Source of the DNA: Anaerococcus sp.
GTDB lineage: Bacteria; Bacillota; Clostridia; Tissierellales; Peptoniphilaceae
Direction of reading: 5' to 3'
Length of the DNA stretch: 64,000 nt
Assembly: GCA_022780515.1 (NCBI GenBank)
Contig: JALEUV010000066.1
Span: 1 to 64,000, forward strand
The notes under the pieces are model-generated. The model worked only from the letters and a program-made list of their open reading frames with translations. It was not told the origin of the DNA and did no database searches. The translations under genes and the position numbers were made by a program. Of the stretch, positions 1 through 64,000 are shown piece after piece (position 1 is the first letter of the stretch; every line of letters begins with the position of its first letter).

Positions 1-562
1 CTTGTTAGTTTATGTTTTTTCTTTTATTTCTTAACAAAACTTTACAAGTTTGGGTTCTCTTTTTCTATTTTACACATAATATTTTATACTATGAAAATGT
101 CACCTATAATGAAGAAGACTCGTCTATAATATAATCGACTAAATTCTACACAATATATAATATCTCCATTGAACTTTTTCTAATTCAACAAAGAGGTGGT
201 TCAGAATACCTTAATAAAAAGAGCTTATTACCAAAGAGATATATTATAGAAATATTTCAATCAACTTGGAGAATAAAAAAATTTATTTTCTATTATCCTA
301 TAATCTTAATTATTTAACAAGCCCTAATTATAATTTATCCTCATCAATGGCAAAGTCTTAGTAATATAATTTTTAAATTTACATAAGCTGTGATTTGGAA
401 TAAATATTGGAAGATTAAAGCTCTGTTGGTGTAATTCTATAAGAAGAAAAAGCAATGAATGTAAAATATTTGCAAAATCTCAAATCCGTGTTGAATACAA
501 GGATTTATCAAGTAATAATAATATCAAAATAAGGTGTTAGAAAATCATATAAGGAGCTTGTG

Positions 563-682
563 ATGAGGAAGAAGTATAGAGATAGGTTTACTGATCCTGA
601 GATTTTAAAAAATATAAAAAATTTAGAAAGATACCTGAAAAGCAGAAAAATTATAGAGAAAGGATTTATATATGAATTTTAA
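563..682 (+). CDS. small hypothetical protein (39 aa) overlapping the start of the lemA remnant
   Basis: ATG at 563 after AAGGAG; translates MRKKYRDRFTDPEILKNIKNLERYLKSRKIIEKGFIYEF*; overlaps the ATG of the lemA remnant at 673. Confidence 0.3.
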   Translation: MRKKYRDRFTDPEILKNIKNLERYLKSRKIIEKGFIYEF

Positions 683-1194
683 ATTTATACTTGCAGGAAT
701 ACTAGGAATAATTTTATTAATATTTGTAATTTGGTGGGTAATAACCTCCAATAGTTTTAATAGATGTCAGGTTGTAATTAACGAATCTAAGAAAAATCTA
801 GACATAGCCCTAGCTAAAAGATATGATACCATTCGTAAAAAACAAATGTAGCAAAATCTTATGCCAAACACGAAAAACTCTTGATAATATTATAAATCTT
901 AGAAACAAAGTAGAAAAAGATGCAATAAAATGCCAAGATCAAGCAATTAACAACTTATTTTCCCTTGCAGAAGCTTATCCGGACCTTAAATCATCCTAAG
1001 AATTTATCAACCTCCAAGACGAAATAGCTGATGAAAACGCTCAAGTATCAGCAGCAAAAAGGATTATAAACAATAATATTAGCATATTTAACCAAGAAAT
1101 AGTAACATCACCTAAATCAATTGTAGCCAAATTTAAAGGCCTAAAAGAAATGGATCTTTTACAAGAAGAAAATATAGAAAACAAAGATCAATAA
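673..1194 (+). pseudogene. lemA: LemA family protein, disrupted by a frameshift and an in-frame stop
   Basis: N-terminal TM then RCQVVINESKKNLDIALAKRYDTIRK..., continuing in another frame as VAKSYAKHEKLL...INLRNKVEKDAIKCQDQAINNLFSLAEAYPDLKSS*EFINLQDEIADENAQVSAAKRIINNNISIFNQEI; a LemA-like sequence interrupted at about 850 and about 1000. Confidence 0.75.
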
Positions 1195-1421
1195 GCGACT
1201 TTGACTATGATGCTGACTAAACTTCTATTTAGTTTATTAAACTAGTATATTGATAAAAACAGTAAGAGTAGTAGGGAATAGTAAAGCATGAATTCTACTA
1301 GCATTTTAAAAGATCAAGATGGTAATCGGTAAGTACATAGTTTAATAGTGAAAATAAAGAGTTGCTATGTCGCTTTCAGCCTTATTACTTAGTTTGATTT
1401 GTAATAAATAAGGAGATTTTT

Positions 1422-1873
1422 ATGAAGGTATTTATAAATCTAGTATTTTTTCTAGTGATAATTTTTAATTTTTCTAAAAGAAAAGCGAATTTATTTAGAA
1501 GCTGAGATTCCTAAAATATCAATTATGTCAGCTTTATTCCTGGTGATTGTGGGTTTTGCTATTAGTTTTATAAGGATAAGACGATTTTAGGCTTTATAAG
1601 CCTTATCTGTGCAGTGGTATGTTTTCTTTTTTTATAGGGATTGGTATAAGTGAGGAAAATTTTAATAGCTTTATTGCAAATTCTATTGGTATTAAGTCGA
1701 TACCTTTTGATGAGATAAAAAGTATAGATATTATAATTGAAGATAGGATAGAGGTTAAATTTAAAGCCTAGGTCAGGACTCTATACAGTATTTTAATTTA
1801 TCTTTGAAAAATGATTTGATTAAATTTTTAGAGAATCATCTTGAGCCAAATATTTTATCTCTTAACAAGTGAT
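1422..1873 (+). pseudogene. degenerate small membrane protein gene
   Basis: Fragments MKVFINLVFFLVIIFNFSK, YLEAEIPKISIMSALFLVIVGFAISFI, ENFNSFIANSIGIKSIPFDEIKSIDIIIEDRIEVKFKA, GQDSIQYFNLSLKNDLIKFLENHLEPNILSLNK* lie in different frames with intervening stops. Confidence 0.5.
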
Positions 1874-1964
1874 TTTAAGTCTAAAAAACTGAAAATCCTA
1901 AATATGGTATTTAGTCATTTAGATAATTTGTAATTTAATTAGTAAAATTTTTAAAAAATATCTC

Positions 1965-1994
1965 TTGCAAATGTTAACATATATGGGTTATAAT
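1965..1994 (+). promoter_or_regulatory. sigma-A-like promoter for pyrH operon
   Basis: TTGCAA (1965-1970), 18 nt spacer, TATAAT (1989-1994), followed by an AGGAGG ribosome binding site. Confidence 0.6.
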
Positions 1995-2011
1995 TATAGT
2001 AAATAGGAGGG

Positions 2012-2731
2012 ATGATGCAAGAATTTAAGAGAGTCGTTTTGAAACTTAGTGGTGAATCCCTTGCAGGTGATAGGGGTTTCGGTTTTGATGACGATGTGAT
2101 TATAAATATATGTGAAAATATAAAGGCTGTTTCTGATTTTGGAGTTGAACTTGCCATTGTTGTTGGTGGAGGAAACTTCTGGCGAGGTAGATCTGGCAAG
2201 GAAATTGACAGAGCATCTTCTGACACTATTGGAATGTTAGGAACTGTTATGAATGGTCTTAGGGTTCAAGGAACTTTAGAGAAGATGGGACTTGATACTA
2301 GACTTATGACAGCCATAGATATGAAGGAAGTTGCTGAGCCTTATATTAGAAGAAGGGCTGAGAGGCACTTAGAAAAGAAGAGAATTGTTATCTTTTCAGC
2401 AGGAACTGGTCTTCCATATTTTTCTACAGATACTACAGCATCTCTTAGGGCTCTTGAAATAGGGGCTGATGTTATTCTTTTGGGTAAGACTGGAACTGAT
2501 GGAATTTATGATAAGGACCCTAATGTTTATCATGATGCCGTTAAGTTTGATAGGCTAACCTATAAGGAAATTTTGACTAAAGAGCTTAAGATAATGGATA
2601 CTACTGCAACATCTTTGTGCATGGATAATGATATGCCTCTTATAGTTTTTGGAATTGATGATCCAAGTAATCTAGTTAGAATTTTTAGGGATAAAGATCC
2701 TATTGGAACTATAGTAAAAGGAGAATTTTAG
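2012..2731 (+). CDS. pyrH: UMP kinase (start may be the second ATG at 2015)
   Basis: [14 protein letters not shown] and [10 protein letters not shown] amino acid kinase motifs; adjacent to frr. Confidence 0.97.
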
Positions 2732-3292
2732 ATGAATTACGAAGATATTAAGAAACAAGCTGAAGAAGCTATGCAAAATTCTGTAAATGGATTTGAGAAT
2801 AGAATTGCTAATATTAAGGCAGGTCGTGCTACTGAATCAATACTTGATGGTATAACTTTTTCTTATTATGGAACTGAGACACCAATTAATCAAGCAGCAA
2901 CAATTTCTATTCCAGAAGCAAGACTATTAGTTATAAAACCTTGGGATAAGAACAATGTTAAGGCTATTAAGAATGCGATTTTGAAGTCAAACATTGGTAT
3001 CAACCCTCAAGACGATGGAGAAGTTATTAGGCTACCATTCCCACAACTAACAGAAGAGAGAAGAAAGGAATATACTAAAGAAGTAGATTCTTATTCAGAA
3101 GATGCAAAGATCTCTGTTAGAGCTAAGAGAAGGGATGCTATGGATGAAGTTAAGAAGAGTGAAAAATCAGGAGACATCACAGAAGATGATAGATTTTCAT
3201 TAGAAGAAGAACTTCAAAAAATTACAGATAAGTACATTAAATCTATAGAAGAGATAACTCAAAAGAAAAATAAGGAGCTAATGTCAGTATAG
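2732..3292 (+). CDS. frr: ribosome recycling factor
   Basis: 186 aa; N-terminal pattern and ...ISVRAKRRDAMDEVKK typical of RRF. Confidence 0.97.
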   Translation: MNYEDIKKQAEEAMQNSVNGFENRIANIKAGRATESILDGITFSYYGTETPINQAATISIPEARLLVIKPWDKNNVKAIKNAILKSNIGINPQDDGEVIRLPFPQLTEERRKEYTKEVDSYSEDAKISVRAKRRDAMDEVKKSEKSGDITEDDRFSLEEELQKITDKYIKSIEEITQKKNKELMSV

Positions 3293-4384
3293 TTGAATAA
3301 GATAGATTTCGCAAGGATAAGAGATTTTTTAAATAAAGATATAGGACCAAGTAAAATATCGCCTAGGATTATGACTTTATTTTTAAAGCAATTATCCTTG
3401 CTTTTAAATTCAGGACTTAGTTTAGATAAGGCCTTGATTATAATTCGTGATCAAAAACTAGATAAGAAACTTACTAAAAGTTTGGAGGGCGTTTTATACC
3501 AACTAGATCAGGGTTATAGTGCCTATGAAGCTTTCAGGAAGGAAGAAAAGGTCTTTGGCCCCATGCTAATTGCCTTTATAAAGTCAGGAGATGAGAGTGG
3601 AAAACTCGCTGATATATTGGAAGAATATGCGAGATATGTGGATTTTGATAGCAAGAACAAAAACCAAATAAAGCAAGCCTTGATTTATCCTATTATATTA
3701 CTTCTTGTTACCATCTTTGTGGTGGCTATAATTATGACGGTGGTTATGCCTACCTTTGTATCTACCTTTGAGAGTTATGGAGTAGACCTCCCTATAACTA
3801 CAAGGATATTGATAGGAATTTCCGAGACTTTTAGAGATTATGGGCTTGGTTTTTTGCTGTTTATATTGTTGGCCCTACTTGGATTTTTATTTTTATATAG
3901 AATAGCCTCCTTTAGGTTTAGGGTTGATACCCTTATATTCAAGTACATGCCCTTTAAGAAATTAAGATCTTTAAATATCGAATATCAGATTTCATCCCTA
4001 TTATATATCTTAAGGTCAGGAGATATAAATTTGATAGAGTGCATGGACATAATAAAGGCAGCCTTCAAGAATACATATTTAAAAATTCAATTTGATTATA
4101 TTAAGGAAGATCTCACTAAGGGACTTAGTCTTTCCAAATCCTTTGATATGAGAGGGATTTTTTCCAGATTATTAGTATCAATGGTCGAAGTTGGAGAGGA
4201 AAGTAGTAATTTGGAAGAATCATTGGATAAAGCTTCGGCTTACTATGCCAATGAATACATATATAGATTGGTCGGTGTTTCTAGACTTGCAGAACCAGTA
4301 ATGATTTTGATAATGGCTCTAATAGTCGGTTTTGTTGTATTTTCTGTTGCTATACCGATGTTTGACTCGGTAAATTATATTTAG
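3293..4384 (+). CDS. type II secretion/type IV pilus inner-membrane platform protein (GspF/PilC family)
   Basis: TTG start; two GspF-like repeats, 3 TM segments, VVMPTFVSTF... Confidence 0.9.
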   Translation: MNKIDFARIRDFLNKDIGPSKISPRIMTLFLKQLSLLLNSGLSLDKALIIIRDQKLDKKLTKSLEGVLYQLDQGYSAYEAFRKEEKVFGPMLIAFIKSGDESGKLADILEEYARYVDFDSKNKNQIKQALIYPIILLLVTIFVVAIIMTVVMPTFVSTFESYGVDLPITTRILIGISETFRDYGLGFLLFILLALLGFLFLYRIASFRFRVDTLIFKYMPFKKLRSLNIEYQISSLLYILRSGDINLIECMDIIKAAFKNTYLKIQFDYIKEDLTKGLSLSKSFDMRGIFSRLLVSMVEVGEESSNLEESLDKASAYYANEYIYRLVGVSRLAEPVMILIMALIVGFVVFSVAIPMFDSVNYI

Positions 4385-4393
4385 GAGAGGAAT

Positions 4394-4753
4394 ATGATTA
4401 AGAAAAAGAGAAAAGGATTTACATTGATCGAACTTGTTATAGTTATAGCAATAATTGCTATCTTAGTAGCCATAGCTATACCTAGGTACCAAGCTACTAG
4501 AAAAAGAGCTGCAGTTACTGCCCACAATTCTAACGTGCAAATGCTTAAATCTGCTGGTGTAATGGCCCTTTCTGAAAATGAAAAGTTAACAAAAGATGCT
4601 GTAGAAAAATACGTTGAGAAATGGCCAGAAGTTCCAAAGGGAATAGGGCATGATGGAGCTAAATATGAAGTAACTAGTGACGGAGATAATATTGTAGTTA
4701 CTCCTGGTGAAATAGAAACAGGGGAAGAGACCAGTACAGAGAATAACGGTTAG
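4394..4753 (+). CDS. type IV pilin-like prepilin (probable major pilin)
   Basis: KKKRKGFTLIELVIVIAIIAILVAIAIPRY: class III prepilin motif G|FTLIE. Confidence 0.92.
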   Translation: MIKKKRKGFTLIELVIVIAIIAILVAIAIPRYQATRKRAAVTAHNSNVQMLKSAGVMALSENEKLTKDAVEKYVEKWPEVPKGIGHDGAKYEVTSDGDNIVVTPGEIETGEETSTENNG

Positions 4754-4759
4754 GATTAA

Positions 4760-5476
4760 ATGTTAAAAATTTTTATATTTGCCATAGGAACAATATTTGG
4801 ATCATTCGCTAGCTTAGTAGTAGAGAGGTCTATCAGAGGGGAGTCTATTGTCTTTCCAGGTAGTCATTGCGATTCCTGTGGCAAGAGCTTGAAATTTTAT
4901 GAAAATATTCCTATACTTTCCTTTATTTTCCAAGGAGGAAGGTGTAGGAGCTGTGGGGCAAAAATTCCTCCAAGGTTTCTTATAATGGAAATGTTAGGGG
5001 GGATTTTGATTCTCCTAGCGACCCACTATGGTTTAAGTCTTAGGGCATTTATGGTTTTTCTATCTTTGTTATTTGCCTTAATAATTGCCCTAATAGACCT
5101 TAGAACTATGGATATTTATATGACTTATGTATATGTTTTAATAGGTCTTGGGGTAATTTATAGGGTATTGTTTAGGAGCTTTTCAATAGGGTATTTCAAG
5201 AATATTGGAATGTTTACCTTGCTTTATTTACTGGTTTATTTTATTTCTCAAAAGTCTATAGGCGATGGGGATTTATTTTTTTATCTTGCCTTAAGTCTTT
5301 TTACGAGAGATAGTTTGTTTGTTTATTTTTGCTTGATATCTATTTGGTTAGGAGGGATATGGGGGATATTCTTGTTAATTAAATATAGAAACAGGAAGAT
5401 GTCTATGCCCTTTGGTATCTTTATATTTTTATCTTACTTTATAACATCTTTGTTGGAGGTTAGAATTTTCCTATGA
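4760..5476 (+). CDS. prepilin peptidase (A24 family)
   Basis: GSFASLVVERSIRGESIVFPGSHCDSCGKSL...CRSCGAKI, then ALIDLRTMDI and GDGDLFFYLA aspartyl motifs. Confidence 0.95.
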   Translation: MLKIFIFAIGTIFGSFASLVVERSIRGESIVFPGSHCDSCGKSLKFYENIPILSFIFQGGRCRSCGAKIPPRFLIMEMLGGILILLATHYGLSLRAFMVFLSLLFALIIALIDLRTMDIYMTYVYVLIGLGVIYRVLFRSFSIGYFKNIGMFTLLYLLVYFISQKSIGDGDLFFYLALSLFTRDSLFVYFCLISIWLGGIWGIFLLIKYRNRKMSMPFGIFIFLSYFITSLLEVRIFL

Positions 5477-5958
5477 GAAAGAGAGGCTTTACCCTTATAG
5501 AAGTTGTTGTTTCTATCCTAATAATCTCTATAATGTCCTATGTCCTAATTTTCAAATTTAATTTTGTTGAAAAGGCTAGGTTTAGGAATGAAAAAAATCA
5601 GTTGTTAAATGATATCTACTATATTAGGCAAAAGGCTATCTTATCAGGAGTAGATACAAAAATTAAGTTTGAAAAGGATTCTTACAAGATTTTCCAAACA
5701 CATAATGGAAATCTAGAAACAATTGATGGTAAATACCGTAAACTAAAGTACATAAGCCTAGCTGATGATAGCAGAGGAGATACAATAGTAAATTTCAATC
5801 CATCCGGATCTCCATCAGAAGCTACGACTATCAATTTTATATATAAGATAGGTTCAGAAAGAAGCAATTTATTTTTGGCAATAGGTGTAGGAGGCAGTGT
5901 GAGAATTTATGAAAATGATGAAGAAGTCGAAGATATTGACTGGCTTTACACTGGTTGA
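5473..5958 (+). CDS. prepilin-type N-terminal cleavage/methylation protein (GspH-like)
   Basis: MRKRGFTLIEVVVSILIISIMSYVL. Confidence 0.88.
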   Translation: MRKRGFTLIEVVVSILIISIMSYVLIFKFNFVEKARFRNEKNQLLNDIYYIRQKAILSGVDTKIKFEKDSYKIFQTHNGNLETIDGKYRKLKYISLADDSRGDTIVNFNPSGSPSEATTINFIYKIGSERSNLFLAIGVGGSVRIYENDEEVEDIDWLYTG

Positions 5959-6232
5959 AGTAATCATAGCCCTAGGACTCATAGGAATAATAGCGGTATC
6001 TATGATGCCAGGACTTAATTCACTAATTCAAATAGATAGGCAAGTAAAAGAAGAGAGCAGAATTACTTATGCCCTAGAAGGGGCCATAGAAAAAGCAAGC
6101 GATGATCCCTATCAACTTATGGAAATTAATGATTACAAAATCGAGCTAAGGGTTAGTCCATACGGCCAAAGTGAAAACCTACATATTTACGAAGCCACTT
6201 ATGAAGACTATTCCTTAGACCTAGTGAGGTAA
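5909..6232 (+). CDS. prepilin-type protein (GspI-like); overlaps previous CDS
   Basis: KSKILTGFTLVEVIIALGLIGIIAVSM prepilin motif; start may be 5909, 5915 or 5918. Confidence 0.85.
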   Translation: MKMMKKSKILTGFTLVEVIIALGLIGIIAVSMMPGLNSLIQIDRQVKEESRITYALEGAIEKASDDPYQLMEINDYKIELRVSPYGQSENLHIYEATYEDYSLDLVR

Positions 6233-6235
6233 CTT

Positions 6236-6781
6236 ATGAAAAAGAAAGGCTTTACCCTAATAGAGCTTGTAGTTGCCATCGCCATATCAAGTATTTTAAT
6301 AGCAGCTATAGGCCTTGTACTATCGACAAATATAGGTATATCTAACCAAGCCTATCTCAGCGAAAAATCCTACAAGCAGGCAGCCTATGCCATGACCTAC
6401 ATAGAAGATAAAATTAATAGTGCTTACAAGATAACTGAAATAAACGATAGGGATAATTGTAATTTTTATCTTTTTAAGGAAGATAGTCCCTATGAAGTAA
6501 AAGATAAGGGATCAGCTGGGCCGAAATATAAAAAGGTCTATTCCAAATATAGGTTCTATACTAAAAACTTGGATCATAAAACCATCCTTCTTATTGAAAC
6601 CGAAAATGAATATGGGGATGAAACCGGTATAGGCCGTAATAGGGTGGCAGATCTTGAAGATATAAGCCTCCATTATGATAGGGAAAATGAGATTATAAAT
6701 ATCTTGATAAATCAAACAAATAAATTTTCAAGATTTGAAGGGGCTATAAGGGTGGATAAGAAGTTGGTTAACGATGAATAA
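6236..6781 (+). CDS. prepilin-type protein (GspJ-like)
   Basis: MKKKGFTLIELVVAIAISSILIAAIGLVLS. Confidence 0.88.
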   Translation: MKKKGFTLIELVVAIAISSILIAAIGLVLSTNIGISNQAYLSEKSYKQAAYAMTYIEDKINSAYKITEINDRDNCNFYLFKEDSPYEVKDKGSAGPKYKKVYSKYRFYTKNLDHKTILLIETENEYGDETGIGRNRVADLEDISLHYDRENEIINILINQTNKFSRFEGAIRVDKKLVNDE

Positions 6782-7742
6782 GCAAAAGAAAAAAGGATTT
6801 ATAATTGTTTATGTTCTGATAATACTATTAGTTGTAGCAGTAATCTTTAGCTTTTTTCTGGGTCAAATTGAAAATAACAAGGACCTAAATGACAATTTGT
6901 TAGATAGAAAACAGCTAAATTATGATATGTTATCTACTAATAATCTTGTTCTAGAAGAAAAGTATGACTTAATAAAGGACTTTATGATAAATACCTACTC
7001 AGGAAAATCTGAGGACCAAGCAAGAAAGGAATTTTCCATTTCTTATAAGGATAAGACATACTCATTTATCCTTGTCTACCTAAAAGAAACCAATAACCTT
7101 GAGCTAGATGATACTTTTTTGCTTGCTAATAAGAGGACTTACTCAAAAAAATCAGCTACCCTCCTTCATACTTACCTCAAAGCAGACGTAAATCCCATAT
7201 TAGATTTTGAAGGTCCACCAACCTATGAGGAAGCCGATGAAGAATATGACAAGGTAGAATTCACAAATGAACCTATCGTTAAAGATGAATTAATTATTAA
7301 AGATAAGAGTAAAGATAGCGAGGATATCAAAAAAGAAAGTGATAATAATAAAGATAGGTCCAATGATGAAGAAAATGATAAGAATGAAGCAAGTAGTGAT
7401 GTGCTAGAAAATGACTCTAGTAATGAAAATGAAGATACTAGTGATAAGGAAAAAATTGAAAAAGATAAGGAAGAAGATATAGAAATCCTAGACCATGGGG
7501 TCATAAATATTGAAGGAGACCTTATACTTGAGGATGATTTTACTTTTGAAGGAATCTTAATTGTAAAGGGAAATGTTAAGACTAATGGTCACAAGTTAAA
7601 TATAAGGGGGCAATTTATCGGGCACTATTATGATAATGATGATATAAAAATTATCAGGGATAAGAAAGTGACTAGGGAATATATAGCTAATATAGATGAC
7701 TTGCTTGATTTTTATACCTATGCTCAGAAATTTAATAATTAA
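6774..7742 (+). CDS. PilX/GspK-like minor pilin-type membrane protein with acidic low-complexity linker and C-terminal repetitive beta domain
   Basis: N-terminus KQKKKGFIIVYVLIILLVVAVIFSF; D/E/K/S/N-rich linker (nt ~7240-7490); C-term GVINIEGDLILEDDFTFEGILIVKGNVKTNGHKLNIRGQFIGH. Confidence 0.75.
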   Translation: MNKQKKKGFIIVYVLIILLVVAVIFSFFLGQIENNKDLNDNLLDRKQLNYDMLSTNNLVLEEKYDLIKDFMINTYSGKSEDQARKEFSISYKDKTYSFILVYLKETNNLELDDTFLLANKRTYSKKSATLLHTYLKADVNPILDFEGPPTYEEADEEYDKVEFTNEPIVKDELIIKDKSKDSEDIKKESDNNKDRSNDEENDKNEASSDVLENDSSNENEDTSDKEKIEKDKEEDIEILDHGVINIEGDLILEDDFTFEGILIVKGNVKTNGHKLNIRGQFIGHYYDNDDIKIIRDKKVTREYIANIDDLLDFYTYAQKFNN

Positions 7743-7886
7743 CATGTGAAATAAGTATAGGATTACTTTGTGAGATAAGTTTAGAGGGAGCATCAAATAT
7801 TATAAGCAAGACCACTTACCTATATAATAGAGAAAAAGTTAAAGTTAAGTATAATAGTAGTATAAATTAGAATCTTTGGAGGTAAT

Positions 7887-9086
7887 ATGAAAATTCTAGT
7901 AATAAATTGTGGTAGTTCATCATTAAAATACCAACTTTTCAACATGGACAAGGAAGAAGTTATGGTAAAGGGTCTTGTTGAAAGAATAGGTATCGAAGGA
8001 TCAAGACTTATCCAAGAAAAAGATGATGATAAATATATAATAGAAGAAAGTATGAAGGACCATACAGAAGCAGTATCACATGTATTTAATGCCTTAGTTG
8101 ATAAGGAAAGTGGAGTAATCTCAGACCTATCAGAAATTGATGCAGTAGGACATAGGTTTGTTCATGGTGGTGAAAAGATTACAGAATCTTCTATAATCAA
8201 TGACGAAGTTAAGGATGCAATCAACGAATATACAAAATTTGCACCACTTCACAACCCAGCTAATCTTATGGGACTTAAGGCATGTGAAGAACTCCTACCT
8301 GGCACACCAAACGTTGCAGTATTTGATACAGCTTTCCACCAAACAATGCCTGCAAAAACATTCCTCTATGGAATTGATTATAAATATTATGAAGAAGATG
8401 GAATTAGAAAATATGGATTCCATGGAACAAGTCATAAATTTATAACCAACAAAACAGCAGAACTTTTAGGAAAAGATGTAGAAGATTTAAATATTATCTC
8501 CTGCCACCTTGGAAACGGTTCATCAATTACAGCTGTTAAAAATGGTAAGTCTTATGATACATCAATGGGTCTAACCCCACTTGAAGGACTAATCATGGGA
8601 ACAAGATCTGGAGATATGGATCCAGCAGTTATAACTTATTTAATGGAAAATAAACATATTTCTCCAAAAGATATGGAAAATTTACTAAACAAAGAATCAG
8701 GAGTTTATGGAGTATCTGGAGTAAGCTCAGACTTTAGAGACCTTGAAGATAGCGCTAAGGAAGGCAATGAAAGAGCTCAAATAGCTTTAGATATTTTCCA
8801 AACCAGGGCTAAAAGATATATAGCAGGATATATGGCAGAAATTGGAAGTGTAGATGCCATAGTATTTACAGGAGGAATTGGTGAAAATTCAATCGATATG
8901 AGAAAAGATATCCTTGATGGCTTCCAACAATTCGGCATCGAAATAGATGATGAAAAGAACAATGTTCGTGGTGGAGCTCACGAGATTTCAACTGATGATT
9001 CTAAGGTTAAGGTAATGGTGATAGCAACTAATGAAGAGTTAATGATAGCAAGAGATACAAAAGAGCTTGTAGAGCTTGACAAGTAG
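7887..9086 (+). CDS. ackA: acetate kinase
   Basis: MKILVINCGSSSLKYQLF; ISCHLGNGSSI; VFTGGIGENS. Confidence 0.98.
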   Translation: MKILVINCGSSSLKYQLFNMDKEEVMVKGLVERIGIEGSRLIQEKDDDKYIIEESMKDHTEAVSHVFNALVDKESGVISDLSEIDAVGHRFVHGGEKITESSIINDEVKDAINEYTKFAPLHNPANLMGLKACEELLPGTPNVAVFDTAFHQTMPAKTFLYGIDYKYYEEDGIRKYGFHGTSHKFITNKTAELLGKDVEDLNIISCHLGNGSSITAVKNGKSYDTSMGLTPLEGLIMGTRSGDMDPAVITYLMENKHISPKDMENLLNKESGVYGVSGVSSDFRDLEDSAKEGNERAQIALDIFQTRAKRYIAGYMAEIGSVDAIVFTGGIGENSIDMRKDILDGFQQFGIEIDDEKNNVRGGAHEISTDDSKVKVMVIATNEELMIARDTKELVELDK

Positions 9087-9142
9087 GCACTATCATTATA
9101 TAATAATAAAGATTGCTAAACTGATAAGAGGAGGTGTTATAG

Positions 9143-9322
9143 ATGGCAGTACCAAAGAGGAGAACATCAAAAACAAGAAAAAACAAAAGAAGAGCCTCAG
9201 CTTATACTTTGAAGAGATCAAACTATGTTGAGTGTCCAAATTGCCACGAACCTATGTTAGCTCACAGAGTTTGCCCAAACTGTGGATACTACAAGGGTGA
9301 AGCAATTCTTGATGTAGAGTAA
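9143..9322 (+). CDS. rpmF: 50S ribosomal protein L32 (59 aa, absent from the ORF track because it is short)
   Basis: [68 protein letters not shown]. Confidence 0.97.
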
Positions 9323-9324
9323 AG

Positions 9325-9351
9325 AGATAGTGTTTAACACTATCTTTTTTT
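9325..9351 (+). terminator. Rho-independent terminator after rpmF
   Basis: agatagtg-tttaa-cactatct stem-loop followed by T-run. Confidence 0.8.
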
Positions 9352-9372
9352 GTAAATTTTAAAGAGGATAAT

Positions 9373-10347
9373 ATGAAGATACTAATCGATACATATGGAG
9401 CAGACCAAGGGGAAAAAGTTCTAGTAGAAGGAGCTATAAAGGCTCAAAGTCAGAGGAACTTCACCCCAGTTTTTCTTGGCAATAAAGAAAAAATAGAAGG
9501 TATCATAGGTGGAAGAATAAAGGATTATGAAATAATTCACACAGATTCCTTTATATCAAATGACGAAGATCCAGCTAGGGCCATTAGAAGAAAAAAGGAT
9601 GCATCCATTGTAATAGGATATAATAAATTAAATGAAGGGGGCTATGACGGACTTTTGTCTGCAGGATCTACTGGAGCCTTGCTATCTGGTGGACTTTTTA
9701 TTGCCAAAAGAATAGATGGAATCCAAAGAGCTGCCCTTGCAACTAGCCTTCCTACTAAAGATGGGGTAAGTATACTTATGGATACGGGAGCAAATATGGA
9801 CTGCAAGGCCCAATATTTGGAAGAATTTGCCCTAATGGGTAAAGTATATCTAGAAAATGTTCTAGGAATTGATAATCCCAAGATAGCCCTATTAAATGTT
9901 GGTGTTGAGTCCCATAAGGGTAACAAACTAGCTAAAGAAACTTACAAGCTATTAAGTGAGTCAAAACTTAATTTTATAGGAAATATAGAGGCTCGTGATT
10001 TGCTGACAGGCAAGGCTAATGTCATCCTAGCTGATGGTTTTGATGGAAATATAGCCATAAAAACAGCAGAAGGAGTTGGAAGCCTATTATTTAAAGAGCT
10101 TAAGGGGATGTTCAAAAGCTCTACTAGAAATAAGCTTGCAGCAGGCATCCTTAAAAATGACCTCAAAAGGCTTATTAGTGCCTACAATGTAGATGAAATA
10201 GGAGGAGCACCACTTCTAGGAGTAAAATCCTATGTTTATAAGGCCCATGGAGCATCCAATGAAATGGCTATAACAAGTGCCATCCTAGGACTTATGGAAT
10301 ATATTGACAAAAAAGTTATCGAAAAAATTGAAGGAGAATTGGTATGA
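9373..10347 (+). CDS. plsX: phosphate acyltransferase PlsX
   Basis: MKILIDTYGADQGEK...; LLSAGSTGALLSGG; ADGFDGNIAIKTAEG. Confidence 0.96.
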   Translation: MKILIDTYGADQGEKVLVEGAIKAQSQRNFTPVFLGNKEKIEGIIGGRIKDYEIIHTDSFISNDEDPARAIRRKKDASIVIGYNKLNEGGYDGLLSAGSTGALLSGGLFIAKRIDGIQRAALATSLPTKDGVSILMDTGANMDCKAQYLEEFALMGKVYLENVLGIDNPKIALLNVGVESHKGNKLAKETYKLLSESKLNFIGNIEARDLLTGKANVILADGFDGNIAIKTAEGVGSLLFKELKGMFKSSTRNKLAAGILKNDLKRLISAYNVDEIGGAPLLGVKSYVYKAHGASNEMAITSAILGLMEYIDKKVIEKIEGELV

Positions 10348-10568
10348 TAAGAGATAGGTTAAGAGAACTAGCAATAGAAAATTTAAATCTAAAAGATGAA
10401 GAAATTGATTTTGACAACAAGATATCAGACTATGATATAGACTCTATAGACATGGTTGATTTTATAATGGTTCTAGAAGATGAATTTTCAATAGAATTCA
10501 CTGATGAAGAATTAGATGAAATTGAAACCCTAGCTGACATAGTTAGTGTTATAAAAAGTAAAAATTAA
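10344..10568 (+). CDS. acpP: acyl carrier protein
   Basis: 74 aa acidic; DIDSIDMVDFIMVLEDEFSIEF phosphopantetheine Ser motif. Confidence 0.93.
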   Translation: MIRDRLRELAIENLNLKDEEIDFDNKISDYDIDSIDMVDFIMVLEDEFSIEFTDEELDEIETLADIVSVIKSKN

Positions 10569-11278
10569 TGGCTATTTCTGAAAGTAGATTAAAAAAAATA
10601 GAAGAATTTGAAAATAAAATCGGCTACGTCTTTAAGGATAAGAACCTTATTGATGTAGCCTTTACTCATTCTTCTTATACAAATGAAGTCAAGGGAGCCA
10701 AGCAAAATAACGAAAGACTCGAATTCTTGGGGGATGCTATCCTCGATATGATAGTAAGCGAGATTCTTTTTAGGAGATATCCCAACAAGGAAGAAGGCTG
10801 GCTAACTAAGACTAGGTCAAGACTAGTATGTACTTCATCCTTTGCCCTAGCAGCTGATAAATTTCAAATGTCTTCTTATTTGAATTTTGGTAATGGAGAG
10901 AAGCAAAATGGAGGAGAACTCAAAAAACATGTGAAGGCTGATACCTTCGAGGCTTTTTGTGCTGCCCTTTATCTTGATTCTTCACTCGAGGTCCTATATG
11001 AATTCTTGAAGGGAAATTACCATAAAGAGGCCCTCAATATAATAAAGGACGAGAAAATCTTTAATGACTACAAGACAAAACTCCAAGAGTATCACAATTC
11101 CAATGATAAGAAGATCTTGAAGTATGAACTAGTAGAAGAAAATGGTCCAGAGCATAACAAGACCTTTACTATGGCAGTCAAGCTTGGTAACAGGGTTTTG
11201 GCTACAGGAAGTGGTAGAAATAAGAAGCAGGCCGAACAAGAAGCTGCCAAGGCAGCCTATGAGAAGATTAAGAAATAA
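10568..11278 (+). CDS. rnc: ribonuclease III
   Basis: NERLEFLGDAILDMIVSE; C-terminal dsRBD GSGRNKKQAEQEAAKAAYE. Confidence 0.97.
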   Translation: MAISESRLKKIEEFENKIGYVFKDKNLIDVAFTHSSYTNEVKGAKQNNERLEFLGDAILDMIVSEILFRRYPNKEEGWLTKTRSRLVCTSSFALAADKFQMSSYLNFGNGEKQNGGELKKHVKADTFEAFCAALYLDSSLEVLYEFLKGNYHKEALNIIKDEKIFNDYKTKLQEYHNSNDKKILKYELVEENGPEHNKTFTMAVKLGNRVLATGSGRNKKQAEQEAAKAAYEKIKK

Positions 11279-11280
11279 TT

Positions 11281-12366
11281 ATGAAGAAGAAAGAATACAT
11301 TATTCCAATCTTTATTCCATTTTTGGGATGTCCGCATGACTGCGCCTTTTGTAACCAGGTTAAGATAACCAATTATAGGGATAAGGTCAACAAGGAAAAT
11401 ATAATAGAAGAAATCGAGAAAAATCTTTCTTACTTTCCAGATAATGAGAATTTGAAGGAAATAGCCTTCTATGGAGGATCCTTTACTGCCCTTCCACTAG
11501 AAACTATGGTTGCTTATCTTGAAATAGCTAAGTCCTACAAAGATAAGGGGATTATTGATAGGATCAGACTTTCTACTAGACCTGATTGTATAAATAATTT
11601 TATTCTGGATATTTTAAAGGACTATGGAGTTGATATAATCGAGCTTGGTATCCAATCCTTGGACCAAGAAGTCCTCGATGCCAACGAAAGGGGCCACAGG
11701 GTAGAAGACTCTTATGAGGCAAGCTCCCTTATAAAGAAAAGAGGCTTTACCTTGGGTCATCAAATTATGCCAGGACTCTTTAAGGATAGTTTTGCTAAAA
11801 CTATAAAAACAGCCATAGACTCAGCCAATATGGAACCAGATATTGTGAGGATCTATCCGACTTTAGTTATAAAAGAAACTAAACTCGAGCAATATTTCAA
11901 TCAAGGTATCTACAAGCCCCTAAGCCTAGATGAAGCCGTAAAATTATCAGCCCTTGCCTATATGATTTATAGGGCAAAAAATATCAATGTTATTAGGATA
12001 GGTCTCCAAGTCACAGAAAATATCAATGACAAGGAAGATGTAGTGGGTGGTCCCTTCCATTCAGCTATAAGGCAACTTGTAGAATCGTATATCTATAGGA
12101 TATATATAGAAAAATTAATTAAAGAAAATAATATAGAAGATGAAGCAAGAATTTACACTGACGATAGGTCGATATCAATCATAGCAGGCAATTTAAAATC
12201 TAACAAAAAATACTTCTATGATAGGTATGGTATAAAGCTAAGTTTTAAAAGTACAAAGGAAGTTCCATATATGGATACAAATGGGACAAAAATTGCCCTA
12301 GATATTGATGGATTTATCTACAATTATGTAAAAGAAAATTATGGTGGTGATTTAAAATTAGACTAG
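11281..12366 (+). CDS. radical SAM protein (Elp3-like)
   Basis: IPFLGCPHDCAFCNQ CxxxCxxC motif; FYGGSFTALP; LGIQSLDQEVL. Confidence 0.9.
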   Translation: MKKKEYIIPIFIPFLGCPHDCAFCNQVKITNYRDKVNKENIIEEIEKNLSYFPDNENLKEIAFYGGSFTALPLETMVAYLEIAKSYKDKGIIDRIRLSTRPDCINNFILDILKDYGVDIIELGIQSLDQEVLDANERGHRVEDSYEASSLIKKRGFTLGHQIMPGLFKDSFAKTIKTAIDSANMEPDIVRIYPTLVIKETKLEQYFNQGIYKPLSLDEAVKLSALAYMIYRAKNINVIRIGLQVTENINDKEDVVGGPFHSAIRQLVESYIYRIYIEKLIKENNIEDEARIYTDDRSISIIAGNLKSNKKYFYDRYGIKLSFKSTKEVPYMDTNGTKIALDIDGFIYNYVKENYGGDLKLD

Positions 12367-15300
12367 AAAGTATAGAGCTAAAGGGCTTTAAGTCCTTTGC
12401 CAGTAGAACTAAAATTGAATTTGACGACAAAATCACTGCTGTAGTCGGCCCCAATGGATCAGGTAAGAGTAACATAGCCGATGCCATTAGGTGGGTATTA
12501 GGTGAGCAATCTGCCAAGTCTCTCCGTGGAGCTAAGATGAATGACCTTATCTTTAAGGGGGGAGAAAGCAGCAAGTCCCTAAACCTTGCAGAAGTAGTTC
12601 TAAATTTTTCCAATGAGGATAAGAGTCTTAATATAGACTATGACCATGTCAAAATCCTCCGTAGGGTCTATCGAGATGGGGAAAATGAATATAGGATTAA
12701 TGGTAAAAAAGTTAGGCTCAAGGATATCAAAGAGCTATTCTTGGATACAGGTGTTGGTAAGGAAGGCTACTCTATAATATCCCAAGGACGTATTGACCAA
12801 ATAATCTCCTCATCGCCCAAGGATAGGCGACTTATTTTTGAAGAGGCAAGTGGTATAGCCAAGCACAAGTATAGGAGGGATGAATCCTCCAAAAAACTTG
12901 AAAAAGTTAGCGATGATTTGGAAATTATTGAAAGGGACTGGGAATTTAAAAAGCGTGACCTGGACCACCTTAAAACCTACAAGGATAACTACTTGAAAAA
13001 TAAGGACCTTACTGAAGCACTCAACAAAGATGCCTATTTTTACATCAAAGAGAAAAGTCAAAGCCTTGTAGAAAAGGAAAAAAAAATTAGTGAAGACCTT
13101 AGCCTCATAGATAAAGAAATCTTACAAAAGACTAAGGATAAGGAAGGTTATGAGAAAAAACTTGGGCCTTTTAAGGAGAATTTGGGCGCAATCCTAACTA
13201 GGGCAGATGGCTACAAGGGAAAATTAGAAGAGATAAGGGCCTTAAAGGATAAGGCAACCAATACTATTGAGATAAATAAGCAAAAGCTAGACTACAACGA
13301 GAGGGATATTGATAGGATTGGTAGAGAAATTGAAACCAATAAGTTAAAAAGAGAGAAGTTAAGTAGTGACCTTGAAAAAAGTAGGATAGCTAAGGAAAAA
13401 ATAGAGGAAGAATTAGACCTTGAAATAAAAAATAATAAGGCCAAGGAAGAAGAAATAATAAAGCTTGACCAGGTAATAGATGATCTAAAAAAGGAAAAAT
13501 CCAAGTATCGAAAAGACCAAGATGACCTGAATAATTTAATATATCAAATAGAACTAGAGCAAAAATCTAGGGAAGTCCTAGACAAAAAACGAGCAGAAGA
13601 TGCAATAATAAGGGGTCAAAAGATTAGTAAAATCGAAGACCAACTCAAAAGCTTTGAAGAAGAAAGGGAATCTCTTGACCAAGATGTAAAGGCTAAAGAG
13701 TCTGAGATTGATAATTTATCTAGGGATGTCAATAGCCTAAAAGAAAATCTTGAAGCTTCTAGGGCTAGTATGGAAGAGCTAGTTATTGAAAATAACAAGA
13801 ACAACCTAAATTTGAAGTCCGCTATTTCTGAATTTAAATTACAAAAGGAAACTATTGAAAAAAATAGGGGATATTTTTATTCTATCCAGGAGTTTCTAAA
13901 TAAAAGTAAGGAAAAGGGCCTAGATGACCTCTACTTAGATTCGCTTGCCAATCTAATTAGGGTTAGCGAGGGCTATGAAGATGTCATAGATATTTTGATG
14001 TCAGCTGGCCTACAAAATATTGTTACTAGAAACAAGGAAGATACCAGGAAGTTAATCAACTTCGTAAACTCTAATAGACTTGGTAGGGTAACTTTTTTGC
14101 CGATGGACTCTATCAAATCTTTCAGAAAAGAAAGACCTAAGGAAGATGAAGTCCTTGCCATGGCCTATGACTTGGTTGACTATGACCCAAGCCTAGGCTC
14201 TATTATAGATCACTTCTTAGGATCTACTGTAGTTGTTAGGGATATAGATGATGCAGTTAGCCTATCAGAAAAAATCAAGGGCTATAGGATAGTTAGTAAA
14301 AACCTTGATATTATAAATACCTGGGGGTCAATGGTCGCAGGTAATGATAAGAATAGAAAGAAGAATACCGACCTATTAAACAGGAATAAAAAGCTAGACC
14401 TAATAAAAAAAGACCTACTTCTTTTTAGGAATAAAAAAGATGAGATGAATAAGGCGTACTCTAGTCTAAGTCAGAAGATAGCAAGTCTCAAAGATGAGAT
14501 TGAAGATAAGGACTTAGACCTAAAAGCCAAGGAAAAGGACCTTTCAAGTCTTAGAAGAGATCTAGATGGCCTTATTATTAGGATAGAAAATTCTTATGCC
14601 AACCTAGAAGACCTACAAAAAGATATGTCCCTTGATTCAAGCGAGTTTTCTGATGTAGACCTTGACGAAAAGAAAAGGCAGAGGGAAGTCTTAATTGAAA
14701 AGACAGAAAAAATTAGCCTTGACCTAAATGTAAGCAAGGAAATGTATGCCACTAGCAAGGAAGAAAATTTAAAGGCTCAAAGTAAGATAGAGATCCTAAG
14801 AAGGGATATAAACCTAGCGGCAAATTCCTTAGCTAGCCTAGAAAATGAAATTGCTGACTTAGATGAAACCTATAAAAGAAATACAAAAATAAAGGCTCAA
14901 TTAGAAGAAGACCTCGATGGGTTAAATATCAAAGAAAAGGACCTTAGAGCTAAGATAAGTGACTTTGAAGGTCAAATTACTAAGCTTCAAGGAGATATAT
15001 CTAAGAGTAAGCAAATTATTTCAGATATGGAAGGAAAAAACCAAGAGCTTATTAAACTTAATAAGGAAAGCGAAGATAGGCTAAACGACCTTAATTTAAA
15101 GAGGGTTAAGGTATCCTATGACCTAGATATGGCTAGGCAAAACTTGGCTTCCATAATGGATGAAGTAGGGCCTTTTATGTCTATTTCTTATGATAAGGCA
15201 GAAGAATTATTTATAGGTCAGGAGCCTACAAAAGTTACCAAGAAGGCACTTGTTGATAGACAGAGGGAGATTAATTCTATAGGATTTTTCAATGAAACTT

Positions 15301-15875
15301 CTCTACAGGATTACGAAAGTGCAAAGAAGGACTTCGACTTCTTGGATAAGCAAATGAAGGACCTTATTAACTCCAAATCTGATATAGAAGAGATGATAGC
15401 AAGGCTTGAAGAGCAAATGAAAGAAGAATTTGTCAAGAATTTTAATATAATTAACGAGAAATTTACTAGAATCTTTAAGGTTTTGTTTAAGGGGGGAGAT
15501 GCGAGGTTGCTCCTAGATTCTAAGGATAGCTTAAATGCCGGCGTAGATATTGAAGCAAGGCCTCCTTCTAAGTCTCCTAAGTCCATATCCCTCCTATCTG
15601 GTGGGGAGAAGGCCCTTACTGCAGTGGCTCTTTTATTTGCAATCTTTGAAACAAATCCTGCTCCCTTTGCCATCCTTGATGAGATAGATGCTGCCTTAGA
15701 TGAGGCCAATATCAAAAGATATATAGAATACCTAAAGAGTCTATCTGATAAGACCCAATTTATTATGATAACCCATAGGCAAACAAGTATGACCTTAGCT
15801 GAGAAAATTCATGGGGTAACCATAGACGATAAGGGTATAAGTAAGCTATATTCCATTGACTTCGGTCAAAATTGA
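12357..15875 (+). CDS. smc: chromosome segregation protein SMC; apparent ATT start, ORF-track start (12537) is truncated
   Basis: Upstream of 12537 the frame reads RLESIELKGFKSFASRTKIEFDDKITAVVGPNGSGKSNIADAIRWVLGEQSAKSLRG (Walker A); in-frame TGA at 12348; GGTGGTGA SD at 12343-12350; hinge GRVTFLPMD; C-term LLSGGEKALTAVALLFAI...ILDEIDAALDEAN. Confidence 0.93.
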   Translation: MRLESIELKGFKSFASRTKIEFDDKITAVVGPNGSGKSNIADAIRWVLGEQSAKSLRGAKMNDLIFKGGESSKSLNLAEVVLNFSNEDKSLNIDYDHVKILRRVYRDGENEYRINGKKVRLKDIKELFLDTGVGKEGYSIISQGRIDQIISSSPKDRRLIFEEASGIAKHKYRRDESSKKLEKVSDDLEIIERDWEFKKRDLDHLKTYKDNYLKNKDLTEALNKDAYFYIKEKSQSLVEKEKKISEDLSLIDKEILQKTKDKEGYEKKLGPFKENLGAILTRADGYKGKLEEIRALKDKATNTIEINKQKLDYNERDIDRIGREIETNKLKREKLSSDLEKSRIAKEKIEEELDLEIKNNKAKEEEIIKLDQVIDDLKKEKSKYRKDQDDLNNLIYQIELEQKSREVLDKKRAEDAIIRGQKISKIEDQLKSFEEERESLDQDVKAKESEIDNLSRDVNSLKENLEASRASMEELVIENNKNNLNLKSAISEFKLQKETIEKNRGYFYSIQEFLNKSKEKGLDDLYLDSLANLIRVSEGYEDVIDILMSAGLQNIVTRNKEDTRKLINFVNSNRLGRVTFLPMDSIKSFRKERPKEDEVLAMAYDLVDYDPSLGSIIDHFLGSTVVVRDIDDAVSLSEKIKGYRIVSKNLDIINTWGSMVAGNDKNRKKNTDLLNRNKKLDLIKKDLLLFRNKKDEMNKAYSSLSQKIASLKDEIEDKDLDLKAKEKDLSSLRRDLDGLIIRIENSYANLEDLQKDMSLDSSEFSDVDLDEKKRQREVLIEKTEKISLDLNVSKEMYATSKEENLKAQSKIEILRRDINLAANSLASLENEIADLDETYKRNTKIKAQLEEDLDGLNIKEKDLRAKISDFEGQITKLQGDISKSKQIISDMEGKNQELIKLNKESEDRLNDLNLKRVKVSYDLDMARQNLASIMDEVGPFMSISYDKAEELFIGQEPTKVTKKALVDRQREINSIGFFNETSLQDYESAKKDFDFLDKQMKDLINSKSDIEEMIARLEEQMKEEFVKNFNIINEKFTRIFKVLFKGGDARLLLDSKDSLNAGVDIEARPPSKSPKSISLLSGGEKALTAVALLFAIFETNPAPFAILDEIDAALDEANIKRYIEYLKSLSDKTQFIMITHRQTSMTLAEKIHGVTIDDKGISKLYSIDFGQN

Positions 15876-15918
15876 AATGATTGTTTATAAAAGTAAAATA
15901 TATAGGTAAGGAGGATAT

Positions 15919-16386
15919 ATGGCAATTAGAAATATTAGAACAGAAGGGGACCCAATATTAAGAAAAAAATCTAAGCTAGTTCCTGAAGTTACAGATAGAA
16001 TAAAAGTTTTACTAGACGACATGGCAGATACTATGTATCATGCTGACGGTGTCGGACTTGCTGCTCCTCAAGTTGGAATATTAAAGAGAGTCATAGTAGT
16101 TGACCCAAGAGAAGAAGAAATAGGATTAGTTAAGCTAATTAATCCTGAGATTATAGAAGAGGACGGCGAGCAAATTGGAGTTGAGGGATGTCTATCAATT
16201 CCAAACTTTACTGCAACGGTCAAAAGACCAGAACATGTTAAGGTAAAATATTTAGACGAAGAAGGCAATGAGAAAATCTGGGATGCCCACGGTTTTCCAG
16301 CAGAAGTCCTATGTCATGAAATAGACCATCTTGATGGAATTTTATTTAGGGACAAGTATGTAGAAGAATTGGAATATAATGATTAA
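15919..16386 (+). CDS. def: peptide deformylase
   Basis: GVGLAAPQVG; EGCLSIP; CHEIDHLDG. Confidence 0.98.
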   Translation: MAIRNIRTEGDPILRKKSKLVPEVTDRIKVLLDDMADTMYHADGVGLAAPQVGILKRVIVVDPREEEIGLVKLINPEIIEEDGEQIGVEGCLSIPNFTATVKRPEHVKVKYLDEEGNEKIWDAHGFPAEVLCHEIDHLDGILFRDKYVEELEYND

Positions 16387-17314
16387 TATATGTTTTATGG
16401 GAAGTCCGAAGTTTGCTTTGCAGACTTTGGATATTCTTTATTATGATAAAAATTTTGATATAAAATTAGTTGTTTCTGCACCTGATAAGAAAAGATCCAG
16501 GGGCAAGGTCACACCAACTCCTATCAAGGAATATGCCTTGGATAAAGGACTTGATGTAATAACACCAGATAGCGTAAATACTGATGAATTTGTAGAGGAA
16601 CTCCAAAAAAGAGAAATCGATTTTATAGTCGTGGTTGCCTTTGGACAATTGATAGGCAAAAAACTTTTAGATGTCTATGAGGACAGGATAATTAACCTCC
16701 ACCCATCTCTCCTACCGAAATACAGGGGAGCAAGTCCTATGCAATTTAGCCTACTTAATGGAGAAAAAATAACAGCTGCGACCTCTATGCTTATAGAAAA
16801 GGGCATGGATAGTGGGGATATTCTTATTCAAAGGGAAGTTCCTATCGATGATGACGAAGACTACTTTGACCTAGAAGAAAGGCTTAGCCAAGTAGGAGCT
16901 GAAGCTATTAGGGATAGCTTGCTTAATTTTGATAAGGTTTATGCTAAAAGAATTAAGCAAAATGATGAAGAAGCTACTTATTGTACCAAGATTACAAAGG
17001 ATATGGGAAAGATTGATTGGAATAAATTATCTGATGAGATAGTCAATAAAGTACGTGCCTTTGTAGAATATCCTGTGGCTTTTTTCACCTACCAAGGTAA
17101 AAATTTGAAGGTTCATAAGGCTAAAGTCCTTAGTGGCTATGAGGCCAATCCTTCCTATGTATACAAGGCAAATCCCAAAGAAGGACTAATCATAGGAACT
17201 GGCGATGGGGCAATAGAAATTAAGACCATCCAAGCTCCTGGCAAGAAAGCCATGGCAAGCGAGGCCTTCCTTTTGGGAAATAAAATCGGAGAAAAGAAAA
17301 AATTAGATGAATGA
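16379..17314 (+). CDS. fmt: methionyl-tRNA formyltransferase
   Basis: FMGSPKFALQTL; INLHPSLLPKYRGASPMQ. Confidence 0.97.
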   Translation: MINICFMGSPKFALQTLDILYYDKNFDIKLVVSAPDKKRSRGKVTPTPIKEYALDKGLDVITPDSVNTDEFVEELQKREIDFIVVVAFGQLIGKKLLDVYEDRIINLHPSLLPKYRGASPMQFSLLNGEKITAATSMLIEKGMDSGDILIQREVPIDDDEDYFDLEERLSQVGAEAIRDSLLNFDKVYAKRIKQNDEEATYCTKITKDMGKIDWNKLSDEIVNKVRAFVEYPVAFFTYQGKNLKVHKAKVLSGYEANPSYVYKANPKEGLIIGTGDGAIEIKTIQAPGKKAMASEAFLLGNKIGEKKKLDE

Positions 17315-18587
17315 CTTAGATTTAGTTTTTAAGATTTTAGAAAATGTTCTATATAAGGATAAGAAAAGTAACGAAGAAATAAACCTAGCAGCCTACAAGG
17401 CTGATAACCTATCCTATGTAACTAGGCTGGTCTATGGAGTATTGGAAAATAAAATTTACCTAGACTATATGATTGATAAGCTATCTAGTGTAAAAATAAA
17501 GAAAATCCACAAAAATGTCCTTATAATCCTGGAAATGGGATTTTATAATATACATTTCCTTAACACTAAGGACTATGTCACAGTAGATAAGCTAGTTGAC
17601 TTAACTAAGTCAAAGAATAAAAGATCTGCTGGTTTTGTCAATGCTATCCTAAGAAATTTTATTAGAAATGAAGATGAAATAAGTAAAATTAAGATAAGTG
17701 ATGATTTAAAATCCCTATCAGTAAGATATTCCATGCCCTTAGAAATAAGCTCATATATAAATGAGGCCTATGGGATAGACTATACCAAAAATTTCTTAAG
17801 GTATGTTAACACCTACCAAGACCTAAGTATAAGGGTCAACAAGCTAAAGACGACCAAGGAAGATCTAAAAAAATCCCTAGAAGAAAAGGACTATGAGATA
17901 GAAGAATCTAATATATCACCCAATGCCCTTAAGGTCAAAAATCCTGCTGGCCTTGTAGAAGATGATTTATTTACCGATGGCTATTTTACAGTCCAAAATG
18001 ATGCTAGCATGAAGGTTGTAGAAGTCTTAGATCCTAAAGAAAATACCAGGATACTTGACCTTTGTGCAGCACCAGGGACCAAGACATCTTATATAGGAGA
18101 GTACACCAAGAACAGTGCAGATATTACAGCTAATGACCTAAGTGAGAAAAAACTTTCCCTAATAGATCAAAATATAAATAGACTAGGCCTTAAAAATATA
18201 AAACTTGTTAGCTTTGATGGAGCAGACTTTAATGAACCTCTAGCAAATGCTTTTGATTATGTCCTAGTAGATGCACCTTGCTCCGGCCTTGGTCTTATGG
18301 CGAGGAAAGTTGAAATCCGATACAACAGGACTGTAGATGATATTAAAAACCTGGCAAGCCTTCAAAGAAAGATCTTAGACCAGGCCATTAGATACTTAAA
18401 GCAAGGAGGCTACCTAGTCTTTTCGACTTGTACCCTAGGGCCTTTAGAAAATAAGGACAATTTTAATTATTTGAAGGCTAAGGCTAATTTGGATCTAGTA
18501 AATATAGATGGCAAGGAATATATTGAGTTTGTACCATTTATAGATAATACTGACGGATTTTTTATAAGTAAATTTAGGAAGAAATGA
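17307..18587 (+). CDS. rsmB: 16S rRNA (cytosine-5)-methyltransferase RsmB
   Basis: NusB-like N-term; LDLCAAPGTKT; VDAPCSGLG; STCTL. Confidence 0.95.
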   Translation: MNDLDLVFKILENVLYKDKKSNEEINLAAYKADNLSYVTRLVYGVLENKIYLDYMIDKLSSVKIKKIHKNVLIILEMGFYNIHFLNTKDYVTVDKLVDLTKSKNKRSAGFVNAILRNFIRNEDEISKIKISDDLKSLSVRYSMPLEISSYINEAYGIDYTKNFLRYVNTYQDLSIRVNKLKTTKEDLKKSLEEKDYEIEESNISPNALKVKNPAGLVEDDLFTDGYFTVQNDASMKVVEVLDPKENTRILDLCAAPGTKTSYIGEYTKNSADITANDLSEKKLSLIDQNINRLGLKNIKLVSFDGADFNEPLANAFDYVLVDAPCSGLGLMARKVEIRYNRTVDDIKNLASLQRKILDQAIRYLKQGGYLVFSTCTLGPLENKDNFNYLKAKANLDLVNIDGKEYIEFVPFIDNTDGFFISKFRKK

Positions 18588-18588
18588 G

Positions 18589-19614
18589 ATGAGAGTTACC
18601 ATTAATGATAAAACTTTAGAAGAGCTTGAGGAGCTTTTCCTAAAAAAAGGCTACCAAAAATTTAGGGCCAAACAAGTTTTTAGGCAAATTCATGTAAACA
18701 AGGTCAATGACTTTGACCAAATGACTGACTTAAGCAAGGATATGAGAGAAGAGCTTAGTCAAAAGTTCTATTTTCCATCAGTTAAAATGGAGGAAGAATT
18801 TGTATCAAAGATCGATTCTACCAAAAAATATCTCCTAAGCCTTGATGATGGCAATATAATTGAAGCTGTCTTTATGGACTATGAATCAAGGAAGACTATC
18901 TGTATTTCTTCACAAGTTGGCTGTAGGATGGGGTGCAAATTCTGTGCCTCTACCAAAAAAGGCCTTGAAAGAAACCTCACAGCCGGAGAAATCCTAGAAG
19001 AAGTATATGAACTTGAAAGAATAAATGGAGATATTAACAATATTGTAATAATGGGGATAGGAGAACCCCTTGATAATTTTAAAAATATTACCAAGTTTAT
19101 TTCTCTAATAACCGATGAAAGGGGAAGGAATTTATCCCATAGGTCAATAACCCTATCGACTTCGGGTCTAGTACCAAAGATTTATGAATTGGCTGATATG
19201 GATATTGACGTAAATTTGGCTTTATCACTCCACTATGCGAGTGATGAAAAAAGACGTAAGTTTATGCCTATAGCCAACAAATATTCTATAAGGCAACTGA
19301 TAAAGGCTTGTGATTATTACCTTGATAAGACCAAGAGAAGGGTTAGCTTTGAATATGTAGTAATAGACGGAGTTAATAATTTAGATGATGATGTCAATAA
19401 TTTAGTAAGTCTATTTGCCGGTAAGAATATCCATATAAACCTTATACCGCTAAACCCTATAGAAGAATTTGCCTATGGAAAACCTAAAAATTCTGCCCTA
19501 CGAGACTTTAGAGATAAACTTTCTAGAAAAAAACTTAATGCAACCATAAGAAGGTCCATGGGATCAGATATAGATGCTTCTTGTGGCCAGTTAAGAAATA
19601 ATTATGCGAGGTAA
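18589..19614 (+). CDS. rlmN: 23S rRNA/tRNA adenine C2-methyltransferase RlmN
   Basis: SSQVGCRMGCKFCAS; GIGEPLDNF; C-term RRSMGSDIDASCGQL. Confidence 0.97.
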   Translation: MRVTINDKTLEELEELFLKKGYQKFRAKQVFRQIHVNKVNDFDQMTDLSKDMREELSQKFYFPSVKMEEEFVSKIDSTKKYLLSLDDGNIIEAVFMDYESRKTICISSQVGCRMGCKFCASTKKGLERNLTAGEILEEVYELERINGDINNIVIMGIGEPLDNFKNITKFISLITDERGRNLSHRSITLSTSGLVPKIYELADMDIDVNLALSLHYASDEKRRKFMPIANKYSIRQLIKACDYYLDKTKRRVSFEYVVIDGVNNLDDDVNNLVSLFAGKNIHINLIPLNPIEEFAYGKPKNSALRDFRDKLSRKKLNATIRRSMGSDIDASCGQLRNNYAR

Positions 19615-19616
19615 GC

Positions 19617-20342
19617 ATGAAATTTAGTACGATATCGAATATAGGTAAGCACCGAAAACTAAATGAAGATTACTATGGCAACCTTGAGAAGGGTGATCTA
19701 GATTTTTTCATCGTGGCTGACGGAATGGGAGGTCACTCTAATGGGGAAGTGGCAAGTAAACTTGCTAGCAAAATTTATATAGATTTTGCCCAAAATGAAG
19801 AGATAGATTCCTACGATTCTTATCTAGACTTCCAGGAGGAGGCTCTTAGAAGGGCTAATAAGGAAATTTATAACCTAGCAGCCTCTGAAGATGGCTTAAA
19901 GATGGGGACAACTGCGGTTTGCCTTATAATAGATAAGAAAGAAAAAAAGTACTATATAAGCCACCTGGGAGATTCTAGGATCTATATATTTAGAGATGGT
20001 GAAATTTTTTATAAGACTCGTGATCATAGTCTTTTAAATGACCTATTGGATTCAGGATCACTAACAGAAGATGAGGCAAAAAACTTTAAAAACAAATCTG
20101 CAATAACTAAGGCTGTAGGAATCGAAGAAGAGATTAGTCCTGAAAGTTGTCTTGTAGATATGAAGGAAAATGATAAGCTTCTAATATTTACAGACGGCTT
20201 GTCGAATGAACTAGATGATATGGAAATTAGGGCAATAGTGAATGAAAATACTGATGTATATGAGATTTCAACTAAGCTTATTAAACTTGCCCTAGATAAG
20301 GGTGGTCACGACAATATAACTGTGACTACTATTTTGATATGA
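19617..20342 (+). CDS. prpC: PP2C-family serine/threonine phosphatase
   Basis: NEDYYGNLE; FFIVADGMGGHSNGE; GGHDNITV. Confidence 0.95.
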   Translation: MKFSTISNIGKHRKLNEDYYGNLEKGDLDFFIVADGMGGHSNGEVASKLASKIYIDFAQNEEIDSYDSYLDFQEEALRRANKEIYNLAASEDGLKMGTTAVCLIIDKKEKKYYISHLGDSRIYIFRDGEIFYKTRDHSLLNDLLDSGSLTEDEAKNFKNKSAITKAVGIEEEISPESCLVDMKENDKLLIFTDGLSNELDDMEIRAIVNENTDVYEISTKLIKLALDKGGHDNITVTTILI

Positions 20343-20350
20343 GAGGGAAT

Positions 20351-22267
20351 ATGGAAAAGATAATTTTGGACAATAGGTACGAGATTATTGAACAAGTCGG
20401 CGTAGGAGGTATGGCCAATGTCTACAAGGCAAAAGATAGGCTTCTTGATAGGATTGTAGCCATCAAAGTATTGAAGGACCAATACGCTGAAGACGATGAG
20501 TTCTTAAAGAAGTTTAATAACGAAGCTCAATCAGCTGCCAAGTTAAACCATGTCAATATCGTTAATGTCTACGATATAGGAGAAGATATGGTATTAGGTC
20601 GCAAGCTTTATTACATTGTAATGGAATATGTGGAGGGGACTACCCTAAAGGATTTAATTGATAAGGAAGGTAGACTTTCTAATCATGATATCACTGATTA
20701 TTCCATCCAGATAGCACAGGCATTAAAATCAGCCCACGAGTCAGGCATTATCCACAGGGATATCAAACCTCAAAATATAATGATAGATAAGTATGGTCTT
20801 GCTAAGGTTACAGATTTTGGTATAGCAAGGGTTTCATCCAATGCGACCATTACATATACATCTTCTATCCTAGGGACTGTTCATTATATTTCGCCTGAAC
20901 AAGCCAAGGGAAAGATAGTAGATGAAAAGAGCGACCTCTACTCTCTTGGAGCTGTAATGTATGAGATGGCAACAGGTAGGGTTCCTTTTGATGCTGATAA
21001 TTCTGTTGGAATTGCAGTAATGCATATCCAAGATAAACCAAGAGATGCGAGGGAAATAAATCCATCCCTATCTGATAAATTAAATAGTATCATAATGAAG
21101 CTGTTAGAAAAGGATCCTTCAAATAGGTACCTTAGTGCCAAGGACTTAATAACTGCCTTAGAGGGAAATCTTGTAAGGGTAAATGAAACACCTCCTTCTG
21201 ATACAGCAAGGATTCCAATAAGGGTCATGGAAGATAAAAAAGAAGATACCGAGGCAATCTATGTTTCAGCTAGTGAGGATAGGGACGATAAGGAGAAGAA
21301 AAAGCCAATAAAGGTCTTGCCTATAGCCCTAGTAGCCCTTCTCTTAGTCTTACTAGTGGCTTTCTTACTAACAAGGCCTAATAAAGATAAGATTGAAGTT
21401 CCGACTGTTATAAACCTAAACCAAGATATGGCAGTTAGGGAGCTAGAAAAAAGAGGCTTCAAGGCTAATATATTAAGAACTGAAGAGAGTGATGAATATG
21501 ACAAAGGTAAAGTCATGAAGCAAGACCCTAATTCAAGTGTCTTGGTAGAACCTGGTACTACTGTAAACTTGGTAATTTCTGAGGGAAGGGAAGTAAATGT
21601 AGTCGACCTATCAGGTCTAAATATAAATAACGCTGAGGAGGCCCTAAAAGAAATAGGACTTTCAATAGGTAGAACAACTACAGAATATTCTGATACTGTA
21701 GAAAAAGATATGATAATTAGGCAAGACCCTAAGCCAGACTCTAAGGTTCAAACAGGAACAAAAGTCGATATTGTAATATCTTCAGGACCAGAAGAAAAGA
21801 TAGAAAATACCACTGTTCCTAACTTAGTTGGGGTCGAAGAAAATACTGCCTACGACCTAATTAACCAATTTGGCTTGTCAATTAGAAATGTTGAGTACAA
21901 GGAGAGCGAAGAATATGAAGAGGGCCTTGTAATTAGCCAATCAATATCAGAAGGTACGGAAGTCGCTATGGGATCAGCAATAGACCTAGTAGTATCTACA
22001 GGCAAAAAAGAAGAAGAAAAGGAAGAAAATCAAGTCAAGAACGTAGATTTGAGACTAACAATCAATACTGAAAATGACACATTTAATGTCAAGATTTACA
22101 AACTAGATGAAAATAAAGCTAGGACAGATTTGATGTACAATGAAGATAAATCAAAGGAAGATTTAACAGAAGAGGGAATATTAAACCTTAACTTCAAGGC
22201 AATCCTAAATACAAACTTTGAAGTAGTAGTAGATGATGAGTCTTATGGAGTGTATACAGTAAATTGA
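20351..22267 (+). CDS. prkC: Ser/Thr protein kinase with three PASTA domains (start refined from 20339)
   Basis: MEKIILDNRYEIIEQVGVGGMANVYKAKD; HRDIKPQNIM; TM; three PASTA repeats; extra C-terminal domain. Confidence 0.96.
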   Translation: MEKIILDNRYEIIEQVGVGGMANVYKAKDRLLDRIVAIKVLKDQYAEDDEFLKKFNNEAQSAAKLNHVNIVNVYDIGEDMVLGRKLYYIVMEYVEGTTLKDLIDKEGRLSNHDITDYSIQIAQALKSAHESGIIHRDIKPQNIMIDKYGLAKVTDFGIARVSSNATITYTSSILGTVHYISPEQAKGKIVDEKSDLYSLGAVMYEMATGRVPFDADNSVGIAVMHIQDKPRDAREINPSLSDKLNSIIMKLLEKDPSNRYLSAKDLITALEGNLVRVNETPPSDTARIPIRVMEDKKEDTEAIYVSASEDRDDKEKKKPIKVLPIALVALLLVLLVAFLLTRPNKDKIEVPTVINLNQDMAVRELEKRGFKANILRTEESDEYDKGKVMKQDPNSSVLVEPGTTVNLVISEGREVNVVDLSGLNINNAEEALKEIGLSIGRTTTEYSDTVEKDMIIRQDPKPDSKVQTGTKVDIVISSGPEEKIENTTVPNLVGVEENTAYDLINQFGLSIRNVEYKESEEYEEGLVISQSISEGTEVAMGSAIDLVVSTGKKEEEKEENQVKNVDLRLTINTENDTFNVKIYKLDENKARTDLMYNEDKSKEDLTEEGILNLNFKAILNTNFEVVVDDESYGVYTVN

Positions 22268-23136
22268 AAACAGGGAAAATTATAAAAACACAAAAAGACA
22301 TATACTATTTAGATGTAGATGGTCAGACCTACCTATGTAAGGCTAGGGGTAACTTTAGAGTTAAGGGAGTTAAGCCCCTAGTAGGAGATAGGGCGGAGAT
22401 TGAAGTAACTGGAGATAGGGAAGGCTATATCAAAAATATAATTGATAGGAAAAATGAAATCAAAAGACCTAATATAGCAAATGTCGACCAACTTTTGTTA
22501 TTTGTTACAATCAAAAATCCTCCCCTTAACCTCCTAAGACTTGATAAGTACTTATCAATGTGCGAATTTATAGATATAGATGTTGTAATCATCTTATCTA
22601 AGTCAGACCTTGCAAGTGAAAAAGAAATCGAAGAATTTAGGGAGATTTATCAAAATATTCCCTATGAGCTTTTAGTTTTAGATAATTATAATTCTTTCCC
22701 CAAGGATAGGATTTTAGCGATACTTAATGGAAAAACCTCGGCCTTATCTGGAGCATCAGGGGTTGGTAAGTCTACTTTTCTAAATAACTTGGTAGATGAA
22801 GATATAGAAATCGGATCAATTTCTGAAAAGCTTAAGAGGGGCAAGAATACCACAAGGCATACCGAAATTTTTAAGGTGAATGAGGACTCCTATATTTTTG
22901 ATACACCAGGCTTTGATTCCTTTGATATAGACTTTATAGAAGACGAGGCTGATCTAAAATACACCTTTAAGGAATTTGACAATTCATCCTGTAAGTTTAA
23001 TAATTGCAACCATATAAATGAACCCCAATGTAAGGTCAAGGAAGAATTAGACCAAGGCCTTATTGCAGGGTCAAGGTATGAGAACTACTTGTCCTTATTT
23101 AATGATATAAAAAAAAGGAGAGAAAACAAATGGTAG
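22264..23136 (+). CDS. rsgA: ribosome small subunit-dependent GTPase RsgA
   Basis: TTG start; GASGVGKSTFLNNL; circularly permuted GTPase; C-term Zn motif CKFNNCNHINEPQCKV. Confidence 0.95.
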   Translation: MKTGKIIKTQKDIYYLDVDGQTYLCKARGNFRVKGVKPLVGDRAEIEVTGDREGYIKNIIDRKNEIKRPNIANVDQLLLFVTIKNPPLNLLRLDKYLSMCEFIDIDVVIILSKSDLASEKEIEEFREIYQNIPYELLVLDNYNSFPKDRILAILNGKTSALSGASGVGKSTFLNNLVDEDIEIGSISEKLKRGKNTTRHTEIFKVNEDSYIFDTPGFDSFDIDFIEDEADLKYTFKEFDNSSCKFNNCNHINEPQCKVKEELDQGLIAGSRYENYLSLFNDIKKRRENKW

Positions 23137-23786
23137 AACTTAGTCCATCAATTTTATCTTGTAACTTTTCAAGACTCCAAGAAGACTTGGACCAAACCAA
23201 AAATACCAGGATAAAAATGCTCCATATAGATGTAATGGATGGCTTATTTGTCCCAAATATTTCCTTTGGTTTTAAGATAATTAGTGATATTAGGGATGAT
23301 AACGACTTATTTTTTGATACCCATCTTATGATTGAAAGACCGGAGAGGTACATAGAAGATTTTAAAAAAGCTGGATCTGACAGGATAACTTTCCATTACG
23401 AGGCTACTGATGATGTTAAGAAGGTTATTGACCTAATAAGGCAAAATAATATGGAAGTTGGCTTAACCCTAAAGCCAAAAACAGATCCAAGCCTTCTCTT
23501 GCCATATTTAAAGGATATAGACTTAATATTGGTTATGAGTGTAGAGCCAGGTTTTGGTGGACAGACCTTTATGGAAGATTCTATCGAGAGGATTAGATTC
23601 TTTAGGAAATATATTGATGATAGTAACCTAGTTACTAAAATCCAAGTAGATGGGGGCATAAAGACCACTAATGTCAAAAAAGTAATATATGCTGGATGTG
23701 ATGAAATAGTTTCAGGTTCTGATATCTTTGCTAAGGATGATATAAGGGGTCAAATCAAAAAATACTACGAAATTTTTGAAAGTTAA
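23130..23786 (+). CDS. rpe: ribulose-phosphate 3-epimerase
   Basis: LSPSILSCNFSRL; DVMDGLFVPNIS; VMSVEPGFGGQTF; QVDGGIK. Confidence 0.97.
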   Translation: MVELSPSILSCNFSRLQEDLDQTKNTRIKMLHIDVMDGLFVPNISFGFKIISDIRDDNDLFFDTHLMIERPERYIEDFKKAGSDRITFHYEATDDVKKVIDLIRQNNMEVGLTLKPKTDPSLLLPYLKDIDLILVMSVEPGFGGQTFMEDSIERIRFFRKYIDDSNLVTKIQVDGGIKTTNVKKVIYAGCDEIVSGSDIFAKDDIRGQIKKYYEIFES

Positions 23787-23791
23787 AAAAA

Positions 23792-23821
23792 GACGAGGCT
23801 TAGTAGAGGGCCTCGTTTTTT
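23792..23821 (+). terminator. Rho-independent terminator after rpe
   Basis: acgaggc ... gcctcgt stem followed by T-run. Confidence 0.8.
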
Positions 23822-23896
23822 GGAGCTAGAAACAGGACTTGAACCTGCAACCTACGGTTTACGATACCGGTGCTCTACCAATTGAGCTATTCTAGC
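23821..23896 (-). tRNA. tRNA-Thr (anticodon CGT), 3' CCA encoded
   Basis: Reverse complement GCTAGAATAGCTCAATTGGTAGAGCACCGGTATCGTAAACCGTAGGTTGCAGGTTCAAGTCCTGTTTCTAGCTCCA folds as a cloverleaf; anticodon loop ATCGTAA. Confidence 0.92.
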
Positions 23897-23907
23897 AGGT
23901 ATTAATT

Positions 23908-23919
23908 ATTATACCATAA
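23908..23919 (-). promoter_or_regulatory. extended -10 promoter element for tRNA-Thr
   Basis: Minus-strand TTATGGTATAAT; predicted start about 5 nt before the tRNA 5' end. Confidence 0.55.
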
Positions 23920-23947
23920 TTTTATCTTTTCCTTAAATTTTATTATG

Positions 23948-23956
23948 TGTTATAAT
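23948..23956 (+). promoter_or_regulatory. extended -10 element (TGTTATAAT) upstream of ppx
   Basis: TGn-TATAAT; weak -35. Confidence 0.4.
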
Positions 23957-24076
23957 TATTATAATGATTTATATTTACCTTGCCCTATAAAATTTGTATT
24001 GAATTTCTAGGGAGGATTAATATTATCTTACATAGATTTTACAATCATAATTTATAATTTATGAAGGAGTTATTAA

Positions 24077-24982
24077 ATGATTTATTCAGTTATAGATATT
24101 GGTTCAAATACCATAAGGCTATCTGTTTTTAAAGTTAAGGGAGAAGGTGTAATTAACTTATTTAGTGAAAAGGAACAAGCTTCCCTAAGGTCTTACTTTA
24201 AGGATGGAATACTAAGTGAGAAGGGGATTAATAAGCTTATCGAAGTTTTGAAAATCTTTAAGAGTGTCATTGATAATTTTGATGAGATAGACAAGGTCTA
24301 CCCTTTTGCAACTGCAACTATAAGAAATTCTTCTAATAGAAATGAAATCCTCAAGAAGGTTAAGGATGAAGTAGGCTTTGATATTGAAATCCTATCTGGT
24401 GAGGAAGAAGCCAAGCTTGCTTTTATAGGAGCTAGCTCTTCTATAGATGTAAGTCGTGGAGTATTGACTGATATAGGCGGTGGTTCTAGCGAAGTTGTTA
24501 TAATTGATCATAGCAAGGTTATTAAATCTACATCTCTTGATATAGGTTCTTTATCAGCCTTTAACGATTATGTAAAGGGACTTCTAGTAAGTAAAGATGA
24601 AAAAAAAGATATAGATGAAGAGGTAAAAAAAGAACTGGCTGATAATAATATGTACAAGGAAGACCATGATATATTAGCTGCTGTAGGTGGCTCTGCGAGA
24701 GCTACTCTTAAGCTATACAACAACCAATATGACTTGTCACCTTCAAACTACGAGATGGAAGCTTCAAAGCTAAATGACCTAATAAAAGACACCCTAGCTA
24801 TGGAAGATAGGAACACCCTGGATCTAATCCTTAAAGTTAAGCCTGACAGGATTCATACCCTAGTACCTGGTATGATAATATTAAATAGGATAGCAAAATA
24901 TTTCTCCTGCAAAATAATCAACGTAAGTCAAACAGGAGTTAGGGAAGGATATATCTATAATAAGGCTCTAAAAGTAAAATAA
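24077..24982 (+). CDS. ppx: Ppx/GppA family exopolyphosphatase
   Basis: SVIDIGSNTIRLSVF; DIGGGSSEVVI; adjacent to ppk. Confidence 0.94.
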   Translation: MIYSVIDIGSNTIRLSVFKVKGEGVINLFSEKEQASLRSYFKDGILSEKGINKLIEVLKIFKSVIDNFDEIDKVYPFATATIRNSSNRNEILKKVKDEVGFDIEILSGEEEAKLAFIGASSSIDVSRGVLTDIGGGSSEVVIIDHSKVIKSTSLDIGSLSAFNDYVKGLLVSKDEKKDIDEEVKKELADNNMYKEDHDILAAVGGSARATLKLYNNQYDLSPSNYEMEASKLNDLIKDTLAMEDRNTLDLILKVKPDRIHTLVPGMIILNRIAKYFSCKIINVSQTGVREGYIYNKALKVK

Positions 24983-24995
24983 GAAAGGATTTACA

Positions 24996-27212
24996 ATGGA
25001 CATATCTTTTACTCAAAATAGAGAGTTATCTTGGCTAAAATTTAATGAGAGAGTTTTAGATGAGGCAAGCGATAAGAACGTAAGACTCTTTGAAAGGTTA
25101 AAATTTTATTCAATATTTGATTCTAACTTGGAAGAATTCTTTATGGTAAGGGTAGGATCATTGACAGATCTTAGTAACCTAAAGAAGAAGGCTGTTGATA
25201 ATAAGTCTGGCATGACACCTGAAGTTCAATTAGATGAGATAATGAAAAGATCCATTCCACTATTTGTAAAAAAGGATAAAGTATTTGATGATATTGTAGA
25301 AGACCTCAAAAAAGAAGGATTTTACTTCAACAAGGTAAGAGACTTGGAAGATAAGGAAAAGGAATATTTGGGATATTATTTTGATAGTAAGATAGAACCC
25401 CTCCTCAATTTCCAAATAGTTGATACTGTTAGACCTTTTCCACGCCTACCTAACTTGTCATTGAGCGTCATTTTTAAATTAAAAAAGGATTCTAAGAATA
25501 AGAAAAAGGATAAGGGAGAGGATTTTGCCCTTGGTCTAATCTTTGTTCCGGATAAAATTCAAAGATATATCAAAATATCTGATAAGACTGTAGTTCTTAT
25601 CGAGGATATTATAAAAGAATTTGGTGCTAAGGTCTTTGACCAATATGAACCAGTAAGCAAGTATGTAATGACCCTCACTAGGAATACCGATATCAAATAC
25701 AATGATGATGACTTCGATGTTGAAACAGACTTTAGATCCTATATGAGTAAAATGTTAAAGAAGAGAAAGAGACTTCAACCAGTAAAACTTGAAGTTGACG
25801 TGGAGCTTGATAGTGATATTAAGGAATTTTTGAAAGAAAAACTACCATTAAAAGAAGAAAATATCTTCGTAACAACATCTCCACAAAGGGCAGGATTTAT
25901 CTATGACCTAATAGATGATATGCCAGAAGATATGAAGGAAAAACACCTGAATCCTCCTTTTGAACCACAAAAGTCACCAATGGTAGTAGAAGATAGGCCA
26001 ATGACTGATCAAATAGAAAATGGAGACATACTCCTTTCTTATCCTTACGAGTCAATGGATCCATTAATAGATTTACTTAATGAAGCAGCAGAAGATGACA
26101 GTGTAGTATCAATCAAGATTACCCTATATAGGATAGCCAAGGATAGTAAGGTTGCCAAGGCCCTAATTAAGGCTGCAGAAAATGGTAAGGAAGTCTTTGT
26201 CCTAATGGAGCTAAGAGCGAGATTTGATGAGGATAACAATATAATCTGGTCATCTAGACTTGAAGATGCGGGCTGTAAGATTGTTTACGGCTTCGATAAC
26301 TACAAGTGCCACGCCAAGGTTCTCTTGATAACTAGGGTTAAGGATGATAAGATTTCATACATTACCCAAGTAGCAACAGGAAACTACAACGAAAAAACAG
26401 CCAAACAATACACAGACTTCTCCTTTATGACATCTAATGTAGAAATTGGAACGGATGCTAAGGAGCTATTTGATAATATCATGATAGGCAACCTAGAAGG
26501 TAACTTCAAGCACCTCTTGGTAAGTCCTAAGTCCATGCAAGAAGGACTTGATAGGCTAATAGATGAGCAAATTGAAAGGCAAAAAGAAAGTGGAGATGGC
26601 TATATAAGGCTAAAAATGAATTCCATATCTGATAGGGAACTAATCGATAAACTTTCTGAAGCAAGCCAGGCTGGAGTAAAAATTGTCATGATGGTAAGAG
26701 GTATAACATGTATCCTTCCTGGAATCGAGGGTAAGACTGACAATATCGAAATCTATCAAATAGTTGGTAGGTTTTTGGAACATCATAGGGTTTACCAATT
26801 CGGTAGGGGAATTGATGCCAAAGTTTACCTATCATCAGCAGACTTTATGACTAGAAATATTAGAAATAGGATGGAAGTAGCCGTTCCTATCTATAATGAA
26901 GACATCAAGCTAAGGATTATGAAATTCTTAGATATAATGTTCGCTGATGATGTTAAAATTAGAAAGCTCAACAGTGATGGAACATATTCAAAGGTTGAAA
27001 ACAAGACTAATTCCATAGCCCATGAGATCTTGATAGATAATGCCAAGAAAAGAGCTGAAAACAAGGTAAGAGAGGAAAAAACTTCTCACGCTATCACTAA
27101 GGATGTAGAACTTGAAGATAGCAAAAATCTAAAGACCAAAAAAGCAGCAAGAACCACACCTCCAAAGAAAAAATCATTTATAGATAAGATTAAAGAATTT
27201 TTTGGATTGTAA
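24996..27212 (+). CDS. ppk1: polyphosphate kinase 1
   Basis: NRELSWLKFNERVLDEA; LMELRARFDEDNNI; VGRFLEHHRVYQFG. Confidence 0.97.
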   Translation: MDISFTQNRELSWLKFNERVLDEASDKNVRLFERLKFYSIFDSNLEEFFMVRVGSLTDLSNLKKKAVDNKSGMTPEVQLDEIMKRSIPLFVKKDKVFDDIVEDLKKEGFYFNKVRDLEDKEKEYLGYYFDSKIEPLLNFQIVDTVRPFPRLPNLSLSVIFKLKKDSKNKKKDKGEDFALGLIFVPDKIQRYIKISDKTVVLIEDIIKEFGAKVFDQYEPVSKYVMTLTRNTDIKYNDDDFDVETDFRSYMSKMLKKRKRLQPVKLEVDVELDSDIKEFLKEKLPLKEENIFVTTSPQRAGFIYDLIDDMPEDMKEKHLNPPFEPQKSPMVVEDRPMTDQIENGDILLSYPYESMDPLIDLLNEAAEDDSVVSIKITLYRIAKDSKVAKALIKAAENGKEVFVLMELRARFDEDNNIIWSSRLEDAGCKIVYGFDNYKCHAKVLLITRVKDDKISYITQVATGNYNEKTAKQYTDFSFMTSNVEIGTDAKELFDNIMIGNLEGNFKHLLVSPKSMQEGLDRLIDEQIERQKESGDGYIRLKMNSISDRELIDKLSEASQAGVKIVMMVRGITCILPGIEGKTDNIEIYQIVGRFLEHHRVYQFGRGIDAKVYLSSADFMTRNIRNRMEVAVPIYNEDIKLRIMKFLDIMFADDVKIRKLNSDGTYSKVENKTNSIAHEILIDNAKKRAENKVREEKTSHAITKDVELEDSKNLKTKKAARTTPPKKKSFIDKIKEFFGL

Positions 27213-27350
27213 GAGTTTGTGGCCGGCCGGATAAGTCCGATAAGTTTTTTTATTAATCATAATAATTGCGGTTAGCTTTATAAGACGTACTATTAACTAT
27301 ATAGGTATTTTTATTTGTTAATTTGATATACTTATAACTATGGAGCTATT

Positions 27351-28505
27351 ATGAATGTTTCTTATTTTATAAATTACATAGGCAATTTAATAACTTATAA
27401 TAAGGACTTATGGATACCTATAACTTTTATCCTAGGGATCCTTGTGTTTTTTATAATATCTAGGGCTTTTAGGAAGAGTGGGATATTTTTTCTTGCTGGT
27501 GTATTTGGTATAGACCAGTTAATTAAATTCTTGCCTTATGATATTTACGGCTTTTATCCTGAAGTTAAAAGTACAATAAATATTTTGTATATTCTAGGCT
27601 TTGCCATTTTTATTTTTAAGAGCCTTAAGATTCTATCTAACTTGTCTTATTCTAAGCATAGGCATAGGTCTGGAAACAAGGCCAAGGGATTTTTATCCTA
27701 TACAGGCTCCCTGCCATTTATTATTATGTTTATAATTAATATTGTAGATATAAATAACCTTATGCCAGGAGATCTTAAGAAATTCCTGACCTCGCTTGCC
27801 TTTTTGTATATGCTCTTTAGGAGCTTCTTATCAGCTTATAGGTACCTGGATAAGAAAGATATACCTTTGGTAAGGGATAAGATGAACTTTGATGATATTG
27901 ATGAATACCTCAGGGAAGACAAAAAGGAAGTAAGCGATAAGAATAAGGGTAGGAGAATCAAAAAGACTCTTGACGATGATATAAAAATTTATAGGGGCTT
28001 GGATAAGAATGATTTAACTGTGCCTATATCTGATGTCAACGATGCCCAAACTAAGATCTATAAGATCGATGAGAGGATAGAAAAACTTGAGAAGGAATAT
28101 TCACTAGTTGATATAATCGACCTTGTTACGGCTGAGGATGCAGATAATTCTATCACCCTAAGACTAAGCGAGCTAAGCACTGGAGAAACTAGTTCATATA
28201 CTACTACTAATGCTAAGTTTAAGATGGTCGAAGAGAGAGAATACAAGGTAGACTTGGAATTTAGGCACAATAACGAGTATGACTATGGAAGGTTTATAGA
28301 TATTCTGATTAAGTATTCTAAAAACAAGGAGTCTTATAAGTTTGAGCTAATAGTCGCCCCAAAATCCTTGCCTAATAGCAAGATTGTTTTTTATGATCCA
28401 TCAAATATATTTGATATGGAAGAAGACCAATATCAAAATATCGGTGGCAGGATTATTTCTATGAATTTTCCAAAATACAAGATTAATTTTATTACAGGTA
28501 ACTAA
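27351..28505 (+). CDS. uncharacterised multi-TM membrane protein with cytosolic C-terminal domain
   Basis: Open 384 aa frame; several N-terminal hydrophobic helices; soluble C-terminal half; no family recognised. Confidence 0.75.
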   Translation: MNVSYFINYIGNLITYNKDLWIPITFILGILVFFIISRAFRKSGIFFLAGVFGIDQLIKFLPYDIYGFYPEVKSTINILYILGFAIFIFKSLKILSNLSYSKHRHRSGNKAKGFLSYTGSLPFIIMFIINIVDINNLMPGDLKKFLTSLAFLYMLFRSFLSAYRYLDKKDIPLVRDKMNFDDIDEYLREDKKEVSDKNKGRRIKKTLDDDIKIYRGLDKNDLTVPISDVNDAQTKIYKIDERIEKLEKEYSLVDIIDLVTAEDADNSITLRLSELSTGETSSYTTTNAKFKMVEEREYKVDLEFRHNNEYDYGRFIDILIKYSKNKESYKFELIVAPKSLPNSKIVFYDPSNIFDMEEDQYQNIGGRIISMNFPKYKINFITGN

Positions 28506-28561
28506 GATTAAGTTTAAGATGGGCTAAGGACCTATCTTTTACTTTTTAAAGGAAATTATTA

Positions 28562-30661
28562 ATGGACATTACAAATATTTTATCAAAAGAACTAAATATT
28601 AAAGAAAACAATATAGACAATGTTATCAAACTCCTAGATGAAGGTTCAACCGTAGCCTTCATAGCGAGATATAGAAAGGAAGTAACTGGTAACCTTAACG
28701 ATGCCGAGATAAGAGATATAGAAAAAAATCTGAGTAAACTTAGAAATATCGAAAAAAGGCAAGAAGAGATTATAAAGTCTATAGATACCAAGGGTAAGCT
28801 AACAGAGGAATTAAAAAATCAAATACTAGAAACTAATTCCCTTACTATCCTTGAAGACATCTACGCTCCCTACAAGTCAAAAAGAAAGACAAGGGCAGAT
28901 ATTGCAAGAGAGCTTGGCCTTGATGAATTACTTAAGGCTATACTGACTTCTGCAAAGTCAAATGAAGAAGCTCTAGACCTAGCTAGGGACTACCTAAGTG
29001 AGGACCTAGAAGATCCTAATGAAGCAGTTGCAAGGGCCATGGATATTTTGGCAGAAGATATTGCAAATACCATAGAGGCCAGAAATATTATTAGGCGAGA
29101 TGGTTTTGTGAGGGCAAGGCTTAAGGTTAGTGAAAAAGACGATGAAGACAAGCTCTATGCCAATTACTATGACTTCAATAAAAAACTTAGGGAGACTAAG
29201 CCCTTCCAAATCCTTGCCATAAACCGAGGAGAAAGGGACAAGGCACTTAGCGTAAAGGTTGAATTTAGTGATGAATATAACAAAAAACTAATTGGAGATA
29301 TTTTCAAAAAGGACAAAGACTATAATGGCTACCAGAGGGAATTTCTAGATGCTGCAGTTGATGATGCCTACAAAAGGTTGATGCTTCCGTCTATAGCCAA
29401 TGAAATGAGGTCCTACCTAACAGAAAATGCTGAAGATGAGTCAATACAAGTTTTTGGCAAGAATCTAAAGCCTTACCTCTTGCAAAGACCTATCAAGGGG
29501 CAAAACCTTATTGGCCTAGATCCTGGTTTTAGGACAGGCTGTAAGGTAGCTGTAGTAGATAAAAACGGTAAGTACCTTGATTCTACTGTGATTTATCCGG
29601 TAGAGCCTCATAATAAGGAAAGGGAAGCTATTGATACCCTAAAATCGCTCATCGAAAAATACGATGTAAGTCTAATCGCCCTGGGCAATGCTACGGCTTC
29701 AAGGCAAACAGAGATAGTTGTAAATAAGCTCTTGAAAGAAATAGATGGGGTTAGCTATGCTGTAGTCAACGAAGCGGGTGCTTCAGTATATTCTGCTTCA
29801 GAGCTGGGCGAAAAAGAGTTTCCGGACCTTGATGTAACTATTAGGGGAGCTATCTCCATGGCTAGACGTCTCCAAGACCCTATGGCAGAGCTTGTTAAAA
29901 TCGAACCCAAGCACATAGGAGTTGGCCAATACCAACACGACTTAAATGAGAAAAAGCTAGACGAAGAATTATCCAAGGTCGTAGAAGATGCAGTAAATGA
30001 GGTGGGGGTCAACATAAATAATGCCTCCTACAAGCTCTTATCCTATGTATCAGGCTTAAATCAAAATCTAGCTTCAAGGATAGAAGAAGACTTCAAGGAA
30101 GGAAAACTTGTCTATAGGAAGGACCTCAAAAAAGTCAAGGGCCTTGGCGATAAGACCTATAAGCTAGCTGCAGGCTTTCTTAGGTTTCCGGACTCTCCTG
30201 AACTTCTAGACAATACTGCAGTCCACCCAGAATCCTATAAGGTAGCTAAGAAACTTATCGGTAAGGACCTAGATGAGATAAACCTAGAAGCTACTAGCAA
30301 AGACCTTGAAGTAGGCCTACCGACCCTAATAGATATAATAGAAGAATTAAAGAAGCCTGGCCGAGACCCTAGGGATGAAAATCCTGAAGTCATAACCCAA
30401 CAAGAGATTATGGACATAAAGGACTTAAAAGAGGGTATGGTATTAAAAGGCAAGGTTCGCAATATAACCGATTTTGGTGCCTTTATTGATATAGGTGTTG
30501 GTATAGATGGCCTAATCCATATATCAAATATTTCAAATAAATTTATCAAAAATCCAAACGAAGTATTAACAAATTCACAAATAGTTGATGTAAAAGTAAT
30601 AGAAGTAGATAGGCAAAAGGAAAGAATAGGCCTATCAATGAAAGATGTAGGTAAAAAATGA
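28562..30661 (+). CDS. tex: Tex-like RNA-binding transcription accessory protein
   Basis: VAFIARYRKEVTGNL; GLDPGFRTGCK; C-terminal S1 domain VRNITDFGAFIDIGVGIDGLIHIS. Confidence 0.96.
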   Translation: MDITNILSKELNIKENNIDNVIKLLDEGSTVAFIARYRKEVTGNLNDAEIRDIEKNLSKLRNIEKRQEEIIKSIDTKGKLTEELKNQILETNSLTILEDIYAPYKSKRKTRADIARELGLDELLKAILTSAKSNEEALDLARDYLSEDLEDPNEAVARAMDILAEDIANTIEARNIIRRDGFVRARLKVSEKDDEDKLYANYYDFNKKLRETKPFQILAINRGERDKALSVKVEFSDEYNKKLIGDIFKKDKDYNGYQREFLDAAVDDAYKRLMLPSIANEMRSYLTENAEDESIQVFGKNLKPYLLQRPIKGQNLIGLDPGFRTGCKVAVVDKNGKYLDSTVIYPVEPHNKEREAIDTLKSLIEKYDVSLIALGNATASRQTEIVVNKLLKEIDGVSYAVVNEAGASVYSASELGEKEFPDLDVTIRGAISMARRLQDPMAELVKIEPKHIGVGQYQHDLNEKKLDEELSKVVEDAVNEVGVNINNASYKLLSYVSGLNQNLASRIEEDFKEGKLVYRKDLKKVKGLGDKTYKLAAGFLRFPDSPELLDNTAVHPESYKVAKKLIGKDLDEINLEATSKDLEVGLPTLIDIIEELKKPGRDPRDENPEVITQQEIMDIKDLKEGMVLKGKVRNITDFGAFIDIGVGIDGLIHISNISNKFIKNPNEVLTNSQIVDVKVIEVDRQKERIGLSMKDVGKK

Positions 30662-32379
30662 GATTATCAAAATATTATATGCCAACCCTAAGAGAAGATC
30701 CTGTAGATAGCGAAACAGCTAGCCACAAACTCTTGGTAAGGGGTGCATTTATTAGAAAACAATCAAGTGGTATCTATACATTTCTACCACTAGGCAAAAA
30801 AGTTATTAACAAAATAGAAGCTATTATCAGGGATGAGATGGAAAAGTATGACAGTATAGAAGTTCAAACTTCCATCCTCCAAACTAGAGAAATCTGGGAT
30901 AAGTCTGGTAGGTGGGAAACCTTCGGCCCAGAAATGTTTAAACTACAAGACAGACACGACAGGCAATACTGCCTAGGACCCACTGCAGAAGAAGCCTTTA
31001 CTGACCTAATTAAGGATGAGCTAAGCTCTTATAAGCAATTACCAGTCAACCTCTACCAAATTGTATCCAAGTTTAGGGATGAAAAAAGACCAAGATTTGG
31101 AATAAATAGGTCTAGGGACTTCATAATGAAGGACGGATATTCCTTCGATGCTGATGAGAAGGGACTAGAAGAATCCTACCAAAAAATGTGGGATGCCTAT
31201 AGTGAAGTATTCGAGAGACTGGGCCTTGAAATAAAAATAGTAGAAGGTGATTCTGGTTCTATGGGTGGTAGGAAGAGTCACGAATTTATAGCCCTTTCTG
31301 AAACTGGTGAAGGAGTCATCCTCTATACCGATAATTCTGATTACGCAGCGACTGACGAAAAGGCTAGGATAAAGATAGACTTTGAAGAAAAGGAAGAAAA
31401 GAGCCTAGAACTTGTAGAAACCAAGGACCTAAAAACTATAGAAGAAGTAAGTAAGTACTTAGGAGAAGACCCTAAAAACTTTGCCAAGGCTGTCGACTTA
31501 TCTGTAAATGGTGAGCCACTTCTAGTATTTATCCCAGGAGATAGAGACCTCAACATGGCAAAACTAATATCCTATCTAGAAGTTCCTGAGCATGAGATTG
31601 AAATTCTTGATGATGAAAATATAACTAGGGTGACTGGAGCCAAACCAGGCTTTACAGGACCAATTAACCTTAAGGATAGTGAAGTAAGGGTCCTAATTGA
31701 TGAGTCTTTGACAAAGAATAAAAACCTAGTAGTAGGTGCGAATAAAACAGACTACCACTACAAAAACGCCAACTACGGAAGGGACTTTGAAGGAGAAGTA
31801 GTAGAAGACCTTATCACAGCAAAAGAAGGCGATATGGCCTATGATGGATCAGGAGTTCTTAAGGCTAAGAGGGGAATAGAAGTCGGTAATATCTTCCAAT
31901 TAGGTACAAAGTATAGTGATACCATCGGTGCCTACTTCCTAGATGAAAATGGTAAGCAAAAGCCATTTATTATGGGATCCTATGGTATAGGAGTATCAAG
32001 GTCAGTAAGCGCTATAGTTGAACAACACCATGACGATAAGGGCATAATCTGGCCAACAGCTGTTGCACCATTTGAAGTAATAATTACTGTGGTAAATACC
32101 AAAAAAGAAGACCAAGTAGCCCTAGCAGAAAAAATCTATGATGAGCTAAGAAGCCAAAGAATTGATGTCCTCCTCGATGATAGGAAAGAAAGGGCTGGAG
32201 TTAAGTTTAATGACAGAGACCTTATCGGAATTCCTTATAGGATAACTGTTGGTAAGGATGCAAGTGATAATATAATAGAGTATTCTACAAGAGCTAATAT
32301 GGAAAAACAAAATATTAGCCCAGAGGATGCCATTAGCAAGATAGTAGAAAGCATTAAATCAGACCTTACATTTAAGTAG
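30658..32379 (+). CDS. proS: proline--tRNA ligase (bacterial type with editing insertion)
   Basis: GPEMFKLQDRHDRQYCLGPTAEEAFTDL; MGSYGIGVSRSVSA. Confidence 0.97.
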   Translation: MRLSKYYMPTLREDPVDSETASHKLLVRGAFIRKQSSGIYTFLPLGKKVINKIEAIIRDEMEKYDSIEVQTSILQTREIWDKSGRWETFGPEMFKLQDRHDRQYCLGPTAEEAFTDLIKDELSSYKQLPVNLYQIVSKFRDEKRPRFGINRSRDFIMKDGYSFDADEKGLEESYQKMWDAYSEVFERLGLEIKIVEGDSGSMGGRKSHEFIALSETGEGVILYTDNSDYAATDEKARIKIDFEEKEEKSLELVETKDLKTIEEVSKYLGEDPKNFAKAVDLSVNGEPLLVFIPGDRDLNMAKLISYLEVPEHEIEILDDENITRVTGAKPGFTGPINLKDSEVRVLIDESLTKNKNLVVGANKTDYHYKNANYGRDFEGEVVEDLITAKEGDMAYDGSGVLKAKRGIEVGNIFQLGTKYSDTIGAYFLDENGKQKPFIMGSYGIGVSRSVSAIVEQHHDDKGIIWPTAVAPFEVIITVVNTKKEDQVALAEKIYDELRSQRIDVLLDDRKERAGVKFNDRDLIGIPYRITVGKDASDNIIEYSTRANMEKQNISPEDAISKIVESIKSDLTFK

Positions 32380-32425
32380 ATTTATGGTATTATGAATATA
32401 GGAAAAATTAAATCAAGGAGTTAAT

Positions 32426-33289
32426 ATGTTAGTAAATGCAAAAGAAATGTTATATAATGCTTACGAAAATGGATATGCCATAGGACATTTTAATACAAAC
32501 AACTTAGAATGGACCAAGGCTATCCTCCTCGCTGCAGAAGAGAAGAAAACCCCAGTTATAATCGCTACTTCAGAAGGGGCTAGCAAGTACATGGGAGGAT
32601 TTAAGGTAGTAGCAGAGCTAGTTAAGGCTATGCATGATGGACTAGGAATCACTGTTCCAGTTGCTATCCACCTAGATCATGGTTCTTATGAAGGAGCTAA
32701 GGCTTGTATAGAAGCTGGCTTTACTTCAGTAATGTTTGACGGATCTCACTTCCCACTAGAAGAAAACTTAGAAAAAACAAAGGAAATCGTAGAACTTGCT
32801 CATAGCAAGGGAATTTCTGTAGAAGCTGAAGTTGGTGGTATAGGTGGTACCGAAGACGGAGTAACTTCTTCAGGAGAAGTAGCTGATGTTGAAGAATGTA
32901 AACAAATTGCTGCTTGTGGTATAGACTTCTTGGCAGCTGGAATTGGTAACATCCATGGTGTATATCCTGATGATTGGGAAGGATTAAACTTTGATGTACT
33001 AAAAGAAATATCTGATGCTGTAAAAATGCCTATAGTTCTCCATGGTGGTACTGGTATTCCTGATGAACAAATTAAAAAGGCAATTAGCCTTGGTGTTTCA
33101 AAAATCAATGTAAACACAGAATGTCAACTTGTATTTGCTGAAGCTACTAGAAAATATATAGAAGCTGGCAAGGACCTAGAAGGCAAGGGATTTGACCCTA
33201 GAAAACTACTTGCAGATGGTACTCAAGCTATAATCGATAAGGTCGAAGAAAAAATCGATATGTTTGGATCAGCAAACACTGCAAAATAG
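32426..33289 (+). CDS. fba: class II fructose-bisphosphate aldolase
   Basis: HLDHGSYEGAKACIEAGFTSVMFDGSH; HGGTGIPD; INVNTE. Confidence 0.96.
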   Translation: MLVNAKEMLYNAYENGYAIGHFNTNNLEWTKAILLAAEEKKTPVIIATSEGASKYMGGFKVVAELVKAMHDGLGITVPVAIHLDHGSYEGAKACIEAGFTSVMFDGSHFPLEENLEKTKEIVELAHSKGISVEAEVGGIGGTEDGVTSSGEVADVEECKQIAACGIDFLAAGIGNIHGVYPDDWEGLNFDVLKEISDAVKMPIVLHGGTGIPDEQIKKAISLGVSKINVNTECQLVFAEATRKYIEAGKDLEGKGFDPRKLLADGTQAIIDKVEEKIDMFGSANTAK

Positions 33290-33300
33290 GAAGAGTTAGT

Positions 33301-33326
33301 GAGGGTCTTTGGGCCCTCCTTTTTTA
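33301..33326 (+). terminator. Rho-independent terminator after fba
   Basis: gagggtc-tttg-ggccctc stem then T-run. Confidence 0.8.
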
Positions 33327-33334
33327 TAAAAATT

Positions 33335-34639
33335 ATGGAAAATTTAAAAGAAAAAAAACTTCCTGAACTTAGGGAGATTGCTAAGGACCTAGGAATTACA
33401 TCTATAACTAAGTATAGGAAGGATGAACTGATAAAACTAATAGAAGAAGCTAAAGAAAATGAAGAAGTTGAGAAGAAAGAACAGGCAGAAAATGACCTAG
33501 GAGCCAAATTTGACTGCCAAGGGATCCTTGTTATCTTACCTGATGGCTATGGCTTTTTGAGAACTTCTTTATACGAAAGTGGCGATGATGATATATATGT
33601 ACCACCTAAGCAAATCAAGATGTTTAGGCTAAAAACAGGTGATTATATTACAGGAATAGCTAGAGAAAAACACGCTAGAGATAAGTTTGCACCCCTAATT
33701 TTTGTAAGTGATGTTAATGGCATCAAGCCAGGTGAAGCCTTTAATAGGCCTTTATTTGAAGATTTAACTCCGATTTATCCAAATGAAAGAATTAGTCTAG
33801 AAAATTCCAAAGATAATATTTCTGAAAGAATCATAGATATTTTAAGTCCAATAGGCCGAGGTCAAAGAGGCCTAATCGTATCCCAACCTAAGGCTGGAAA
33901 AACAACCCTAATCAAAGGCATAGAAAGAGCTATCGAAAAAAATTATGATGATATAAAAATCATAGTCTTATTAATTGACGAAAGACCTGAAGAAGTAACA
34001 GACTTTATTAGGTATGTCAATGAATATAGGGATGGACAAAATGAGTTAATGAGGACAGAAGTTGCTGCATCAACCTTCGATAAACCTCCTCAAAACCATA
34101 TAGACATGGCTGAGATGGTCTTAGAAAGAGCTAAGCGATTTGTAGAGGGAGGTAAGGATGTTATAATCCTCCTGGACTCTATAACCAGGCTTGCCAGAGC
34201 CTACAATATTATGACACCTCAATCTGGTAGGACCCTATCAGGAGGACTAGATCCTCTAGCCTTAGTTGGCCCTAAGCAATTCTTTGGAGCCGCTAGAAAC
34301 ATAGAAGATGGGGGATCGCTCACCATACTTGCTACAGCCCTAGTTGATACAGGATCAAGGATGGACGATATGATCTTTGAAGAGTTTAAGGGAACAGGCA
34401 ATATGGAAGTCCACCTAGATAGAAGACTTGCAGATAGGAGGATCTTCCCTGCAATAAATATCGAAAAATCATCAACCAGAAGGGAAGACTTGCTCTTAAG
34501 TAAAGAAGAGCTAGAAGCCAACTATAAGCTTAGAAATGGTGATAATTCAAGTGCAGAATCTATAGTAGAGCTTATAGATTGGATGAGAAGAACAGGATCT
34601 AACAAGCAATTCATTGATTTAATTAATAGTTCATTTTAA
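33335..34639 (+). CDS. rho: transcription termination factor Rho (start refined from 33299, which lies in the fba terminator)
   Basis: [50 protein letters not shown]. Confidence 0.97.
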
Positions 34640-34642
34640 GTC

Positions 34643-34671
34643 TTGAAATTAGAAAATACCTATGGTATAAT
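34643..34671 (+). promoter_or_regulatory. sigma-A promoter for rpmE
   Basis: TTGAAA - 17 nt - TATAAT with TGG extended -10. Confidence 0.75.
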
Positions 34672-34714
34672 TTATATTGCTTATTGAAAAGAGAAACGAA
34701 CAAGAGGTGTTTAG

Positions 34715-34918
34715 ATGAAAAAAGGACTACATCCAGAATACCACCAAGCTAAAGTTACCTGCATGACATGTGGAAATGAATTTACTGTAGGTTCTACTGA
34801 AGAAGAAATCAAGGTAGAAATTTGCAGCAATTGCCATCCATTTTATTCAGGTAAACAAAGAAATGCTGAACGTGGTGGAAATGTTGAGAAGTTTAACAAA
34901 AAATACGGCAGAAAATAA
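34715..34918 (+). CDS. rpmE: 50S ribosomal protein L31 (zinc-binding type)
   Basis: [23 protein letters not shown]...[12 protein letters not shown]. Confidence 0.97.
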
Positions 34919-34926
34919 TAGAATGG

Positions 34927-34955
34927 ATAAGGTAAGGAAACTTACCTTATTTTTT
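34927..34955 (+). terminator. Rho-independent terminator after rpmE
   Basis: ataaggtaag-gaaa-cttaccttat perfect 10 bp stem + T-run. Confidence 0.9.
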
Positions 34956-34964
34956 GTATAAATA

Positions 34965-35759
34965 ATGAAAACAAGAGATTACTTAAACAAAAATTATAAT
35001 GACACTTTAATAGCCCTAACCTACCTACTTGATAAGCCTAAGTCCTACATATTATTAAATCCAGACCTAGATTTAGATGAAGAGATAGAAAAATCACTTG
35101 ATAAGATCCTAGCTTTGAGGGAAAAGAACTATCCCCTCCAATATGCCATAGGCTACTGGGAATTTTATGGGATTAATTTTAAGGTAGACGAGCGAGCATT
35201 GATTCCACGATTTGAAACAGAAATAATAGTCGACTATATAATCAAGGGAGACTTTAAGAAGGATAGGATTTTAGACATTGGTACAGGGTCAGGAGCTATC
35301 GCCCTAAGTCTAGGAGAAAACTTAAAGGACTCTGCTATAATCGGATCAGATATAGAAGATAAGGCCCTAGACCTTGCAAGTCTTAACAGATCTAGGCTAG
35401 GGATAAGCAATGTTGATTTTATTAAATCAGATTTATTTCAAAATATAGACTCGAAATTTGATATAATAGTTTCGAACCCACCCTACATCAAAAAAGAAGA
35501 CTATGAAAGGTTAGAAAAGGAGCTTTATTATGAACCCAAATCTGCCCTTTTAGCTGAAGATGAAGGACTATATTTTTATAAGAAAATTATAAAAGATGCC
35601 AAGGACTATCTAAATGATGGGGGATTACTAATTTTTGAAATTGGATATGACCAAAAATTAAAACTTATAGATCTTTTGAACAAATCCGATTTTAAAAATA
35701 TAATAAGTATGAAGGACTATAATGATTTTGATAGATTTATAGTAGCCAAGAAAGGATAA
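34965..35759 (+). CDS. prmC: peptide chain release factor N5-glutamine methyltransferase
   Basis: [27 protein letters not shown]; next to prfA. Confidence 0.95.
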
Positions 35760-35761
35760 GT

Positions 35762-36838
35762 ATGTTTGAAAATATTGAACACATAAAAGAAAATTATTTG
35801 GATCTTGAAAAGAAGATGATAGATCCAGAAGTAATGTCAGATATTTCTAAATTAACCAAGATAACTAGAGAGTACAACTCTTTAAAGCCAATAGTTGAAA
35901 AATATGAGCAAATCAAAGAAGCAGAAGCTATAATCGAAGAAAATAGAGAATTATTAAATGAAACTTCAGATAGCGAAATGGTTGAAATGCTCAAAGAAGA
36001 GATAAAAGAAAAAACAGAAGCCCTAGAAGGCTACAACGAAGAAATGAAAATTCTCCTTATTCCTAAGGACCCTAACGACTCAAGGGACGTTATAGTAGAA
36101 ATTCGTCCAGGTGCCGGTGGAGATGAAGCAGGCCTTTTTGCAGGAGACCTCTACAGGATGTATCATATGTATGCTGATAAGGAAGGCTACAAGACCGAAG
36201 ATATAGAAGTAACCAGTCAGGGTATAGGTGGTATCAAGGAAGCTACCTTTATGATAAGGGGAGAAGGAGCCTATTCAAGATTTAAATATGAGTCTGGAGT
36301 TCACAGGGTACAAAGGGTTCCAGAAACAGAATCAGGTGGCAGAATCCACACCTCTACTGCGACAGTTGCAGTACTCCCTGAAGTAGATGAAGTAGATGTC
36401 CATATAGACCCAAATGACATTAGAACAGATGTATTTAGGTCATCTGGTAATGGTGGTCAATCTGTAAATACAACAGACTCTGCAGTTAGACTTACCCATA
36501 TCCCTACAGGAATAGTAGTATCCATGCAAGATGAAAAGAGCCAAATTAAGAATAAGGAAAAGGCTATGAAGATCCTCCTTGCAAGAATTTATGAAATCGA
36601 AGAAGAAAAAAGAAACAAGGAAATAGCTGACAATAGGAAGAGCCAAGTTGGTACAGGAGATAGGAGTGAGAGGATTAGAACCTACAACTTCCCACAAGGG
36701 AGGATAACCGATCATAGGATCAACAAGACCATATATCAACTAGATGACTTCCTAAATGGTAATATAGGGGAAATGATAGATTCACTAATTACCGAAGACC
36801 AAGCTAGAAAACTTGAAAAGATAGGCGAGGAAGATTAG
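35762..36838 (+). CDS. prfA: peptide chain release factor 1
   Basis: [39 protein letters not shown]. Confidence 0.98.
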
Positions 36839-37771
36839 TTGTTCAAATTTTTGGCAGATAAATTTATAAAAAGTAAGGGGCTTATGTCAAAGTCTGACCT
36901 TAGGCTTTCCTACATATCCCTTTCGTCTATGGTTGGTATTGGGATAAATCTCTTGCTCTTTTTCGGCAAATTGATTCCAGGCCTACTAATATCATCCCAG
37001 GCTATCGTAAATGATGCCTTTAACAACCTATCAGACTCCCTGGCATCTATCATGGCCCTCTTTGGCTCATCTATTTCAAAAAAGCCGGCTGATAAGGAAC
37101 ACCCATTTGGCCATGGTAGGAGTGAGTATATAATAAGTATGCTAGTATCCATTGTGATTATGTATGTGGGTGTCTCACTTTTTATTAGCTCGATCATGTC
37201 ATTTGGGCAAAAAAAGGTCATAGTTTTGGACAAGATAACCCTAATAATCCTGCTAGTAAGTATTGGCTTTAAGGTTTATATTTATTTTTTGAATAAAAGT
37301 CTCGCCAAAAACTTAGATAGTGAACTAAACCATGGGGTCATGCTCGATGCGAGAAATGATATCCTGGCAACTTCATCTATTATGGTTGGAGTTTTTTTGC
37401 AAGGCTACATTTCCTTTAATATAGATGCTATACTCGGAGTGGTACTTGCCATATTTGTCTTTATGTCAGGCTTTGAGATGTTTATGGATACTTCAAAGAC
37501 CCTCATAGGAAAAAGGGTGGACCCTGAGATTGAAGCTAAAATAGCCAAAATCATTATGGCTGGCGAGTATGTAGAAGGCTACCATGACCTACAAATTCAT
37601 GAATATGGTAAGGGCAAAATGGCGGGATCATGCCATGTAGAAGTACCTGCCAACCTCACAGTAGATGTTGTCCATAGGTCCATAGATAAGATCGAAAAAG
37701 AAATTTATCAAAAAACAGGGGTTAGTATCACAATCCACATGGATCCGACCTACTGTTTAGTAGAAAATTAA
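36839..37771 (+). CDS. cation diffusion facilitator family transporter
   Basis: TTG start; multi-TM; NDAFNNLSDSLASIMAL; HPFGHGRSEYI. Confidence 0.93.
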   Translation: MFKFLADKFIKSKGLMSKSDLRLSYISLSSMVGIGINLLLFFGKLIPGLLISSQAIVNDAFNNLSDSLASIMALFGSSISKKPADKEHPFGHGRSEYIISMLVSIVIMYVGVSLFISSIMSFGQKKVIVLDKITLIILLVSIGFKVYIYFLNKSLAKNLDSELNHGVMLDARNDILATSSIMVGVFLQGYISFNIDAILGVVLAIFVFMSGFEMFMDTSKTLIGKRVDPEIEAKIAKIIMAGEYVEGYHDLQIHEYGKGKMAGSCHVEVPANLTVDVVHRSIDKIEKEIYQKTGVSITIHMDPTYCLVEN

Positions 37772-37784
37772 TGAAAGAAGCAAA

Positions 37785-38819
37785 ATGAAAACTCTAGTGG
37801 AAAAAATTGACGGTGAAAATATAAATAAAGATGTAATAAAAGATGGGGCAGAACTTATCAAAAAAGGTGAGCTTGTGGCCTTTCCAACAGAAACAGTCTA
37901 CGGCCTTGGAGCATCAGGCCTAGATGCAAGGGCCTGTGAGAATATCTTCAAGGTTAAAAATAGACCTGCTGACAATCCTCTCATTCTTCATATTTCTTCT
38001 ATAGATATGTTATATACTTTAGTAGGTGAAGTAAGTGAAGATGCCAAAAAATTAATGGATCTTTGGCCAGGTCCCTTGACCATGGTCTTCAAAAAATCAG
38101 ACATCATACCCGATATCGTAACTGCTGGTGGAGATACGGTTGCTATAAGATTTCCAGAAAATAAGATAGCTCACGAGCTTATCAAAGAAGCAAATCTCCC
38201 CATTGCAGCTCCTTCAGCCAATATCTCAGGTAGGCCATCACCTACCAATGCCGTAGATGTCTACTATGACCTAGAGGGAAAGATCCCCTTGATAATCGAT
38301 GGAGGTCCTTCTAATATTGGTATAGAATCGACTGTTATCGATATGTCTGAGGAGATACCAACAATCCTTAGGCCGGGATTTTATACCTACGAGTTTATTA
38401 GGGAAATCCTACCTCATGTTATCCTGGATGATGCCCTAGTTGATGATAAGAAAATTCCTAAATCCCCAGGGCAAAAGTATAGGCACTATGCTCCAAAGGC
38501 TAAGATGAAGATATTTGTAGGAGATAAGGCGAGTGAGACAATATTTGATATCGCTACTGAGCAAAGTAATCAAGGCATTAAGGTTGGTATTCTTACCTTT
38601 GAAGATAATATTGACAGGTTTAAGGATTTTTATACCATATCCTTTGGCCAAAGGTCAGACCTTAGGTATATGAGTCATATCTTATTTACAGCCCTTAGGC
38701 AAATGGATAGAGAAGGCGTAGATATAATCTTGGCAGAAGGAGTTAATGAGAAAAACTTGGGTAAGAGTATAATGAATAGAATGAAGAAGTCTGCTTCAGG
38801 AAATATAGAATATTTATAG
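37785..38819 (+). CDS. L-threonylcarbamoyladenylate synthase (Sua5 type)
   Basis: PTETVYGLGASG; KNRPADNPLILHI; IAAPSANISGRPSPT; C-terminal Sua5 domain. Confidence 0.94.
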   Translation: MKTLVEKIDGENINKDVIKDGAELIKKGELVAFPTETVYGLGASGLDARACENIFKVKNRPADNPLILHISSIDMLYTLVGEVSEDAKKLMDLWPGPLTMVFKKSDIIPDIVTAGGDTVAIRFPENKIAHELIKEANLPIAAPSANISGRPSPTNAVDVYYDLEGKIPLIIDGGPSNIGIESTVIDMSEEIPTILRPGFYTYEFIREILPHVILDDALVDDKKIPKSPGQKYRHYAPKAKMKIFVGDKASETIFDIATEQSNQGIKVGILTFEDNIDRFKDFYTISFGQRSDLRYMSHILFTALRQMDREGVDIILAEGVNEKNLGKSIMNRMKKSASGNIEYL

Positions 38820-38828
38820 GAGATAGTT

Positions 38829-39458
38829 ATGGGAAAAGTACATGTATTAGACCATCCGGTAATTAAACATAAGATAACAATACTAAGAGATAAAAATACA
38901 GGTTCTAATGAATTTAGATCTATCGTTACTGAAATAGGTATGATTTTAGCTTATGAAGCTACTAAGGATTTGGAGCTTGAAGAATTTGAAGTAGAAACAC
39001 CAATTACAAGGGCTACTGGTTATAGACTTGCAGGTAAAAAACTTAGCGTAGTTCCAATTTTGAGGGCAGGTCTTGGTATGGTAGATGGTGTATTGGAAGT
39101 AATCCCAGCAGCCAAAATCGGCCATATTGGTATGTATAGGAATGAAGAAACCCTTCAACCAGTAGAGTACTACTGCAAACTTCCAAATGATATAGAAAAA
39201 AGAGAAATCCTTGTTGTAGATCCAATGGTTGCTACAGGAGGATCTGTAGATGATGCCGTAACTAGACTTAAAGAAAGAGGATGCAAATACATCAAGCTTC
39301 TATGCATAATAGCTGCACCAGAAGGTATAAAGGTTCTTAGTGAAAAGCATCCTGATGTTGATATCTACTGTGCCCAACTAGATGAGCATTTAAATGAAAA
39401 TGGATATATAGTTCCTGGTTTGGGAGATGCTGGTGATAGGTTGTTTGGAACTAAGTAA
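38829..39458 (+). CDS. upp: uracil phosphoribosyltransferase
   Basis: [46 protein letters not shown]. Confidence 0.97.
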
Positions 39459-39467
39459 GGAAATACT

Positions 39468-40748
39468 ATGGCAAATAAAGATATATTAGTAATTAATTCA
39501 AATGGTCCTTTGAGAGGCGAAGTTAAGATAGACGGAGCCAAAAACTCTGCCCTACCAATTCTTGCTGCCTGTGTACTCGGTACAGAGGAGATTATCCTAG
39601 ATGGAGTACCTGAGCTTAAAGACGTTGAGATAATGATAGAGGTCTTGAAGCACTTGGGATCTAAGGTTGAATATATTGACGAAAATTCCCTAAGGATAGA
39701 TTCAAGTAATATTAACACATGTGAGACTCCCTATGAACTAATGGATAAGATGAGAGCATCATTTGTAGTAATGGGTCCGCTCCTTGCTAGATTTTCTAAG
39801 GCCTATACCAAGGCACCTGGTGGCTGCAATATAGGAGCAAGACCAATAGACTTACACTTAAAGGGTTTTAATGCCCTAGGAGCAACTAGCATAGTTGACT
39901 ATGATCAAATCTCTATTGAAGCCAAGGATGGACTAAAGGGTAATGAAATCTACCTCGATTTCCCATCAGTTGGAGCAACTCAAAACATAATTATGGCTGC
40001 AACCCTTGCTGATGGAGAGACAGTTATAGAAAATGCTGCCAAAGAACCAGAAATAGTAGATCTCGTATCTTTCCTATCTAAGATGGGAGCTAAGATTAAG
40101 GGAGCAGGTACTTCTACTATAACCATAGAGGGAGTAGAGAAGCTAACAGGTACTAGACACACCATAATTCCTGATAGGATAGAAGCTGCAACCTATATGC
40201 TTGCTGCAGCTATGACAGGTGGTGAGGTAAAAATAGTTAACGCTATAGGTTCTCATATAAGGCCAGTTATAGCAAAACTTATAGAAATCGGAGCTGAAGT
40301 TGAGGAAGTAGAAGAAGACGATGTGATTTATGTAAAGGCAGATCACAGACTCAAGTCAACCAACATCCAAACCCTACCTTACCCTGGTTTCCCAACAGAT
40401 GTCCAAGCCCAATTTATGGCTCTCCTTACAGTAAGTGAGGGAGAAAGTAGGATCCAAGAAACAGTTTTCGAAAATAGGTTTATGCACGTTGAAGAACTAT
40501 CAAAAATGGGAGCAGTTATAGCAACCTCTGGCAACAGGGCGACTATAGCAGGAGTAGAGAGCCTCCATGGGGCAGACGTAAGGGCTACTGACCTAAGGGC
40601 AGGAGCAGCCCTAGTTATGGCTGGACTTGTAGCCAAGGGAGAAACAAGAGTTTCAGATATCTACCACATAGATAGGGGCTATAGTCACCTAGTAGAAAAA
40701 CTCACTGAATTAGGAGCTGATATCAAGAGAGTTACTATAGAAGCTTAG
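39468..40748 (+). CDS. murA: UDP-N-acetylglucosamine 1-carboxyvinyltransferase
   Basis: LRGEVKIDGAKNSALPILAA; PGGCNIGARPIDLHLKG. Confidence 0.97.
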   Translation: MANKDILVINSNGPLRGEVKIDGAKNSALPILAACVLGTEEIILDGVPELKDVEIMIEVLKHLGSKVEYIDENSLRIDSSNINTCETPYELMDKMRASFVVMGPLLARFSKAYTKAPGGCNIGARPIDLHLKGFNALGATSIVDYDQISIEAKDGLKGNEIYLDFPSVGATQNIIMAATLADGETVIENAAKEPEIVDLVSFLSKMGAKIKGAGTSTITIEGVEKLTGTRHTIIPDRIEAATYMLAAAMTGGEVKIVNAIGSHIRPVIAKLIEIGAEVEEVEEDDVIYVKADHRLKSTNIQTLPYPGFPTDVQAQFMALLTVSEGESRIQETVFENRFMHVEELSKMGAVIATSGNRATIAGVESLHGADVRATDLRAGAALVMAGLVAKGETRVSDIYHIDRGYSHLVEKLTELGADIKRVTIEA

Positions 40749-40757
40749 GAATTAAAT

Positions 40758-42917
40758 ATGAAGATAGAAGGCACAGTTACAAAGATAATATATAGAAACG
40801 ACGAAAATGGCTACACTGTTTTTGCCCTAGATACGATTGATTCTGATATTGTCTGCGTTGGAACTGTGCCTTTTTTGAACGAAGGAGATAGGTTAGATTT
40901 AACAGGAGAGCTGACCTATCACGATAAGTATGGAGAGCAATTTAATATAGAGTCTATGAGCCTATCAAAGCCCAAAAATAGGGAAGCAGTCATAGGCTAC
41001 CTATCTTCATCAGACATAAAGGGCATAGGTAAAAAGACAGCTGAGAGGATTTATGATTTATTCGGTGATAAGGCTCTAGATATAATCTATGATGAGCCGG
41101 ATAAGCTATTAGAAGTCGAGGGGATAGGAAAGAGAAAACTAGAAGATATAAAGTTATCCATCGAAGAAACTAGGGATAGTAGGAAGTCCCTAGAATTCTT
41201 GCAGGGACTTGGCCTATCCTACAAGCTATCCATGAAGATCTTTAATAAGTATGGCCAGTCAACCGTAGACGTCATAAAGAATAACCCCTACAGCCTGGTA
41301 GAAGATATAAGAGGAATAGGCTTTACTATGGCCGATACCATAGCCTACAAGATGCAAATGGACCTAAATTCAGATTTTAGAATAAGTGCAGGTATAGACT
41401 ATATCATAAACAAGGAAAGTGATAGTAATGGCCATACATCATTAAGATACGAAGACCTCCTTACAAAATCAGCTGCCCTCCTAAAAGTCGATAGGCAAAA
41501 GGTCGAAGAAGTCATCCAAAATGACTTAATAAGGGGCAAGCTAGTATCTGTAAATATTGATGACACTACTAATATTTACACATCAGGTCTTTATAAGGCA
41601 GAAAAATCTTCTGCAATGGTTATCGCTAACAAGATTAAATCAAAGTATATATTTGACATAGATTTTGACTACGACCTCTCTATCTTTTCTGATGAGCAGA
41701 AAGAAGCCATAGAAAGCGCCTTTAAGTCAATGCTCCTTGTTATAACTGGTGGGCCTGGTACAGGAAAGACAACCGTAATCAACGCAATCTGTAAAATCCT
41801 AGAAGATAATGACCTATCTTATTACCTAGCCGCCCCTACGGGTAGGGCTGCCAAGAGGATGAAAGAATCAACTGGCAAGAGCTCCTACACCATCCATAGG
41901 CTCCTAGGTATTAAGCCAAATGAAAATATAAGCGAATATAACGAAGAAAACCCCCTAGACAGGGACTACCTTATAGTAGATGAGGTCTCCATGGTAGATA
42001 TCTTCCTTATGAAAAACTTACTAAGTGCCGTAGGTGAAAAAACTGCCCTCATCTTAGTAGGAGATAGCGATCAACTACCTTCAGTTGGACCAGGAAATGT
42101 TCTTAAGGATATCTTAGAAACAGACGTAGAGAAAGTAAGACTTAAGAAAATTTTTAGGCAGGCTGGCAAGTCAAATATCATAGTTAATGCCCATAGGATT
42201 AATGGTGGGGCCTATCCCATCCTAAACCAGGCAGGTAAGGATTTTTTCTTTATAGAAGCGAGCCAGGATAATTTTGTAGATAAGTTGGTAGACCTAGTAA
42301 AAAATAGATTACCGAAATTTTATAAGCTTGATCCCATAAAAGACATCCAGGTCCTAACACCAAGCAAGAAAACTGATTGGGGGTCTAGCCATATAAATGA
42401 AAAATTACAAGAGGCCCTAAACCCTAGGAAGGACCTTATAAAAATTAATGGCAAGATTTTTAAGAAAAATGATAGGGTAATGCAAATAAGAAATAATTAT
42501 GACCTAAAGCCCCAGGGAGTCCTGGATAATGAAGAAGAAGGGGCCTTCAATGGAGATATGGGGATAATTGAGAGTATTGATAGTGGCAGAGAAGAAATAG
42601 GGGTTAGGTTTGAAGATGGAAGGCTTATTAATTACAAGAAAGAAGACATTAAGGACCTAGATCTTTCCTATGCCATAACCATCCACAAGTCCCAGGGCTC
42701 AGAATTTCCTGCTGTAATAATACCAATGATGCAGGTAGCTCCCATGCTTATGACCCGTAACTTGCTCTATACTGGAGTTACTAGGGCCAAGAAAATCGTG
42801 ATTTTACTAGGTTCCAAGGCCATTATCAAAAAAATGGTAGACAACAACTTTTCTAATACAAGATATACCAACCTAGCCTATTGGATAGGAGAAATGGAGA
42901 CTATCATAGATGATTGA
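40758..42917 (+). CDS. recD2: RecD2-like ATP-dependent DNA helicase
   Basis: N-terminal VTKIIYRNDENGYTVFAL; GGPGTGKTTVINAI; VDEVSMVD; AITIHKSQGSEFPAVIIP. Confidence 0.95.
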   Translation: MKIEGTVTKIIYRNDENGYTVFALDTIDSDIVCVGTVPFLNEGDRLDLTGELTYHDKYGEQFNIESMSLSKPKNREAVIGYLSSSDIKGIGKKTAERIYDLFGDKALDIIYDEPDKLLEVEGIGKRKLEDIKLSIEETRDSRKSLEFLQGLGLSYKLSMKIFNKYGQSTVDVIKNNPYSLVEDIRGIGFTMADTIAYKMQMDLNSDFRISAGIDYIINKESDSNGHTSLRYEDLLTKSAALLKVDRQKVEEVIQNDLIRGKLVSVNIDDTTNIYTSGLYKAEKSSAMVIANKIKSKYIFDIDFDYDLSIFSDEQKEAIESAFKSMLLVITGGPGTGKTTVINAICKILEDNDLSYYLAAPTGRAAKRMKESTGKSSYTIHRLLGIKPNENISEYNEENPLDRDYLIVDEVSMVDIFLMKNLLSAVGEKTALILVGDSDQLPSVGPGNVLKDILETDVEKVRLKKIFRQAGKSNIIVNAHRINGGAYPILNQAGKDFFFIEASQDNFVDKLVDLVKNRLPKFYKLDPIKDIQVLTPSKKTDWGSSHINEKLQEALNPRKDLIKINGKIFKKNDRVMQIRNNYDLKPQGVLDNEEEGAFNGDMGIIESIDSGREEIGVRFEDGRLINYKKEDIKDLDLSYAITIHKSQGSEFPAVIIPMMQVAPMLMTRNLLYTGVTRAKKIVILLGSKAIIKKMVDNNFSNTRYTNLAYWIGEMETIIDD

Positions 42918-43536
42918 TTTTTTATTCATGGATGAAGACCTCTGCTATTCATGTAAGAAAAATAAGGATATTAAATATAAGCTGTGTGATGATTGCTTAA
43001 AGAAACTAGATTATGTAGCCAATGAATTTAAGGTAGGTGAAACTACCTGCTACTCTATATATTTTTATAATGACTTTATGAAAAAATTAATAGGATCTTA
43101 TAAGTTTTCGAGAAATACTTCGCTATGCAAGGTCTTTGCACCGATGTATGAAGACTTTATAATTAAAAATAACCTCTTAGACTTTGACTATATCCTACCA
43201 TCACCTTCATCAAAGAAAACTCTGAGGGCTAGGGGTTTTGACCATATAGGATCTATAGTCGATATAATTAGCAAAGATCTAGGAATAAGTGTCTTAAAAT
43301 CTTTTAAAAAGGTTAAGAATACCAAGACCCAGCATAGCTTGGATAGGTTCAAGAGGTCAGAAAACTTAAAGGATGCCTTTAGCCTCTACGAGATCTTAGA
43401 AGGTAAAAAAATCCTCTTAATTGACGATATAATTACAACGGGAAACACGGTAGCAGAAATTGTAAAAACACTCAAGGATGGAGGATCAAGTGAGGTAGTG
43501 GGTCTTTGCCTTGCAAGTGAAAAATCTATAATTTGA
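42910..43536 (+). CDS. comF: ComF family phosphoribosyltransferase-like protein
   Basis: N-terminal zinc-type CYSCKKN...CDDCLKKL; ILLIDDIITTGNTVAE. Confidence 0.9.
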   Translation: MIDFLFMDEDLCYSCKKNKDIKYKLCDDCLKKLDYVANEFKVGETTCYSIYFYNDFMKKLIGSYKFSRNTSLCKVFAPMYEDFIIKNNLLDFDYILPSPSSKKTLRARGFDHIGSIVDIISKDLGISVLKSFKKVKNTKTQHSLDRFKRSENLKDAFSLYEILEGKKILLIDDIITTGNTVAEIVKTLKDGGSSEVVGLCLASEKSII

Positions 43537-43543
43537 TAAAAAT

Positions 43544-43596
43544 AAAGCTGATCCCCAAAAGTTTGTCTAAAGAACTTAAGGAATCAGCTTTTTTGA
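43544..43596. terminator. bidirectional terminator between convergent comF and rodA
   Basis: aagctgat ... atcagctt outer stem plus inner aagtt...aactt stem, T-runs on both strands. Confidence 0.75.
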
Positions 43597-43599
43597 TAA

Positions 43600-44772
43600 T
43601 TAATTTAATTTTCTTTTTGAAATTCTAACCTTGCTAGAATCAATGGTTTTAATTGACTCGTCTTCTAGGATTCCATCATCGTATTGGCGTTTTTGCATGG
43701 AGCCTGACAGGGCGAGGCCAATATTTATTAGGGTTATTAGCTGGAAGGTTCCTCCGTAGGAGAAGAAGGGTAGGGGAATACCCGTAACTGGCATAATTCC
43801 TATGGTCATAGCTATATTTTCAAAGATATGGATGAACAATAGGGCTGCCAATCCAGTAACTATAAAAGTTATAAAGGAGTTCTTTGATTTTTTGGCTATA
43901 TTTACAAGTCTTAGTATCATTATTGCAAATAGAATAATAACTGCAATAGATCCTATAAAACCTAATTCTTCTGCGAGGACTGGGAAGATAAAGTCGGTTT
44001 CTTTTTCTGGAATATAGCCGTATTGACTTTGGCTTCCATTTAGGTAACCTCTACCAGTTAGCATTCCTGAGCCTATGGCTATAAGACCTTGTTGTTGTTG
44101 CCAGTTGGAACCTGATGTATCTCTAGATGGGTCTAAGAAGTTTTGGATCCTATCTAGCCTATAACCAGAAAGGTTATTGATTGCTACAAAGGCAAGTATA
44201 AGGGCAAGTCCCCCAAAAATTGCTATCCACTTCCAAGAAATTCCACTTACAAAGATCATAGCAGCAATAAAAAATACATAAACCATTGATGTACCAAAGT
44301 CAGGTTGTAACAAGATGAGTGCTACAGGAAGTCCTGCCATAATAACAACCTTGAGGACTGTAAACTTATCATTGATATCAAACTTATGCTTATCTAAGAA
44401 TGCTGCCAAGGCAAAGATCATACCCACCTTTGCAACTTCTGATGGCTGGAAGGAAATAGGTCCTATATAAAGCCAAGAGCTAGCTCCCCACTCATCTAGT
44501 CCCCTACCAAGAAATATGGTAAGGACCAAGAGGACATTAATTACCAGATAGACTATAAGATATGATCTTTTGATAAAATCAAGGTCTATGGTACAAAGGA
44601 TTAGGATAAGGCCAAATCCTAAGAGGGTCGCTATTATTTGAGAAGTTATGGGTCTAATGTTACCTCCATGGGCTGAGTACAATACTATTAGACCAAATAT
44701 ACTTAATATTATCGTTACAAATAATAGAATAAAGTCAAATTCCTTTAAATCTTTTTTCTTTAAATTAAACAT
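43600..44772 (-). CDS. rodA: FtsW/RodA/SpoVE-family cell-cycle/shape protein (SEDS glycosyltransferase)
   Basis: Multi-TM; PISFQPSEVAKVGMIF; GLIAIGSGMLTGRGYLNGSQSQYGYIPEKETDFIFPVLAEELGFIG; GIPLPFFSYGGT. Confidence 0.93.
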   Translation of the reverse strand: MFNLKKKDLKEFDFILLFVTIILSIFGLIVLYSAHGGNIRPITSQIIATLLGFGLILILCTIDLDFIKRSYLIVYLVINVLLVLTIFLGRGLDEWGASSWLYIGPISFQPSEVAKVGMIFALAAFLDKHKFDINDKFTVLKVVIMAGLPVALILLQPDFGTSMVYVFFIAAMIFVSGISWKWIAIFGGLALILAFVAINNLSGYRLDRIQNFLDPSRDTSGSNWQQQQGLIAIGSGMLTGRGYLNGSQSQYGYIPEKETDFIFPVLAEELGFIGSIAVIILFAIMILRLVNIAKKSKNSFITFIVTGLAALLFIHIFENIAMTIGIMPVTGIPLPFFSYGGTFQLITLINIGLALSGSMQKRQYDDGILEDESIKTIDSSKVRISKRKLN

Positions 44773-44795
44773 GTTATCACTCCAATTCTTTTCTT

Positions 44796-44824
44796 ATTAT
44801 ATAACAGAGTCAATACTTAATCAA
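44796..44824 (-). promoter_or_regulatory. sigma-A promoter for rodA
   Basis: Minus strand TTGATT - 17 nt - TATAAT. Confidence 0.6.
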
Positions 44825-44871
44825 TCAAAATTGCAAAAACTTAAGGGTATAATCAAATTAGAGGTGATATT

Positions 44872-45513
44872 ATACTTAAGCAAAAAGAAATAAGAGAAGT
44901 ATTAGAAATATTAGACAAAACTTATCCAGATGACGATCGCTCTATGCTAAACTTTACTAGTCCCTTTGAGCTTTTAGTTGCAACCATGCTATCAGCCCAA
45001 TCAACCGATCTCAGAGTTAACAAGGTTACTGAAGTCATGTTTAAGGACCTTAATACTCCGGAGGACTTTGCCAAGGCTGATCTAGAGACAATTATTTCCT
45101 ATATAAAAACCGTAGGAATCTATAAGAATAAGGCAAAAAATATAAAGGCAACTAGTGAAATCCTAGTTAGGGACTACAATAGCCAAGTTCCTAGGGATAG
45201 GGATGAGCTTGTTAAGCTCCCAGGGGTTGGTAGAAAAACTGCCAATGTAGTGCTGTCCAATGCCTACGGGATTCCTGCCATAGCAGTAGATACCCATGTC
45301 TTTAGGGTGGCTAATAGGATAGGACTTGCAGAGAGTAATAATGTTTTGGCTACAGAAAGAGATTTAGAGAAAAATATTGATAGAGAACTTTGGTCAAAGA
45401 CCCACCACCAACTTATAAGGCACGGTAGGGCAATATGTAAGGCGAGAAAGCCAGAGTGTAAGACTTGTCCCTTAAATAAAGTTTGTGAATTTGTAGGTAA
45501 AAATCATGATTAA
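44872..45513 (+). CDS. nth: endonuclease III; apparent ATA (44872) or ATT (44869) start, ORF-track start 44944 is truncated
   Basis: Frame open from 44845; encodes (I)LKQKEIREVLEILDKTYPDDDRSMLNFTSPFELLVATMLSAQSTD before and through the ATG at 44944; SD GAGGTGAT at 44861; HhH LPGVGRKTANVVL; Fe-S CKARKPECKTCPLNKVC. Confidence 0.9.
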   Translation: MLKQKEIREVLEILDKTYPDDDRSMLNFTSPFELLVATMLSAQSTDLRVNKVTEVMFKDLNTPEDFAKADLETIISYIKTVGIYKNKAKNIKATSEILVRDYNSQVPRDRDELVKLPGVGRKTANVVLSNAYGIPAIAVDTHVFRVANRIGLAESNNVLATERDLEKNIDRELWSKTHHQLIRHGRAICKARKPECKTCPLNKVCEFVGKNHD

Positions 45514-46351
45514 GTTATTTGCAATAGATTTAGATGGAACACTCTTAGATAGTAATTCCAAGATGAGCGAAGAAAATATCAAGGCCCTAAAAGATCTTGA
45601 AGCTAGTGGGGTTAGAGTGGTGATTTCTTCAGGAAGAGTCCTATCTTCAACCCTCTACCAGGCAAAGAAGATTTCAAACAATCCAGTAGTCATTGCCAAC
45701 AATGGCGCCTTGGCAGGCTCTTCTTATGATAATCTCTTTGTCAATAAAAAATTAGACATAGAAATCCTAAAAAGGCTCTATGAAATATGCCTAGATAACA
45801 AATTAAGCTTTCACTTTTACAGTAAGGATACCTACTATTCAAATACACTGGATGTAAAAACCATAGACCACCTGGGACTTGAAGTGGATTATGGCCTAAA
45901 TTACCAGGTCAAAATTCATATATCTGATGACCCCGTAGGAGAAATGATTAGGTATAAGGATGATCCCTACAAGCTTTTGATAAATGGGCTTGGAGAAAGT
46001 TCTATTGGGGAAGTTGGGCTAAGAAATTTATTAGAAAAAGTCTTTGCTGACGAGGTCTATATAACATCATCCTACAAGGGAGCTTTAGAAATTACTAGCA
46101 AAAATACAAGCAAAGTTTCAGCAATTTATGCCTTATGTGAAAAAATGGGTATAAATATAGAAAGCTTCTCAGCTATTGGTGATTCGACTAATGATAAGGA
46201 AATGATAAAAAAAAGTTCCCTATCCTTTGCCATGGGAAATGCAAGCGATGAATTAAAAAATATAGCCACCTATGTAGTTAGTTCAAACGATGAGAATGGA
46301 ATAGTTGATGCAGTGAAGCTTATAAAGGAATGTAACCAATGTTTAATATAG
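45506..46351 (+). CDS. Cof-type HAD-IIB family hydrolase
   Basis: LFAIDLDGTLLDS; VVISSGR; GDSTNDKEMI. Confidence 0.93.
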   Translation: MIKLFAIDLDGTLLDSNSKMSEENIKALKDLEASGVRVVISSGRVLSSTLYQAKKISNNPVVIANNGALAGSSYDNLFVNKKLDIEILKRLYEICLDNKLSFHFYSKDTYYSNTLDVKTIDHLGLEVDYGLNYQVKIHISDDPVGEMIRYKDDPYKLLINGLGESSIGEVGLRNLLEKVFADEVYITSSYKGALEITSKNTSKVSAIYALCEKMGINIESFSAIGDSTNDKEMIKKSSLSFAMGNASDELKNIATYVVSSNDENGIVDAVKLIKECNQCLI

Positions 46352-46797
46352 TATTGATAGAGCCTGAACACCCTGGTAATGTTGGAAATATAGGAAGAAC
46401 AGCAGTTTTGACTGAGTCAAGACTCCACCTAGTGAGGCCCTTCAAATTTGACTTTTCAGATAGATTTTTAAAAAGAGCGGGTATAGACTATTGGGACAAG
46501 GTCGATCTAGTAATCCATGATAGCCTAGAGGAGTTTATGGACTATGTAAGGGATAAAAGATTTTACCTAATAGAAACAGGATCTGATAAAAGATATACTG
46601 ATGTCGAATTTGAGGATGGTGACTACCTAATATTTGGTAGGGAAAAAGAAGGAATAGATAAAAAACTCTTAGATGAAAATAATGATAAGGTTTTGACAAT
46701 TCCTATGACAAAAAAGATGGATAGGTCATTAAATCTCGCTAATTCAGTTTCTATTGTAGTATATGAGGCACTAAGACAAAGCGATTTTAAATTTTAA
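46339..46797 (+). CDS. trmL: tRNA (cytidine(34)-2'-O)-methyltransferase
   Basis: IVLIEPEHPGNVGNIGRTAV; FGREKEGI; RSLNLANSVSIVVYEALRQ. Confidence 0.93.
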   Translation: MFNIVLIEPEHPGNVGNIGRTAVLTESRLHLVRPFKFDFSDRFLKRAGIDYWDKVDLVIHDSLEEFMDYVRDKRFYLIETGSDKRYTDVEFEDGDYLIFGREKEGIDKKLLDENNDKVLTIPMTKKMDRSLNLANSVSIVVYEALRQSDFKF

Positions 46798-46806
46798 AGG
46801 AGAATT

Positions 46807-47733
46807 ATGTACGATATTATAATCATAGGAGGAGGTCCTGCAGGACTAACAGCAGGACTATATGCCGGTAGAAGTAACTTGAAGACATTGATAATTGAAA
46901 AGGATGTAGCAGGTGGACAAATTTCTTCAACTTCCTTTGTAGAAAACTATCCAGGTTCTATAGAAGAGGCTACTGGAATGGGATTATCTGAAAGAATGCT
47001 TGAGCAAACCTCACAATTTGCAGAAGTTAAGTATGAAAATGTAAAGGAAGTTGACCTAGAAGGAAAAACTAAGAAGGTAACAACCAATAAGGGCGAATAT
47101 GAGTCCAAGCTAGTAATAATTTCTACAGGAGCAGGCCACAGGAAGCTTGGTGTAAGTGGTGAAGAAGAATTTGCCAATAAGGGAATATCCTACTGTGCAA
47201 CCTGTGATGGTCCATTTTTTACAGGACTTGATATCTTCGTAGTTGGTGGAGGAGATAGTGCCCTAGAAGAAGCAATCTACCTTACAAAATTTGCTAAGAG
47301 TGTAACCATCATCCATAGGAGAGATGAGTTTAGGGCTAGTGGATATGTAGTAGATAGAGTTAAGGAAAATCCTAAAATAAAATTTGAACTAGACTCTGTT
47401 GTAAAAGAAATTAAGGGTGATAAGGAAGCTAAATCCATAGTCCTAGAAAATACTAAGACAGGAGAAATTAAGGAAGTTAAGGCTGAAGATGATGGCCCAA
47501 TAGGTGTATTTATCTTTGTAGGCTACCTACCTCAAACAGAACTATTTGAAAATGTTCTTGAAATAAAAGATGGATATATTGATACAGATGAAGATATGAA
47601 AACAAATATCGAGGGAGTCTTTGCTGTTGGTGATGTTCGCAGGAAGAAAGTTCGCCAAATGGTAACAGCAGCAGCTGATGGATGTATAGCAGCAATTTCA
47701 GCTAATAGATATTTAGAAAATAACCAATGGTAA
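46807..47733 (+). CDS. trxB: thioredoxin-disulfide reductase
   Basis: [61 protein letters not shown]. Confidence 0.96.
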   Translation: MYDIIIIGGGPAGLTAGLYAGRSNLKTLIIEKDVAGGQISSTSFVENYPGSIEEATGMGLSERMLEQTSQFAEVKYENVKEVDLEGKTKKVTTNKGEYESKLVIISTGAGHRKLGVSGEEEFANKGISYCATCDGPFFTGLDIFVVGGGDSALEEAIYLTKFAKSVTIIHRRDEFRASGYVVDRVKENPKIKFELDSVVKEIKGDKEAKSIVLENTKTGEIKEVKAEDDGPIGVFIFVGYLPQTELFENVLEIKDGYIDTDEDMKTNIEGVFAVGDVRRKKVRQMVTAAADGCIAAISANRYLENNQW

Positions 47734-47807
47734 AATATTAAAAGGGGAAAATTACCTGAGGATTTGTTTGAAAAATGGGTATTTATATAAAGTAAAGAAA
47801 TAGGTAG

Positions 47808-47836
47808 TTGACAATATTATAACAATTAAGTAAAGT
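47808..47836 (+). promoter_or_regulatory. promoter of the glycolytic operon (gap)
   Basis: TTGACA - 17 nt - TAAAGT. Confidence 0.5.
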
Positions 47837-47871
47837 ACTAAATGTAGTAAGAATTAATTTAGGAGGAAATA

Positions 47872-48879
47872 ATGGCAACAAAAGTAGCAATTAACGGATT
47901 TGGTAGAATTGGACGTCTTACACTAAGAAGAATCGCTGAAGTTACAGATGATATCGAGGTAGTAGCAATCAATGACCTTATTGACAAAAAAGGTCTTCTA
48001 TATGCTTTCAAATACGATACAGCACAAGGTAGATTCAATGGTGAAGCTGAACTAACAGAAGATGGATTCAAAATCAATGGTAAAGACATAAAAATTTTTG
48101 CTGAAAGAAATCCAGAAGATCTTCCATGGGGAGAACTTGATGTAGATGTTGTACTTGAATGTACAGGACTTTTCACACAAAAAGAAAAGGCAGAAGCTCA
48201 CATCAAAGCAGGAGCTAAAAAAGTTCTAATCAGTGCACCTGGTAAAGGTGAAATGAAGACAATAGTTTATGGTGTAAATCATGAAACACTAGACGGATCA
48301 GAAACAGTAGTTTCAGCTGCAAGCTGTACAACAAACTGCCTAGCACCAATGGTTAACGTACTAATTAATGAATTTGGTTTTGTTTCAGGTCAAATGTCTA
48401 CAATCCACGCATACACAGCTACACAAGCTATTCAAGATACCCCAGCTTCTAAAAAGGATCTTAGAGGTGGACGTGCAGCAGCTCAAAATACAATTCCTGC
48501 ATCAACAGGAGCTGCAAAGGCAGTAGGTCTAGTACTTCCAGAAGTTAATGGTAAGCTTGATGGTTCTGCACTAAGAGTACCTTTAATTACAGGATCTATC
48601 ACAGAACTTTACTCAGTTCTTGAAAAGAAAGTTACTGTAGAAGAAGTAAATGCAGCAATGAAAAAATATGAATCAGATGCATTTGCTTATACTGAAGATG
48701 ATCTAGTATCAAGTGATATTATTGGATATCCAGCTGGATCAGTGTTCGATTCACAACTAACAAAGGTTGTTGAAGGAGAAGACGGAACACAAGTTGTTAA
48801 GACAGTTGCTTGGTATGATAACGAAATGGGATACGTATCTAACTTAGTTAGAACACTTGATTATCTAGCAAATCTTTAA
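47872..48879 (+). CDS. gap: glyceraldehyde-3-phosphate dehydrogenase
   Basis: [38 protein letters not shown]. Confidence 0.98.
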
Positions 48880-48887
48880 GAATGAAT

Positions 48888-48916
48888 AAGGCGAGCTAAG
48901 ACTCGCCTTTTTTTTA
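48888..48916 (+). terminator. terminator/attenuator between gap and pgk
   Basis: aaggcgag-ctaaga-ctcgcctt followed by T-run. Confidence 0.85.
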
Positions 48917-48937
48917 ACTGAAATATTGAGGTGTAAT

Positions 48938-50134
48938 ATGAATAAAAAAACTGTAAAAGACTTAGACGTTAAGGGCAAAAAAGTCCTAGTAAGAGTTGAT
49001 TTTAATATACCTTTATCAAAAGAAAATAAAGGTGAAATAGCAGATGACTCAAGAATTAAAGCAGCTCTACCAACAATCGACTACCTATTAGATCAAGGCA
49101 GCAAGGTTATACTTATGAGCCACTTGGGAAGACCTAAGGGAGAAGCTAATCCAGAATTTTCTCTAAAACCAGTAGCTGAATACCTAGCAAATATCTATGC
49201 TGACAAATTCCACTTCCTACCATCAGATACAGTTGTAGATGAAGAAGTAAAAGCAGGCGTAGAAAAACTAGAAGATGGCGAGCTAGCCCTATTAGAAAAC
49301 ACAAGATACGTTGCTGGTGAAACTAAAAATGACCCAGAATTTGCAAAAGAACTTGCATCCCTTGCAGACCTTTATGTAAATGATGCCTTTGGAACAAGCC
49401 ACAGGGCTCACGCATCAAACGTCGGCGTAGCAAGCATCTTACCATCTGCAGTAGGATTTTTAATAGAAAAAGAAATCTCTGTTATGGGCAAGGCATTGGA
49501 AGATCCTGATCATCCATTCGTATCAATCCTAGGTGGAGCTAAGGTATCTGATAAGATTGGCGTAATTGAAAACCTAATTACTAAAGTTGATACCATCCTA
49601 ATCGGTGGTGGAATGGCTTATACCTTCCTTAAAGCCCAAGGCAAGGAAATAGGAAAATCTCTCCTAGAAGAAGATAAGATGGACCTATCACTATCACTAA
49701 TCGAAAAGGCTAAAGAAAACGGAGTAGAAATCCTCCTACCTGTTGATGTAGTTGTAGCTGATGAGATAAAAGATGGTGCAGAAACAGAAATCGTAGACAT
49801 CGATTCTATCCCAGCTGACAAGGAAGCTCTTGATATAGGAGAAAAAACTGCTGAACTATTTGCATCAAAAATCAAAGAAGCTAAGACAGTTGTATGGAAT
49901 GGACCAATGGGAGTATTTGAAATAAAAGAATTCGCAAATGGTACCAACCACGTAGCTGAAGCTCTTGCTCAAAGTGATGCTGTAACTATCGTAGGTGGTG
50001 GAGATAGTGCCCTAGCAATAGAAAATGCAGGACTAAAAGATAAGATTACCCACGTATCTACTGGTGGTGGAGCAAGTCTAGAATTCCTTGAAGGAAAAGA
50101 CCTACCAGGTATAGCTGCAATCGAAGATAAGTAA
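48938..50134 (+). CDS. pgk: phosphoglycerate kinase (start refined from 48926)
   Basis: [40 protein letters not shown] upstream of ATG 48938. Confidence 0.98.
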
Positions 50135-50146
50135 GAAGGAGAAATA

Positions 50147-52202
<2,056 letters not shown>

Positions 52203-52214
52203 TGAATGATTATT

Positions 52215-52237
52215 AGGCAGCTTCGGCTGCCTTTTTC
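52215..52237 (+). terminator. Rho-independent terminator after eno
   Basis: aggcagc-ttcg-gctgcct with UUCG tetraloop + T-run. Confidence 0.9.
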
Positions 52238-52248
52238 TATTTCTAGAG

Positions 52249-52277
52249 TTGAAAAAATTACTATATTATGGTATTAT
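52249..52277 (+). promoter_or_regulatory. sigma-A promoter for secG
   Basis: TTGAAA - 17 nt - TATTAT with TGG extended -10. Confidence 0.7.
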
Positions 52278-52302
52278 GTATAAATGAATCGGAGGTGTCT
52301 AT

Positions 52303-52530
52303 ATGGTAAATTTCTTAGCAATTGTGCTTGTAATTGCAGCAATTATTATTATAGTAGCAGTAACATTACAAGATCCAAAATCAGAAGGACTAGGAACTCT
52401 ATCAGGTACACAAACTAACGTATTTGGTAAAAGTGCTCACAAAAGCAAAAATGAAATGCTAGATAAGGTTGCTGTAGCTGGTGGAGTTATTTTATTTTTA
52501 GTTAGTATAATAATGCTAGCAATTAACTAA
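52303..52530 (+). CDS. secG: preprotein translocase subunit SecG
   Basis: 75 aa, two TM; LQDPKSEGLGTLSG. Confidence 0.93.
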   Translation: MVNFLAIVLVIAAIIIIVAVTLQDPKSEGLGTLSGTQTNVFGKSAHKSKNEMLDKVAVAGGVILFLVSIIMLAIN

Positions 52531-52537
52531 AAGGGGT

Positions 52538-52564
52538 AGGCTTATAATAGCTTAGCCTTTTTTT
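52538..52564 (+). terminator. Rho-independent terminator after secG
   Basis: aggct...agcct stem followed by T-run. Confidence 0.6.
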
Positions 52565-52587
52565 AATATAGGCATAAGGAGTAGCTT

Positions 52588-54708
52588 ATGAATTTAAAAG
52601 AATTAATCCTTAATATAGTAAATGATGAAAACTATGAACCTATAACAATAAAAGAGTTTGAAAATTACTTAAAGGCTGATAAGTACACTAGAAAGGCAGT
52701 AAAGGACCTACTAAAAGAATTAGATAAGGACAACCTAATCAGAATTTCCAACAAAAAACGTATCATGCCAATTAGTCAGGAAGAAAAAAACCTCATTGGT
52801 ACAATTTCCCTAGCCCAAGGAGGTTATGGATTTTTTATCTCAGATGAGGAGGACTTTGCTGATGTTTTCATCAAAAAAGACAATTTAAAGAGTGCCCACA
52901 ACGATGACAGGGTTAGGATAGAAATAACCAAGAAAAAAGAGAAGGGCAGAAATGCCGAAGGAAGGGTTGTAGAGATCCTAGAGAGGGCAAATGATCAAAT
53001 AGTAGGCACCTTCCAAAAAAAAGACGGCTTTGGCTTTGTTATTGCCGATGATAAAAACTTTGGTGAAGATATCTATATAGACAAAAAATACTTCAAAAAA
53101 GCCAAGGATAAGGACAAGGTAGTCGCAGAGATTATAAAATATCCCAAGAAAGGAAGCCCAGAAGGAAGGATAGTAGAGATTATCGGAGGAAAGAACGATA
53201 AGAACATAGACATCCTATCTTCTATAAGGGCCCACAACCTACCCTGCGAATTTTCTAAAAAAACCAAGAAAGAACTATTGTATATAGATGATAAGGTTAG
53301 GGAAGAAGATTACAAGGGAAGAGAAGACTTTAGGGACTTATTTACTGTAACTATAGATGGGAGGGACTCTAAGGACTTTGACGATGCCATTTCTATCGAA
53401 AAAGACGGAGATAATTATATCCTCTATGTCCATATAGCAGATGTAGCCCATTATGTAAAAAAAGGCACGGCTATAGATGACGATGCCTACGAAAGGGGCA
53501 ATTCTACTTACTTGTTTAATATAGTTATTCCAATGCTTCCAAAGGCCCTATCAAATGGAATATGTTCCCTAAATCCTAATGAAGATAGGCTTGCTATAAC
53601 CTGCAAGATGAAGATAGATCCTAGGGGTAGAGTTATAGAAAATGACTTCTATGAATCTATTATAAATTCTAACTACAGGCTAGTCTATGATGATGTAAAT
53701 GCCTATTTGGATGATGGGGATGAAGAAGTATATGATGATAATTATTTAAAAGAAGTTTTGACTAATTTTAATGAACTAAGGAAAATTCTTGCAGCTAAGA
53801 GAGAAAAACGTGGGTCTATAGACTTTAACTTCTCAGAAAGCCAAATAGACATATCAGAAGATGGCAAGGTCCTAAATATTTCTAACCTTAATAGGGGAAG
53901 TGGCAACAAACTCATAGAAGAATTTATGCTTGTGGCTAATGAAACAGTAGCGAGCCTCTTTGCCTATATGGATTTTCCCTTCTTGTATAGGGTCCATGAT
54001 AAGCCAAGCGAAGAAAAGATTGAGGGCTTCAAGTCAGCCTTAGCTGTCATGGGTTATACCCTAAAAGGTTCAAGCCTCCACCCAAAGGACTTCCAGCAAA
54101 TTTTAAAAGATGTAGAGGGGAAGGATGAGGAGTCTATTATCAATATGCTCATGCTTAGGACCATGCAAAAGGCTAAGTATTCGAAGGATAGGGGAATCCA
54201 CTTTGGCTTATCTACTGAATACTACACCCATTTTACATCGCCTATTAGGAGGTATCCGGACCTTATTGTCCACAGGCTAGTGAAAAAATATATCAATAAC
54301 AAGCTAACTTCTACCAGTCAAGCTAGCCTTGAGAAGGCTCTTGATAAGAATGCTGAGCACCTTTCAATGACAGAGAGGAGGAGCGAGGATACCGAAAGAG
54401 ATGTAGAAGATATGCTAAAGTGTAAGTATATGAAGAGGTTTATAGGGGATGATTTCTACGGAAATATATCATCTATAACAGACTTTGGTATCTTTGTAAA
54501 GCTTGACAATACAGTTGAAGGCCTATTTATGTACAAGTTTTCACCTAAGAGGTATGAATTCCTAGAAGATAAGCTAATGGCCTTAGATGTAGATGATAAG
54601 ATTTACTATAGGATAGGTGATAGGGTAAAAATAAGAGTCCTAGATGTTGATATTTACCAAAGAAACATAGATTTTGACTTGGAGGTAAGAGATGAAATTA
54701 TTAGCTAA
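52588..54708 (+). CDS. rnr: ribonuclease R
   Basis: Cold-shock domains; TIDGRDSKDFDDAISI; YTHFTSPIRRYPDLIVHRLV; C-terminal S1. Confidence 0.97.
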   Translation: MNLKELILNIVNDENYEPITIKEFENYLKADKYTRKAVKDLLKELDKDNLIRISNKKRIMPISQEEKNLIGTISLAQGGYGFFISDEEDFADVFIKKDNLKSAHNDDRVRIEITKKKEKGRNAEGRVVEILERANDQIVGTFQKKDGFGFVIADDKNFGEDIYIDKKYFKKAKDKDKVVAEIIKYPKKGSPEGRIVEIIGGKNDKNIDILSSIRAHNLPCEFSKKTKKELLYIDDKVREEDYKGREDFRDLFTVTIDGRDSKDFDDAISIEKDGDNYILYVHIADVAHYVKKGTAIDDDAYERGNSTYLFNIVIPMLPKALSNGICSLNPNEDRLAITCKMKIDPRGRVIENDFYESIINSNYRLVYDDVNAYLDDGDEEVYDDNYLKEVLTNFNELRKILAAKREKRGSIDFNFSESQIDISEDGKVLNISNLNRGSGNKLIEEFMLVANETVASLFAYMDFPFLYRVHDKPSEEKIEGFKSALAVMGYTLKGSSLHPKDFQQILKDVEGKDEESIINMLMLRTMQKAKYSKDRGIHFGLSTEYYTHFTSPIRRYPDLIVHRLVKKYINNKLTSTSQASLEKALDKNAEHLSMTERRSEDTERDVEDMLKCKYMKRFIGDDFYGNISSITDFGIFVKLDNTVEGLFMYKFSPKRYEFLEDKLMALDVDDKIYYRIGDRVKIRVLDVDIYQRNIDFDLEVRDEIIS

Positions 54709-55138
54709 TAATAAAAAAGCCTACCATGATTATTTTATAGAAGATAAGTTTGAAGCAGGACTTTCCTTATTAGGTAGTGAAGTAAAATCTATTAAGGCTG
54801 GTAGGGTTTCAATTAAGGAGTCCTTCATAGGAATGAAAAACGGAGAAGTTTTTATTTATGGGATGCATATAAGCCCCTATGAACATTCCTATGAAAAGGA
54901 AATTGACCCAACCAGGACAAGGAAGCTTTTGCTTCACAAAAAAGAAATAGATAAGTTAAATAAGGGTAAGACTGTTACAGGCTACACAGTCCTCCCCCTC
55001 AAGATATATGATAGAGATGGTCTTATTAAGCTTGAAATAGCCCTAGCCAAGGGTAAAAAGCTATATGACAAACGAGAATCTATTAAGAAACGTGAAGATA
55101 AGAGAAAAATAGATAGGGCATTAAAGAATTATAGGTAA
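54692..55138 (+). CDS. smpB: SsrA-binding protein SmpB
   Basis: [41 protein letters not shown]. Confidence 0.97.
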
Positions 55139-55142
55139 GACA

Positions 55143-55916
55143 ATGACAAATTCAAAACTTAAAGTGAAATTATTAAACTACACTCCAAATGGAGAAGAGA
55201 CCATAGCAGAAGCGGGTAAACTCTGCTATAGTAGGGTGGGCGTTGATGAAATATCAGAAAAGCTAGACCATGAGTCAATAGAAAAATATGTAAAGATGCT
55301 TGCAAATATGGGCCACCTATCACCAATAGAGCATATTTCCTTTACCTTTGCAGTTGAGGGAGTATCTAGGGTCCTTAGCCACCAACTAGTCCGCCACAGG
55401 CTAGCTTCTTATTCCCAACAATCCCAAAGATATGTAACCTTAGACCAATTTGACTATATAATCCCTCCTGAGATAGAAAAAAATCCAAGGGCTAGGGAAA
55501 TCTTTGTGAAAAAAATGGAAGAAGACCAAAGGGCTTATGATGAGCTAACAGACATTCTTTACCAAAACCACTACGAAAAATTCATAGGTGAAGGTGTGGA
55601 TGAAGCTAAGGCTAAGAAGGATGCCAATAAGAGGGCTATTGAAGATGCAAGGTATGTCTTCCCAAATGCCTGTGAAACAAAGCTAGTCTTTACCATGAAT
55701 GCCAGAAATCTCTTACACTTCTTCTCCCTTAGGTCTTGCCTTAGGGCCCAATGGGAAATTAGAGAGCTTTCTGATGAGATGGTTAAGCTAGTTAAGGGAG
55801 TTTATCCAAACATCTTCGCCAAGGCTGGTCCATCTTGTATCTATGGACCTTGTCCAGAAGGAAAGATGACTTGTGGCAAGATTAATGAAGTTAGGGAGAA
55901 GTTTAATAACATCTAA
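55143..55916 (+). CDS. thyX: FAD-dependent thymidylate synthase
   Basis: [17 protein letters not shown]: ThyX RHRx7S motif. Confidence 0.96.
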
Positions 55917-55930
55917 AGAAAGGATAAAGT

Positions 55931-56632
55931 ATGGCATATATTGAACTAGTTGACTTAACCAAGGAATTTAAATCTGGTGATACAAAAATTCTTGCAAATG
56001 ATAATATAAACTTTAGCCTAGATGAGGGAAAGCTTCTAATTATAGTAGGGGCATCTGGAGCAGGTAAGACCACCCTCCTTAATATTCTTGGAGGGATGGA
56101 TACAGCAAGCTCAGGCAAAATCATGGTCGACGGTAAAAACTTAACAGAACTTAATGATAAGGAACTTACAGAGTATAGGAGAAATGATGTAGGTTTTGTC
56201 TTCCAGCACTACAACCTAATCCCGAACCTCACTAGTCTAGAAAATGTAGAAATGGCTTCAGAAATCTCTGATACCTCCCTAGATCCTGAAGACATATTAA
56301 ATGCAGTTGGACTTTCCAAGAGACTAAATAACTTCCCCTCCCAACTATCAGGTGGTGAGCAACAAAGGGTCGCTATAGCCAGGGCCATATCCAAAAATCC
56401 AAAACTCTTACTTTGTGATGAGCCAACAGGAGCCTTGGACTATGAGACAGGAAAGAATATCCTAAGGCTCTTACAAGATTCTAGTAGAAAGCTTGGGGCA
56501 ACTGTCATAATAATTACCCACAATAGTGCCATTAAGCCTATGGCAGATCAAGTAATCGAGCTACGAGATGGTAAAATCGTTGAAAATTACGAAAATGACA
56601 AGCCTAAGCCAATAGATGAGATAGAGTGGTAG
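55931..56632 (+). CDS. ABC transporter ATP-binding protein (LolD/MacB-like)
   Basis: [42 protein letters not shown]. Confidence 0.95.
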
Positions 56633-56633
56633 T

Positions 56634-59600
56634 ATGAATAAAACATATATAAAAAATATTATCAGGGATATCAAAAAAACTAAGGGCAAGGTAATTTCTA
56701 TCCTGGTAATGGTAGCTCTGGCAACAGTTGTAGTTGTGGGCTTGTTATTGTCAGGTCCTACGATGAGAAAGTCCTTGGATACTAGCCTTAAGATCTACAA
56801 GCACCCAGACATTATAGTAAGGTCGACCTACGGTCTTGACTATGAGGATGAGGTCTTACTCAATAAAGATAATTCGATTGAGACCATTAATTTTACAAAA
56901 ATTGCTGACCTTAAGCTAGATGATAAGATTATCAAAGTAAGAGCCTTCGATGAAAATATCCCCAAGGGAGGTCTTACCGAAGGAAGATTTGTTGAAAATC
57001 CTAAGGAAATTACTTTAAATCAAGAATTAAAAGACGATTATAAAATTGGCGATAAGATTACCTTCTCATATACAAATGATGATCAAAAAGAAGAAGACCC
57101 CATGGCAGATATGGAATATGAGGTAGTAGGCTTTTATAGAACAAGTGATCATTTCCTAGATGATATGAAGGAGATGTCCCTTACAGCAAAAAGTGAAGTG
57201 GAGGGATACGCCTTAGTAGTAGAATCAAGCTTTGATACAGATAAGTATGGAGAAGCTAATATCATCTATAAGGACCTAGAAGGACTTGATAAAACTTCTA
57301 AAGACTATAGGAGTAAGGTCAAGGAGAAAAAACACGACTTAGAAGACCTAATCAAAAACCGACCAGAAGAAGTTCTAGATGATATAAAGGCTGATGCCAA
57401 CCAAGAAATAAAAGATGCAGAAGCAGAAATAGAAGATGCAGAAAATCAGCTAGAAGATGGAAGAAGGCAAATCTTAGATGGAGAAGCAGAACTAAGGCAA
57501 GGCTTCAAGGACTATGAAGAAGGAAAATTAGAATATCAAAGAGAAATTAGCGATGGTGAAGCCAAACTTGCTTCTGCCTATAACAAATTAATTGAAGGTG
57601 AAAATACATTATCCCAGGGTAGGAAGGACTATGAGAATGGACTTGCGACCTTTAATAGTGAAATAGCTAAGGGCAAGGAAGAAATCAAATCTAATGAAGT
57701 AAAGATAAAGGCTGGTATAAGAGAACTTAATGAGGGCAAGAGACTCTGGCAAGAAGGGTCTGATAAATTAGAAGAGACTTATAAAGAATATTCTACAAAA
57801 TTAGATAAGGCCTATGAAAAGTTGCTACCGGCTAAAAATGCCATGGAAGAAAAGCAAAAGCAACTTGACGATCTAAAAAAGGTTCTAGGTCAATCTAATG
57901 AGGGAAATGTTAATAAAGAAGAAGTCATTGATGATGATCCTCCTACAGAAATAGAAGAAGAAAAGCCAGTTCCCTATGAACCAGTAGGAAAAGATCTGGC
58001 AGATCTAGGAGAAATTAAGGATAAAGAATTAGGGACTGTAGCTATAAAAGGGCTTGGCTCTAATAATTTAGACCTAAAGGATAAGCTAAGCCCAGAAACT
58101 CTAGCCGAGCTTCAAGCAGACTTTGAAAAGGCCAAGGCAGTCTTTGATAAGGCCTATGGGGAATATGCAAAAAATAAAAATCTAGTAGATACTGCCTACA
58201 AGGAAAAGAAATCTGAATTAGACGCCAAATATAAGAAAATAGAAGAGGGCCAAGCCAAGTTAGATAGGGGATTATCTGAAATAGAAAAGGCTAAAGACCT
58301 CCTAGCTAGTAAGGAAGCCGAAGGCAAGGCTGAGTTAGATCAGGCCTTAGCTGATATAAATAAGGGCCAAGCAGAGCTAGATGAGGGCTGGGCATCTTAT
58401 AATGATGGCTTAAGTCAATTAAATCAAGGAAGAATTGATGGAAGAAATGAATTAAAAGAAGCCTATGATAAGCTTATAGATGGTCAAGCGGAATTAGAAG
58501 AAGCCAAGGAAGAATATAATTCTAAGAAAGATGAAGCGAAGGAAGATATAAAAGAAGGCAAGGAAGAGATAGCAGATTCCAAAGATGCTATACTAAGGCT
58601 ACCTGATCCCGAATATGAAGTAGAGAGTATTTTCAATAACCAAGGAATTGATACCTACTATGAAGATTCCTTAAAGATCGATAAACTTTCTAAGGTATTT
58701 CCAGCCTTCTTCTACCTTGTTGCCATGCTTGTAACCCTTACAACCATGAAGAGATACATTGATGAGCAAAGAAATATCAACGGAACCCTCAAGGCTTTGG
58801 GATATTCTAACTCTGATATAGCCAAGAGATTTTACTTCTACGGACTTGTTCCTACAATATTGGGATCAATAATAGGTGCCTTGGCAGGTAGGTTTATCCT
58901 TCTAAAGGTCATATTTATGGCCTATTCCACTGGCTTTAATGTGGATGGTATCCATGTACCAAGTAGTTTGCTTATAATGGTTGGGTCTATCCTAGTTTCA
59001 TCTCTCCTAATAGGTTTTACAGTCTTTATTAGCTCAAGAGATACTGTCAAAGAGCTCCCTGCGAGTTTACTAAGACCTAAGTCCCCAAAGATCGGGGGAA
59101 AGATCCTCCTAGAAAAAATTGATCCATTATGGCAAAGACTTTCCTTTATGACTAAGATTACCTTTAGAAATATCTTTAGGTATAAGTCAAGGATGTTTAT
59201 GACAATCTTCGGTGTGGCAGGATGTACTGCCCTAGTATTCTTTGGCTTTGCTATGATAGATTCTGTAAAGGATACTCCTCTCAAGCAAAACAATGAAATA
59301 AGTAACTACTCAGCAGTTGCTTACCAAAATACCAATGCTTCAGATGAAGAAAAGGTGGAGTACAAAAGAGAAATTGATAAGTTTGATAATATAGAAGTCT
59401 ATTACGAGAATGCTTCCTTAATTAACGGTGATAATGAAAGAGATATAACTATAGTATCTCCAGAAGATGATAAGAACCTAAAAGACTTCATAGACATCCG
59501 TACTCCATCCAAGGAAGATTTGGACCTAAGTAAGGCCAAGGCTATCCTAAGTGAGGGAATTGCACGTGAGCTAGACTTGTCAGTTGGGGATGTTATTAGG

Positions 59601-60248
59601 ATTAACCTAGATTCCAGTGATATGGACATAGAAATAGGTGGGGTAAATGAAAACTATATAGGCGACTACCTCTACATTTCTAACCTATACTTTAAGGATC
59701 TCCTAGGAGATGAAGTCCCATTAAATGCCAATTTTGTAAATGGCGATGTTGACCAATTAATCAAAGAAATTAAACAATACGAAGGAACTGGTGCGATTTT
59801 AAATACCAAGAGTGCCTATGACTCAATGGATGCCTTGATGGAAAATCTAAACCTTGTTATGACAGTAATTACCCTCATGTCTGCTATACTAGCTATGGTA
59901 GTCCTCTACAATATAACAAGTATAAATATTGGAGAGAGGAGAAGGGAACTTGCTACTGTAAAAGTCTTAGGATTTTATCCTAGGGAAGTAACAGCCTATA
60001 TTTATAGGGAAATATTTACCCTAACTATACTAGGTATCTTTGTAGGCTATATCCTAGGTTATATGATGTTTAGGTATATCTGTTATGTAGTAGCTCCTAA
60101 TGGTGTTATGCTATCATACACAGTACATCCTAAGTCTTTTATAATAGGGGCAGGACTCACTCTTGTGATTTCAATAATAATCCTAGTGTACTTCAATAAC
60201 AAACTAAAAAAAATCGATATGGCAGAAGCTATGAGCTCTGGCGATTAA
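56634..60248 (+). CDS. FtsX-like ABC transporter permease with long predicted extracytoplasmic coiled coil (1204 aa)
   Basis: N-terminal TM; heptad-rich E/K/A segment (nt ~57350-58600); two FtsX-like blocks of 3 TM; FGVAGCTALVFFGFAMIDS; NITSINIGERRRELATVKVLGF. Confidence 0.92.
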   Translation: MNKTYIKNIIRDIKKTKGKVISILVMVALATVVVVGLLLSGPTMRKSLDTSLKIYKHPDIIVRSTYGLDYEDEVLLNKDNSIETINFTKIADLKLDDKIIKVRAFDENIPKGGLTEGRFVENPKEITLNQELKDDYKIGDKITFSYTNDDQKEEDPMADMEYEVVGFYRTSDHFLDDMKEMSLTAKSEVEGYALVVESSFDTDKYGEANIIYKDLEGLDKTSKDYRSKVKEKKHDLEDLIKNRPEEVLDDIKADANQEIKDAEAEIEDAENQLEDGRRQILDGEAELRQGFKDYEEGKLEYQREISDGEAKLASAYNKLIEGENTLSQGRKDYENGLATFNSEIAKGKEEIKSNEVKIKAGIRELNEGKRLWQEGSDKLEETYKEYSTKLDKAYEKLLPAKNAMEEKQKQLDDLKKVLGQSNEGNVNKEEVIDDDPPTEIEEEKPVPYEPVGKDLADLGEIKDKELGTVAIKGLGSNNLDLKDKLSPETLAELQADFEKAKAVFDKAYGEYAKNKNLVDTAYKEKKSELDAKYKKIEEGQAKLDRGLSEIEKAKDLLASKEAEGKAELDQALADINKGQAELDEGWASYNDGLSQLNQGRIDGRNELKEAYDKLIDGQAELEEAKEEYNSKKDEAKEDIKEGKEEIADSKDAILRLPDPEYEVESIFNNQGIDTYYEDSLKIDKLSKVFPAFFYLVAMLVTLTTMKRYIDEQRNINGTLKALGYSNSDIAKRFYFYGLVPTILGSIIGALAGRFILLKVIFMAYSTGFNVDGIHVPSSLLIMVGSILVSSLLIGFTVFISSRDTVKELPASLLRPKSPKIGGKILLEKIDPLWQRLSFMTKITFRNIFRYKSRMFMTIFGVAGCTALVFFGFAMIDSVKDTPLKQNNEISNYSAVAYQNTNASDEEKVEYKREIDKFDNIEVYYENASLINGDNERDITIVSPEDDKNLKDFIDIRTPSKEDLDLSKAKAILSEGIARELDLSVGDVIRINLDSSDMDIEIGGVNENYIGDYLYISNLYFKDLLGDEVPLNANFVNGDVDQLIKEIKQYEGTGAILNTKSAYDSMDALMENLNLVMTVITLMSAILAMVVLYNITSINIGERRRELATVKVLGFYPREVTAYIYREIFTLTILGIFVGYILGYMMFRYICYVVAPNGVMLSYTVHPKSFIIGAGLTLVISIIILVYFNNKLKKIDMAEAMSSGD

Positions 60249-60253
60249 GGCTA

Positions 60254-60286
60254 AAGGCTATGGGAAATATCTCATAGTCTTTTCTT
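60254..60286 (+). terminator. Rho-independent terminator after ABC permease
   Basis: ggctatg ... catagtc stem followed by tttt. Confidence 0.55.
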
Positions 60287-60333
60287 AATTTAAAATAAAG
60301 GTAAAATTTGTTATAATTTTATATGAGGTGAAT

Positions 60334-60906
60334 ATGAAAATTATTATGGTAAGACACGGCCTAACTACAGCTAATATTGAGGGGAAATTTTCTACTCCAG
60401 ATACCAAGCTATCAGATAAGGGCCTATATATATTAGATAAAACAAAAACTTTATTAAAAGACTATGAAATCTCAAAGGTCTTTACATCTGAACTTGCTAG
60501 GAGTCAGGAAACTGCAAGGCTACTAGGCTTTGAAGACTTTACTCCTGATGAGAGAATAAACGAGATCAACTTTGGATCTTTTAGGGGAAGGCTCCTAGCA
60601 GAAGTTAGAGAAAATGAGCAGGACTTCTACCAAAGAGAAGGAGCTGACTACTTTAATACAGCATTTCCAGATGGTGAATCAAGGAGATATCTAATAGAAA
60701 GAGTGGGCGATTTCTTGGATGATGTGTCAAGGACCTATGAAGGTAACATCCTCTGCATATCCCACGGGATAGCTATAAGGGCGTCTTTATTTTGGGTTCT
60801 AAAAGACCTTGATAATTGGAATTCTTTTTGGATAGATAATGGATCTCTCACTGTCTTTAATATAGTAAATGATAAAAAAATTATAGAAAGTGTTAATAAG
60901 ATATGA
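60334..60906 (+). CDS. histidine phosphatase family protein (start refined from 60328)
   Basis: MKIIMVRHGLTTAN; SELARSQETA; ISHGIAIRA. Confidence 0.93.
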   Translation: MKIIMVRHGLTTANIEGKFSTPDTKLSDKGLYILDKTKTLLKDYEISKVFTSELARSQETARLLGFEDFTPDERINEINFGSFRGRLLAEVRENEQDFYQREGADYFNTAFPDGESRRYLIERVGDFLDDVSRTYEGNILCISHGIAIRASLFWVLKDLDNWNSFWIDNGSLTVFNIVNDKKIIESVNKI

Positions 60907-61925
60907 AATTTATCCACTTGGCTGATGTCCACTTAGGAGATAAGTTTGATATAACTAGTAGCCTTTCTAAGAGAGTGAGGGGGCTTTCTTGGAAAAGCCT
61001 TGCTAATATCCTTAATGCTAATAAGGATGTGGACTTTGCCCTGATAGCTGGGGATCTTTTTGAGAGGTCTTACTTTTCATCCAAAGACTTTAATAGGCTC
61101 TTTGATATATTTGAGAGCTTTGGCAAGGATATCTACTATGTAAGTGGCAACCACGACTACTTTGATGGTTATACAGATATATTTTTCGCTAATGGACCAA
61201 ATAACCTCCATGTCTTTCCTAGTGATAGGCTAGGAGTCTATGAGGATGATTCTACAAGGATATATGGGATATCCTATAGGGATAGGATCTTTAACCAAGA
61301 AGTTGACCTTAGCATAGACTTGGATAAAAATTTTTTCAATATCCTTCTTATCCATAGTGATGTAGGTAGGGAGGGGTCAAAGTATTGTAATATAAATGAA
61401 GAAGATATAAGCTCTTCAGACTTTGATTATATTGCCCTAGGCCATATCCATAAGGCGCAGGCTATATCTAAGGCCTTCTATCCTGGAAGTATAGAGCCAC
61501 ATAGCTTTTCTGATACTAATAATTACGGCTATATCCGCTATGATGATGGGAAAGTTTCCTTTGTTGATTCATCTATCACCAAGTTTGTAGATATGAAAGT
61601 CAACTTAAGAGATTTTTCCTCAGCCAAGGACTTGCTAACCTTTGTAAATAATGAATTAGACAAAGATAAGAAGAATTTCCTAAGACTTACTATAAGTCTT
61701 ATGGAGGATATGGACCTAGGTCAACTAAAGAAATATATTGATGCAGACTTTGTAGATATCATCAAGAAAGAAGATTTTGATTTTGATATTGATAAGATAA
61801 TAGCCCTTTATCCAAATTCCATCTTGTCCAAGTATTACGATAAATTCAAGGGGAAAACTAGCGAAAAAGACAAGCTTGCGAGGGATATGGGCCTGGATGC
61901 CATACTTAGGAGCCGTAATGACTAG
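60903..61925 (+). CDS. DNA repair exonuclease, SbcD/Mre11-like (YhaO-like) metallophosphoesterase
   Basis: FIHLADVHLGDKFD; LIAGDLFERSYFS; VSGNHDYFDG; LGHIHKAQAI. Confidence 0.92.
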   Translation: MKFIHLADVHLGDKFDITSSLSKRVRGLSWKSLANILNANKDVDFALIAGDLFERSYFSSKDFNRLFDIFESFGKDIYYVSGNHDYFDGYTDIFFANGPNNLHVFPSDRLGVYEDDSTRIYGISYRDRIFNQEVDLSIDLDKNFFNILLIHSDVGREGSKYCNINEEDISSSDFDYIALGHIHKAQAISKAFYPGSIEPHSFSDTNNYGYIRYDDGKVSFVDSSITKFVDMKVNLRDFSSAKDLLTFVNNELDKDKKNFLRLTISLMEDMDLGQLKKYIDADFVDIIKKEDFDFDIDKIIALYPNSILSKYYDKFKGKTSEKDKLARDMGLDAILRSRND

Positions 61926-63771
61926 GGTTTATATTAAGAGATTAAATATTATATCCTTTGGGAAGTTTGAAAATCTAATTGTGGATTTTGACTCAGGCTT
62001 TAACCTTATCTATGGTAAGAATGAAAGTGGCAAATCTACTATAGCTGCTTTTATTGAGGGAATTCTTTATGGCTTTGATGAAGGTAAGACAAAGACTAAT
62101 TTTTCCTACAAAAAAGAAGCCTACAAGCCCAAGCTATCTTATAGGTATGGTGGATCAGCTATTTTTAATAAGGATGACTATGATATAGAAGTATCTCGTA
62201 ATTTTGATGATGGGTCATATAGGATAAGAAATCTTAGCCTAGGAGAAGATATAGAGGGCAAGAAGAGCAACCTAAATTACCCTGGATTATACCTCCTAGG
62301 TCTAGACTATAGCCTATACAAGTCTTATATTGCAAATTTTAGCTTTCAAAAATCAGAAGCTATGGCCAAGTCGATGATTATTGAAAAACTATCTTCCAAG
62401 GACATAGACTTTAACTTTTCTCCTTCTAGGGCTATAGAATACCTTGAGAAAAAGGACAATAACCTAGGAAGTGAAAGGGCCTATACTAGACCCTATGCCA
62501 AGACCAAAAAGGAACTAGATGAAGTAAATGATAGACTATATGAAATTAACCTAGTCAAGCAAAGATACTACGAGGACTTCAAAAAACTAAAGGAGAACAA
62601 GGATAGGTTGAAGGATTTAGAGGCTTCATACCAAGATCAAAAGAAGAAGGTTGACTATTATAAGAATATTAGGGGATCTTCTAACTTTAGAGATTATCAA
62701 AAATGGACTAGGGACCTCCAGGTAATTAACGAAGACCTAAAACAATATAGAGACCTAATAGGCCTAGATGATAAGTATTTTGAAGATTTAGAAAGAGAAG
62801 CTAGAACTGGAGAAGATAAATATTTGCTGGATAAAATCATCCACTATTCTAACTATATTTTACTGGGTCTAGTGGTGATACTTGGTATATTAGTCAACAA
62901 GTATTTCTTTTTGTTAATAATTCCCATCTTTTATTTGATTATAAGAAATAATAAGGGAAATTCAAGAGATACCGATGATATGAGACTCTATAGAAATAAG
63001 AGAGCGAGGTATTCAAAATATAAGACAATACTTAAGGAGAAGGAAAAAATAGAGGAAGTCCTAGTTATCCTAAAAAAACAAGACCTGACCTACGAGGAAA
63101 ATCTAATGAATGATGATGTAGACTTAGATGCCCTGGATATAGAAAAAGAGGAGGATAGGCTTTATTCTATTTTAGAAGATATAAACACTAGTAAAGATAA
63201 GATAGCATCTAGCGAAAGGTCCTTGGTTACTATAGAAGACAAAATATCAAATGAGCTAGATATTCTTGATAGAAAAAACCAACTTGAGAGTAGACTTTCA
63301 GATATCAAAAGACAAAAAGAAGCCATAAGGCTCGCTATTGCCACTATAAAAGAAATTTGTAAGGAAAACGAGGGAGAATTTGGAAAAATTAACCAAAGGG
63401 TAAATGACCTTGTTAGGATCCTTTCGAAAGATAAGTATGAAAGTATAATATTTGATAAAGATTTAAATCCACAGATTAAAAGTAAGGATTCATATTATTT
63501 GGACTTGGATCAGTTATCAAAGGGTTTTATGGACCAATTATATTTTGCCTTAAAGCTTTCCCTAAATGATGAGGCTTTTTCTAAGATTTTTATGGTATTA
63601 GATGATAGTCTAATTACTTATGACATAGAAAGACTCAGATCTGCTATCTTGTTCTTACTAGACACTTCTGAAGATAGACAGATTATCTACTTTACCTGCC
63701 ATACGAGAGAGGAAGACTTTTTATCTTCAGAGGGGATTTCTATTAACTATTTAGATATGGAGAAGTTATGA
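61918..63771 (+). CDS. Rad50/SbcC-like AAA ATPase with central TM hairpin (YhaN-like); start refined from 61876
   Basis: LNIISFGKFENLIVDFDSGFNLIYGKNESGKSTIAAFIEGILYG; coiled coil; TM hairpin YILLGLVVILGILVNKYFFLLIIPIFYLII; C-term LSKGFMDQLYFALKLSL...FMVLDDSLITYD. Confidence 0.9.
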   Translation: MTRVYIKRLNIISFGKFENLIVDFDSGFNLIYGKNESGKSTIAAFIEGILYGFDEGKTKTNFSYKKEAYKPKLSYRYGGSAIFNKDDYDIEVSRNFDDGSYRIRNLSLGEDIEGKKSNLNYPGLYLLGLDYSLYKSYIANFSFQKSEAMAKSMIIEKLSSKDIDFNFSPSRAIEYLEKKDNNLGSERAYTRPYAKTKKELDEVNDRLYEINLVKQRYYEDFKKLKENKDRLKDLEASYQDQKKKVDYYKNIRGSSNFRDYQKWTRDLQVINEDLKQYRDLIGLDDKYFEDLEREARTGEDKYLLDKIIHYSNYILLGLVVILGILVNKYFFLLIIPIFYLIIRNNKGNSRDTDDMRLYRNKRARYSKYKTILKEKEKIEEVLVILKKQDLTYEENLMNDDVDLDALDIEKEEDRLYSILEDINTSKDKIASSERSLVTIEDKISNELDILDRKNQLESRLSDIKRQKEAIRLAIATIKEICKENEGEFGKINQRVNDLVRILSKDKYESIIFDKDLNPQIKSKDSYYLDLDQLSKGFMDQLYFALKLSLNDEAFSKIFMVLDDSLITYDIERLRSAILFLLDTSEDRQIIYFTCHTREEDFLSSEGISINYLDMEKL

Positions 63772-64000
63772 TATATGCACTAGGAGATTTACATTTAGAT
63801 TATACAGGTGAAAAATCCATGGAAGTATTCGGAGAGGGGTGGAGCAATTACCAGGAAAGAATCTTCACAAATTGGAATAAGATAGTAGGTGAGGGTGATA
63901 CTGTACTCATACCAGGAGATATTAGCTGGGCAATGGATTTAAAGACTGCCCTAGTAGACCTAGAAAAGATTGATAAATTAAATGGTTCAAAGATCCTGAT
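63768..64000 (+). CDS. metallophosphoesterase, 3' truncated by window end
   Basis: ATGA overlap with previous stop; MIYALGDLHLDYTGEKSMEVFGEGWSNYQERIFTNWNKIVGEGDTVLIPGDISWAMDLKTAL. Confidence 0.9.
   Translation, partial: MIYALGDLHLDYTGEKSMEVFGEGWSNYQERIFTNWNKIVGEGDTVLIPGDISWAMDLKTALVDLEKIDKLNGSKIL

Follow-up and report, generated by a model that had tools for sequence, protein, structure and literature searches.

A genus-wide AUU/AUA start codon proposed for the endonuclease III gene of Anaerococcus

Described genes with rare start codons

Few bacterial genes are known in which AUU or AUA serves as the start codon. One is infC, which starts with AUU, AUA or AUC and is autoregulated by IF3. 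Escherichia coli pcnB has an AUU start (Binns and Masters 2002, as cited in PMC13009471), and in Staphylococcus aureus AUA and AUU starts with extended Shine-Dalgarno (SD) sequences work at ∼10–30% of AUG expression (PMC13009471). The Streptomyces gene sigR has a GTC start that is repressed by IF3 (PMC5472188). The phenomenon is already known (infC, pcnB, ccpN, sigR), and nth, the endonuclease III gene of Anaerococcus, is a further case. We analysed it in a window of 64,000 nucleotides (contig JALEUV010000066.1, forward strand) and in related genomes.

Like infC, nth has a clade-wide AUH codon that follows a strong extended SD; infC, however, feeds back on its own product, whereas nth is not known to be connected with initiation. 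With pcnB, nth shares that it encodes a nucleic-acid enzyme whose level would be held low by an AUU start, although the enzyme and the clade are different, and the pcnB effect is experimental where we infer that of nth. The S. aureus/Bacillus genes ccpN (AUA) and cvfC1 (AUU) likewise have extended SDs and starts conserved across related species (PMC13009471). These encode a regulator and a small protein, respectively, and were proven by initiation profiling, whereas nth and smc, a second gene of the window, are DNA-maintenance genes whose starts we infer by comparison. The resemblance to sigR lies in a genus-conserved non-canonical start, which for sigR is misannotated in public genomes, while its GTC codon and its stoichiometry role with rsrA set sigR apart (PMC5472188).

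The nth start site and its conservation

In the window sequence, an in-frame TAA (44842–44844) is followed by an nth frame that is open from 44845 to 45513 on the forward strand. Counted from the ATA at 44872–44874, the gene (44872–45513) encodes 213 amino acids. The first ATG, GTG or TTG of the frame is the ATG at 44944–44946, inside a conserved block, and starting there would cost the protein 24 residues of its conserved N-terminus. The initial annotation had described nth as lacking a canonical start and had placed this ATG within the conserved block; re-reading the frame gave the same coordinates, and the arrangement recurs throughout the genus. It had also taken the encoded peptide for the N-terminus of endonuclease III, and the protein comparisons agree. 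The product scores 269 bits against TIGR01083 (cut-off 212) across model positions 2–192 of 192 and matches both PF00730 and PF00633; this full-length match over a curated cut-off, together with the HhH motif, identifies it as an endonuclease III. The peptide LKQKEIREVLEILDKTYPDDDRSMLNFTSPFELL begins at 44875, and, with the protein counted from the ATA, the alignment to the solved homologues 1p59 and 1orn begins at residue 2. Among the 54 genes of the window, only nth and smc combine at least 30 open codons ahead of the first canonical start with a conserved N-terminus.

The nth start could be read in 30 Anaerococcus genomes, comprising the window, 28 congeners (L002–L029) and G023 (L066). G003 was omitted from the count, its nth being split by a downstream frame break (G003:C1:211487-212102). 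The orthologue comparison, which the initial annotation had proposed as a check, found ATT (28) or ATA (2) at the column of the window codon 44872 in all 30 genomes. The two ATA carriers, the species of the window and, at 92% identity, its sister G026, read ATA CTT after the SD, while the other 28 read ATT TTA. In the window, the extended SD GAGGTGAT occupies 44861–44868 (forward strand), exactly where it had been placed ahead of ATT 44869 and ATA 44872, and its GG lies 7 nt from the ATA. The GGTGA core is present in 30/30 genomes with a GG-to-start gap of 7–8 nt, giving nth a strong, extended SD at proper spacing.

The initial annotation had left the choice between ATA and ATT as initiator, of which the ATA stood. 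The ATT at 44869 shares the frame and the SD of the ATA, and ATT also occupies this column in 18 of the 30 species. Elsewhere, however, the column reads AGT (6), AAT (4), GTT or, once, TAA, and the ATT abuts the SD, only 4 nt after its AGG, making initiation at 44869 improbable. The single TAA belongs to L016 (G017), where it directly precedes the homologous nth ATT, so that initiation in this species cannot lie upstream of the ATT.

A start at a downstream canonical codon, which here would be ATG 44944 and would give an N-terminally truncated Nth, has in its favour that this is the sole available ATG, GTG or TTG and that gene finders restricted to those codons would pick it. The ATG is not preceded by an SD, however, and the position of the first canonical codon is unconserved, falling anywhere from codon 5 to codon 37 in congeners. 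The 22 codons upstream of ATG 44944 also evolve under coding constraint and align with solved endonuclease III: identity over codons 1–22 is 0.60, 0.78 and 0.51 at the first, second and third codon positions, and none of 20,000 column permutations reached the observed difference between positions 2 and 3. We consider a truncated Nth very improbable.

A GTG is present wherever GGTGA is, which raises the reading that translation begins at this GTG inside the SD, or at another upstream codon, and then shifts into the nth frame. The GTG is in frame in five species (G023, L023, L024, L026 and L027), without an SD of its own, and in these it could act as a start. In the other 25 it is out of frame, in L016 an in-frame TAA follows it, no conserved slippery site was seen, and complementarity to the 16S rRNA end explains the SD sequence itself. 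We give this reading hardly any weight for nth, and recoding or a frameshift was rejected on the inconsistency of frame among genomes. The genome of the window is a 125-contig draft, as would suit a start lost to a sequencing or assembly error, or an nth pseudogene, but the same arrangement occurs in 29 further genomes, of which many come from cultured isolates, and the frame is otherwise intact. With the architecture in 30/30 genomes, neither chance nor a sequencing error accounts for it; the comparison already refutes the error reading, to which, with the pseudogene, we assign a next to negligible probability.

Outside Anaerococcus, we compared ∼30 nth genes of the same family and order, and in nearly every one an ATG, GTG or TTG lies within ∼4 codons of the site, so the AUU start looks like a derived trait of the genus. 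Taken together, the ATT/ATA column in 30/30 genomes, the unconserved downstream canonical starts, the in-frame TAA before one ATT and the canonical outgroup starts nearby identify ATA 44872 as the probable initiator of nth, the variant that this species has of an AUU start found throughout the genus, at a probability of roughly 0.88. An AUH codon stands at the position homologous to the relatives' starts and there is no usable ATG, GTG or TTG; comparative data thus support a non-canonical start. What the sequences show for nth is where this start lies, that it is conserved and that no canonical start could replace it. The genus-wide AUU nature of the start goes beyond what the initial annotation had seen.

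Leader and proposed initiation of nth

The rodA-like neighbour (43600–44772, reverse strand; TIGR02210, 352 bits, cut-off 337) is divergent, which shows that nth heads a transcript of its own. A TATAAT at 44848–44853 (forward strand) is the probable −10 box of nth, and a TATAA/GT box is similarly placed, 17–33 nt 5′ of the start, in 30/30 genomes. Leaders would accordingly measure ∼10–26 nt across the genus and a predicted ∼12 nt in this species. Of the earlier suggestion that this TATAAT gives a very short leader, the position of the box held and its recurrence was added, and the short leader itself is plausible. A consensus scan gave no sigma-70 pair on the forward strand here and no convincing −35 element for nth. 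No RNA structure was found at the nth start (z = +0.8), and no fold masks the site.

We propose that nth is translated from the AUA at 44872. On a short leader, the strong extended SD lying 7 nt ahead would place this codon, with fMet put in by the ordinary CAU initiator tRNA. Genome G022 has two conventional CAU initiator tRNAs, and no variant initiator with a non-CAU anticodon is present among the tRNAs found in it. With conventional initiators, AUU and AUA would have to be read by near-cognate pairing, presumably helped by the extended SD. On the tRNAs found in G022, whose initiators are ordinary, we rejected a changed genetic code or a variant initiator tRNA that would decode AUU/AUA. A separate prediction for Anaerococcus is that CGG encodes tryptophan (PMC8629427); the CGG codon is absent from the main reading frames of the window, and G022 has a tRNA with the anticodon CCG.

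As for infC and pcnB, a weak start would cap Nth output and give IF3 sensitivity. Low-efficiency, IF3-sensitive initiation of nth is likely on this analogy, and may bring a regulatory benefit.

smc and other AUU-type genes

The chromosome segregation gene smc (12357–15875, forward strand; TIGR02168, 835 bits, cut-off 567) shows the same features. Its initiator codon, ATT 12357–12359, follows the SD GGTGAT (12346–12351, forward strand) and corresponds in alignment to Met1 of other SMC proteins, while the first canonical codon of the frame, ATG 12537, lies past the Walker A motif. The beginning of smc overlaps the radical-SAM gene ahead of it (11281–12366) at that gene's end. Among 31 Anaerococcus genomes the codon is ATT in 30 and ATA in one (G023), and a stop codon directly precedes the ATT in 5 of 30 loci. 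Outgroups have a canonical start at exactly the homologous position in 18 of 19 cases (TTG 12, ATG 5, GTG 1), the 19th having TTG one codon earlier. As in nth, AUU or AUA has replaced a canonical start, here at exactly the homologous position, and the route may have led from UUG, the commonest outgroup start, to AUU. In four related genomes (G003, G007, G014 and G030) the smc frame ends early, at 251–529 amino acids. By analogy with the described systems, the output of both Nth and SMC is likely limited and IF3-sensitive, the rare starts probably holding both proteins low.

Other genes show similar starts. Across the order, the start codon of infC is ATT, ATA or ATC, and it is ATA in the three Anaerococcus examined, including the window's own genome (L126, G000:C116:30109-30603). 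At nine positions where IF3 hardly varies among 22 relatives, the protein of three Anaerococcus carries other residues. An L,D-transpeptidase-like gene (L277–L299; own genome L282, G000:C4:9008-10387) was read in 23 congeners; its homologous start is ATT, ATA or ATC in 17 of them and TTG in the other 6. Among the genomes searched it is present only in Anaerococcus, and it provides a natural start-codon series. A small lipoprotein gene (L301–L314; own genome L307, G000:C108:10157-10465) has an apparent ATA/ATT start after GGGGTGA. A weaker case is an RpiR-type regulator read in two species (L238, G022:C1:1135789; a gene within G027:C1 1-400000), where an AGGTGAT SD precedes ATT in one and ATC in the other. 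The transpeptidase-like and RpiR-type genes were named from their own sequence without a family search, and the transpeptidase and lipoprotein cases were found in 400-kb samples.

Ortholog pairs between the 400-kb samples (only 41, a weak survey) gave no further AUU/AUA cases. Patterns of an SD followed by ATT were not above a reversed-pattern control, and with no genome-wide enrichment the AUU/AUA/AUC gene set of Anaerococcus is probably small. It is conceivable, but on balance doubtful, that smc, nth, infC, the transpeptidase, the lipoprotein and the RpiR-type regulator form an IF3-responsive regulon that ties chromosome upkeep to the level of the initiation factor, with IF3 having co-evolved. 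A literature search of incomplete coverage found no AUU starts of nth, nor a description of these genes, their genus-wide conservation or the start-codon series.

Gene finders limited to ATG, GTG and TTG would cut 24 residues from Nth and 60 from SMC, in the latter past the Walker A motif. For the biology of the genus, an AUU start held throughout in two chromosome-maintenance genes, alongside a gene whose start varies among AUU, AUA, AUC and UUG, would offer a test bed for discrimination by IF3.
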